Shown: positions 1 through 29,016 of the stretch, piece after piece
Layout: each line of letters begins with the position of its first letter
How positions within the stretch are numbered: position 1 is the stretch's first letter
Origin: a virus
DNA length: 29,016 nt
Virus record (IMG/VR): IMGVR_UViG_3300023116_000240
Span: 1-29,016 of that record
Reading direction: 5' to 3' (one strand)
Position numbers and translations under genes: made by a program
Notes under the pieces: model-generated
Databases searched by the model: none
What the model saw: only the letters and a program-made list of their open reading frames with translations
Told to the model about the DNA's origin: nothing

Positions 1-249
1 AACTTTGAAAAAGAAAATCAGCATAATGAGCAATCAGAAATTGCAAAAAAGAAATTGATTGATGATGCTTTTTATGTTGAGAAAGGAAGATTTCTTTGGA
101 ATGGTGTAGACAAAGAAGGTAAGAATCTTGTTTCTGCTTTGACTGAAGAAGATTGCATCAGAGCAACTAGATTTTATTTGAAAGGGTTACAGGAGGGGTG
201 GCCTGATGACACAATCAAACATGAAGGAACTGTTGGTGGTAAACTCTGA
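1..249 (+). CDS. Hypothetical protein, 5' end outside the window
   Basis: The reading frame is open from base 1 to the TGA at 247-249, so this is the last 82 residues of a longer gene. A TTG at 55 is possible but has no clear ribosome site, and the frame continues upstream with charged, coding-like sequence (NFEKENQHNEQ). The C-terminal part has aromatic and acidic residues (FYVEKGRFLWNG, GWPDD) and no membrane segment. I do not recognise the family. It is followed directly by a terminator whose stem begins within two bases of the stop codon, so it ends a transcription unit. Confidence 0.7.
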   Translation, partial: NFEKENQHNEQSEIAKKKLIDDAFYVEKGRFLWNGVDKEGKNLVSALTEEDCIRATRFYLKGLQEGWPDDTIKHEGTVGGKL

Positions 250-271
250 GACCCTTTAAGGGTCTTTTTTT
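250..271 (+). terminator. Rho-independent terminator
   Basis: GACCC, loop TTTAA, GGGTC, then seven T. It directly follows the stop codon of the first gene. The end of the T-run runs straight into a late promoter box. Confidence 0.8.
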
Positions 272-278
272 ATAAATA
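271..278 (+). promoter_or_regulatory. T4-type late promoter box TATAAATA
   Basis: An exact TATAAATA directly after the terminator T-run and 27 bases before the ATG at 306. In T4-like phages this octamer is read by the sigma-gp55 late system. The same terminator-then-box layout recurs at 4671-4710. Confidence 0.7.
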
Positions 279-305
279 TCCATAGAAGAATAGAAATTTT
301 CCAAA

Positions 306-608
306 ATGGATCTGAATAAACTTAGAGGTTTGATGGAAGCATTTGAGCAGGTTCATGCTCCTCAAGAAGTTGATGAAAAGTTCTCAATGGCTGCTGATTC
401 ATCAAAACCAGAATCACCACGCCCTACCCGTAAGGCAGAGAACAGAAAGGAAATGAGTCTGAGATCCAGAGCAGTTAAGGCGGTTGGAACTCAAACCAGA
501 CAAGACAAAGAGACTGGCATCAGAGAAGACAAGAGAGAAGAGTTGGAAGCAACTGGAATCTTCACTGCAGAAGAGATTGAAAGAATCCTTGATATCATGT
601 GTGACTGA
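306..608 (+). CDS. Hypothetical charged protein, 100 aa
   Basis: ATG start 27 bases after a late promoter box, which suggests late expression. The protein is hydrophilic, with a Lys/Arg/Glu-rich middle (about residues 38-80, likely disordered) and a short acidic C-terminal helix ending ILDIMCD. It has no membrane segment or signal peptide. The position in a late unit near probable virion genes fits an accessory structural or assembly role, but no family is recognised. No strong Shine-Dalgarno sequence is seen before the start. Confidence 0.75.
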   Translation: MDLNKLRGLMEAFEQVHAPQEVDEKFSMAADSSKPESPRPTRKAENRKEMSLRSRAVKAVGTQTRQDKETGIREDKREELEATGIFTAEEIERILDIMCD

Positions 609-614
609 TAAATA
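607..614 (+). promoter_or_regulatory. Late promoter-like box GATAAATA
   Basis: GATAAATA overlapping the stop codon of the preceding gene. It would transcribe the short region with tRNA-Ala. It could be chance in AT-rich sequence, but the same octamer recurs at 759 and 22650 in intergenic positions. Confidence 0.4.
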
Positions 615-642
615 AACTGCTTGGGAAGTTGACATTACCCAC

Positions 643-671
643 TTGACAAGTTGTTGAGTGGGTTTTATAAT
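643..671 (+). promoter_or_regulatory. Consensus sigma70 promoter before tRNA-Ala
   Basis: TTGACA at 643-648, a 17-bp spacer, and TATAAT at 666-671: a perfect consensus. Transcription would begin near 678, just before the tRNA at 681. A CCCACT/AGTGGG inverted repeat (638-643 and 657-662) flanks the -35 box and may act as an operator or as a terminator of the preceding gene. Confidence 0.8.
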
Positions 672-680
672 GTCTTTATT

Positions 681-753
681 GGGGAATTAGCTCAGTTGGT
701 AGAGCACCTGCTTTGCAAGCAGGCTGTCAGGAGTTCGAGTCTCCTATTCTCCA
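681..753 (+). tRNA. tRNA-Ala (anticodon TGC)
   Basis: Acceptor stem GGGGAAT (681-687) pairs with ATTCTCC (746-752), with one G-T pair; the discriminator is A753. The anticodon stem CCTGC/GCAGG encloses TTTGCAA, giving TGC at 714-716. The T-loop has the usual TTCGA. No CCA beyond the coincidental CC-A is encoded. It is transcribed from its own consensus promoter and stands apart from the main tRNA group. Confidence 0.95.
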
Positions 754-758
754 TTTGT

Positions 759-766
759 GATAAATA
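759..766 (+). promoter_or_regulatory. Late promoter box GATAAATA
   Basis: GATAAATA between tRNA-Ala and the ATG at 790, placed to drive the following two long genes late in infection. Confidence 0.55.
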
Positions 767-789
767 AAATATAAGGATTATCAATATAA

Positions 790-2016
790 ATGAAAAGTTT
801 CTTTCAATTCTTGAATGAGGCTCAGTCGCAAGCATCTATGCAGGCGAGAAAACTGAACCTTAAGAGCGATGGACACGGAGGTTGGTTAGACTCTCGTGGC
901 AATTTCGTGGCAAAAACTGAGGATGGAAAACTTAAGTTTGTAAGTAAGAAAGAAGCAAAGAAAGAAGAAGAAGCAAAAAAGGAACCTGCTGCCAAACCAC
1001 AAGAACCATCTGCAGAAAAGAAAGTAGCAGCACCAGAACCAAAAGCAAGAGTAAAACCCAAAGCACCAGAGGAAGCAGAAGGTGCTGGTGATATTGGTGA
1101 TACATTAACTGTTGCATTTGGACGTTTTAATCCTCCCACAGTTGGGCATGAAAAACTGCTTCAGGCAGCACAGAAAGCAGCAGCAGGAGGAAACTTTAAA
1201 ATTTATCCATCAAGAACTCAAGATCCAAAGAAGAATCCATTGGATCCTGATATGAAGATTTCATACATGAAAAAGATGTTCCCTGATTATGAAGAGAACA
1301 TTGTTAATGATGATGACATGAGATCAATCTTTAATGTTTTAACTACAGCAGATGAAGAAGGATTTAAAAACGTTAATATTATTGTAGGATCAGATCGTCA
1401 AGCAGAGTTTGAAAACCTTGCACAGAAATATAATGGAGATCTTTATAATTTTGATTTGATTCGTGTTATCTCTGCTGGTGTAAGAGATGCTGATGCTGAG
1501 GGTGTAGAAGGCATGTCTGCATCTAAAATGCGTAAAGCAGTGATGGATGATGATTATGAATCATTCCGTAAGGGAACACCAAAATCATTGGATGATGGAG
1601 ATACAAGAGCACTCTTTGATGCAGTTCGTCAAGGAATGAACGCTAAGAAAAAGAAAAAGGAAGTCACTGAACTTTGGCAGATTGCACCTAAGTTTGATGT
1701 AAAGGGACTTCGTGAGCATTATGTGAATGGATTGATTTACAAAATTGGTGATGTTGTTGAAAATTTAAATACTGGATTGATTGGAAAAATTATTCGTAGA
1801 GGAACAAATCATCTTATTTGTGTAACAGAAGAGAACTACATGTTCAAATCTTGGATTCGTGATGTTATGGAATCAGTTGTAAATTATCCAGGACCTTCTG
1901 GAGTTTCTGGAAAAGAAAGAGAAGTTGGAACTGATTCAAATAGAAACTATACTATGAGAATGACAGGTACTGTTGGTATTAAGAATTTCATAAATAAGTA
2001 TAAGAAAAAGAAGTAG
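790..2016 (+). CDS. Protein with nucleotidylyltransferase-fold domain, possibly virion-associated
   Basis: 408 aa, ATG preceded by AAGGA and a late promoter box. It begins KSFFQFLNEA and has a low-complexity Lys/Glu/Ala/Pro linker at about residues 50-100. Next comes a domain with GRFNPPTVGH (about 111-120), matching the (H/T)xGH nucleotide-binding signature of NMNAT/cytidylyltransferase-type enzymes. GMSASKMRKA (about 241-250) resembles their second, ISSTxxR-like motif. The C-terminal third has a small barrel-like segment (KIGDVVEN..TGLIGKIIRR). Motifs therefore indicate a nucleotidyl-transfer fold. Whether it is an active enzyme, a virion component or both is not clear. The long disordered linker and late promoter favour a structural setting. 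Confidence 0.75.
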   Translation: MKSFFQFLNEAQSQASMQARKLNLKSDGHGGWLDSRGNFVAKTEDGKLKFVSKKEAKKEEEAKKEPAAKPQEPSAEKKVAAPEPKARVKPKAPEEAEGAGDIGDTLTVAFGRFNPPTVGHEKLLQAAQKAAAGGNFKIYPSRTQDPKKNPLDPDMKISYMKKMFPDYEENIVNDDDMRSIFNVLTTADEEGFKNVNIIVGSDRQAEFENLAQKYNGDLYNFDLIRVISAGVRDADAEGVEGMSASKMRKAVMDDDYESFRKGTPKSLDDGDTRALFDAVRQGMNAKKKKKEVTELWQIAPKFDVKGLREHYVNGLIYKIGDVVENLNTGLIGKIIRRGTNHLICVTEENYMFKSWIRDVMESVVNYPGPSGVSGKEREVGTDSNRNYTMRMTGTVGIKNFINKYKKKK

Positions 2017-2026
2017 TAGTATCACC

Positions 2027-4219
2027 ATGTCTGGAATTTCGCCAAATCCTTTGAATGCAATTTCAAAGGTATATCTTGAGAAAATCGCTGTTTCTGAAGC
2101 GAAAGTTGATAAATTAAAACCAGAACATGAAAGAGCAACTGCTAGAGATAAGAGATATGACAACCCTAGTGGTGCTCTGGAATTGGGTGGTGGAGTAAGA
2201 CGTGCAAGAAGAGCAGCACATAGAGAAAGAGATGAATTGAATAAGGATGCAAAAGATATTCGTAGAGGTAAAACTGGCGGACCTCAGTTCCAAGGTGAAA
2301 CGGGTAAAGAACGTATTGCTGCAGTCAAAAAAGCAAAGGGTATGAAAGAAGCACTTGACCCAGTAGGTCAAGAGGATGCTGATATTGATAATGATGGAGT
2401 TCCTATCAGCAGAGATAAGAATGATCAATACATAATGAAGCGTCGTAAGGCTATTGCCAAGGCGATGAAAAAGAGAATGAAGGAAGAAAAAGAAATCTCC
2501 GAAGTAACTAAGATGGGAATTCATGCTCCCCATGAAGTTCCTTCTAAAGATTTAAAAGGATTGGTAAAGAAAGCAGTCAAGAGAATTGATGCTGATAATG
2601 ATGGTGATGTAGATAAGGATGATCCAAAAGAGAAGGGAATGGGCGAGTTTGTTCCTTCGCCTGATGGAAAGAAAAAACTGAGAACCAAGATTGGCGAGTC
2701 CATGTCCAATTGGAGAACTGACTTATCTGAGGTAATGGATGATGAAATCGATTCAAAAAAGATCAAAGAAAAAAAGGTAAATAACAAAATCAAAATTAAC
2801 CCAAATTTTGGTGAAGCAATTGAAGAGATTGGTGGAACCATTATTGAGATGGTTGAGATTGATGAGTTTGATTATATTATTGAAAGTGTATATGGTGAAC
2901 TTTTAGAAGAAGGATATGAAAATTGTGACATTGAAGAAGCACTTGAGTATGCATTGATTGAAGCAAAAGTTACTTTTGGTCATGACACTCCAACCAAGAA
3001 AGATGATGTAATGAAAAAGGCAAAAGGACGCCTTAGATATCTTGGTAGAAAGGTTGGCGAAAAAATTGGTTCTGCTAAAAAATCTGCAAAATATGCATCA
3101 GCAAAAGCACAAGTTGCTGCATACAATAAAGGCAGAGAAGTAGCACAAACTGCTGGTGATAAGACTAGAAAAGCACGTCAAGCAGTTGCTGCTGCTCCCA
3201 AGAAAGCAAAAAGCAATCTCAAAGGATTTATTAAGCGTCAGGCAGAAAGAGTTGCATCACGTATGAGTGAAGAAACTATTTCTGAAGAAACTCCTGCAGA
3301 AAGAATTGACAGAATCTCTAAAGAGAATGTTGCTAAAAAAGCAGCTGCTGCTAAAACAGAAAAAGAAAAGAGAACAAAGTCTGCTGCAGATTTCCAAGCA
3401 CATAAAAAAGAAGTTCTTGCTAAGGGTGGTCTTCCTGTAGATGCTCTTGACTCATGGCAAAAAAAGAAAATGAGCAAAGAAGAAGTTGAGATTGATGAAA
3501 AACTCAACATGAAGAAAGAAAAGATGGGTGATGTCATCAAAGACTTCTATAAGTCTGATGCTCCTCAGTTCAAGGGTAAGTCAAAAGAAAAGCGTCGCCA
3601 AATGGCAATTGCTGCTAAATTGACTGCTGAGCGTGGTGGACGCAAACTTGGTGAGGGTGCAACTGAAACAGCGATGTCTCCACAAGAACTTGCCCTTCAA
3701 AAAAGAAAAACCCAAATCGATCAAATGATTGCTAAGAAGAGACAACAATCTCTTCAGAAAGCAGGAAAGTCTACTAATGAAGAAGTTGAAAGTGTTGAAG
3801 AAGGAATTGGAATGACAATGGCTAAGGCAGTGGGAAATCCTCCTGCTCTCAGCAAAAGAATGAAACTGAAGCAAGCACTTCTGAATAGAGAGATCAAAAA
3901 GAATGCTGCTTTAAATAAGAAAAAAACCTATAGTGGCAAAGCTGCTACAAATGAAGAAGTTGAACAAGTTAATGAAAGAAATGAAAAGGTAGAGGCAGAA
4001 TACAAGAGAGCAAAGACTCCACATTTGCTTTCAAAATTCCGTAAGGAAAATCCTGGTTCTCGCCAAGAAAAGAAGGTTCCTGGAGCAAAGGAAACTGAAG
4101 GACAAGCAGAAAATCGTCGTAGACGTGCTCAAGCAGAACGTGCTGCAAAGCATGGTCTTACTTCCAAAGAGAAGAAAGAAACGCAAGCAAGAGCAAAGTA
4201 CTATTCAGAGAGAGACTGA
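2027..4219 (+). CDS. Large Lys/Glu/Ala-rich probable virion structural protein
   Basis: 730 aa, ATG 11 bases after the previous stop, so probably co-transcribed with it. It is very rich in Lys, Glu and Ala. Two acidic loops resemble EF-hand or dockerin calcium loops: DADIDNDG (about residue 117) and DADNDGDVDKDD (about 187). Later segments include a run of basic Ala-rich helix at about 340-415 and a module with KDFYKSDAPQFKGKSKEKRR (about 503-522). Several EEV(E)-type linkers (MSKEEVEIDE, TNEEVESVEE, TNEEVEQVNE) divide the protein into units. Modular acidic/basic proteins of this kind are common among T4-like cyanophage virion proteins. No enzymatic motif is visible. Confidence 0.7.
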   Translation: MSGISPNPLNAISKVYLEKIAVSEAKVDKLKPEHERATARDKRYDNPSGALELGGGVRRARRAAHRERDELNKDAKDIRRGKTGGPQFQGETGKERIAAVKKAKGMKEALDPVGQEDADIDNDGVPISRDKNDQYIMKRRKAIAKAMKKRMKEEKEISEVTKMGIHAPHEVPSKDLKGLVKKAVKRIDADNDGDVDKDDPKEKGMGEFVPSPDGKKKLRTKIGESMSNWRTDLSEVMDDEIDSKKIKEKKVNNKIKINPNFGEAIEEIGGTIIEMVEIDEFDYIIESVYGELLEEGYENCDIEEALEYALIEAKVTFGHDTPTKKDDVMKKAKGRLRYLGRKVGEKIGSAKKSAKYASAKAQVAAYNKGREVAQTAGDKTRKARQAVAAAPKKAKSNLKGFIKRQAERVASRMSEETISEETPAERIDRISKENVAKKAAAAKTEKEKRTKSAADFQAHKKEVLAKGGLPVDALDSWQKKKMSKEEVEIDEKLNMKKEKMGDVIKDFYKSDAPQFKGKSKEKRRQMAIAAKLTAERGGRKLGEGATETAMSPQELALQKRKTQIDQMIAKKRQQSLQKAGKSTNEEVESVEEGIGMTMAKAVGNPPALSKRMKLKQALLNREIKKNAALNKKKTYSGKAATNEEVEQVNERNEKVEAEYKRAKTPHLLSKFRKENPGSRQEKKVPGAKETEGQAENRRRRAQAERAAKHGLTSKEKKETQARAKYYSERD

Positions 4220-4401
4220 TGGATTTTACTATTGATCCTAAGGCACATAGACAACAACAACGTGCTCAAAAGATAAGAACCCTTGCTCAAAAGGGTTCTA
4301 CAGAGGGAGAAAGAAAAGCAGCAGAGAGAAAAACCAAAGGTCCTAAGATGTTTGGTGAATATACTTTTGATGCGTATGCTGCAAAAAAACGATTATCTTG
4401 A
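4219..4401 (+). CDS. Small basic hypothetical protein, 60 aa
   Basis: Starts at the ATG overlapping the upstream stop (TGATG), so it is translationally coupled to the 730-aa protein. It is hydrophilic and basic, with a Gln/Arg-rich N-terminus (HRQQQRAQK), an ERKAAERKTKGPK stretch and a C-terminus with aromatics (MFGEYTFDAYAAKK). The unit organisation suggests a role linked to the large protein before it. Family not recognised. Confidence 0.65.
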   Translation: MDFTIDPKAHRQQQRAQKIRTLAQKGSTEGERKAAERKTKGPKMFGEYTFDAYAAKKRLS

Positions 4402-4432
4402 TATATAGAATATACCTGTATTGAGGTTCATC

Positions 4433-4639
4433 ATGCTCTCATTTTTACTCCCATTAGCATCTAAAATTATTACAGATGCAGTTGCTAAGATTCCCGACAA
4501 CGAAGAACTTGGCGAAAAACTGATCGAAATTTGCCTGGTAATTCTTGGCAAAGCAGTTAAACTGACTAAGACAGAAATGGATGATCAACTTTTAGAAGTT
4601 GTATCAAAAGCAATTAAATCTAGAGAAGAAATCGACTGA
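4433..4639 (+). CDS. Small hypothetical protein with hydrophobic N-terminus, 68 aa
   Basis: The ATG at 4433 is chosen over an upstream TTG because GAGG lies 6 bases before it. Residues 1-12 (MLSFLLPLASKI) are hydrophobic but short, and the rest forms an amphipathic helical protein with acidic and basic residues (PDNEELGEKLIEICLVILGKAVKL). It might be a peripheral membrane or assembly protein; this is inference. It ends the unit, being followed by a strong terminator. Confidence 0.65.
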   Translation: MLSFLLPLASKIITDAVAKIPDNEELGEKLIEICLVILGKAVKLTKTEMDDQLLEVVSKAIKSREEID

Positions 4640-4670
4640 AAAGTTGAGTTTCTAAACTGGTATAAAACCA

Positions 4671-4703
4671 AAAAGAGACCGAAAAGATAAGGTCTCTTTT
4701 TTT
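4671..4703 (+). terminator. Rho-independent terminator
   Basis: AAAAGAGACC (4671-4680) pairs with GGTCTCTTTT (4691-4700) around a 10-base loop; further T follow. It separates the structural unit before from the late gene after. Confidence 0.85.
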
Positions 4704-4710
4704 ATAAATA
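4703..4710 (+). promoter_or_regulatory. T4-type late promoter box TATAAATA
   Basis: Exact TATAAATA joined to the terminator T-run, 32 bases before the ATG at 4743. It repeats the 250-278 arrangement, including a shared ATAAATATC sequence after the T-run. Confidence 0.75.
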
Positions 4711-4742
4711 TCTTATAGCAAATAAATTTTACGAGAAAAGAC

Positions 4743-5507
4743 ATGGCACTCTGGGGAAATAATGATGCCGTTGGATCAGCTGGAACGGTAACTTTAAACT
4801 ATGGCACTGGCGTCGTTACCGGTGCTGGTACTAGTTTTGGTATTGCTGGCGGTTGTTCTGAAGGTGATGTAATTAGATTTGGTGATCGCAGCACCACATA
4901 TTTTGGTGATGCAGTTATTATTAGCATTGCTAGTTCAGAAAGTCTTACTATTGGATCAACTGCTGGACTTAGTGGAGCTGCTATTAGTGGAGCACAATTC
5001 CAGGTAAGTCAACTTCCTAAGTATACTGTTCTAGACAGTTCTTACAGTGAGACTCTTACTACTGATCCAGTTTTAACTCCTCTTACTCAAACCGGAACAG
5101 CAACAACCAATTCTCCAGTTGGTTTCTCCACCGTTTATGCTGCAGTTAGTGATTTTGTTTTTGTTGGCGACTTCTTGTTAAATGATGGCAATAACATTGA
5201 AATTTCTACAGTTAATGGCGCAAATATTGCACTTGCCTCAACAATCTCTGCAGGAATTTCAACTGGTGATATTTTAACCTTCAAGAGATTTTCTAATGGT
5301 TATAGTAAGTATGTTTATGGAGTTGCTGATGCTGGAATCGCAGCTGCTCAAGGAACATCATACGCTCTGACTCATGAAGGTTGGGTTGGTGTTACCACAT
5401 ATATGGGTGTTGAAGGCGAACTGAGAGTTAAGAAAGAAGTTCTCGTTGCAATGTCTGGTATCACTACAGGTAACACACCTGTGTATGATGGCAATCCTCT
5501 TGCTTGA
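4743..5507 (+). CDS. Probable virion structural protein (Gly/Ser/Thr-rich, beta-type)
   Basis: 254 aa, starting MALWGNNDAVGSAGTVTLNY. The composition (Gly, Ser, Thr, Ala, Val with few Lys) and alternating hydrophobic pattern predict an all-beta protein such as a head decoration, tail or fibre component. There is no signal peptide. A late box and terminator directly upstream fit late high expression. MALWGNNDAV-type N-termini are familiar from T4-like cyanophage structural proteins, but I cannot name the homologue without a search. The C-terminus (PVYDGNPLA) is unremarkable. Confidence 0.7.
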   Translation: MALWGNNDAVGSAGTVTLNYGTGVVTGAGTSFGIAGGCSEGDVIRFGDRSTTYFGDAVIISIASSESLTIGSTAGLSGAAISGAQFQVSQLPKYTVLDSSYSETLTTDPVLTPLTQTGTATTNSPVGFSTVYAAVSDFVFVGDFLLNDGNNIEISTVNGANIALASTISAGISTGDILTFKRFSNGYSKYVYGVADAGIAAAQGTSYALTHEGWVGVTTYMGVEGELRVKKEVLVAMSGITTGNTPVYDGNPLA

Positions 5508-5513
5508 TAATAT

Positions 5514-5906
5514 ATGATTTTTGATGAGTTGACCGAAGAGAATTTTCTCTTATTTGCAATTAAACATTATGAGAATCCTCAAGCAGTAACAAAAGAAGAT
5601 TTTGACAGAGACTTAAATCATTTTAAGTATGTCAAAAGATTATTGAAGCGATATCAAAAGACTGGTCAACTTAAAACTCATCTTTTATTAAATCACTTTA
5701 TTATTCTTTATAACATCTTTGGAGATGCCACAACTCCAATGCTATTCTTTAAAATAGAGAAGGAGTTGTGGTCTACAATGAAAACATTCGTCATTTTCTT
5801 AAACAAACTTCCAGAATATCCAAAGTGCTATATTCATGACATACAAATTGATTTGAACTGTTTACAAAGTCTTTACAAGATTTACAATGACGGACAAGAG
5901 ACTTAA
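5514..5906 (+). CDS. Conserved-type hypothetical protein, 130 aa
   Basis: ATG 7 bases after the preceding stop, with no clear ribosome site. The protein is alpha-helical, with many aromatics and Leu (FDELTEENFLLFAIKHYENP at the start; LLLNHFIILYNIFG at about 57-70). The hydrophobic stretch is not long enough to be a clear membrane span. Proteins with this opening are common just upstream of primase or head-assembly genes in marine T4-like phages; function unknown. The 3' end overlaps the next gene by 20 bases. Confidence 0.75.
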   Translation: MIFDELTEENFLLFAIKHYENPQAVTKEDFDRDLNHFKYVKRLLKRYQKTGQLKTHLLLNHFIILYNIFGDATTPMLFFKIEKELWSTMKTFVIFLNKLPEYPKCYIHDIQIDLNCLQSLYKIYNDGQET

Positions 5907-6096
5907 AAAAGTTATAGATTTTATAAAGGAACATCTCAATGAAGAGGTCCCTACAAATTCTCTTGCAGGTGGAAAAATTGCTGGGACTGAGGAAGCAGGA
6001 GATGATCCGCCAGTAAGAAAGAGGAAAAGAAAAAGATATATCTATCAAAAGGGTCTGAGAAAAACATGGACACCTCAAGATGGCAGAGCAAGTTAA
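5887..6096 (+). CDS. Small basic hypothetical protein, 69 aa
   Basis: ATG within the previous gene (20-base overlap); the end overlaps the next by 17 bases, giving a tightly coupled run. An acidic N-terminal helix is followed by a Gly-rich stretch (SLAGGKIAGTEEAGDDPP) and a very basic tail (VRKRKRKRYIYQKGLRK). The basic tail could bind nucleic acid or a capsid partner. No named family is recognised. Confidence 0.7.
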   Translation: MTDKRLKKVIDFIKEHLNEEVPTNSLAGGKIAGTEEAGDDPPVRKRKRKRYIYQKGLRKTWTPQDGRAS

Positions 6097-6481
6097 GGTT
6101 GCAGTATTGGAAGAAAGATTACAGAACTTTGAGTCAGTTGTCTCTAAGTTAGATGCTGCTATTGAAAAGATTGCCGAGGTAAATAATAATGTGTCGCGGA
6201 TGCTTGCCGTCCATGAAGAAAGAATCAGCAAACAGGAAGAAATCGACTCAGTATTGTTTGATAAGATCGACAAACTACGTGATAAAATGGACAGCGATCA
6301 TGACAGCGTTACTAAACGATTATCATTATTGGAACGAAAACTTTGGGTTGGCATCGGAATATTGGGAGCAGTTGTAGCTCTAACCAATCCACAAGCAATT
6401 AGAACTCTTAAACCGTTGTTATCCTCTGCGAATGGTGCTATAATGGCACCAGCGATTGCCTTTGTGAATGGATCACGTTGA
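6080..6481 (+). CDS. Coiled-coil protein with C-terminal membrane segments
   Basis: 133 aa. Residues about 5-90 form heptad-rich coiled coil (VLEERLQNFESVVSKLDAAI, LLERK). Hydrophobic segments follow at about 91-105 (WVGIGILGAVVAL) and about 113-128 (LLSSANGAIMAPAIAF). A long coiled coil followed by a membrane anchor resembles XhlA-type phage proteins associated with lysis, but the location before the primase argues for caution. It overlaps the primase start by 14 bases. Confidence 0.65.
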   Translation: MAEQVKVAVLEERLQNFESVVSKLDAAIEKIAEVNNNVSRMLAVHEERISKQEEIDSVLFDKIDKLRDKMDSDHDSVTKRLSLLERKLWVGIGILGAVVALTNPQAIRTLKPLLSSANGAIMAPAIAFVNGSR

Positions 6482-7445
6482 TTCCAAATTTATTGGACTA
6501 CTATCTCCTCGACTAGAAAAATTCAAGAGAGTAAAAGCAAACCTTTATACTTTTAGGTGCCCTATTTGTGGTGATTCTAAAAAGAGTAAAAATAAAACGA
6601 GAGGATATATTTACTCTGTAAAGGCAAACACCAATTTCAAGTGTCACAATTGTGGTGCTTCAATGTCGTTTAATAACTTTTTGAAGCAAGTTGATCCTGC
6701 TGTACATAAGCAGTACTCACTTGAAAAATTTAAAAATGGTCATACTGGAAGAAATTTTGTTTCTGATGAACCTGAATTTAATTTTGAGGCACCAAAGTTC
6801 AAACAGAAAATAGATCTTCCAAAAGCATCTGAAGACCCAACTTCTAATGGATATTTGACTGCAAGGAAACTTGATTGTAATAAGTTTTACTATGCAAAGA
6901 AGTTTAAAGAGTGGGTAAACACAATCAAACCAACGTTTGATGATACAAAATATGATGAAGCAAGGATTATTATTCCTTTGTTTTACAATCAAAACTTAAT
7001 AGGTATTCAAGGAAGGAGTTTGGATTTTAACAATCCAAAGTCTGTTAAATATATCACTGTGATGTTTAATGATGACGCACCAAAAATCTATGGATTGGAT
7101 AACATCAGAAAAGATGCTCCAGTCTATGTTACAGAAGGACCTTTCGACAGCACGTTCATTCGCAATGCGATTGCTATGTGTGGAGCTGATGCTGATGTTA
7201 AGCGTTGGGGGATTAGCGATCCTATTTGGATCTATGATAACGAACCGCGCAATAGAGAGATCCTATCAAGAATCGGTAAAACAATTGACTCTGGAGAAAA
7301 AGTCGTTATCTGGCCATCTGGCATAACCCAAAAGGACATTAATGACATGGTTGTATCTGGACTGGATGTTCAGTCTGTGATAGAATCAAATACATATTCT
7401 GGTTTAGAAGCAAAACTTAAATTTACCACCTGGAAGAAAATATGA
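6468..7445 (+). CDS. 61: DNA primase, T4 gp61-like
   Basis: 325 aa, close to the 342 aa of T4 gp61. Primase makes short RNA primers for lagging-strand synthesis together with the gp41 helicase. A zinc-binding motif is visible: C31-x2-C34 (RCPICGD) and C59-x2-C62 (FKCHNCGA). A TOPRIM-type catalytic region follows: VTEGPFDS with E223, and IWIYDNE with D257. The start at 6468 (MDHVDSKFIG) overlaps the upstream gene. The stop overlaps the nrdA ATG (ATGA), placing priming and dNTP synthesis in one coupled unit. Confidence 0.88.
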   Translation: MDHVDSKFIGLLSPRLEKFKRVKANLYTFRCPICGDSKKSKNKTRGYIYSVKANTNFKCHNCGASMSFNNFLKQVDPAVHKQYSLEKFKNGHTGRNFVSDEPEFNFEAPKFKQKIDLPKASEDPTSNGYLTARKLDCNKFYYAKKFKEWVNTIKPTFDDTKYDEARIIIPLFYNQNLIGIQGRSLDFNNPKSVKYITVMFNDDAPKIYGLDNIRKDAPVYVTEGPFDSTFIRNAIAMCGADADVKRWGISDPIWIYDNEPRNREILSRIGKTIDSGEKVVIWPSGITQKDINDMVVSGLDVQSVIESNTYSGLEAKLKFTTWKKI

Positions 7446-9739
7446 GTAACGGCACCAAAGTTAAAAAGCGTGATGGTCGAATTGAACCTCTTGACCTAGA
7501 CAAGATGCATCTGATGGTTGAAGAGGCAACCAAGGGTCTTGCAGGAGTCTCTGCAAGTCAAGTTGAAATGAAGTCTGGTATTCAGTTTTATGATGGAATT
7601 ACCACTGCAGAGATTCAGGAAATTCTTATTCGCAGTGCTAGTGATCTAATCGATCTGGATCATCCTAACTACCAGTTTGTTGCTGCAAGACTCTTGTTGT
7701 TTTCATTGCGTAAGAATTTGTATGGAAAGATGAGAGAACTTCCTCATCTTGAAAGTCACATCATGAGTTGTACTAATATTGATGTATATGATAAAGATAT
7801 CTTTCTAAAATATTCAAAAGAAGAAATTGAAAAGGTAAATAATTTTATTGATCATGATCGTGATTTCTTGTTTACTTATGCTGGTCTTCGTCAGGTAGTT
7901 GATAAGTATTTGGTTCAGGATCGTAGCAACGGTGGAGTATATGAAACTCCCCAGTTCATGTACATCATGATTGCTTTGACAATTTTCCAAGAGTATCCAA
8001 AGGAAACACGTCTCTCTTATGTCAAACGATACTACGACGCAATCTCAAAGCACAAAATCAACATTCCCACACCTATCATGGCGGGGGTTAGAACTCCACT
8101 TCGACAATTTGCAAGCTGTGTTCTTATTGATGCTGATGACACCCTCGATAGCATCTTTAGCAGTGATATGGCTATTGGCCGCTATGTTGCACAACGCGCG
8201 GGAATCGGCATCAACGCAGGTCGAATCCGTGGCATCAACAGTAAGATCCGAGGTGGAGAAGTTCAGCACACAGGTGTTATCCCATTCCTCAAAAAGTTTG
8301 AAGCAACTGTCCGATGCTGCACTCAGAATGGCATCCGAGGTGGATCAGCAACTGTCCACTTCCCAATCTGGCACCAAGAAATAGAAGATATTCTTGTTCT
8401 CAAGAACAACAAAGGAACAGAAGATAACCGTGTTCGCAAACTAGATTACTCTATTCAAATCAGCAAACTCTTCTATGAACGATTCATTCAAAATGGAGAA
8501 ATCTCACTCTTCTCTCCGCACGACGTTCCTGGTTTGTATGATGTTTTTGGCACTCCTGGATTTGACGAGTTATATAATGTTTATGAACGAGATTCATCTA
8601 TTCCAAGAAAGACTATTGGAGCTCAAGAACTCATTCTGGACCTCCTGAAGGAGAGAGCAGAGACTGGTCGAATCTACATTATGAATATCGACCACTGCAA
8701 CTCACACTCTTCTTTCAAGGATAAAGTAAACATGTCTAATCTCTGCCAAGAGATTACTCTTCCCACTTATCCAATCAATCATATCGACGATGAGTTTGGT
8801 GAGATTGCTTTGTGCATTCTCTCTGCAATCAACGTTGGTAAAGTTAAGTCTGATGAAGAACTTGAGGATCTTTGTGATCTTTCTGTTCGTAGTTTGGATG
8901 AGTTGATCGACTACCAAAACTATCCAATTAAGGCAGCGGAGATCGCCACCAAGGCGCGTCGTTCACTTGGTATAGGTTTTATTGGGTTGGCACACTATTT
9001 GGCAAAACTTGGTTACAATTATGGTGATCAGAAAGCGTGGGATGCTGTTCATGGACTTGCTGAGTCCTTCCAGTATTATCTTCTGAAAGCATCCAATCAA
9101 CTTGCAAAGGAGAAAGGTCATTGTGAATACTTTGGACGTACTAAGTATGCTGATGGTATTCTGCCGATTGATACATACAAGAAGGATGTAGATGAAATTA
9201 CTTCGGTAGGATTGGAACATGATTGGGAAGCTCTTAGAGCATCTATCCTGGAGTCAGGACTCAGGCACAGCACGTTGTCCGCACAAATGCCTTCAGAGAG
9301 CAGTTCCGTTGTGTCAAACGCAACCAATGGAATCGAACCACCTAGAGGATACCTGTCCATTAAGAAATCGAAGAAGGGACCTCTTAAGCAGATTGTTCCG
9401 CAGTACCATTCCTTGAAGAATAATTACACCCTATTGTGGGAAATGCCTGACAATAAGGGGTACATACATGTAGTGTCTGTGATGCAAAAATTCTTCGATC
9501 AGGCGATATCTGGTAATTGGAGTTACAATCCAGAGAATTATCCTGATAATGAAGTACCAGTTTCAGTCATGGCAAATGACTTTTTAACTACATACAAATA
9601 TGGATGGAAAACTTCTTACTACCAAAACACTTACGACATTAAGACTGATGAGGTAGAAGAGGACAAGTCCGAATTGAAAAATTTACTTGAAGAGTTAAGT
9701 TCAATAGAGGAGGGAGAGTGTGAATCCTGTGCAGTTTAA
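7442..9739 (+). CDS. nrdA: Class Ia ribonucleotide reductase, large subunit
   Basis: 765 aa, full length. It reduces ribonucleoside diphosphates to dNDPs with NrdB and supplies DNA precursors. The N-terminal ATP cone is present (KKRDGRIEPLDLDK). The active site is intact by comparison with E. coli NrdA: C226 (FASCVLIDADD) and C458 (IALCILSAINVG) as the redox pair, and N433, C435 and E437 in SNLCQEITLPT. The radical-path Tyr pair is in TSYYQNTYD. The C-terminus ends CESCAV, a CxxC pair (C760/C763) able to be reduced by thioredoxin or glutaredoxin. No intron or homing gene interrupts it. Confidence 0.97.
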   Translation: MSNGTKVKKRDGRIEPLDLDKMHLMVEEATKGLAGVSASQVEMKSGIQFYDGITTAEIQEILIRSASDLIDLDHPNYQFVAARLLLFSLRKNLYGKMRELPHLESHIMSCTNIDVYDKDIFLKYSKEEIEKVNNFIDHDRDFLFTYAGLRQVVDKYLVQDRSNGGVYETPQFMYIMIALTIFQEYPKETRLSYVKRYYDAISKHKINIPTPIMAGVRTPLRQFASCVLIDADDTLDSIFSSDMAIGRYVAQRAGIGINAGRIRGINSKIRGGEVQHTGVIPFLKKFEATVRCCTQNGIRGGSATVHFPIWHQEIEDILVLKNNKGTEDNRVRKLDYSIQISKLFYERFIQNGEISLFSPHDVPGLYDVFGTPGFDELYNVYERDSSIPRKTIGAQELILDLLKERAETGRIYIMNIDHCNSHSSFKDKVNMSNLCQEITLPTYPINHIDDEFGEIALCILSAINVGKVKSDEELEDLCDLSVRSLDELIDYQNYPIKAAEIATKARRSLGIGFIGLAHYLAKLGYNYGDQKAWDAVHGLAESFQYYLLKASNQLAKEKGHCEYFGRTKYADGILPIDTYKKDVDEITSVGLEHDWEALRASILESGLRHSTLSAQMPSESSSVVSNATNGIEPPRGYLSIKKSKKGPLKQIVPQYHSLKNNYTLLWEMPDNKGYIHVVSVMQKFFDQAISGNWSYNPENYPDNEVPVSVMANDFLTTYKYGWKTSYYQNTYDIKTDEVEEDKSELKNLLEELSSIEEGECESCAV

Positions 9740-10910
9740 GATATCGTCTGTGGAAGAACCCACAACTAAAGTTGAAGGCATGACAGTTTTCAACACTGAA
9801 CAAGTTAATACTAAGAAGCAACCAATGTTTTTTGGTAAACCTCTTGGAGTTCAGAGATATGATTCATACAAATATCCTGTTTTTGATAAATTAACAACCC
9901 AACAACTGGGATACTTCTGGAGACCTGAGGAGGTCTCCCTTCAGAAGGATCGTGGTGATTATCATACCTTGCGTCCTGAACAGAAGCATATCTATACTTC
10001 TAATCTGAAGTATCAGATCATGCTTGATTCTATTCAGGGTCGTGGACCTGGTATGGCATTTATTCCTTACTGCTCACTTCCTGAACTGGAAGCATGTATG
10101 GAAGTTTGGGGATTCATGGAAATGATCCATAGTCGTTCATACACCTACATTATTAAGAACGTCTATTCAGACCCCTCTGAGGTGTTTGATAAGATCGTTA
10201 CTGATGAGCGCATTCTGGAACGTGCTGGAAGCGTTACAGAAGCATATGATGACTTTATCAACAGTGCTCAAATTTGGGGTACTGGTAACATGTGGAAAGA
10301 AGATTTTCGTCAGTCGCCGTCATCCCAATGGGAAATCAAAGATGTTAAACGAAAACTCTACCGAGCAATCACAAACGTTAATATTCTTGAAGGTATTCGC
10401 TTCTACGTTAGTTTTGCTTGTAGTTTCGCCTTTGGTGAACTTAAGCTTATGGAAGGATCCGCTAAGATCATCTCTCTCATCGCAAGAGACGAAAACCAAC
10501 ACTTAGCAATTACTCAGAATATTCTGAATAAGTGGAGAGCAGGTGATGATCCAGACATGAAGCAAATCATGAAGGAAGAAGAAGAATGGACATACAAGAT
10601 GTTTGATCGCGCTGTAAACGAAGAAAAGAAATGGGCAGATTATCTGTTCAAAGATGGCAGCATGATTGGACTCAATGACAAACTTCTTCAGCAATATGTT
10701 GAATGGATTGCAAATAGAAGACTCAAAGCAATTGGGTTAAAACCCCAATACGATATTTCAGCAAACAACAACCCACTCCCCTGGACACAGCACTGGATCT
10801 CCTCTAAGGGTCTCCAGGTGGCACCACAGGAGACAGAGGTTGAATCATATGTGGTTGGTGGTATAAAACAGGATGTGAAGAAAGATACCTTCAGTGGTTT
10901 CAAACTTTGA
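9720..10910 (+). CDS. nrdB: Class Ia ribonucleotide reductase, small subunit
   Basis: 396 aa. It holds the di-iron/tyrosyl radical cofactor that activates NrdA. Ligands by comparison with E. coli NrdB are D103, E134, H137, E224, E258 and H261, with radical Tyr Y141 in HSRSYTYII. I chose the GTG at 9720 because GAGGAGGGAG lies just upstream; the first in-frame ATG is 9780. It overlaps nrdA by 20 bases. The C-terminal tail (DTFSGFKL) matches the NrdA-binding tail. A terminator follows directly. Confidence 0.97.
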   Translation: MNPVQFKISSVEEPTTKVEGMTVFNTEQVNTKKQPMFFGKPLGVQRYDSYKYPVFDKLTTQQLGYFWRPEEVSLQKDRGDYHTLRPEQKHIYTSNLKYQIMLDSIQGRGPGMAFIPYCSLPELEACMEVWGFMEMIHSRSYTYIIKNVYSDPSEVFDKIVTDERILERAGSVTEAYDDFINSAQIWGTGNMWKEDFRQSPSSQWEIKDVKRKLYRAITNVNILEGIRFYVSFACSFAFGELKLMEGSAKIISLIARDENQHLAITQNILNKWRAGDDPDMKQIMKEEEEWTYKMFDRAVNEEKKWADYLFKDGSMIGLNDKLLQQYVEWIANRRLKAIGLKPQYDISANNNPLPWTQHWISSKGLQVAPQETEVESYVVGGIKQDVKKDTFSGFKL

Positions 10911-10916
10911 TAGATA

Positions 10917-10940
10917 GGGGAGAGCAATCTCCCCTTTTTT
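10917..10940 (+). terminator. Rho-independent terminator after nrdB
   Basis: GGGGAGA, GCAA tetraloop (GNRA type), TCTCCCC, then six T. The next gene's ATG follows immediately at 10941, so read-through or an unrecognised promoter must express the downstream genes. Confidence 0.9.
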
Positions 10941-11099
10941 ATGTCGAAAAATCAACTCAAGAAAGACGAATTTAGAATTCGTGTGTTAAAATTAAAAGCG
11001 CAATTACAAGATGATCCTACTTGGCATTCTAACCCCAAGGACCTTGCTCATAAATACCTGAACAAGGTTCTTGATATAATTGATGAGTACAGGTATTGA
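10941..11099 (+). CDS. Small hypothetical protein, 52 aa
   Basis: The ATG sits directly after the T-run of the nrdB terminator, so no Shine-Dalgarno sequence lies next to it. The peptide begins MSKNQLKKDEFRIRVLKLK and is helical, mixed-charge and without membrane segments. It overlaps the next gene by 17 bases. The overlap and even codon use support it as real. No known function. Confidence 0.65.
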   Translation: MSKNQLKKDEFRIRVLKLKAQLQDDPTWHSNPKDLAHKYLNKVLDIIDEYRY

Positions 11100-11523
11100 T
11101 TATGAAAACCCCTGGATGTATAATGAAGTTGCTTTTACCAGTGATGATATTGGGGACAACTATGGTTTTGTTTATCTCATTACCAATCTCACCAACGGAC
11201 GAGCGTACATTGGGAGAAAGTATTTTTGGTCGCATCGAAAACCGCCAGGGAAGAAGCGCAGAGTAAAAAAAGAATCTGATTGGAAAAAGTATTATGGGTC
11301 TTGTCCAGAACTTAAAGAAGAAATTGAACGCACTGGGAGACAAAATTTTAGTCGAACTATCTTGTCTCTACATAAGACAGCTGGCAAAACAAACTACGAA
11401 GAAACAAGACAACTCTTCACCAACAATGTACTCACAGAATCCCTTGACAACGGAGTCCCCAAGTACTACAATAGCAACATCCTCAGCAGGTACTTCAGAA
11501 AAGATTACTATGATGGAAACTGA
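11083..11523 (+). CDS. GIY-YIG-like endonuclease
   Basis: 146 aa from the ATG at 11083. FVYLITNLTNGRAYIGRK matches the GIY-YIG core (here FVY...YIG). A Trp/Tyr-rich loop and ELKEEIERTGRQNFSRTIL, the E-helix seen in this nuclease family, follow. Such single-domain nucleases in T4-like phages are often free-standing homing or recombination nucleases. The location directly downstream of nrdA-nrdB is typical for mobile endonucleases, but no second DNA-binding domain is present, so its target is unclear. Confidence 0.75.
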   Translation: MSTGIDYENPWMYNEVAFTSDDIGDNYGFVYLITNLTNGRAYIGRKYFWSHRKPPGKKRRVKKESDWKKYYGSCPELKEEIERTGRQNFSRTILSLHKTAGKTNYEETRQLFTNNVLTESLDNGVPKYYNSNILSRYFRKDYYDGN

Positions 11524-11734
11524 AGATATTGTTTCTCATGTTCGTGAGTGGGCAATTGGTAGAATCGAATCTTATGATCATGAAGGTATTGAAAGAATTT
11601 ATGATCAATTGGCAATTGTTGATGAATTCGTTGAATGGTTGGATCCAAAAGACTCAGACCTTGAAATCGTAAGTCTTGACGAAATCTCAGAAGACGAGTA
11701 TGATAGTTTTGTTGATGGCATCGAAAGAGCATAA
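11510..11734 (+). CDS. Acidic hypothetical protein, 74 aa
   Basis: The ATG pair at 11510/11513 overlaps the nuclease gene by 14 bases. The longer open frame to 11294 runs across the nuclease gene and is not used. The protein is strongly acidic (DEFVEWLDPKDSDLEIVSLD, EDEYDSF), helical, and without membrane segments. Acidic small proteins of this sort can mimic DNA or bind basic partners, but there is no specific evidence. Confidence 0.65.
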   Translation: MMETEDIVSHVREWAIGRIESYDHEGIERIYDQLAIVDEFVEWLDPKDSDLEIVSLDEISEDEYDSFVDGIERA

Positions 11735-11745
11735 TCAACTGCTGT

Positions 11746-11788
11746 AACCCCCTTGGTAGTTCAGGGTTAGAGGCGATAGGAACTACCA
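11746..11788 (+). ncRNA. Possible pseudoknot-forming RNA element
   Basis: A perfect 9-bp inverted repeat, TGGTAGTTC (11754-11762) and GAACTACCA (11780-11788), encloses a 17-base loop. The loop contains GGGTT (11764-11768), complementary to AACCC (11746-11750) just upstream, so an H-type pseudoknot is possible. It lies three bases before tRNA-Arg and has no T-run, so it is not an ordinary terminator. Confidence 0.4.
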
Positions 11789-11791
11789 TTT

Positions 11792-11865
11792 GACTCAGTA
11801 GCTCAGTTGGATAGAGCATCTGCCTTCTAAGCAGTTGGTCGGGGGTTCAAGTCCCTCCTGAGTCG
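11792..11865 (+). tRNA. tRNA-Arg (anticodon TCT)
   Basis: Acceptor GACTCAG (11792-11798) pairs with CTGAGTC (11858-11864); discriminator G11865. Anticodon loop CTTCTAA gives TCT, reading AGA. The outer pair of the anticodon stem is a T-T mismatch, the rest is sound. The T-arm contains GGTTCAAGTCC. Its 3' end touches the -35 box of the next promoter. Confidence 0.92.
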
Positions 11866-11894
11866 TTGACAATTTACCACCCACCTGGTATAAT
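11866..11894 (+). promoter_or_regulatory. Consensus sigma70 promoter inside the tRNA group
   Basis: TTGACA (11866-11871), 17-bp spacer, TATAAT (11889-11894), starting directly after tRNA-Arg. It should start transcripts at about 11901 carrying Gly, Asn and Val tRNAs. Confidence 0.85.
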
Positions 11895-11908
11895 TGTCAT
11901 ATGGGCAT

Positions 11909-11938
11909 TGAGAGAGACCACCACCACCTCCTCTCTCA
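11909..11938 (+). other. Leader hairpin before tRNA-Gly
   Basis: TGAGAGAG (11909-11916) pairs with CTCTCTCA (11931-11938) around a 14-base ACC-repeat loop, at the start of the tRNA transcript. It may protect the 5' end or guide processing of the tRNA precursor; this is inferred. Confidence 0.5.
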
Positions 11939-11953
11939 TGTAAGACCCGATCT

Positions 11954-12025
11954 GCGGATGTAACTCAACGGTAGAGTCACAGCCTTCCAAGCTGTTGGTT
12001 GCGCGTTCGAATCGCGTCATCCGCT
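11954..12025 (+). tRNA. tRNA-Gly (anticodon TCC)
   Basis: GCGGATG (11954-11960) pairs with CATCCGC (12018-12024), discriminator T12025. ACAGC/GCTGT encloses CTTCCAA, giving TCC, which reads GGA best. T-arm GCGCG-TTCGAAT-CGCGT. CCA not encoded. Confidence 0.95.
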
Positions 12026-12045
12026 TCCTCTTTAAGAGGACTTAT

Positions 12046-12120
12046 TCCCCTATAGCTCAACGGCAGAGCAGAGAGCTGTTAACTCTAAGGTTCCTCGTTC
12101 GAATCGAGGTGGGGGAGCCA
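12046..12120 (+). tRNA. tRNA-Asn (anticodon GTT), CCA encoded
   Basis: TCCCCTA (12046-12052) pairs with TGGGGGA (12110-12116); discriminator G12117 and encoded CCA at 12118-12120. Loop CTGTTAA gives GTT. The first anticodon-stem pair (G-A) is mismatched. A TCCTCTT/AAGAGGA hairpin (12026-12040) precedes it and may separate it from tRNA-Gly. Confidence 0.94.
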
Positions 12121-12192
12121 GGGCGATTAGCGCAGTGGTAGCGCACCTCCTTTACACGGAGAGGGTCGGGGGTTCGAATCCCTCATCGCCCA
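12121..12192 (+). tRNA. tRNA-Val (anticodon TAC)
   Basis: Begins on the base after the CCA of tRNA-Asn, so the two must be separated by RNase P cleavage. GGGCGAT (12121-12127) pairs with ATCGCCC (12185-12191), discriminator A12192. Loop TTTACAC gives TAC, reading GTA. Confidence 0.95.
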
Positions 12193-12193
12193 T

Positions 12194-12201
12194 TATAAAT
12201 A
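12194..12201 (+). promoter_or_regulatory. T4-type late promoter box TATAAATA
   Basis: Exact TATAAATA two bases after tRNA-Val and 33 bases before the ATG at 12234, so the gene inside the tRNA group is probably late. Confidence 0.7.
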
Positions 12202-12233
12202 GAACACCATTGAACTGAATAGGATGCAGACAG

Positions 12234-12482
12234 ATGTTAGTCGTAAGATGCAAAGACTGTAATAAAGAATTAACTAGCACTCCAAAAACTCAAGTGTGTG
12301 GTTGTCCAAATATGATGACTTTAAAGGGTGATAGTGTTACAGCACTTGACTTAAGTAGAGTAGTTATGATAAACTCTACACAGAAAGAACAGAAATCAAA
12401 TGTTCTTTCTTCATCAGATCTTGCTTATCAAGAAGCAAGAAGACAACGCAAAGTTCGTAAACTGGACTTTGAAGTTCGTTAA
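12234..12482 (+). CDS. Small Cys-containing (zinc-ribbon-like) protein, 82 aa
   Basis: ATG preceded by AGGA and a late promoter box. Four cysteines in two clusters near the N-terminus (C6-x2-C9 in RCKDCNKE and C22-x-C24 in VCGCP) suggest a small zinc or metal site, although the second cluster is CxC rather than CxxC. The C-terminal half is a charged helix ending in basic residues (YQEARRQRKVRKLDF). No catalytic motif. It could bind nucleic acid or protein; function unknown. Confidence 0.7.
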   Translation: MLVVRCKDCNKELTSTPKTQVCGCPNMMTLKGDSVTALDLSRVVMINSTQKEQKSNVLSSSDLAYQEARRQRKVRKLDFEVR

Positions 12483-12489
12483 AAAACCT

Positions 12490-12574
12490 GGAAAGGTGGT
12501 CGAGTGGTTGAAGGCTCCAGTCTTGAAAACTGGCGAAGTGAAAGCTTCCGTGGGTTCGAATCCCACCCTTTCCG
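12490..12574 (+). tRNA. tRNA-Ser (anticodon TGA)
   Basis: Class II tRNA with a long variable arm. GGAAAGG (12490-12496) pairs with CCTTTCC (12567-12573), discriminator G12574. CCAGT/ACTGG encloses CTTGAAA, giving TGA, which reads TCA. It follows the preceding stop codon by 7 bases, so it is probably cut from the mRNA of that gene. Confidence 0.95.
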
Positions 12575-12634
12575 TTTAAGATAAGTTACAAATTTAATAT
12601 TCTCTTCAACACTGTTACGTTGTGAACACATTTG

Positions 12635-12662
12635 TTGACTTTGAAAACCTTGTCACTACAAT
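12635..12662 (+). promoter_or_regulatory. Sigma70-like promoter TTGACT-16-TACAAT
   Basis: One mismatch in each box and a 16-bp spacer. It would begin transcription about 18 bases before the strong AAGGAGAG ribosome site of the gene at 12687. Confidence 0.6.
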
Positions 12663-12686
12663 ATAGTAGTAATAAGGAGAGAACGA

Positions 12687-12842
12687 ATGGATCAACACAC
12701 CTATAATAATTGGGTGAAGATCAAAGCAACCTTTGAAGAGTCTGGTAACACAGATAATATGTTTTACAAAAGAGCTTGTGAAATTGTAAAAACTAGAAGA
12801 GATCCTCTTTCTAAATTCTTGGAGATGAACATTGAAATTTAA
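12687..12842 (+). CDS. Small hypothetical protein, 51 aa
   Basis: ATG preceded by an excellent AAGGAGAG (12674-12681) and a sigma70-like promoter, so this short frame is well supported. The peptide (MDQHTYNNWVKIKATFEESG...) is a helical, soluble, mixed-charge protein with no membrane span or motif. It is the first gene of a run of four overlapping mini-genes. Function unknown. Confidence 0.75.
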   Translation: MDQHTYNNWVKIKATFEESGNTDNMFYKRACEIVKTRRDPLSKFLEMNIEI

Positions 12843-13053
12843 GGATTGGGGGGATGGTGTAACTCCCCCAGAAAGATTAACAGAAGAACGTGTGCAGGAG
12901 ATGATCGATGCAGCAATACGACGACACAACCGTAATGCTTCTATCATTAGCATGTGCGTTGGTTGGGTGGTTCTTGCTTTATTTGCTGAGGGACTTCTAA
13001 GACTTATTGGAGTGATTCCCCCCGTATTGCCATGGCTCAATATCACATTGTAG
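12832..13053 (+). CDS. Small single-span membrane protein, 73 aa, TTG start
   Basis: The TTG at 12832 is supported by GGAGA (12821-12825) and by overlap with the previous gene; the first in-frame ATG is 12901. A charged, helical N-terminus (RLTEERVQEMIDAAIRRHNR) is followed by one membrane span at about 37-60 (SIISMCVGWVVLALFAEGLL). Short single-span proteins of this type may modulate host membranes or lysis, but no specific evidence is available. Confidence 0.65.
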   Translation: MKFKDWGDGVTPPERLTEERVQEMIDAAIRRHNRNASIISMCVGWVVLALFAEGLLRLIGVIPPVLPWLNITL

Positions 13054-13214
13054 AGTGGATAGGGGTAATCACCTTGTTCCTATTTGGTATAACTATGATA
13101 TGTCAAGGACATTTCATTTATCACGGCAAACATGGATATAAACATTCTGAACGTGAAAAAGAAAAAATGAATAATGCTCGCAAGCAAATAGAGGACTTAT
13201 TCAAAAACAAATGA
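13032..13214 (+). CDS. Small membrane protein, 60 aa
   Basis: ATG overlapping the previous gene by 22 bases. A membrane span at about residues 8-26 (EWIGVITLFLFGITMICQG) is followed by a highly charged cytoplasmic tail (HSEREKEKMNNARKQIEDLF). It is the second membrane miniprotein in a row, which suggests the two may work together; no family recognised. Confidence 0.65.
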   Translation: MAQYHIVEWIGVITLFLFGITMICQGHFIYHGKHGYKHSEREKEKMNNARKQIEDLFKNK

Positions 13215-13321
13215 CCGAAGAAGACTACCAACAGTTGCAGGAAAGAGTTCAAGAATTAAAAATGCAGTATCTATTTGAAGAACCTTGTCCTCTTTATGAG
13301 GAAGACGATGATGATATTTGA
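13211..13321 (+). CDS. Acidic miniprotein, 36 aa
   Basis: Starts at the ATG overlapping the upstream stop (ATGA). The sequence begins MTEEDYQQLQERVQELKMQY, has Cys and Pro in EEPCPLYEE and ends EEDDDDI. It is strongly acidic. Its stop codon lies inside the -35 box of the next promoter, so gene and promoter overlap. Support is from the coupling and from clean codon use; function unknown. Confidence 0.55.
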   Translation: MTEEDYQQLQERVQELKMQYLFEEPCPLYEEDDDDI

Positions 13322-13346
13322 CAAGTACAACAAGAAGTAGTATAAT
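13318..13346 (+). promoter_or_regulatory. Consensus sigma70 promoter before tRNA-Pro
   Basis: TTGACA (13318-13323), 17-bp spacer, TATAAT (13341-13346). Expected start near 13353, 11 bases before tRNA-Pro. The -35 box shares bases with the stop codon of the acidic miniprotein. Confidence 0.85.
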
Positions 13347-13363
13347 TATCAGGTAAGCAACAA

Positions 13364-13437
13364 CGGGGTGTAGCTCAGTTTGGTAGAGCGCTGCTTTTGG
13401 GAAGCAGAAGTCGTAGGTTCGAGTCCTGTCACCCCGA
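13364..13437 (+). tRNA. tRNA-Pro (anticodon TGG)
   Basis: CGGGGTG (13364-13370) pairs with CACCCCG (13430-13436), discriminator A13437. CTGCT/AGCAG encloses TTTGGGA, giving TGG, which reads CCA. CCA end not encoded. Confidence 0.95.
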
Positions 13438-13456
13438 TGCATATATATTATCAACT

Positions 13457-13630
13457 ATGGATTTTTATTCAGTGGAATACTGGCAAGAGAATTGGGACAC
13501 TCTTCTGAACAGAGTAGAAAACGGTGAGACAATAGGAATAGAAAATATAACAACAGGCGAGAGAGCAGTAATGATACCAGCGGATGATGAACTCATACGC
13601 ATATACACAGAACACAACGAAGCATCCTGA
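13457..13630 (+). CDS. Phd/YefM-like antitoxin-type protein, 57 aa
   Basis: ATG at 13457, chosen over the open frame that runs back through tRNA-Pro. LLNRVENGETIGIENITTGE-RAVMIPAD follows the Phd/YefM pattern, in which a helix with RVE-GE is followed by a beta hairpin and a VxxP strand. The rest is acidic. No toxin gene (RelE, Doc or similar) lies nearby, since tRNAs flank it. It may be an orphan antitoxin that counters a host toxin, or a simple DNA-binding regulator. The assignment rests on short motifs only. Confidence 0.55.
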   Translation: MDFYSVEYWQENWDTLLNRVENGETIGIENITTGERAVMIPADDELIRIYTEHNEAS

Positions 13631-13705
13631 GGGACTGTCGCCTATTGGTTAAGGCCCACTGCTTATAACGGTGTGAACGGAGTTCAATTCTCCGCAGTCC
13701 TACCA
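13631..13705 (+). tRNA. tRNA-Ile (anticodon TAT), CCA encoded
   Basis: GGGACTG (13631-13637) pairs with CAGTCCT (13695-13701), ending in a G-T pair; discriminator A13702 and encoded CCA (13703-13705). D-stem GCCT/AGGC. Anticodon stem CACTG/CGGTG encloses CTTATAA, giving TAT, which reads AUA. Most bacteria read AUA with a lysidine-modified CAT tRNA instead. Confidence 0.9.
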
Positions 13706-13706
13706 T

Positions 13707-13779
13707 GGGGGATTAGCAATCTGGTGAATGCACCGAACTCATAATTCGGCTGAGGTGGGTTCGATCCCCACATCCCCCA
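13707..13779 (+). tRNA. tRNA-Met/CAT (elongator type)
   Basis: GGGGGAT (13707-13713) pairs with ATCCCCC (13772-13778), discriminator A13779. CCGAA/TTCGG encloses CTCATAA, giving CAT. Position 1 pairs with 72 and the GGG/CCC anticodon stem of initiator tRNA is absent, so it is not the initiator. CAT tRNAs can also be Ile tRNAs after lysidine modification, which the sequence does not settle. Confidence 0.88.
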
Positions 13780-13780
13780 C

Positions 13781-13809
13781 TTGACAGTTCGCTGTCAAAC
13801 CCCTATAAT
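13781..13809 (+). promoter_or_regulatory. Consensus sigma70 promoter before the 71-aa gene
   Basis: TTGACA (13781-13786), 17-bp spacer, TATAAT (13804-13809), beginning two bases after tRNA-Met. TTGACAG and CTGTCAA (13781-13787, 13792-13798) form an inverted repeat around the -35 box and could bind a regulator. Confidence 0.85.
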
Positions 13810-13831
13810 AACTGGGTAATCAATCAAAACG

Positions 13832-14047
13832 ATGACACTCACTTCAAAATTCAAGAAAGACATCCAAACCCTTCGTGGTGCAGCAAACGGCGAATTTTAT
13901 CTTGATGTAAAGAATCCGAAACTCTACAAAAAGGTTCGTCGGTATTATGAGGGTGAAGGTGTAGTATTCTCTGGAGATCCTTTGGACGACTACGAAATGC
14001 TTATGGAATATGTGTTCCAAGATCTTGAAACTGTGGAGGTTGCGTGA
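13832..14047 (+). CDS. Hypothetical protein, 71 aa
   Basis: ATG 22 bases after a consensus early promoter, so probably an early gene. It has a basic N-terminal half (KFKKDIQTLRGAANGEFYLD, LYKKVRRYYEGEG) and an acidic C-terminal half (DPLDDYEMLMEYVFQDLE). Soluble, no motif recognised. The stop overlaps the next gene's GTG (GTGA). Early phage mini-genes like this often modify host functions, but that is inference. Confidence 0.7.
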   Translation: MTLTSKFKKDIQTLRGAANGEFYLDVKNPKLYKKVRRYYEGEGVVFSGDPLDDYEMLMEYVFQDLETVEVA

Positions 14048-14328
14048 ACGATCTGGATCCTAAGTCTGTTGCTTCAACAAAGACTATTATTATTCATGAA
14101 CGATTTCCTTATAGGTTTGTTCAAAAAGGACATATTCAATTGAATGGAAATCCCGATTTCCGTATGCAAAAAGCAAATGAGTATACTAAAAAGTACTCTG
14201 ATGTTTATTTGTTTGATAATGGAGATCAAATGCTTCTTGCTATTGAAGACTCTGAATATGCTAAATGGTTAGACCCAGATTGTGTGCCTTGTTATGTGAA
14301 GGATGATGAAGACATGGAGAGTCTCTAA
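14044..14328 (+). CDS. Hypothetical protein, 94 aa, GTG start
   Basis: GTG start overlapping the upstream stop, with GGAGG (14035-14039) in position. The sequence has an IIIHERFPYRFVQKGHI beta-like segment and an acidic C-terminus (YVKDDEDMESL). A small C-x2-C pattern (CVPC) occurs near the end. No membrane region, no recognised family. It forms a two-gene early operon with the gene before. Confidence 0.65.
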   Translation: MNDLDPKSVASTKTIIIHERFPYRFVQKGHIQLNGNPDFRMQKANEYTKKYSDVYLFDNGDQMLLAIEDSEYAKWLDPDCVPCYVKDDEDMESL

Positions 14329-14371
14329 AAACCCTGGTCGGGATCCCCCCCTCGTTCTTTATATTATTAAA

Positions 14372-14581
14372 ATGGAATTTGATGATATTGAACTGATGCA
14401 ACTTCAGTTTTGCATGAGTGAAACTAAAAAGATGATGATGCATCCATCTGAGCATCGTCGTCATGCTTCAATCACTCAAAAGATTGAAGCAGAAATGGAA
14501 AGACGCAAACAAGCAACTGGAGCATATACTCTAGATGGTGTATTGCGTCAACTTGAGGAAGACATCAAACGTCTTTCGTAG
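14372..14581 (+). CDS. Helical hypothetical protein, 69 aa
   Basis: ATG at 14372 with an AT-rich leader and no strong ribosome site; an upstream in-frame extension back to 14303 overlaps the preceding gene and is less likely. The protein is helical with many Met, Gln, Lys and Glu residues (IELMQLQFCMSETKKMMMHP), without a membrane segment. Separated from its neighbour by 43 bases containing a C-rich run. Confidence 0.6.
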   Translation: MEFDDIELMQLQFCMSETKKMMMHPSEHRRHASITQKIEAEMERRKQATGAYTLDGVLRQLEEDIKRLS

Positions 14582-14631
14582 TCACGGATGGACTATAACA
14601 GCACTGGTGGAGTCATCAAGACCCCTTAAAA

Positions 14632-14638
14632 CTAAATA
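14632..14638 (+). promoter_or_regulatory. Late promoter-like box CTAAATA
   Basis: CTAAATA 25 bases before the ATG at 14664. The same heptamer occurs before the lysozyme and before the gene at 26874. Confidence 0.5.
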
Positions 14639-14663
14639 ACTCAAGAGTTTATCTTTATAAAAA

Positions 14664-14897
14664 ATGTCAACATCAAGAAGAAAATCTACTCAAGTAACTT
14701 CTGAAAGTGGTGCATATATGTCACAATACGATCAAGAAGTTGAACAGAGACTTCAGGCATTAGAAGCACAAGCACATACTCCTTGTAGTGGTGGCGGTGC
14801 AAGCGAAGAAAGAATCGCAGCACTGGAAGCTAGACTTGAGCAGGTTGTTGAATGTCTGAGAAGAGCAGCACCTGGTTCAACCAGAAAACTCCCATAA
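14664..14897 (+). CDS. Coiled-coil protein, 77 aa
   Basis: ATG after a late promoter-like box. The N-terminus is Ser/Thr-rich (MSTSRRKSTQVTSESGAYMS). Heptad helix follows from about residue 20 (QYDQEVEQRLQALEAQA), then PCSGGG, then a second helix (ERIAALEARLEQVVECLRR). This could be a trimeric or dimeric fibre connector or assembly protein. A second ATG at residue 19 (14718) is a possible alternative start. Nearest neighbours are unrelated early genes, so function is not clear. Confidence 0.65.
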   Translation: MSTSRRKSTQVTSESGAYMSQYDQEVEQRLQALEAQAHTPCSGGGASEERIAALEARLEQVVECLRRAAPGSTRKLP

Positions 14898-14982
14898 GGT
14901 TTCTTGCCATCCCTTTAAAAGGCAAGTGGTGCGGATGGGGTAACCCCGCCTGGTTTCTTGCCTCCAGATAAAGGGCAAGTGG
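14898..14982 (+). repeat. Tandem pair of similar hairpins in a non-coding gap
   Basis: GGTTTCTTGCC occurs at 14898-14908 and again at 14952-14962, 54 bases apart, each followed by GGCAAGTGG (14921-14929, 14974-14982). Each copy folds as CTTGCC/GGCAAG with an 11-12 base loop. Between them is GGGG-TAA-CCCC (14937-14947). No open frame covers the region. It looks like a structured RNA or regulatory site before the glycan genes. Confidence 0.6.
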
Positions 14983-15009
14983 CGAGCCTGCATACCTAAA
15001 CGGAATCAA

Positions 15010-15037
15010 GAGAGGTTGCATAAACCTCTCTTTTTTT
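15010..15037 (+). terminator. Rho-independent terminator
   Basis: GAGAGGTT (15010-15017), loop GCATA, AACCTCTC (15023-15030), then seven T. It overlaps the -35 box of the promoter for the glycan genes. Confidence 0.9.
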
Positions 15038-15044
15038 GTATAAT
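15016..15044 (+). promoter_or_regulatory. Sigma70 promoter TTGCAT-17-TATAAT for the glycan operon
   Basis: TTGCAT (15016-15021), 17-bp spacer, TATAAT (15039-15044). The -35 box lies in the terminator loop, so the hairpin stops upstream RNA while the promoter restarts transcription near 15051, 16 bases before the GT11 ATG. Confidence 0.65.
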
Positions 15045-15066
15045 AATTATATCAAAAAAATGTATT

Positions 15067-15888
15067 ATGATCGGATTTAATCACCTAGGTAGACTTGGAA
15101 GACTTGGGAATCAGATGTTTCAATACGCAGCACTAAGAGGTATTGCTGCTAACGCTGGAGTAAACTTTTGTCTGCCAGTATATAATGATAGACTTGATGA
15201 TGGTGCAGGAAACAAGGTCAAAACAGAACTATTTGATTGCTTTGAGATGAGCACTGTTTCTAGCATGAATATTCAGACCATCGATGTTGACAGACCTATT
15301 GTTCCTGAAGGTCAATTTCATTACAATGAAAATATCCACAAAAATTGTGATGACTGGGTAAGCATCTATGGATTTTTTCAGAGTGAAAAATATTTCAAAA
15401 ATGTTGAAGATATCATCCGTCAAGACTTTACTTTCGAAGAGGAAATAAGAAAACCTTGTGAGCAGATGTTAGGATCTCTCTATGCAGCAGATGTTGATCC
15501 TACAATCATTGGATTGCATATTCGTAGAGGAGATTATTTGACCAATCAAAATCACGCTGCTTTGGACATTTCTTATTACGAAAAGGCACTGGAGATGTTC
15601 CCAAGTGATGCTACAGTCATTGTATTTTCAGATGATCCTGCTTGGTGCCATGATCAACCTATTTTCTCTGATGATAGGTTTATGATTTCTGAAAATACTA
15701 ATGGACACGTAGATATGTGTTTGATGAGTATGTGTACTGATTTTATTATTGCAAACTCATCATTCTCATGGTGGGCAGCATGGTTAGCAAATAAAGGAAG
15801 AGTGATTGCACCATCTAAATGGTTTGGTCCTGGTAACCAACACTTGGAAACCAAAGATATCTATTGCGAAAATTGGGAGGTAGTATGA
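15067..15888 (+). CDS. GT11 family alpha-1,2-fucosyltransferase-like enzyme
   Basis: 273 aa from the ATG at 15067; an upstream TTG frame overlaps the promoter. Enzymes of this family transfer fucose from GDP-fucose to galactose. Motifs: N-terminal LGRLGNQMFQYAALRG, the GT11 opening; HIRRGDY (151-157), the HxRRxD-type GDP-fucose-binding motif; and the C-terminal block NSSFSWWAAWL plus VIAPSKWFG. It is cytosolic, without signal or membrane span. The ATGA overlap couples it to the GT6 gene. Acceptor and linkage are inferred from the family, not shown here. Confidence 0.88.
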   Translation: MIGFNHLGRLGRLGNQMFQYAALRGIAANAGVNFCLPVYNDRLDDGAGNKVKTELFDCFEMSTVSSMNIQTIDVDRPIVPEGQFHYNENIHKNCDDWVSIYGFFQSEKYFKNVEDIIRQDFTFEEEIRKPCEQMLGSLYAADVDPTIIGLHIRRGDYLTNQNHAALDISYYEKALEMFPSDATVIVFSDDPAWCHDQPIFSDDRFMISENTNGHVDMCLMSMCTDFIIANSSFSWWAAWLANKGRVIAPSKWFGPGNQHLETKDIYCENWEVV

Positions 15889-16604
15889 AACTTGCAGTAA
15901 TTTTTATTGGTACAAACAAATATCTAAATTTTCTTCCAACATGGTATGAAAGTTGTGAAGAATTTTTGTTACCTGGAATTGAAAAGAAGTATTTGATATT
16001 CACTGATGGTGAGATTCCAGAATCTCCTGACAATGCAATTGTCTATCATCAAGAGCATTTGGAATGGCCATTCATTACTCTCTATCGATTCAAAACAATT
16101 CAAAAATGTTTTAATGATATTCAAGATTGTGATTGGTTACTATTCTTGGATGCTGATATGAGACTGGTAGATACCGTTTCTGTAGATGATCTGATTAATA
16201 ATGACAAGAAATACATTGGTGTGCACCACCCATGCCATTACTTGGGAATGCATCCACACAATAAACCACCAGGATCTCTTGAAACCAATCCAGATTCTAG
16301 AGCATGTGTTTCAGAAAGCGATGATATTAGTGTTTATTTTCAAGGATGTTTGTGGGGAGGTAAAATCCCCCACGTTCTTGAAATGATAAAGGAACTTGAC
16401 CAGAGAACTGATGAAGATTATAATAATGATGTTATTGCTGTATGGCATGATGAAAGTCATTTGAATAAATTCTATTCAGAAAGAAAAGATGAAGTTCATA
16501 TACTTCCCTCAGAGTTTGCTTATCCAGAAGTTTTTGATGGACAATGCGACTTTGAAGCAAAAATTGTACATTTAGCAAAAGATAATAGCAAGTATCATGT
16601 TTAA
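15885..16604 (+). CDS. GT6 family glycosyltransferase (ABO blood-group transferase-like)
   Basis: 239 aa; ATG at 15885 with GGGAGG in position, overlapping the GT11 stop. GT6 enzymes add Gal or GalNAc in alpha-1,3 linkage, usually to a fucosylated galactose. Visible motifs: LFLDADM with D89-A-D91, the metal-binding DxD; FQGCLWGG; and WHDESHLNKF with D189 and E190, the conserved GT6 acceptor/catalytic region. Many bacterial GT6 proteins replace DxD by NxN, whereas this one keeps the vertebrate form. There is no membrane anchor, unlike Golgi enzymes. A T4-like cyanophage GT6 has been reported before (P-SSM2, from memory). Confidence 0.88.
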   Translation: MKLAVIFIGTNKYLNFLPTWYESCEEFLLPGIEKKYLIFTDGEIPESPDNAIVYHQEHLEWPFITLYRFKTIQKCFNDIQDCDWLLFLDADMRLVDTVSVDDLINNDKKYIGVHHPCHYLGMHPHNKPPGSLETNPDSRACVSESDDISVYFQGCLWGGKIPHVLEMIKELDQRTDEDYNNDVIAVWHDESHLNKFYSERKDEVHILPSEFAYPEVFDGQCDFEAKIVHLAKDNSKYHV

Positions 16605-17295
16605 GATTGCAATTGAATACTCTGGTCAACCTAGAGATTTGCGTGAGTGTTATCAGAATCATGTAGAAACTATTTGGAAACCAAATGAAGACTGCCAAAT
16701 TGATGTCTTTGCTCATATTTGGTTAGATGAATCTGGATACTTTTGGGAAAGTTATAAGAACAGGGGAAAGTGGGAATCCTGGCAAGTTCCTTTCATGCAA
16801 GAAAATTGGCAACCAAAAGGAATTGAATTTGAAGAACCAAAAGAATTTATTACTGAGTGGAAACCAGATCCTAGATTCCCACATCCTGTTAATAATACTA
16901 TCTCCATGTTCTATAGTCTTGAAAAGGCAAATGATCTAAAGAGAAAGTATGAGGAAGAAAATAATTTTAAGTATGATTGTGTTGTCAGAATGAGATCTGA
17001 TCAATTCTTTTTGAAGAGTGTTGGTCCTCTGCAGTCATATGATATGAATGTTGTCAATGTTCATAATGAATATGCTCATACAGATTATGGTATTAATGAT
17101 CAGTTTGCATTTGGCAACTCTGAAATGATGGATAAATATCTCAGCGTTTGCAGCAACCTCGATAACATTGTAGAAGGAGGTTCTGCTATCAATCCTGAAA
17201 CATTGTTGGGTTGGAATGCAATAAAATACCACGAATTACCAATCACTAAACACGCCTTTAGTTATCGCCTTTGGAGAGATGTATGCAAAAATTAG
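16597..17295 (+). CDS. Putative glycosyltransferase-like GQPR protein (copy 1)
   Basis: 232 aa, overlapping the GT6 gene by 8 bases. Starts with a beta strand and GQPRD motif (KIAIEYSGQPRDLRE), then DVFAHIW, and later KYEEENNFKYDCVVRMRSDQ, where RxD could sit at a metal or sugar-nucleotide site. The same order of motifs is found in the protein at 18656. The layout is like GT-A fold enzymes and the context is glycan synthesis, but the donor and acceptor are unknown. Confidence 0.65.
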   Translation: MFKIAIEYSGQPRDLRECYQNHVETIWKPNEDCQIDVFAHIWLDESGYFWESYKNRGKWESWQVPFMQENWQPKGIEFEEPKEFITEWKPDPRFPHPVNNTISMFYSLEKANDLKRKYEEENNFKYDCVVRMRSDQFFLKSVGPLQSYDMNVVNVHNEYAHTDYGINDQFAFGNSEMMDKYLSVCSNLDNIVEGGSAINPETLLGWNAIKYHELPITKHAFSYRLWRDVCKN

Positions 17296-18656
17296 TAATC
17301 TTTGATTTGGATGGCGTTTTAATTGATAGTAAAGACTATCATTATGAAGCACTTAATCAAGCACTTGGAGAAGAATATGCCATCAGTAGATCAGATCATG
17401 TTGCAATCTATGATGGTCTTCCCACCAAGGCAAAATTAGAACTTCTCACAAAGAACAAAGGACTTCCAGTTGATCAATATGATCGAATCTGGAAGGATAA
17501 GCAAGAGGCAACTCTTAAAATCTTTAATGATTGTGTTGCAAAGGATTATGAGTTGATGGGATACTTCCAACAACTTGTAGATTGTGGATATAAGATTGCA
17601 GTTGCATCTAATAGCATTCGTAATACAGTAAAGATTATTCTTTTGCGTTTGGGACTGCTTGAGTTTGTTGATATGTACGTCTCTAATGAAGATGTAGTTC
17701 GCAACAAACCATTTCCTGCAATGTATTGGAAGTGTATGACAGCACTTGGGACGTTGCCAAATGATACAGTTATCGTAGAAGATAGTCATATTGGTCGTCA
17801 AGGTGCTCTGGACAGCAAGTGCCATCTCGTTCCTGTAGAGGATCGTAAAGATCTTAATCAAGCAAAGATTGATCGCATCAAAAAAATTCTTAATGGCACA
17901 AAGAAAAAAGTTGCTTGGGAGAGCAAGACTATGAACGTTCTGATTCCTATGGCAGGTGCTGGCAGCAGGTTTGCTAGTCAGGGTTACACCTTCCCCAAAC
18001 CTTTGATCGAAGTCAAAGGTAAACCAATGATTCAGGTTGTTGTTGAGAACCTGAATATCAAAGCAAACTATACCTTCATTGTTCAAAAGGAACACTATGA
18101 GAAGTATAATCTCAACTATCTGCTTCCTCTGATTGCTCCTGGATGTAACATTGTTCAGGTTGATGGTCTTACTGAAGGTGCTTGCTGCACTACTCTTCTT
18201 GCAAAGGAGTTTATCAACAACGATGAACCTCTTGTGATGGCAAACTCTGACCAGTTTGTTGAGTGGGATTCTAACGAGACTCTTTATGCCTTCCAAAATG
18301 GTGAGGTTGATGGTGGTATCGTCACGTTCCCTGCAACTCACCCTAAATGGTCTTATGCCAAACTGGGTGAAGATGGTTATGTTGCAGAGGTTGCTGAGAA
18401 GAAGCCTATCTCAGAACATGCGACAGTTGGTATCTACTACTGGAAGAAGGGTTCTGATTATGTGAAGTATGCTGAGCAGATGATTGAAAAGGATATTCGT
18501 GTAAACAACGAGTATTATGTTTGCCCAGTATTCAACGAAGCAATTGGTGACGGCAAGAAGATTCGTATCAAAGAGATTGATAGGAATGGTATGTGGGGTA
18601 TCGGAACTCCTGAGGATTTAAACTACTTCCTGGAGCATTATCAAGGAGAAGTTTGA
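17283..18656 (+). CDS. Fusion of HAD phosphatase and sugar nucleotidyltransferase
   Basis: 457 aa from the ATG at 17283 with GGAGA upstream; a longer TTG frame is ignored. Residues 1-210 form a HAD domain related to beta-phosphoglucomutase: FDLDGVLID (D8 nucleophile, D10), VASNS, RNKPFP and VIVEDSHIG. Residues 217-457 form a nucleotidyltransferase: LIPMAGAGSRF, FPKPLIEVKGKPMI, and an ANSDQF metal-binding block. The pair could make a sugar-1-phosphate or remove a phosphate, then activate the sugar as an NDP-sugar for the neighbouring transferases. GGGAGAG (17917-17923) lies 7 bases before ATG217, so the second domain may also be made alone. Confidence 0.85.
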   Translation: MQKLVIFDLDGVLIDSKDYHYEALNQALGEEYAISRSDHVAIYDGLPTKAKLELLTKNKGLPVDQYDRIWKDKQEATLKIFNDCVAKDYELMGYFQQLVDCGYKIAVASNSIRNTVKIILLRLGLLEFVDMYVSNEDVVRNKPFPAMYWKCMTALGTLPNDTVIVEDSHIGRQGALDSKCHLVPVEDRKDLNQAKIDRIKKILNGTKKKVAWESKTMNVLIPMAGAGSRFASQGYTFPKPLIEVKGKPMIQVVVENLNIKANYTFIVQKEHYEKYNLNYLLPLIAPGCNIVQVDGLTEGACCTTLLAKEFINNDEPLVMANSDQFVEWDSNETLYAFQNGEVDGGIVTFPATHPKWSYAKLGEDGYVAEVAEKKPISEHATVGIYYWKKGSDYVKYAEQMIEKDIRVNNEYYVCPVFNEAIGDGKKIRIKEIDRNGMWGIGTPEDLNYFLEHYQGEV

Positions 18657-19462
18657 TGAAAGTTGCATTATCATTTTTTGGTCAACCCAGATATGTGAGA
18701 AACAAGCACATCTTTAATTCATACAAACATTTTTTCCTTGATAGGTATGACACAGATGTCTTTTGCCATATGTGGTGGGAAGAAGATGGTGAATATGACA
18801 TCTCTTCTTGGGTACAATATGAAGGATCTCCAGTAACACCTGATGCGCTCTCAATTGTTTCTGATGATTATGATCCTTTGGTTTTGAAAATTGAACCTCC
18901 TAAAAAGTTTAATTTTCCTCAACCAGCACTAGATTATATTGATGAAAAGTTTACTGGCAAAAAGGATAGTTGGAAGCACAGTAATTATAGTAACGTTCTA
19001 TCTCAATTATATTCTGTTCAATCTTCATCACGTATTGTAAAGGAATATGCTGAGGAGAATAATGTTAAATATGATTTCATTGTTCTTGCAAGATATGATA
19101 CTATTCTATATGGTATTCCAGATTTAAATGATTGCAATCCAAATAAATTGCATCTTCCACATCATCATGACAGATTCCCTGATGTGACTATTTTCTATCC
19201 AATGAAGCATCTTGATTGGGCATCAAATGTATTTGATGATGTAAAAGATCCCGATGTTTACACAAAGGTCTTTTCTCCATCACCAGAAGGATTCAAATAT
19301 TTTTCTTTTAGAAAAAGATTTCCTGTGACAGATATTCAACCAACAAAAATGGATGGACATTGTGTTCGTTCTTTTAACGACAACATTAAAAATGCAAAGT
19401 TCCTAGAAAACATGACAAATGATTTTCTTTGGGAGAGATCAAAAACTTTTTATAAAAACTGA
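18656..19462 (+). CDS. Putative glycosyltransferase-like GQPR protein (copy 2)
   Basis: 268 aa; ATG at 18656 overlapping the fusion gene stop, AAGGAG upstream. It shares with the protein at 16597 the N-terminal FGQPR, DVFCHMWW, EPPKKF, YSVQSS and a central KEYAEENNVKYDFIVLARYD block, then a different C-terminus with His-rich LPHHHD and FPVTDIQPTKMDGH. This marks a divergent paralogue, probably acting in the same pathway on another sugar. No membrane span. Family not identified with confidence. Confidence 0.65.
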   Translation: MKVALSFFGQPRYVRNKHIFNSYKHFFLDRYDTDVFCHMWWEEDGEYDISSWVQYEGSPVTPDALSIVSDDYDPLVLKIEPPKKFNFPQPALDYIDEKFTGKKDSWKHSNYSNVLSQLYSVQSSSRIVKEYAEENNVKYDFIVLARYDTILYGIPDLNDCNPNKLHLPHHHDRFPDVTIFYPMKHLDWASNVFDDVKDPDVYTKVFSPSPEGFKYFSFRKRFPVTDIQPTKMDGHCVRSFNDNIKNAKFLENMTNDFLWERSKTFYKN

Positions 19463-19473
19463 GAGAGATTATT

Positions 19474-20403
19474 ATGTTAAAAGTAGCAGCAGTTATACCC
19501 CCAGCATCAATTAATCTGGGTAATGATTTCTTCAGTTTGGGAGGAATCGAAGCATTTAAACAAACCTTCTCAAATATTGAGATGCAAATTCATCTAATTG
19601 AATTTTTTGATAGTGGTGAGAGGGGATTTAATGATGGAAGAACATCTTTCTTCACTGAAGCAACACTTACTTGGATCAAAGAGAGTGCAGATCTAGTTGT
19701 TCTCTTTGGTGGGTGTTGTTTGCGTCCTGATATGAAACCCTTGTTCCAACCTCTGATTGATACTGGAACACCTTTCATTGGATGGGGACTCTCTCCAACA
19801 GACTATAACCAAGCAGATGTTCAGTTTGCAAAAGAAATTGCAGATCAATCTCTTGTACTGATTACGCGAGATGATATTATCGCAAAGATGGTAGGAGAAT
19901 ATCCTAAGTTCATGAGTGGAATGGATGGTGGATGGTGGATGGGAAGTTCTTACAATCGTCCAGAAAAAACTTCAGAGTATCTTGTTATTAATATTGAGTC
20001 TGGTAACAAACTCAATGTAAATGAAGCACAGAAAGCCCTTGAAATTCTGCAAGAACAAACCAAGTCACCAATCTATATGGTGTCTAATAATTGTGAGCGT
20101 GACTATCACCACATGCACCCACAAAGTCTCTTGATTACTAATTCAAGACACTTGTACACAACTTTAGCGAACGCTAGTTATGTCGTCACTAGCAGAGCAC
20201 ACTCTACTATTTGCTGCCTAACTAATGGAGTTCCTGTAGAGTATGTTGGTTCCACTGAACCTAGAGTAATGGGTCTCATGGAAACTGTTGGATATGATTT
20301 CAAGAACGAAGGTTCTCTTGAACCTGAGGAAATTATGAAAAAAGTTGAAGAGTCCAAAAACAATTTCATGGAAAAAGTTCGAGCAAACGTAACCCTTCCC
20401 TAA
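19474..20403 (+). CDS. Polysaccharide pyruvyltransferase family protein
   Basis: 309 aa. ATG at 19474 after a GAGAGAG stretch. It has the pattern of the WcaK/AmsJ family (PF04230): an N-terminal nucleotide-like half with VVLFGGCCLRPD, an FIGWGLSP block, and a C-terminal half with VVTSRAHSTICCLTNGVPVE followed by EPRVMGL. Proteins in this family add ketal-linked pyruvate to sugars, making a negatively charged glycan. Some act as other transferases, so the exact reaction is uncertain. Cytosolic, no signal sequence. Confidence 0.72.
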   Translation: MLKVAAVIPPASINLGNDFFSLGGIEAFKQTFSNIEMQIHLIEFFDSGERGFNDGRTSFFTEATLTWIKESADLVVLFGGCCLRPDMKPLFQPLIDTGTPFIGWGLSPTDYNQADVQFAKEIADQSLVLITRDDIIAKMVGEYPKFMSGMDGGWWMGSSYNRPEKTSEYLVINIESGNKLNVNEAQKALEILQEQTKSPIYMVSNNCERDYHHMHPQSLLITNSRHLYTTLANASYVVTSRAHSTICCLTNGVPVEYVGSTEPRVMGLMETVGYDFKNEGSLEPEEIMKKVEESKNNFMEKVRANVTLP

Positions 20404-20404
20404 C

Positions 20405-20866
20405 ATGAAAAGAATAATCGCACATCGTGCCAACATTGGTGGACCAAATCCAGATGTTGAAAATAGTCCAGATCAAATTGACAAATGCATAGAAGAAGGT
20501 TATGATGTTGAAATTGATCTTAGATTTGATAGATCAACAGAGTCTTTGTGGTTAGGTCATGATGGACCTCAACATAAAGTAACCTGGTGGTGGTTAGCAA
20601 AGAGAATCAAAAATCTTTGGATTCACTGCAAAGACTTAGATACCCTTCATGAATTATCTGTAAACACTTCTGGATACAATTATTTTTGGCACCAAGAAGA
20701 TGATTATACTCTTACTAGTAAGGGTTATCTTTGGGCATATCCTGGCAAACCTTACACTTTTCATACTGTAATTGTTATGCCAGAGTGGGAAGATGTAAAT
20801 TGGGATTTCTTGAAGAATAAACATTGTTATGGTATTTGTACAGATTATCCAGAAAAATTAAAATGA
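20405..20866 (+). CDS. Short glycerophosphodiester phosphodiesterase-like protein
   Basis: 153 aa; starts one base after the previous stop. It carries the GDPD opening IIAHRANIGGP (HRG replaced by HRA), ENSPDQIDKCIEEGYDVEID with the ExD metal pair, and LGHDGP with a second His. Standard GDPD enzymes are about 240 aa, so this is a shortened TIM-barrel form. It may cleave a phosphodiester in a lipid or polysaccharide, or be an inactive relative. The end overlaps the GT4 start (ATGA). Confidence 0.6.
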   Translation: MKRIIAHRANIGGPNPDVENSPDQIDKCIEEGYDVEIDLRFDRSTESLWLGHDGPQHKVTWWWLAKRIKNLWIHCKDLDTLHELSVNTSGYNYFWHQEDDYTLTSKGYLWAYPGKPYTFHTVIVMPEWEDVNWDFLKNKHCYGICTDYPEKLK

Positions 20867-21813
20867 AAATAACTTTAGTAGGACCTGGTATCATGCCCAT
20901 CCCTCCAACTGGATGGGGTGCTGTTGAGATTCTAATTTGGGATACCAGGAACACTCTGAAAAGTTTGGGACATGAAGTTCAAATTGTGAATACTAGAAAT
21001 CCCAGTGAGATCATCTCTCAGATTAATGAATTCAGACCAGACTTTGTTCATGTTCATTATGATGAATTTATTGGAGTATATTCTTATATTCAATATCCCA
21101 AAGCAATCACAAGTCACTTTGGCTATCTAGAAAGACCTGAAATGTTTGGTGGATATGCAAACGTTGCTAATGCATTTGCAAGAATTAAACCAAATGTATT
21201 CTGCTTATCTGAAGGAATTAAGAACGTATATAAAGTTCTGATGAATATTTCAGAAGAGAATCTATTTGTTACACCAAATGGTGTTAACTGTGATGCGTTC
21301 AGGTACACTGAGGAACCAAAGTATCCTGATCGATCATTGTATCTTGCTAAGATTGATTATCGTAAAAGGCAGCATCAGTTCCAGTCTATTGATAGTTTGT
21401 GGTATGCTGGAAATAATGCTGATGGAAGATTTGATACTAACAAGAATTATCTTGGAGAGTGGTCAAAGGATGTTCTCCATGATCAATTGACTGACTATGG
21501 AAACCTTGTGCTCTTATCTGATGGTGAAGCACATCCTTTGGTTTGTATGGAAGCACTTGCCGCAGGACTTGGTGTTGTAGTCACTGAATGGGGTAAAGCA
21601 AACCTTGATGAAACCAAAGAATTTATTACCATCATTCCTGAGAGTAAAGTTGGTGATATTGAATACGTTGAATCTATGATCATTGAGAATAGAAACTATT
21701 CGATAAACAATCGTCAAGAGATTAAAGAATATTCCAAAAACTTTGACTGGAATAACGTAATAACTAAACATTATCTTCCAAGTGTAAATTCAATTATTGG
21801 TAATCATGGATAG
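20863..21813 (+). CDS. GT4-type (GT-B fold) glycosyltransferase
   Basis: 316 aa from the ATG at 20863, which overlaps the preceding stop; the upstream frame in the GDPD-like gene is not used. N-terminal KITLVGPG and PPTGWGAVE form the acceptor-side nucleotide-fold opening. The C-terminal domain has a donor-binding segment, LSDGEAHPLVCMEALAAG, with the E-x7-E-like spacing of GT4 enzymes. It would transfer a sugar from an NDP-sugar inside the cell. Substrate unknown; possibly the product of the HAD/nucleotidyltransferase fusion. Confidence 0.8.
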   Translation: MKITLVGPGIMPIPPTGWGAVEILIWDTRNTLKSLGHEVQIVNTRNPSEIISQINEFRPDFVHVHYDEFIGVYSYIQYPKAITSHFGYLERPEMFGGYANVANAFARIKPNVFCLSEGIKNVYKVLMNISEENLFVTPNGVNCDAFRYTEEPKYPDRSLYLAKIDYRKRQHQFQSIDSLWYAGNNADGRFDTNKNYLGEWSKDVLHDQLTDYGNLVLLSDGEAHPLVCMEALAAGLGVVVTEWGKANLDETKEFITIIPESKVGDIEYVESMIIENRNYSINNRQEIKEYSKNFDWNNVITKHYLPSVNSIIGNHG

Positions 21814-22609
21814 GGATAAAAATAAGTCAACGTATAAACTGAAAAACTTTGGACCTGTTTATTGCATCAATCTGGATGGTCAACCAGAAAGATGGGAGTT
21901 TATGGAAGATCAGTTTAAGTATTGGGAACTTACTGATTACGAACGCATCTCTGCATATGATGGTAGAGATGATGATCTAAGTGACATTATTACTGGTCGT
22001 TATCCTTCTATGATGACTTCAGGTGAGATTGGATGTACAACTTCTCATCTAAAGGCACTGAAGCATTACCTTGAAACTTCAGATTCTCCATATGCAATCA
22101 TTATGGAAGATGATTGTGATTTAGATCTTGTGAGATTTTGGAATTTCACTTGGAATGATTTCTATGCACACTTCCCCTATGATTGGGATGTGGTACAGAT
22201 GGCAATCATTTGTACTGGAGATTTGCACGTCAAGCTTCATAAGAGATTTGTAAACGATTTCTCTACCGCATGTTATGTCATCAATCGTTATCATGCAGAA
22301 AAACTTGTTCGTCTCCACTGTCGTGGAGAAAAGTATAAATTGGATCAAGGCATGAAACCTCGTCCAGTTGCAGATGATCTTATCTATAATTCAGGGAATA
22401 CATTTGCAATTCCTCTGTTGATGTATAAGATTCAATTGGGATCTAGTATCCATCCAGAGCACATTGATGCCTTTCATAAAGGTAATCATGATGCTCTTTG
22501 GAATTATTGGCAGCAGTCTGGTGCAGGTATTGACATTGCAGACTATATGAACTATGATCCGTATCTTGGCAGGATTACTGAAAGTTCTGCCACGCAACAG
22601 GGACAGTAA
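21806..22609 (+). CDS. GT25 family glycosyltransferase
   Basis: 267 aa from the ATG at 21806, overlapping the GT4 stop by 8 bases. Motifs: VYCINLDGQPERW, SGEIGCTTSHLKAL and IIMEDDCDLD (the EDD metal site), matching the GT25 family of lipooligosaccharide galactosyltransferases. The C-terminus is soluble. It is the last glycan gene; a 10-bp stem includes its stop codon, but no T-run follows, so termination there is not certain. Confidence 0.85.
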   Translation: MDRDKNKSTYKLKNFGPVYCINLDGQPERWEFMEDQFKYWELTDYERISAYDGRDDDLSDIITGRYPSMMTSGEIGCTTSHLKALKHYLETSDSPYAIIMEDDCDLDLVRFWNFTWNDFYAHFPYDWDVVQMAIICTGDLHVKLHKRFVNDFSTACYVINRYHAEKLVRLHCRGEKYKLDQGMKPRPVADDLIYNSGNTFAIPLLMYKIQLGSSIHPEHIDAFHKGNHDALWNYWQQSGAGIDIADYMNYDPYLGRITESSATQQGQ

Positions 22610-22625
22610 GAAAATTGTCCCTGTT
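22596..22625 (+). repeat. 10-bp inverted repeat across the glycan operon end
   Basis: AACAGGGACA (22596-22605) and TGTCCCTGTT (22616-22625) flank a 10-base loop that holds most of the GT25 stop codon region. Downstream bases are GACAAAATC, so there is no T-run. The right arm shares its last two bases with the TTGACA of the next promoter. Confidence 0.7.
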
Positions 22626-22652
22626 GACAAAATCTTAAAAGTCTATTAAGAT
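22624..22652 (+). promoter_or_regulatory. Sigma70 promoter TTGACA-17-TAAGAT
   Basis: TTGACA (22624-22629), 17-bp spacer, TAAGAT (22647-22652). The -10 box overlaps a late box, so one start region could be used early and late. Confidence 0.65.
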
Positions 22653-22657
22653 AAATA
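22650..22657 (+). promoter_or_regulatory. Late promoter box GATAAATA
   Basis: GATAAATA overlapping the early -10 box by three bases. It would place the late start near the palindrome that begins at 22660. Confidence 0.55.
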
Positions 22658-22659
22658 AC

Positions 22660-22679
22660 AATTGGCACATGTGCCAATT
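22660..22679 (+). repeat. 20-bp perfect palindrome at the transcription start
   Basis: AATTGGCACATGTGCCAATT is fully self-complementary. It lies at the expected start of both promoters, so it can be an operator or a 5' RNA hairpin. Confidence 0.75.
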
Positions 22680-22733
22680 TCACTGACCAATGCCTCAACT
22701 ACTCGCAACGGTTCTGTGTTAAAATGTTTAAGC

Positions 22734-22779
22734 GGGGAAGAGTCGAACTCCCCCAACATCTGTGGGTAACCATTCCACA
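22734..22779 (+). ncRNA. Folded leader of the secreted-protein mRNA
   Basis: Two hairpins: GGGG-AA-GAGT, loop CGA, ACTC-CCCC (22734-22754), and TGTGG/CCACA (22761-22765, 22775-22779). With the 22660 palindrome they make a structured leader of about 145 bases. On the minus strand the first hairpin resembles a tRNA T-arm (GGGAG-TTCGACT-CTTCC), but no complete tRNA is present. Confidence 0.5.
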
Positions 22780-22803
22780 AGTAAAAATTACGAGGTATCT
22801 AAA

Positions 22804-23169
22804 ATGATCAAATCCGCATTCGCAGCTCTGGCTGCTGCTCCCCTTTTCGCTGGCGCTGCAATGGCAGGTCCTTATGTGAACGTTGAAGCCAACTCTGGTT
22901 TCACCGGCAGCAACTACACTGGAACCGCTACTGACCTTCATGTTGGTTATGAAGGCACCACTGGTTCCGTTGGTTACTACGTCCAAGGTGGTCCTCAGTT
23001 CCAGACCCCTGACAGTGGCGCTAGCACCACCGTCTTCTCAGGTAAGGCAGGCGCTTCTGTTGCTGCTACCGAAAACCTGGGTGTCTATGGTGAGTTCTCG
23101 CTTGCTACTGGCGCTAATGGTGCTGACAATGGTTACGGCACCAAAGTTGGTGTTAAGTACACCTTCTGA
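22804..23169 (+). CDS. Secreted beta-barrel-like outer membrane type protein
   Basis: 121 aa; ATG at 22804 with a GAGG site. The signal peptide MIKSAFAALAAAPLFAGAAMA ends before GPYVNVEANSGF. The mature part is built of short amphipathic strands rich in Gly, Thr, Ser and Tyr (NYTGTATDLHVGYEG, GSVGYYVQGG), ending in VKYTF, a terminal Phe as in outer membrane barrels. Codons prefer C-ending forms more than neighbouring genes, suggesting high expression or host origin. It may alter the infected cell envelope; function unproven. Confidence 0.75.
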   Translation: MIKSAFAALAAAPLFAGAAMAGPYVNVEANSGFTGSNYTGTATDLHVGYEGTTGSVGYYVQGGPQFQTPDSGASTTVFSGKAGASVAATENLGVYGEFSLATGANGADNGYGTKVGVKYTF

Positions 23170-23189
23170 TAACTTAATCAGATAAAACT

Positions 23190-23215
23190 AAGGGACTCTT
23201 TGGAGTCCCTTTTTT
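23190..23215 (+). terminator. Rho-independent terminator
   Basis: AGGGACTC (23191-23198), loop TTTG, GAGTCCCT (23203-23210), then T-run. Ends the secreted-protein gene. Confidence 0.9.
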
Positions 23216-23221
23216 ATTGGT

Positions 23222-23416
23222 ATGAGTAAATTAAATCCAAAGAAAAAAATTAGTATTAGGAAACTTGCTAATGAATTGTGGTTGATTCCAACTATTCTAT
23301 TTGCAGCACTTATTTTGATTGAAGGAATTCACCTTCATGCACATTATCAAATGGATACTGATGTCAATTCTTATGTGAGAAATTTTCTTAGAAAAAATCC
23401 AGATTTCAAAGACTAA
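23222..23416 (+). CDS. Small single-span membrane protein, 64 aa
   Basis: ATG shortly after the terminator. A basic N-terminus (LNPKKKISIRKLANEL) precedes one membrane span at about 19-39 (LWLIPTILFAALILIEGIHL), and a short polar tail follows, so the N-terminus is probably inside the cell. No family is recognised. It has no evident promoter and may rely on read-through. Confidence 0.65.
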   Translation: MSKLNPKKKISIRKLANELWLIPTILFAALILIEGIHLHAHYQMDTDVNSYVRNFLRKNPDFKD

Positions 23417-23462
23417 TGTAATCTGGTGAACAATTTGTTGGGAAACCAAAACACAGGGGTGC

Positions 23463-23491
23463 TTGACACCCCTTTATATTTGCTATATAAT
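23463..23491 (+). promoter_or_regulatory. Consensus sigma70 promoter of the hli operon
   Basis: TTGACA (23463-23468), 17-bp spacer, TATAAT (23486-23491). Transcription should begin near 23498, 20 bases before the hli ATG, so Hli can be made early by host polymerase. Confidence 0.85.
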
Positions 23492-23517
23492 TGTGTTATA
23501 AATCTTTACAAAAGACA

Positions 23518-23721
23518 ATGACTGTAACAACTAATGAGTATGGGCAACAAAATATGTTTGCCAAAGAGCCTCAAATGGTTATTGAAGATTATCACAGCAA
23601 GGGTCTTCTGACACCTATGGAAGGCATTGAGCGTTACAATGGACGCTGGGCAATGATGGGTATCATTTCTGGATTCCTTTCATATGCAATCACTGGAAAG
23701 TTCTTCTTCGGTATCTTCTGA
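23518..23721 (+). CDS. hli: High-light-inducible protein (Hli)
   Basis: 67 aa from the ATG at 23518; an upstream TTG frame is not used. One chlorophyll a/b-binding membrane helix is visible: E38-R-Y-N41-G-R43-W-A-M-M-G followed by ISGFLSYAITG. E, N and R are the pigment- and helix-packing residues of the family. Cyanophage Hli proteins are thought to protect photosystems or pigment synthesis from excess light during infection, in the thylakoid membrane. It is the first gene of an operon of overlapping genes up to the peroxiredoxin. Confidence 0.92.
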   Translation: MTVTTNEYGQQNMFAKEPQMVIEDYHSKGLLTPMEGIERYNGRWAMMGIISGFLSYAITGKFFFGIF

Positions 23722-23807
23722 TGACTGAGGTAATCTTTACAGTTACCAGCATTGCCTTTTTTGTCCTCTTAGGATATTCTGTACAACAACTTTCGGAGAC
23801 TTATTAA
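23721..23807 (+). CDS. Membrane miniprotein, 28 aa, between the hli genes
   Basis: Starts on the ATG of a TGATG overlap with the first hli stop. The sequence is MTEVIFTVTSIAFFVLLGYS then VQQLSETY: one membrane helix with a short polar tail, the size of photosystem or cytochrome b6f small subunits. I see no secure match to PsbN, PsbM, PetM or related proteins. Stop at 23805-23807, one base before the next ATG. Coupling on both sides supports translation; function unknown. Confidence 0.5.
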   Translation: MTEVIFTVTSIAFFVLLGYSVQQLSETY

Positions 23808-23808
23808 A

Positions 23809-23919
23809 ATGTTTAATGACAAAGCAGAAAAACTGAATGGTCGTGCAGCAATGATTGGTTTCGTTGCAGCAGTTGCATCTTACTTTGCAACTGGTCAAGT
23901 CATTCCTGGAGTATGGTGA
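23809..23919 (+). CDS. hli: Second, very short high-light-inducible protein
   Basis: 36 aa. FNDKAEKLNGRAAMIGFVA carries the Hli core (E7, N10, R12, with GRAAMIG) and the rest of the single helix (AVASYFATGQ). The N-terminal extension of other Hli proteins is almost absent, so this is a minimal form. It is coupled to the next gene by a TGATG overlap. Confidence 0.88.
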   Translation: MFNDKAEKLNGRAAMIGFVAAVASYFATGQVIPGVW

Positions 23920-24047
23920 TGTTATTGTTAGCATCAATGTTACTGGGAATGTGGATACTCATCAGCACCCTTGGCAGTAATGATGTTGACGACGATGATG
24001 ACTTTGGCGGAGGTAAAATGATCCCCGCATATAATCCCACTAATTAA
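23919..24047 (+). CDS. Membrane miniprotein, 42 aa, after the second hli
   Basis: ATG within the second hli stop (TGATG). One hydrophobic helix, MLLLASMLLGMWILISTLGS, is followed by a very acidic linker (NDVDDDDDFGGG) and KMIPAYNPTN. The stop abuts the peroxiredoxin ATG. Position between an Hli and a peroxiredoxin suggests a role in the same membrane stress response; no homologue known to me. Confidence 0.55.
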   Translation: MLLLASMLLGMWILISTLGSNDVDDDDDFGGGKMIPAYNPTN

Positions 24048-24590
24048 ATGATAGAAGTAAAAATGCGTAAAGAACAGTATCAAGTCCCTCAAGTAGAATT
24101 TGTATTCCGTGAGAATGGAGAGTTTATTACTACACCATCCTTGGATCTCTTCACTGATAAGCGTGTGGTTATTTTCAGTCTACCTGGTGCATTTACTCCT
24201 ACTTGCAGTGCTTATCAACTCCCTGGATTTGAAGAGCGATATGAAGAGTTTATTCAACTTGGTATCGATGCTATTTACTGCATCTCTGTTAATGATGGCT
24301 TTGTAATGAATGCCTGGGCAAAAGATCAGGGTATTGAGAAAGTAAAACTCATCCCCGATGGTAATGCTCATTTCACACGTGCAATGGGCCAACTAGTTCG
24401 CAAGTCTAATCTTGGATTTGGTGAACGTTCCTGGCGTTATGCTGCTGTGGTTGATAATGGTATCATTGAGAAACTGTTTGAAGAACCTGGTAGGTCTGAT
24501 AATGCTGCTGACGATCCCTATGGAGAAACCACTCCTGAAGCAGTCCTGGAATATGTGAAAACCGCAACACGCGAAACAGTTGCTGCTTGA
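24048..24590 (+). CDS. Peroxiredoxin (Prx5-type)
   Basis: 180 aa; ATG directly after the preceding stop, with a second in-frame ATG at 24063. The peroxidatic cysteine is C53 in LPGAFTPTCSAYQLPGFEER, the signature of the Prx5/AhpC-TSA group, and GERSWRYAAVVDNG holds the conserved Arg region. A second Cys (C78) is present. It would reduce peroxides made when photosynthetic electron flow is disturbed. Likely co-expressed with the two Hli proteins and ended by the terminator at 24620. Confidence 0.9.
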   Translation: MIEVKMRKEQYQVPQVEFVFRENGEFITTPSLDLFTDKRVVIFSLPGAFTPTCSAYQLPGFEERYEEFIQLGIDAIYCISVNDGFVMNAWAKDQGIEKVKLIPDGNAHFTRAMGQLVRKSNLGFGERSWRYAAVVDNGIIEKLFEEPGRSDNAADDPYGETTPEAVLEYVKTATRETVAA

Positions 24591-24615
24591 CGCTTCACTC
24601 AAAACTTGATATGAT
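24587..24615 (+). promoter_or_regulatory. Sigma70-like promoter TTGACG-17-TATGAT
   Basis: TTGACG (24587-24592) overlaps the peroxiredoxin stop; 17-bp spacer; TATGAT (24610-24615). The start near 24622 lies inside the terminator stem, so new transcripts would not carry the complete hairpin while upstream ones stop. Confidence 0.55.
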
Positions 24616-24619
24616 TTAT

Positions 24620-24644
24620 AAGGAGGCTTAACCGCCTCCTTTTT
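24620..24644 (+). terminator. Rho-independent terminator
   Basis: AAGGAGGC (24620-24627), loop TTAACC, GCCTCCTT (24634-24641), T-run to 24644. Ends the hli/peroxiredoxin operon. Confidence 0.9.
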
Positions 24645-24645
24645 A

Positions 24646-24652
24646 CTAAATA
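24646..24652 (+). promoter_or_regulatory. Late promoter-like box CTAAATA
   Basis: Directly behind the terminator and 57 bases before the lysozyme ATG. The position fits late expression of the lysis genes. Confidence 0.5.
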
Positions 24653-24708
24653 TGCAAGTGCCGTAGGGAGTGCGATTTCCATAACGGATGTAGAATTATT
24701 TAAATTTA

Positions 24709-25323
24709 ATGCTTAATAAATTATTTGCGCCACTTCTGTTAACCATTCCTGTCGCTGCTTGTGCCTATCCGTCCATCAGTGAGATTGCAGCACCTCCCCA
24801 AATTGCTTCTCTTGATGTAAAGGTTGATCACGGAAAGGCAATTCCTATTGAGGTTGTAGAAAAAGAATGGAAGTGTCCTGGGTGCAACAAGAATGAGCAG
24901 TATGTCCTTAAAGAACTTCAGGACAAGACTAAGATTTCTGATCGCAATGCCCTTTCTACAATTCTGGGAAATATCAAATCTGAATCTGGATTCCGTCCTA
25001 ATGTCTGTGAAGGTGGTGCTATTGTTCCCTATAATCAATGTCATCGTGGTGGATACGGTTTGATTCAATGGACTACCACTGCTAGATATAATGGACTAGG
25101 TAAGTTCTGCAAGAAGTATGGATGCGATCCATCTTCTCTTGAAGGTCAAACACGTTATATGATTAATGAAGTTCACTTTCAGAAAGTTCTTCCTGAGTTT
25201 GAAGGACACGGACAACCAATTCATCAATATATGGTAGGTGCCTATTATTGGTTGGGTTGGGGTATCAAAGGATACCGAGAACAATACGCACACAATTACG
25301 CTAAAAAATTAGTCTGGTCATGA
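24709..25323 (+). CDS. Exported phage tail-type lysozyme, likely endolysin
   Basis: 204 aa. Residues 1-18 form an export signal (MLNKLFAPLLLTIPVAAC) with a lipobox-like VAAC at C18, so it may be a lipoprotein or a Sec-released enzyme. The domain from about 64 on matches phage tail lysozyme (PF18013): ILGNIKSESGF with catalytic E92, CEGGAIVPYNQC, GGYGLIQWT and YMVGAYYWLGWG. It cleaves peptidoglycan. With membrane proteins behind it, it probably forms the lysis module, but a virion-bound role is possible. Confidence 0.8.
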   Translation: MLNKLFAPLLLTIPVAACAYPSISEIAAPPQIASLDVKVDHGKAIPIEVVEKEWKCPGCNKNEQYVLKELQDKTKISDRNALSTILGNIKSESGFRPNVCEGGAIVPYNQCHRGGYGLIQWTTTARYNGLGKFCKKYGCDPSSLEGQTRYMINEVHFQKVLPEFEGHGQPIHQYMVGAYYWLGWGIKGYREQYAHNYAKKLVWS

Positions 25324-25748
25324 TCAAGCAACTGTTTAAAAGCCTCAAAGATTTGAGAGAAGTTTTTATTCCTAAGAGTGAATTCTTAGAGGATGAAGTG
25401 AAACTTTCTATTGATGATGAAAAAATTGAGAGTAATTCTATTAATTACTCTCAACCTTATATTGGTGTTCCTGCTCCAGCATATCTTGAGGCTGATCCTT
25501 GGTTCAATTCTGACCCCGTTCTATCGAACAAACAGATGACAGTCAAGGAATCTTATGAACAAGCAGTAGCAGACCAACAATTATTGGAGGAGTCTCAAGA
25601 GATTGAATCTAAAGATATCCATGAAAAACTATATAAGATGGCAACACAAAACTGGACTACCGTGAAAGAGTTTCAAGGTGGTTCTGAGAACTTCCAAGAA
25701 GTTTCTGATGGTTGGCAATCTGGTACTGGTATGGGACAGTTTCGATGA
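25320..25748 (+). CDS. Hypothetical acidic protein, 142 aa
   Basis: ATG overlapping the lysozyme stop (ATGA), thus in the same operon. A basic N-terminus (MIKQLFKSLKDLREVFIPK) is followed by a long acidic, Ser/Gln-rich, partly disordered part with YIGVPAPAYLEADPWFNSD and a C-terminal GWQSGTGMGQF. No membrane span or known domain. A perfect 12-bp inverted repeat lies within the gene (25426-25454). Confidence 0.7.
   Translation: MIKQLFKSLKDLREVFIPKSEFLEDEVKLSIDDEKIESNSINYSQPYIGVPAPAYLEADPWFNSDPVLSNKQMTVKESYEQAVADQQLLEESQEIESKDIHEKLYKMATQNWTTVKEFQGGSENFQEVSDGWQSGTGMGQFR
25426..25454 (+). repeat. 12-bp inverted repeat inside a gene
   Basis: TTGAGAGTAATT (25426-25437), loop CTATT, AATTACTCTCAA (25443-25454). 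No T-run. It can form an RNA hairpin within the coding sequence. Confidence 0.7.
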
Positions 25749-25966
25749 CACTTGATGATTGGCGTTACAGTGATGATAAAATGAAAGTGCGAGATCAAGC
25801 ACTTACAATTTTACTATCAAAATTCGGTCATCAAATGGAGGGAGTCCTCCCTAAATATTCAAATCAATCAATCTATGAGTGTGCTCATGACTGGGTATCC
25901 CAAGGAAATATGCACACTGCGGGGATTGTAAAATACTACGAGGCATACTATGCAAAAAGTAATTAA
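25745..25966 (+). CDS. Hypothetical protein, 73 aa
   Basis: ATG at 25745 overlapping the upstream stop (ATGA). The protein (MTLDDWRYSDDKMKVRDQAL...) is soluble and helical with Trp, Tyr and Asp residues and a QGNMHTAGIVKYYEAYY end. It overlaps the following membrane-protein gene by 17 bases. I do not recognise it; the coupling to lysis-type genes is the only context. Confidence 0.65.
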   Translation: MTLDDWRYSDDKMKVRDQALTILLSKFGHQMEGVLPKYSNQSIYECAHDWVSQGNMHTAGIVKYYEAYYAKSN

Positions 25967-26186
25967 CGTTATTGCTTTACTTTCTGGTTTAACATCTGCT
26001 GCTCTTATTGGCGGAAGTACTTATCTTCTTCTGAATAAAGATGCACTGATTGAATCTGCTAAAGAGCAGGCTATCAAAGCAGCAACAGAGTCTATCTCTG
26101 AGGCACTTCCTGGTATGATTCAAGGTGCTATGCCAAAAATGCCATCAGCAACTGGTGGTGCTATTCCTTCGGTTCCTGGACTATGA
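25950..26186 (+). CDS. Small membrane protein, 78 aa
   Basis: One N-terminal membrane span (VINVIALLSGLTSAALIGGS) is followed by an amphipathic helix (KDALIESAKEQAIKAATESI) and a Pro/Gly-rich tail ending SATGGAIPSVPGL. Overlaps its neighbours on both sides (17 and 4 bases). Size and topology would suit a lysis accessory protein, but the motif evidence is weak. Confidence 0.65.
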   Translation: MQKVINVIALLSGLTSAALIGGSTYLLLNKDALIESAKEQAIKAATESISEALPGMIQGAMPKMPSATGGAIPSVPGL

Positions 26187-26848
26187 AAAAACTTGCTTTG
26201 TCTATGCTAGCAGCAATGTCCTTTGCGGCACCTGCTTTTGCGGAACCTAAACTTAAAAAAGGATTCTATAGTATGGATGCTTTGGGTTGCATGATCACAC
26301 GAGAATGCTCCAAGGATGTTCAACAAATCAAGAGTATCGACGATATTCGTAGAGTGTATCCTAATTCTAATTTTGATCTTGTTGCTGATGAGTTTAACTC
26401 GATGTTGGTATCCCTTGATAAGGTCGGAGTTATGGTTTTTCTAGGGAATGAGAAGTATTTCCCTCCTGGTCACCGTGGTGTTTATCACACAGTATCAAAT
26501 AACTTCTATCTGAATGATGCTTTTATGCATCGCCCTCATGTTCTTATGACAGTAATGCGCCATGAAGGATGGCATTCTGCACAGGACTGTATGGCAGGAA
26601 CTATTAAGAATAGTTTGATTGCTCTTATCCATCCAGAGGAAAAGGTTCCTCAAGTCTGGCGTGATATTGTAGAGAAAACATATCCTAAGTCTGCTGTTCC
26701 TTTTGAAGCAGAAGCAAAATGGGCAGGTATGACTCAAGGTATGACTGCTAAAGCACTTGATGCCTGCACTACAGGTAAAATGTGGGAAATCTATGAACCC
26801 ACTCCTTTGACTGAAAAGTGGTTACGTGAAGAAGGTTTTATTAACTAA
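26183..26848 (+). CDS. Exported HEGWH protein, candidate zinc metallopeptidase
   Basis: 221 aa; ATG overlapping the previous stop (ATGA). Signal peptide residues 1-20 (MKKLALSMLAAMSFAAPAFA) predict export. H127-E-G-W-H131 is an HExxH zinc motif, and PFEAEAKWAG, with E175 and E177, could supply the third ligand. Four cysteines in the mature part (C36, C42, C136, C195) may form disulfides in the periplasm. It probably acts on host cell envelope protein during lysis, or is a zincin-like inactive relative. The site is inferred from motif only. Confidence 0.65.
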   Translation: MKKLALSMLAAMSFAAPAFAEPKLKKGFYSMDALGCMITRECSKDVQQIKSIDDIRRVYPNSNFDLVADEFNSMLVSLDKVGVMVFLGNEKYFPPGHRGVYHTVSNNFYLNDAFMHRPHVLMTVMRHEGWHSAQDCMAGTIKNSLIALIHPEEKVPQVWRDIVEKTYPKSAVPFEAEAKWAGMTQGMTAKALDACTTGKMWEIYEPTPLTEKWLREEGFIN

Positions 26849-26851
26849 ATA
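26845..26851 (+). promoter_or_regulatory. Late promoter-like box CTAAATA
   Basis: CTAAATA overlapping the stop of the HEGWH gene, 23 bases before the ATG at 26874. The following bases form GGAG/CTCC. Confidence 0.45.
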
Positions 26852-26873
26852 GGAGTGCGCTGTCTCCAATTTC

Positions 26874-27350
26874 ATGGCTGAAGAAGTAAAAGAATCTCCC
26901 AAGGCTGAAGTAAAGGAAGAAGAAAAGAAAAAAGGTCTTTTTGGTAAAATTAAAGATGCTGCTGATGATCATGAAGGTCAGTTAGAAGCAATTAGTACCA
27001 TGGTTAGACTTGGTATCCTTGTCTGGTCTGGTGGTATTCTAACTCTTGCTTATATTAAACTTCCTGCTGCACTTGGTATTCCTGAGCAGAAACTTGATCC
27101 TACTTTCATTGCATCGGTCTTCACTGGAGTTTTAGCTACCTTTGGTGTTCAGACTGCGAAGAAGTCTGGTGATGGAACAATGAAGATGGGTAATGCTGGT
27201 GGCGTATCTAAAGCAGATTTGGAGAAACTGATTGCTGCCGCTGCTGCAACTGCTCCTGCTCAAACCATCCGTATCGAACAGGCACCTCTTCAAATCTCAG
27301 CTGCTGCTCCTAAGAAAGACGGCGAACCTCCTGTAATGCCTACGGTCTAA
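26874..27350 (+). CDS. Two-span membrane protein, holin candidate
   Basis: 158 aa. A charged N-terminus (EEVKESPKAEVKEEEKKKG) precedes two membrane spans at about 42-62 (TMVRLGILVWSGGILTLAYI) and about 79-95 (IASVFTGVLATFGVQ). The C-terminal part is Ala/Pro-rich. Two short spans, a charged tail and position four genes after a lysozyme fit a holin-like protein, but no signature confirms it. A late box lies before it. Confidence 0.55.
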   Translation: MAEEVKESPKAEVKEEEKKKGLFGKIKDAADDHEGQLEAISTMVRLGILVWSGGILTLAYIKLPAALGIPEQKLDPTFIASVFTGVLATFGVQTAKKSGDGTMKMGNAGGVSKADLEKLIAAAAATAPAQTIRIEQAPLQISAAAPKKDGEPPVMPTV

Positions 27351-27354
27351 TACA

Positions 27355-27513
27355 ATGTTACTCTTAACGATGTTTATTATTGGTCACATGGAAATCGGCA
27401 ATGGAATGTGCCGCACTGATATGATGATCTTTGATGATCCAATCTCAATGGAATATCCCTGTGAATATTATTCCGAATTAAAAGATTTGGATATTAAATT
27501 ACAAGGTCAGTAA
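27355..27513 (+). CDS. Small hypothetical protein, 52 aa
   Basis: ATG four bases after the preceding stop; the next ATG follows one base after its stop. Begins MLLLTMFIIGHMEIGNGMCR and continues with acidic and aromatic residues (DDPISMEYPCEYYSELKDLD). The hydrophobic start is too short for a firm membrane prediction. Tight packing supports coding; function unknown. Confidence 0.55.
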   Translation: MLLLTMFIIGHMEIGNGMCRTDMMIFDDPISMEYPCEYYSELKDLDIKLQGQ

Positions 27514-27514
27514 A

Positions 27515-28135
27515 ATGGCATTCAATAAAAAGACTGATGTTCCAGAAGTAATACCACCCACACCACCAAAGAGATTCTCTACAAAGAATATTGCTATTGG
27601 ATTAGGTGTGGTATTTGGTATTGCTCATATTGGTGTTCTCGGTCATTTGTTGAATGCTGTTCGACCGCAGTATCCAGTAATTAATTTTCCTCAAGGGAAT
27701 TATTCATCTTATAAAGTTGAAGCAACTAGGGATGGATATAAAATCGAATATAAGGCAAACGACCCTGCTATTTTAAACTCTGAAAGGTCTCTCAATCTAA
27801 ATCAGAAGAGAGGTGGTCTATTTGGTGGCGGTGGAACTGAACTCAGAAGAGAGTACCGTCGTGATGAATATACTATGGATGGAGCTAGAAACTTAGGAGG
27901 TGGCGTTGACGCCGAGGGAAAGTCTGCAAAAGAAGTAGAGTGCATCGTGGCGGACGCTGGCGCACGGTCACAAGGTGCAATGGCAGGTAGTGCTCTTGCT
28001 GCTGGTGTTGCTGTTCCTGCTATGATGAATATACCTTATGTTGGGTGGTTAGCATCTGGTTGGGCCCTGTTACTTGGGCAGAAGATGGGTTCAGAAGCAG
28101 GTTCACGAGTTGGTAAAGTATTTAATGACTGCTGA
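27515..28135 (+). CDS. Membrane protein with Gly-rich C-terminus, 206 aa
   Basis: A membrane span at about 25-45 (NIAIGLGVVFGIAHIGVLGH) follows a Pro-rich N-terminus. The central soluble part includes KRGGLFGGGGTELRREYRRD and an acidic VECIVADAGARS. A C-terminal hydrophobic, Gly/Ala-rich region (AGSALAAGVAVPAMMNIPYV) may form a second membrane segment of glycine-zipper type. The likely topology is two spans with the middle part in the periplasm. No family recognised; the end overlaps the next gene by 11 bases. Confidence 0.65.
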   Translation: MAFNKKTDVPEVIPPTPPKRFSTKNIAIGLGVVFGIAHIGVLGHLLNAVRPQYPVINFPQGNYSSYKVEATRDGYKIEYKANDPAILNSERSLNLNQKRGGLFGGGGTELRREYRRDEYTMDGARNLGGGVDAEGKSAKEVECIVADAGARSQGAMAGSALAAGVAVPAMMNIPYVGWLASGWALLLGQKMGSEAGSRVGKVFNDC

Positions 28136-28436
28136 TCCCAAAATAGAATATAAGTTCGAACACCACTGGGGTGGTGAAGATATGTGGTATCACAAAGCAG
28201 AACGATGGGCAAAGAAGCAGAAGTTCCCCATCAATCATCTTGCTTTGGGATTCATTACTTGGTTGAAAGAGAAGTGGATAGAAGGTAAAGTAGAAATGGA
28301 AATGGCGTCTGTTGATAAGCAGGCAGAAGAAATAAAAGAGCAGTGGAAAGAAGAAGATAAGAAACCCGTTATCAAATCAATACCATCAGAAGTAGAAGGA
28401 CTAGATACAATAGAAATTAATAGTCCATGGAATTAA
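28125..28436 (+). CDS. Charged hypothetical protein, 103 aa
   Basis: ATG at 28125 inside the preceding gene; the upstream frame is a shadow of that gene. Many Trp, Lys and Glu residues (FEHHWGGEDMWYHKAERWAK, ITWLKEKWIEGKVEMEMASV) suggest an amphipathic helical protein. The C-terminal part is acidic. It overlaps the next gene by 10 bases. Function unknown. Confidence 0.65.
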   Translation: MTADPKIEYKFEHHWGGEDMWYHKAERWAKKQKFPINHLALGFITWLKEKWIEGKVEMEMASVDKQAEEIKEQWKEEDKKPVIKSIPSEVEGLDTIEINSPWN

Positions 28437-28642
28437 TATTAAAACCACACGAAAATCTGAATGACCCAGTTTGGAGTGTTATCATTCTTCTCTGTTGTGG
28501 ACTAGCATTTACTTTATATTGTGTTATATATATTTTACTCCTATCATTTAAGGAACTAAAAGAAGATGGCCAAGTCCGCGAACAAGGGCAAGAAGGGTCA
28601 ATCCAAGCAGAATCAAGGAAACGCGACTGCGAAGAAAGCTAA
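28427..28642 (+). CDS. Single-span membrane protein, 71 aa
   Basis: ATG overlapping the previous stop. A membrane span at about 15-40 (PVWSVIILLCCGLAFTLYCV IYILLLSF, written as two parts) is followed by a Gln/Glu/Arg-rich tail. The last 77 bases are shared with the basic miniprotein in another frame, and the tail there (GQVREQGQEGSIQAESRKR) looks like out-of-frame reading. The membrane part is convincing; the natural C-terminus is less sure. Confidence 0.55.
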   Translation: MELILKPHENLNDPVWSVIILLCCGLAFTLYCVIYILLLSFKELKEDGQVREQGQEGSIQAESRKRDCEES

Positions 28643-28664
28643 GAACGGAGGCAAGAAAAAGTAA
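28566..28664 (+). CDS. Lys/Gly-rich basic miniprotein, 32 aa
   Basis: ATG GCC AAG TCC GCG AAC... uses strongly preferred C/G-ending codons, unlike the AT-rich neighbours, which supports this frame over the overlapping one. The peptide begins MAKSANKGKKGQSKQNQ and ends KKAKNGGKKK, with about 12 Lys in 32 residues, so it is disordered and likely to bind nucleic acid. The stop (TAATG) overlaps the nuclease gene start. Function unknown; possibly a genome-packing or ribosome-associated peptide. Confidence 0.6.
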   Translation: MAKSANKGKKGQSKQNQGNATAKKAKNGGKKK

Positions 28665-29016
28665 TGGGCGCTATGACACCACCAAGCAGAAAGTCCTGCT
28701 ATAACTTTAGAGTTGTTGAGATTGATAGAGTAGTCGATGGTGATACCATTGATGTCACTATTGATTTGGGTTTTGACTTATATAAAAAAGAACGTGTTAG
28801 AGTAGCAGGAGTTGATACTCCTGAGAAGAGAACGAGAGATGAAGAAGAGAAAGCCCTGGGTTACGATGCTACTCACTGGCTTGAAGAGCGACTTCAAGGC
28901 GCTATTGAAGGGGATGATGATCTCGTTATCCGTACTGAGCTTGTTGGTGGTGTTGGAAAGTATGGACGCCTTCTCGGCTGGCTCTACATTGGAGACGCCG
29001 ACGTGTCCCTCAACGA
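28664..29016 (+). CDS. Staphylococcal-nuclease-like endonuclease, 3' end outside the window
   Basis: 117 residues are visible; the frame is open at the window end. ATG at 28664 (TAATG overlap), a second ATG three codons later. Motifs of the SNase family: VVDGDTIDV with D27, RVAGVDTPE with R46, D51, T52 and E54, and GKYGRLLGWL with R102, which match the calcium and catalytic residues D21, R35, D40, T41, E43 and R87 of staphylococcal nuclease. It degrades DNA or RNA, perhaps host DNA, in a calcium-dependent way. No signal peptide. Confidence 0.85.
   Translation, partial: MGAMTPPSRKSCYNFRVVEIDRVVDGDTIDVTIDLGFDLYKKERVRVAGVDTPEKRTRDEEEKALGYDATHWLEERLQGAIEGDDDLVIRTELVGGVGKYGRLLGWLYIGDADVSLN

Follow-up and report, generated by a model that had tools for sequence, protein, structure and literature searches.

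A GT11–GT6 glycosyltransferase pair of cyanophages that probably builds a swappable surface glycan

A glycosyltransferase pair at the head of a nine-gene operon

The window, by which we mean the whole stretch of 29,016 bases analysed here, is from a T4-like cyanophage with ribonucleotide reductase genes and nine tRNAs, and its closest relatives at the DNA level are mostly Synechococcus phages. A nine-gene glycan operon (15067-22609, + strand), whose genes overlap or nearly touch, is headed by a GT11 and a GT6 glycosyltransferase gene and preceded by a structured RNA. The first-pass annotation had placed the two genes correctly at 15067-16604, and its description was too narrow in stopping at the pair.

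The first gene (15067..15888, +) encodes a protein of 273 aa that matches Pfam PF01531 at 2.4e-31 (109.5 bits against a cut-off of 23.9, covering positions 113-295 of the 298 in the profile), falls in phage family phrog_2644 (2.2e-111), and contains the donor motif HxRRxD as HIRRGDY, with RRGDY at residues 153-157. Single-sequence and profile searches of solved structures found no relative of this protein, and fold comparison alone gave relatives: the AlphaFold (AF2) model (pLDDT 92.9) best matched POFUT1, AtFUT1 (Arabidopsis FUT1), NodZ, and FUT8 (Z 13-14 over ~220-234 residues), and such matches fit a GT-B enzyme of the fucosyltransferase type. Profile, motif, and fold thus bear out the assignment to GT11, the alpha-1,2-fucosyltransferase family, for which the first-pass annotation had proposed family searches as a check; the donor of the window enzyme may be GDP-L-Fuc or GDP-L-Gal.

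The second gene (15885..16604, +) encodes a protein of 239 aa whose assignment to GT6, put forward for the same check, was likewise upheld by Pfam PF03414 (4.6e-22) and a GT-A fold; it belongs to phage family phrog_3317 (4.1e-110). By sequence, the closest solved structures are Bacteroides ovatus BoGT6a (2.2e-17) and the human ABO transferases (1.4e-16), and the AlphaFold (AF2) model (pLDDT 88.8) superimposes on BoGT6a 4ayj with Z 30.5 and rmsd 1.8 Å over 223 residues, and on the human ABO enzymes with Z about 26.7. The protein keeps both the DxD motif, as DAD at residues 89-91, and the WHDESHLNKF block at residues 187-196, as had been noted at first pass. A profile alignment sets DAD on human DVD and on BoGT6a NAN, E190 on the catalytic Glu (human E303, BoGT6a E192), and K232 on BoGT6a K231, a residue described as conserved in all GT6 (PMC3961637). 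D89, A90, D91, W187, H188, D189, and E190 are invariant across 66 non-redundant phage GT6 proteins, and E190 and K232 are invariant in the nine phage GT6 proteins that were aligned. The phage enzyme therefore resembles BoGT6a, its closest solved fold, in length and in the placing of the catalytic Glu and C-terminal Lys, but BoGT6a is a metal-independent, UDP-GalNAc-using enzyme with NAN and the donor triplet Ala-Gly-Gly. It shares with human GTA and GTB the GT6 family, the DxD motif, and the WHDESHLNK block, although identity to them is only ~25%.

The donor triplet sets the phage enzymes apart from both human types. Human A transferase has Leu266/Gly268 and B transferase Met266/Ala268, and the larger Met shuts out GalNAc (PMC4202792). 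At these positions the phage proteins have Gln153 and Cys155, and the triplet Q153-G154-C155 is invariant (66/66 non-redundant phage GT6 proteins). Because this pocket is neither A nor B, we do not file the phage GT6 as an A or a B transferase. Gln and Cys are nearer to the B residues in size, so that galactose is the better guess as the transferred sugar; B-like transfer thus seems likelier, and the triplet disfavours the A-type product that the first-pass annotation had allowed. The corresponding table of bacterial GT6 donor triplets is biased, since one scan pattern contained QGC.

Downstream of the pair, the operon continues on the + strand with a DUF7796-like protein (16597..17295; PF25072 1.8e-7, phrog_13607 1.9e-43), which is probably glycosyltransferase-like; a HAD phosphatase-nucleotidyltransferase fusion (17283..18656; PF13419 2.7e-25, PF00483 1.3e-9), with a probable role in sugar-nucleotide synthesis; a second phrog_13607 protein (18656..19462; 5.3e-43); a polysaccharide pyruvyl transferase-like protein (19474..20403; PF04230 1.9e-8); a small glycerophosphodiesterase-like (GDPD-like) protein (20405..20866; phrog_34507 2.7e-34), labelled after the gene at the same place in phage DSL-LC03 that is annotated as glycerophosphoryl diester phosphodiesterase; a GT4-type glycosyltransferase (20863..21813; PF13439 1.8e-7, phrog_33732 1.4e-175); and a GT25 protein (21806..22609; PF01755 1.8e-12). 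The pyruvyl transferase-like gene is an insertion seen in the window only, with no relative in the other 32 of 33 GT6 loci. The order GT11, GT6, DUF7796-like, HAD-nucleotidyltransferase, phrog_13607, GDPD-like, GT4, GT25 recurs with both of the donor types described below. Of 33 GT6 loci with room downstream, 22 have a GT25-like gene (directly after GT6 in 4), compared to 5 of 29 GME loci that lack GT6. Beta-galactosyltransferases are among the members of GT25, a family of LPS glycosyltransferases, and the GT25 enzyme of the operon may therefore place the galactose acceptor.

Spread of the pair and donor modules upstream of GT11

The GT11 and GT6 genes of the window are coupled by an ATGA (15885..15888, +) in which the GT11 stop TGA and the GT6 start ATG overlap, as first reported, and translational coupling is likely. 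Among 65 non-redundant phage loci with both genes, the two overlap by 1-4 nt in 50, abut in 3, and are spaced 0.15-1.9 kb apart in 12, and a scan for GT6 found GT11 upstream of it in all loci with room. In bacterial GT6 loci, GT11 lies within 5 kb in 49 of 72 and is adjacent in 29, in either order. The pairing is far beyond chance, and the overlap in 50 of 65 phage loci together with the proximity in bacterial loci implies that the two genes are functionally linked. Two further loci (L242, 13297-15849; L246, 10951-14313) have GT6 in an unusually long open frame, possibly a GT6 fusion, that precedes GT11 and so reverses the usual order. There were no cyanobacteria among 73 bacterial GT6 loci found in a scan by two short motifs.

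The first-pass annotation mentioned an earlier GT6 gene in a T4-like cyanophage, and two in cyanophages were indeed reported in 2014 (PMC3961637). Its view that the pair is unusual in a phage did not hold, as the pair is common in cyanomyoviruses: tblastn turned up relatives of GT6 in 71 phage records, every one from Synechococcus or Prochlorococcus phages or marine or uncultured viruses, and GT11 relatives in 103 phage records, and 343 IMG/VR stretches encode GT6 relatives. Isolates bearing the pair include S-8S55, S-PRM1, S-CAM9, Bellamy, DSL-LC02, DSL-LC03, B23, and ACG-2014f. The pair in the window is thus real and belongs to a cassette conserved among cyanophages.

Just upstream of GT11, the relatives carry either gmd and fcl, for GDP-L-fucose, or a GDP-mannose 3,5-epimerase (GME), for GDP-L-galactose. 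GME alone occurs in 42 of 90 loci, gmd/fcl in 35, and both in 1; none was seen in the stretch in 12, one of which (L007) shows gmd/fcl-like matches when followed across its record's origin. At 28 GME and 20 fcl loci of the non-redundant set, no more than 60 nt separate the donor gene from GT11. The records of S-8S55, S-PRM1, S-CAM9, and Bellamy label the gene overlapping the start of GT11 as UDP-glucose 4-epimerase or NAD epimerase. In searches of solved structures, the epimerases of S-8S55 and AG-345-E15 matched plant GME best (2c59, 2.5e-81; 8sg0, 4.4e-79), with the next families at only ~1e-21, and the GME active-site blocks SAC, YGWEK, EKAPAA, and GVRGRN (Cys, Tyr/Lys, Lys, Arg) are invariant in four phages. 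By sequence, therefore, this upstream epimerase is a GDP-mannose 3,5-epimerase, mostly misannotated as UDP-glucose 4-epimerase; no gene supplying UDP-Gal was found. GME genes are deposited under the 4-epimerase name in S-CAM9, S-SM2, S-T4, S-SSM7, and others. Other phages have at the same place gmd (TIGR01472, 559 bits, over the cut-off) and a GDP-L-fucose synthase gene (NF047922, 419 bits, short of the strict cut-off of 500 and far above all else).

Searches of whole records found GME in Bellamy and only gmd/fcl-like matches in DSL-LC02, DSL-LC03, ACG-2014f, and four contigs. The whole B23 record (243 kb) contained neither GME nor a gmd/fcl-like match, which implies that a donor module is not obligatory. 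Strict mutual exclusion of the two modules was ruled out by one locus with gmd and GME (L083) and by S-SCSM1, which carries gmd, fcl, and GME together (PMC9602691); module exchange is therefore not absolute. Cyanophage GME also often occurs away from GT11, which lies within 4 kb in only 17 of 80 cases, so that the GME product has other users. One bacterial locus (L144, 2290-4248) has a GT6 gene (DVD motif) followed directly by a GME-like gene, a GT6-GME association outside phages.

The GT11 sequence follows the donor module as judged from gene trees, where the module labels require at least 3 changes on the GT11 tree and at least 5 on the GT6 tree compared to ~20 for shuffled labels; the values of 3 and 5 differ little. 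We considered the N-terminal third of GT11 as a co-travelling segment and rejected it, as the thirds need 4, 3, and 4 changes. GT11 residue 155, which is G in 32 of 34 GME-linked and 0 of 24 fcl-linked proteins, was likewise dropped as a donor-specificity site, because this pattern reflects only 2-3 independent changes and bacterial GT11 proteins, presumably fucosyltransferases, also have G. A closer case is given by two loci, L011 (GME) and L017 (gmd+fcl), whose GT6 proteins are 93% identical and GT11 proteins 69%. Starting inside GT11 and running past GT6, their DNA is 86.5% identical, and pieces upstream are 82-90% identical; between these shared stretches L011 has GME and a different GT11 body. 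L011, one metagenome contig, looks like a natural module swap in which GME and most of GT11 were exchanged and GT6 was kept; a second scan for such swaps gave no further case.

Neither GME nor gmd or fcl occurs within the 29 kb of the window. Its GT11 groups in the tree with proteins from GME loci (L064, L080), from gmd/fcl loci (L085, L088), and from loci where neither was seen (L052, L063, L065), so that its L-sugar could be either option.

The leader of the operon

A wcaG RNA (Rfam RF01761), an orphan cis-regulatory RNA and riboswitch candidate, was found by cmscan at 14895..14993 (+), full length over model positions 1-98, with 95.7 bits against a gathering threshold of 42 (E 2.5e-17); the fold z was -4.4 for 14890-15040. 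Matches above the cut-off came from 24 of 50 and 25 of 46 related records, and from 0 of 14 control genomes. The RNA typically stops 55-77 nt short of the gene that opens the glycan operon, whether GME, GT11 (the case in the window and L052), or some other gene; in DSL-LC03 it lies just before a gmd-like gene. Weinberg 2010 (PMC2864571) proposes the wcaG RNA of cyanophages as a riboswitch candidate upstream of exopolysaccharide-type genes, and our literature search for its ligand found no report. Its presence before both GME-first and gmd-first operons makes GDP-L-fucose a poorer candidate than GDP-mannose or some general cue.

Between the wcaG RNA and GT11 lies an intrinsic-terminator-like hairpin followed by a T-run (15008..15032, +), and an equivalent hairpin is present in 22 of 24 wcaG leaders compared to 1.4 expected from shuffles. 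Overlapping it is a promoter-like element (15016..15044, +) with TTGCAT at 15016-15021, a spacing of 17 nt, and TATAAT at 15039-15044, whose two-hexamer score alone is marginal (p about 0.07 against shuffles). In relatives, a -10-like hexamer (TATAAT-like or TAAATA) is common after the T-run, often not significant alone. The position of this element 3' of the terminator suggests that the operon mRNA may start below the wcaG RNA, and the simple model of a wcaG riboswitch in the 5' UTR is weakened by this arrangement, which is repeated in most relatives. The accessible text of Weinberg 2010 does not discuss a terminator and promoter-like element between the wcaG RNA and the operon.

Two other features lie near the RNA. 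An intergenic motif, CTGGTCGGG / CTGGTGGAGTC, occurs at 14310-14345 and 14580-14628, upstream of the wcaG RNA, recurs in that position in many cyanophage contigs (L019, L020, L045, and others), and may represent a further family of structured RNAs or terminators. A small ORF (14664-14897; MSTSRRKSTQ... SGAYMSQYDQEVEQRLQALEA) precedes the wcaG RNA in the window, and its look-alikes stand between the RNA and GME, just after the RNA, in L075, L081, L082, and L089.

What the pair may make

Families, motifs, folds, synteny, module exchange, the operon, and the wcaG RNA were computed in this study, and from these we infer donors, acceptor, linkage, product, and biological role as follows. We consider it reasonably probable that the two genes encode the final steps of a surface-glycan pathway carried by the phage and that these make a B-shaped branch whose L-sugar is set by the upstream module. 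GT11, an inverting GT-B enzyme, would take an L-sugar from a GDP donor and attach it in alpha-1,2 linkage to a terminal galactose, for which GT25, encoded in the same operon, is a possible source. GT6, a retaining GT-A enzyme predicted from its DxD to be metal-dependent, would then attach a second sugar, likeliest galactose, in alpha-1,3 linkage to the galactose that GT11 has modified. The product would have the branched shape of the blood-group B determinant. In relatives, gmd and fcl would supply GDP-L-fucose, and GME would supply GDP-L-galactose and hence an L-galactose version of the branch; the window phage would draw its donor from the host pool or from a gene elsewhere in its own genome. 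The likely use would be modification of the host outer surface, which could exclude other phages or evade grazers, or of the virion.

This scheme resembles E. coli O86, where WbwK (GT11) and WbnI (GT6) are successive enzymes of one organism that make a blood-group B branch, as described in PMC4202792. Those are O-antigen enzymes that use L-fucose, and the text consulted does not describe for them the GME alternative or a wcaG RNA, whereas both are seen around the phage pair. That the phage GT6 would use a Fuc-alpha-1,2-Gal-type acceptor is suggested by its adjacency to GT11. It is improbable that GT6 acts independently of a GT11-modified acceptor and that the two are neighbours through a shared glycan operon, acting on different sugars, even though 12 of the 65 phage loci have 0.15-1.9 kb between the genes and some mammalian GT6 enzymes (alpha-1,3-GalT) use unfucosylated LacNAc (textbook knowledge). 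GT11 lies upstream of GT6 at every scanned locus with room, the association recurs in unrelated bacteria, and the bacterial enzymes that have been tested, BoGT6a and WbnI, take a fucosylated galactose as acceptor (PMC3961637, PMC4202792), which favours two successive transfers to one galactose as first proposed. We give still less weight to glycosylation of phage DNA or virion proteins in place of host surface glycans. T-even phages glucosylate their DNA (textbook knowledge), some neighbours in relatives are annotated as glucosyltransferases, and glycosylation of virion proteins by the pair is possible; against this, the neighbouring genes are of LPS/EPS type (GT25, GT4, nucleotidyltransferase, pyruvyl transferase-like), and the leader carries an RNA associated with exopolysaccharide genes (PMC2864571).

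The identity of the L-sugar is the more delicate question. Fucosyltransferases accept GDP-L-Gal in vitro and in the Arabidopsis mur1 mutant, where the product of plant GME replaces GDP-L-Fuc as donor (PMC8787198), which makes an L-galactose version of the branch plausible. In plants this substitution occurs in mutants or in vitro, whereas the proximity of GME and GT11 in the phage operons hints at a route used in nature; L-galactose may therefore be the sugar that many of these "fucosyltransferases" transfer. We propose tentatively, at somewhat below even chance, that the GME-linked cyanophage GT11 proteins are natural alpha-1,2-L-galactosyltransferases and that a cartridge of gmd+fcl or GME, exchanged with GT11 while GT6 is kept, switches the B-shaped branch between L-fucose and L-galactose and so varies the glycan displayed by infected cells or virions. 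A conventional L-fucose blood-group structure in all of the phages, with GME serving other enzymes of the operon, appears rather unlikely. It would agree with the characterised GT11 enzymes named in PMC4202792, which are fucosyltransferases, with gmd+fcl before the pair in ~40% of loci and near it in some bacterial relatives, and with the many phages that have GME without GT11. It fits less well with the 28 loci in which GME takes the place of gmd+fcl within 60 nt of GT11, and with a GT11 sequence that follows the module.

Of the ABO-type glycan suggested by the first-pass annotation, the two-step line therefore stands, and L-fucose becomes one of two options, as about half of the relatives are coupled to a GDP-L-galactose enzyme. 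The window pair would work like the H-then-A/B line, from which an A, B, or H antigen as product can only be surmised. Since an L-galactose gene replaces the fucose-making genes in many relatives, the product of the pair is probably a surface glycan with an exchangeable sugar and not a true ABO antigen.

With these results, the blood-group type assembly line, so far a curiosity noted for two cyanophage genes, becomes a conserved cyanomyovirus cassette. New here are the two donor modules upstream of GT11, the invariant Gln-Gly-Cys, and the wcaG RNA, terminator, and promoter-like element before the operon, and a widespread misannotation as UDP-glucose 4-epimerase is corrected to GME. An orphan riboswitch candidate before operons whose first steps share the substrate GDP-mannose suggests a ligand, and the products of cyanophage glycan genes become open to a concrete and cheap test. 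Of most interest is the exchange of L-fucose and L-galactose donor modules among relatives; if the L-galactose reading is true, the cassette would be a natural source of paired enzymes for alpha-1,2-L-galactosides and would clearly illustrate how a virus can switch glycans by exchanging modules.
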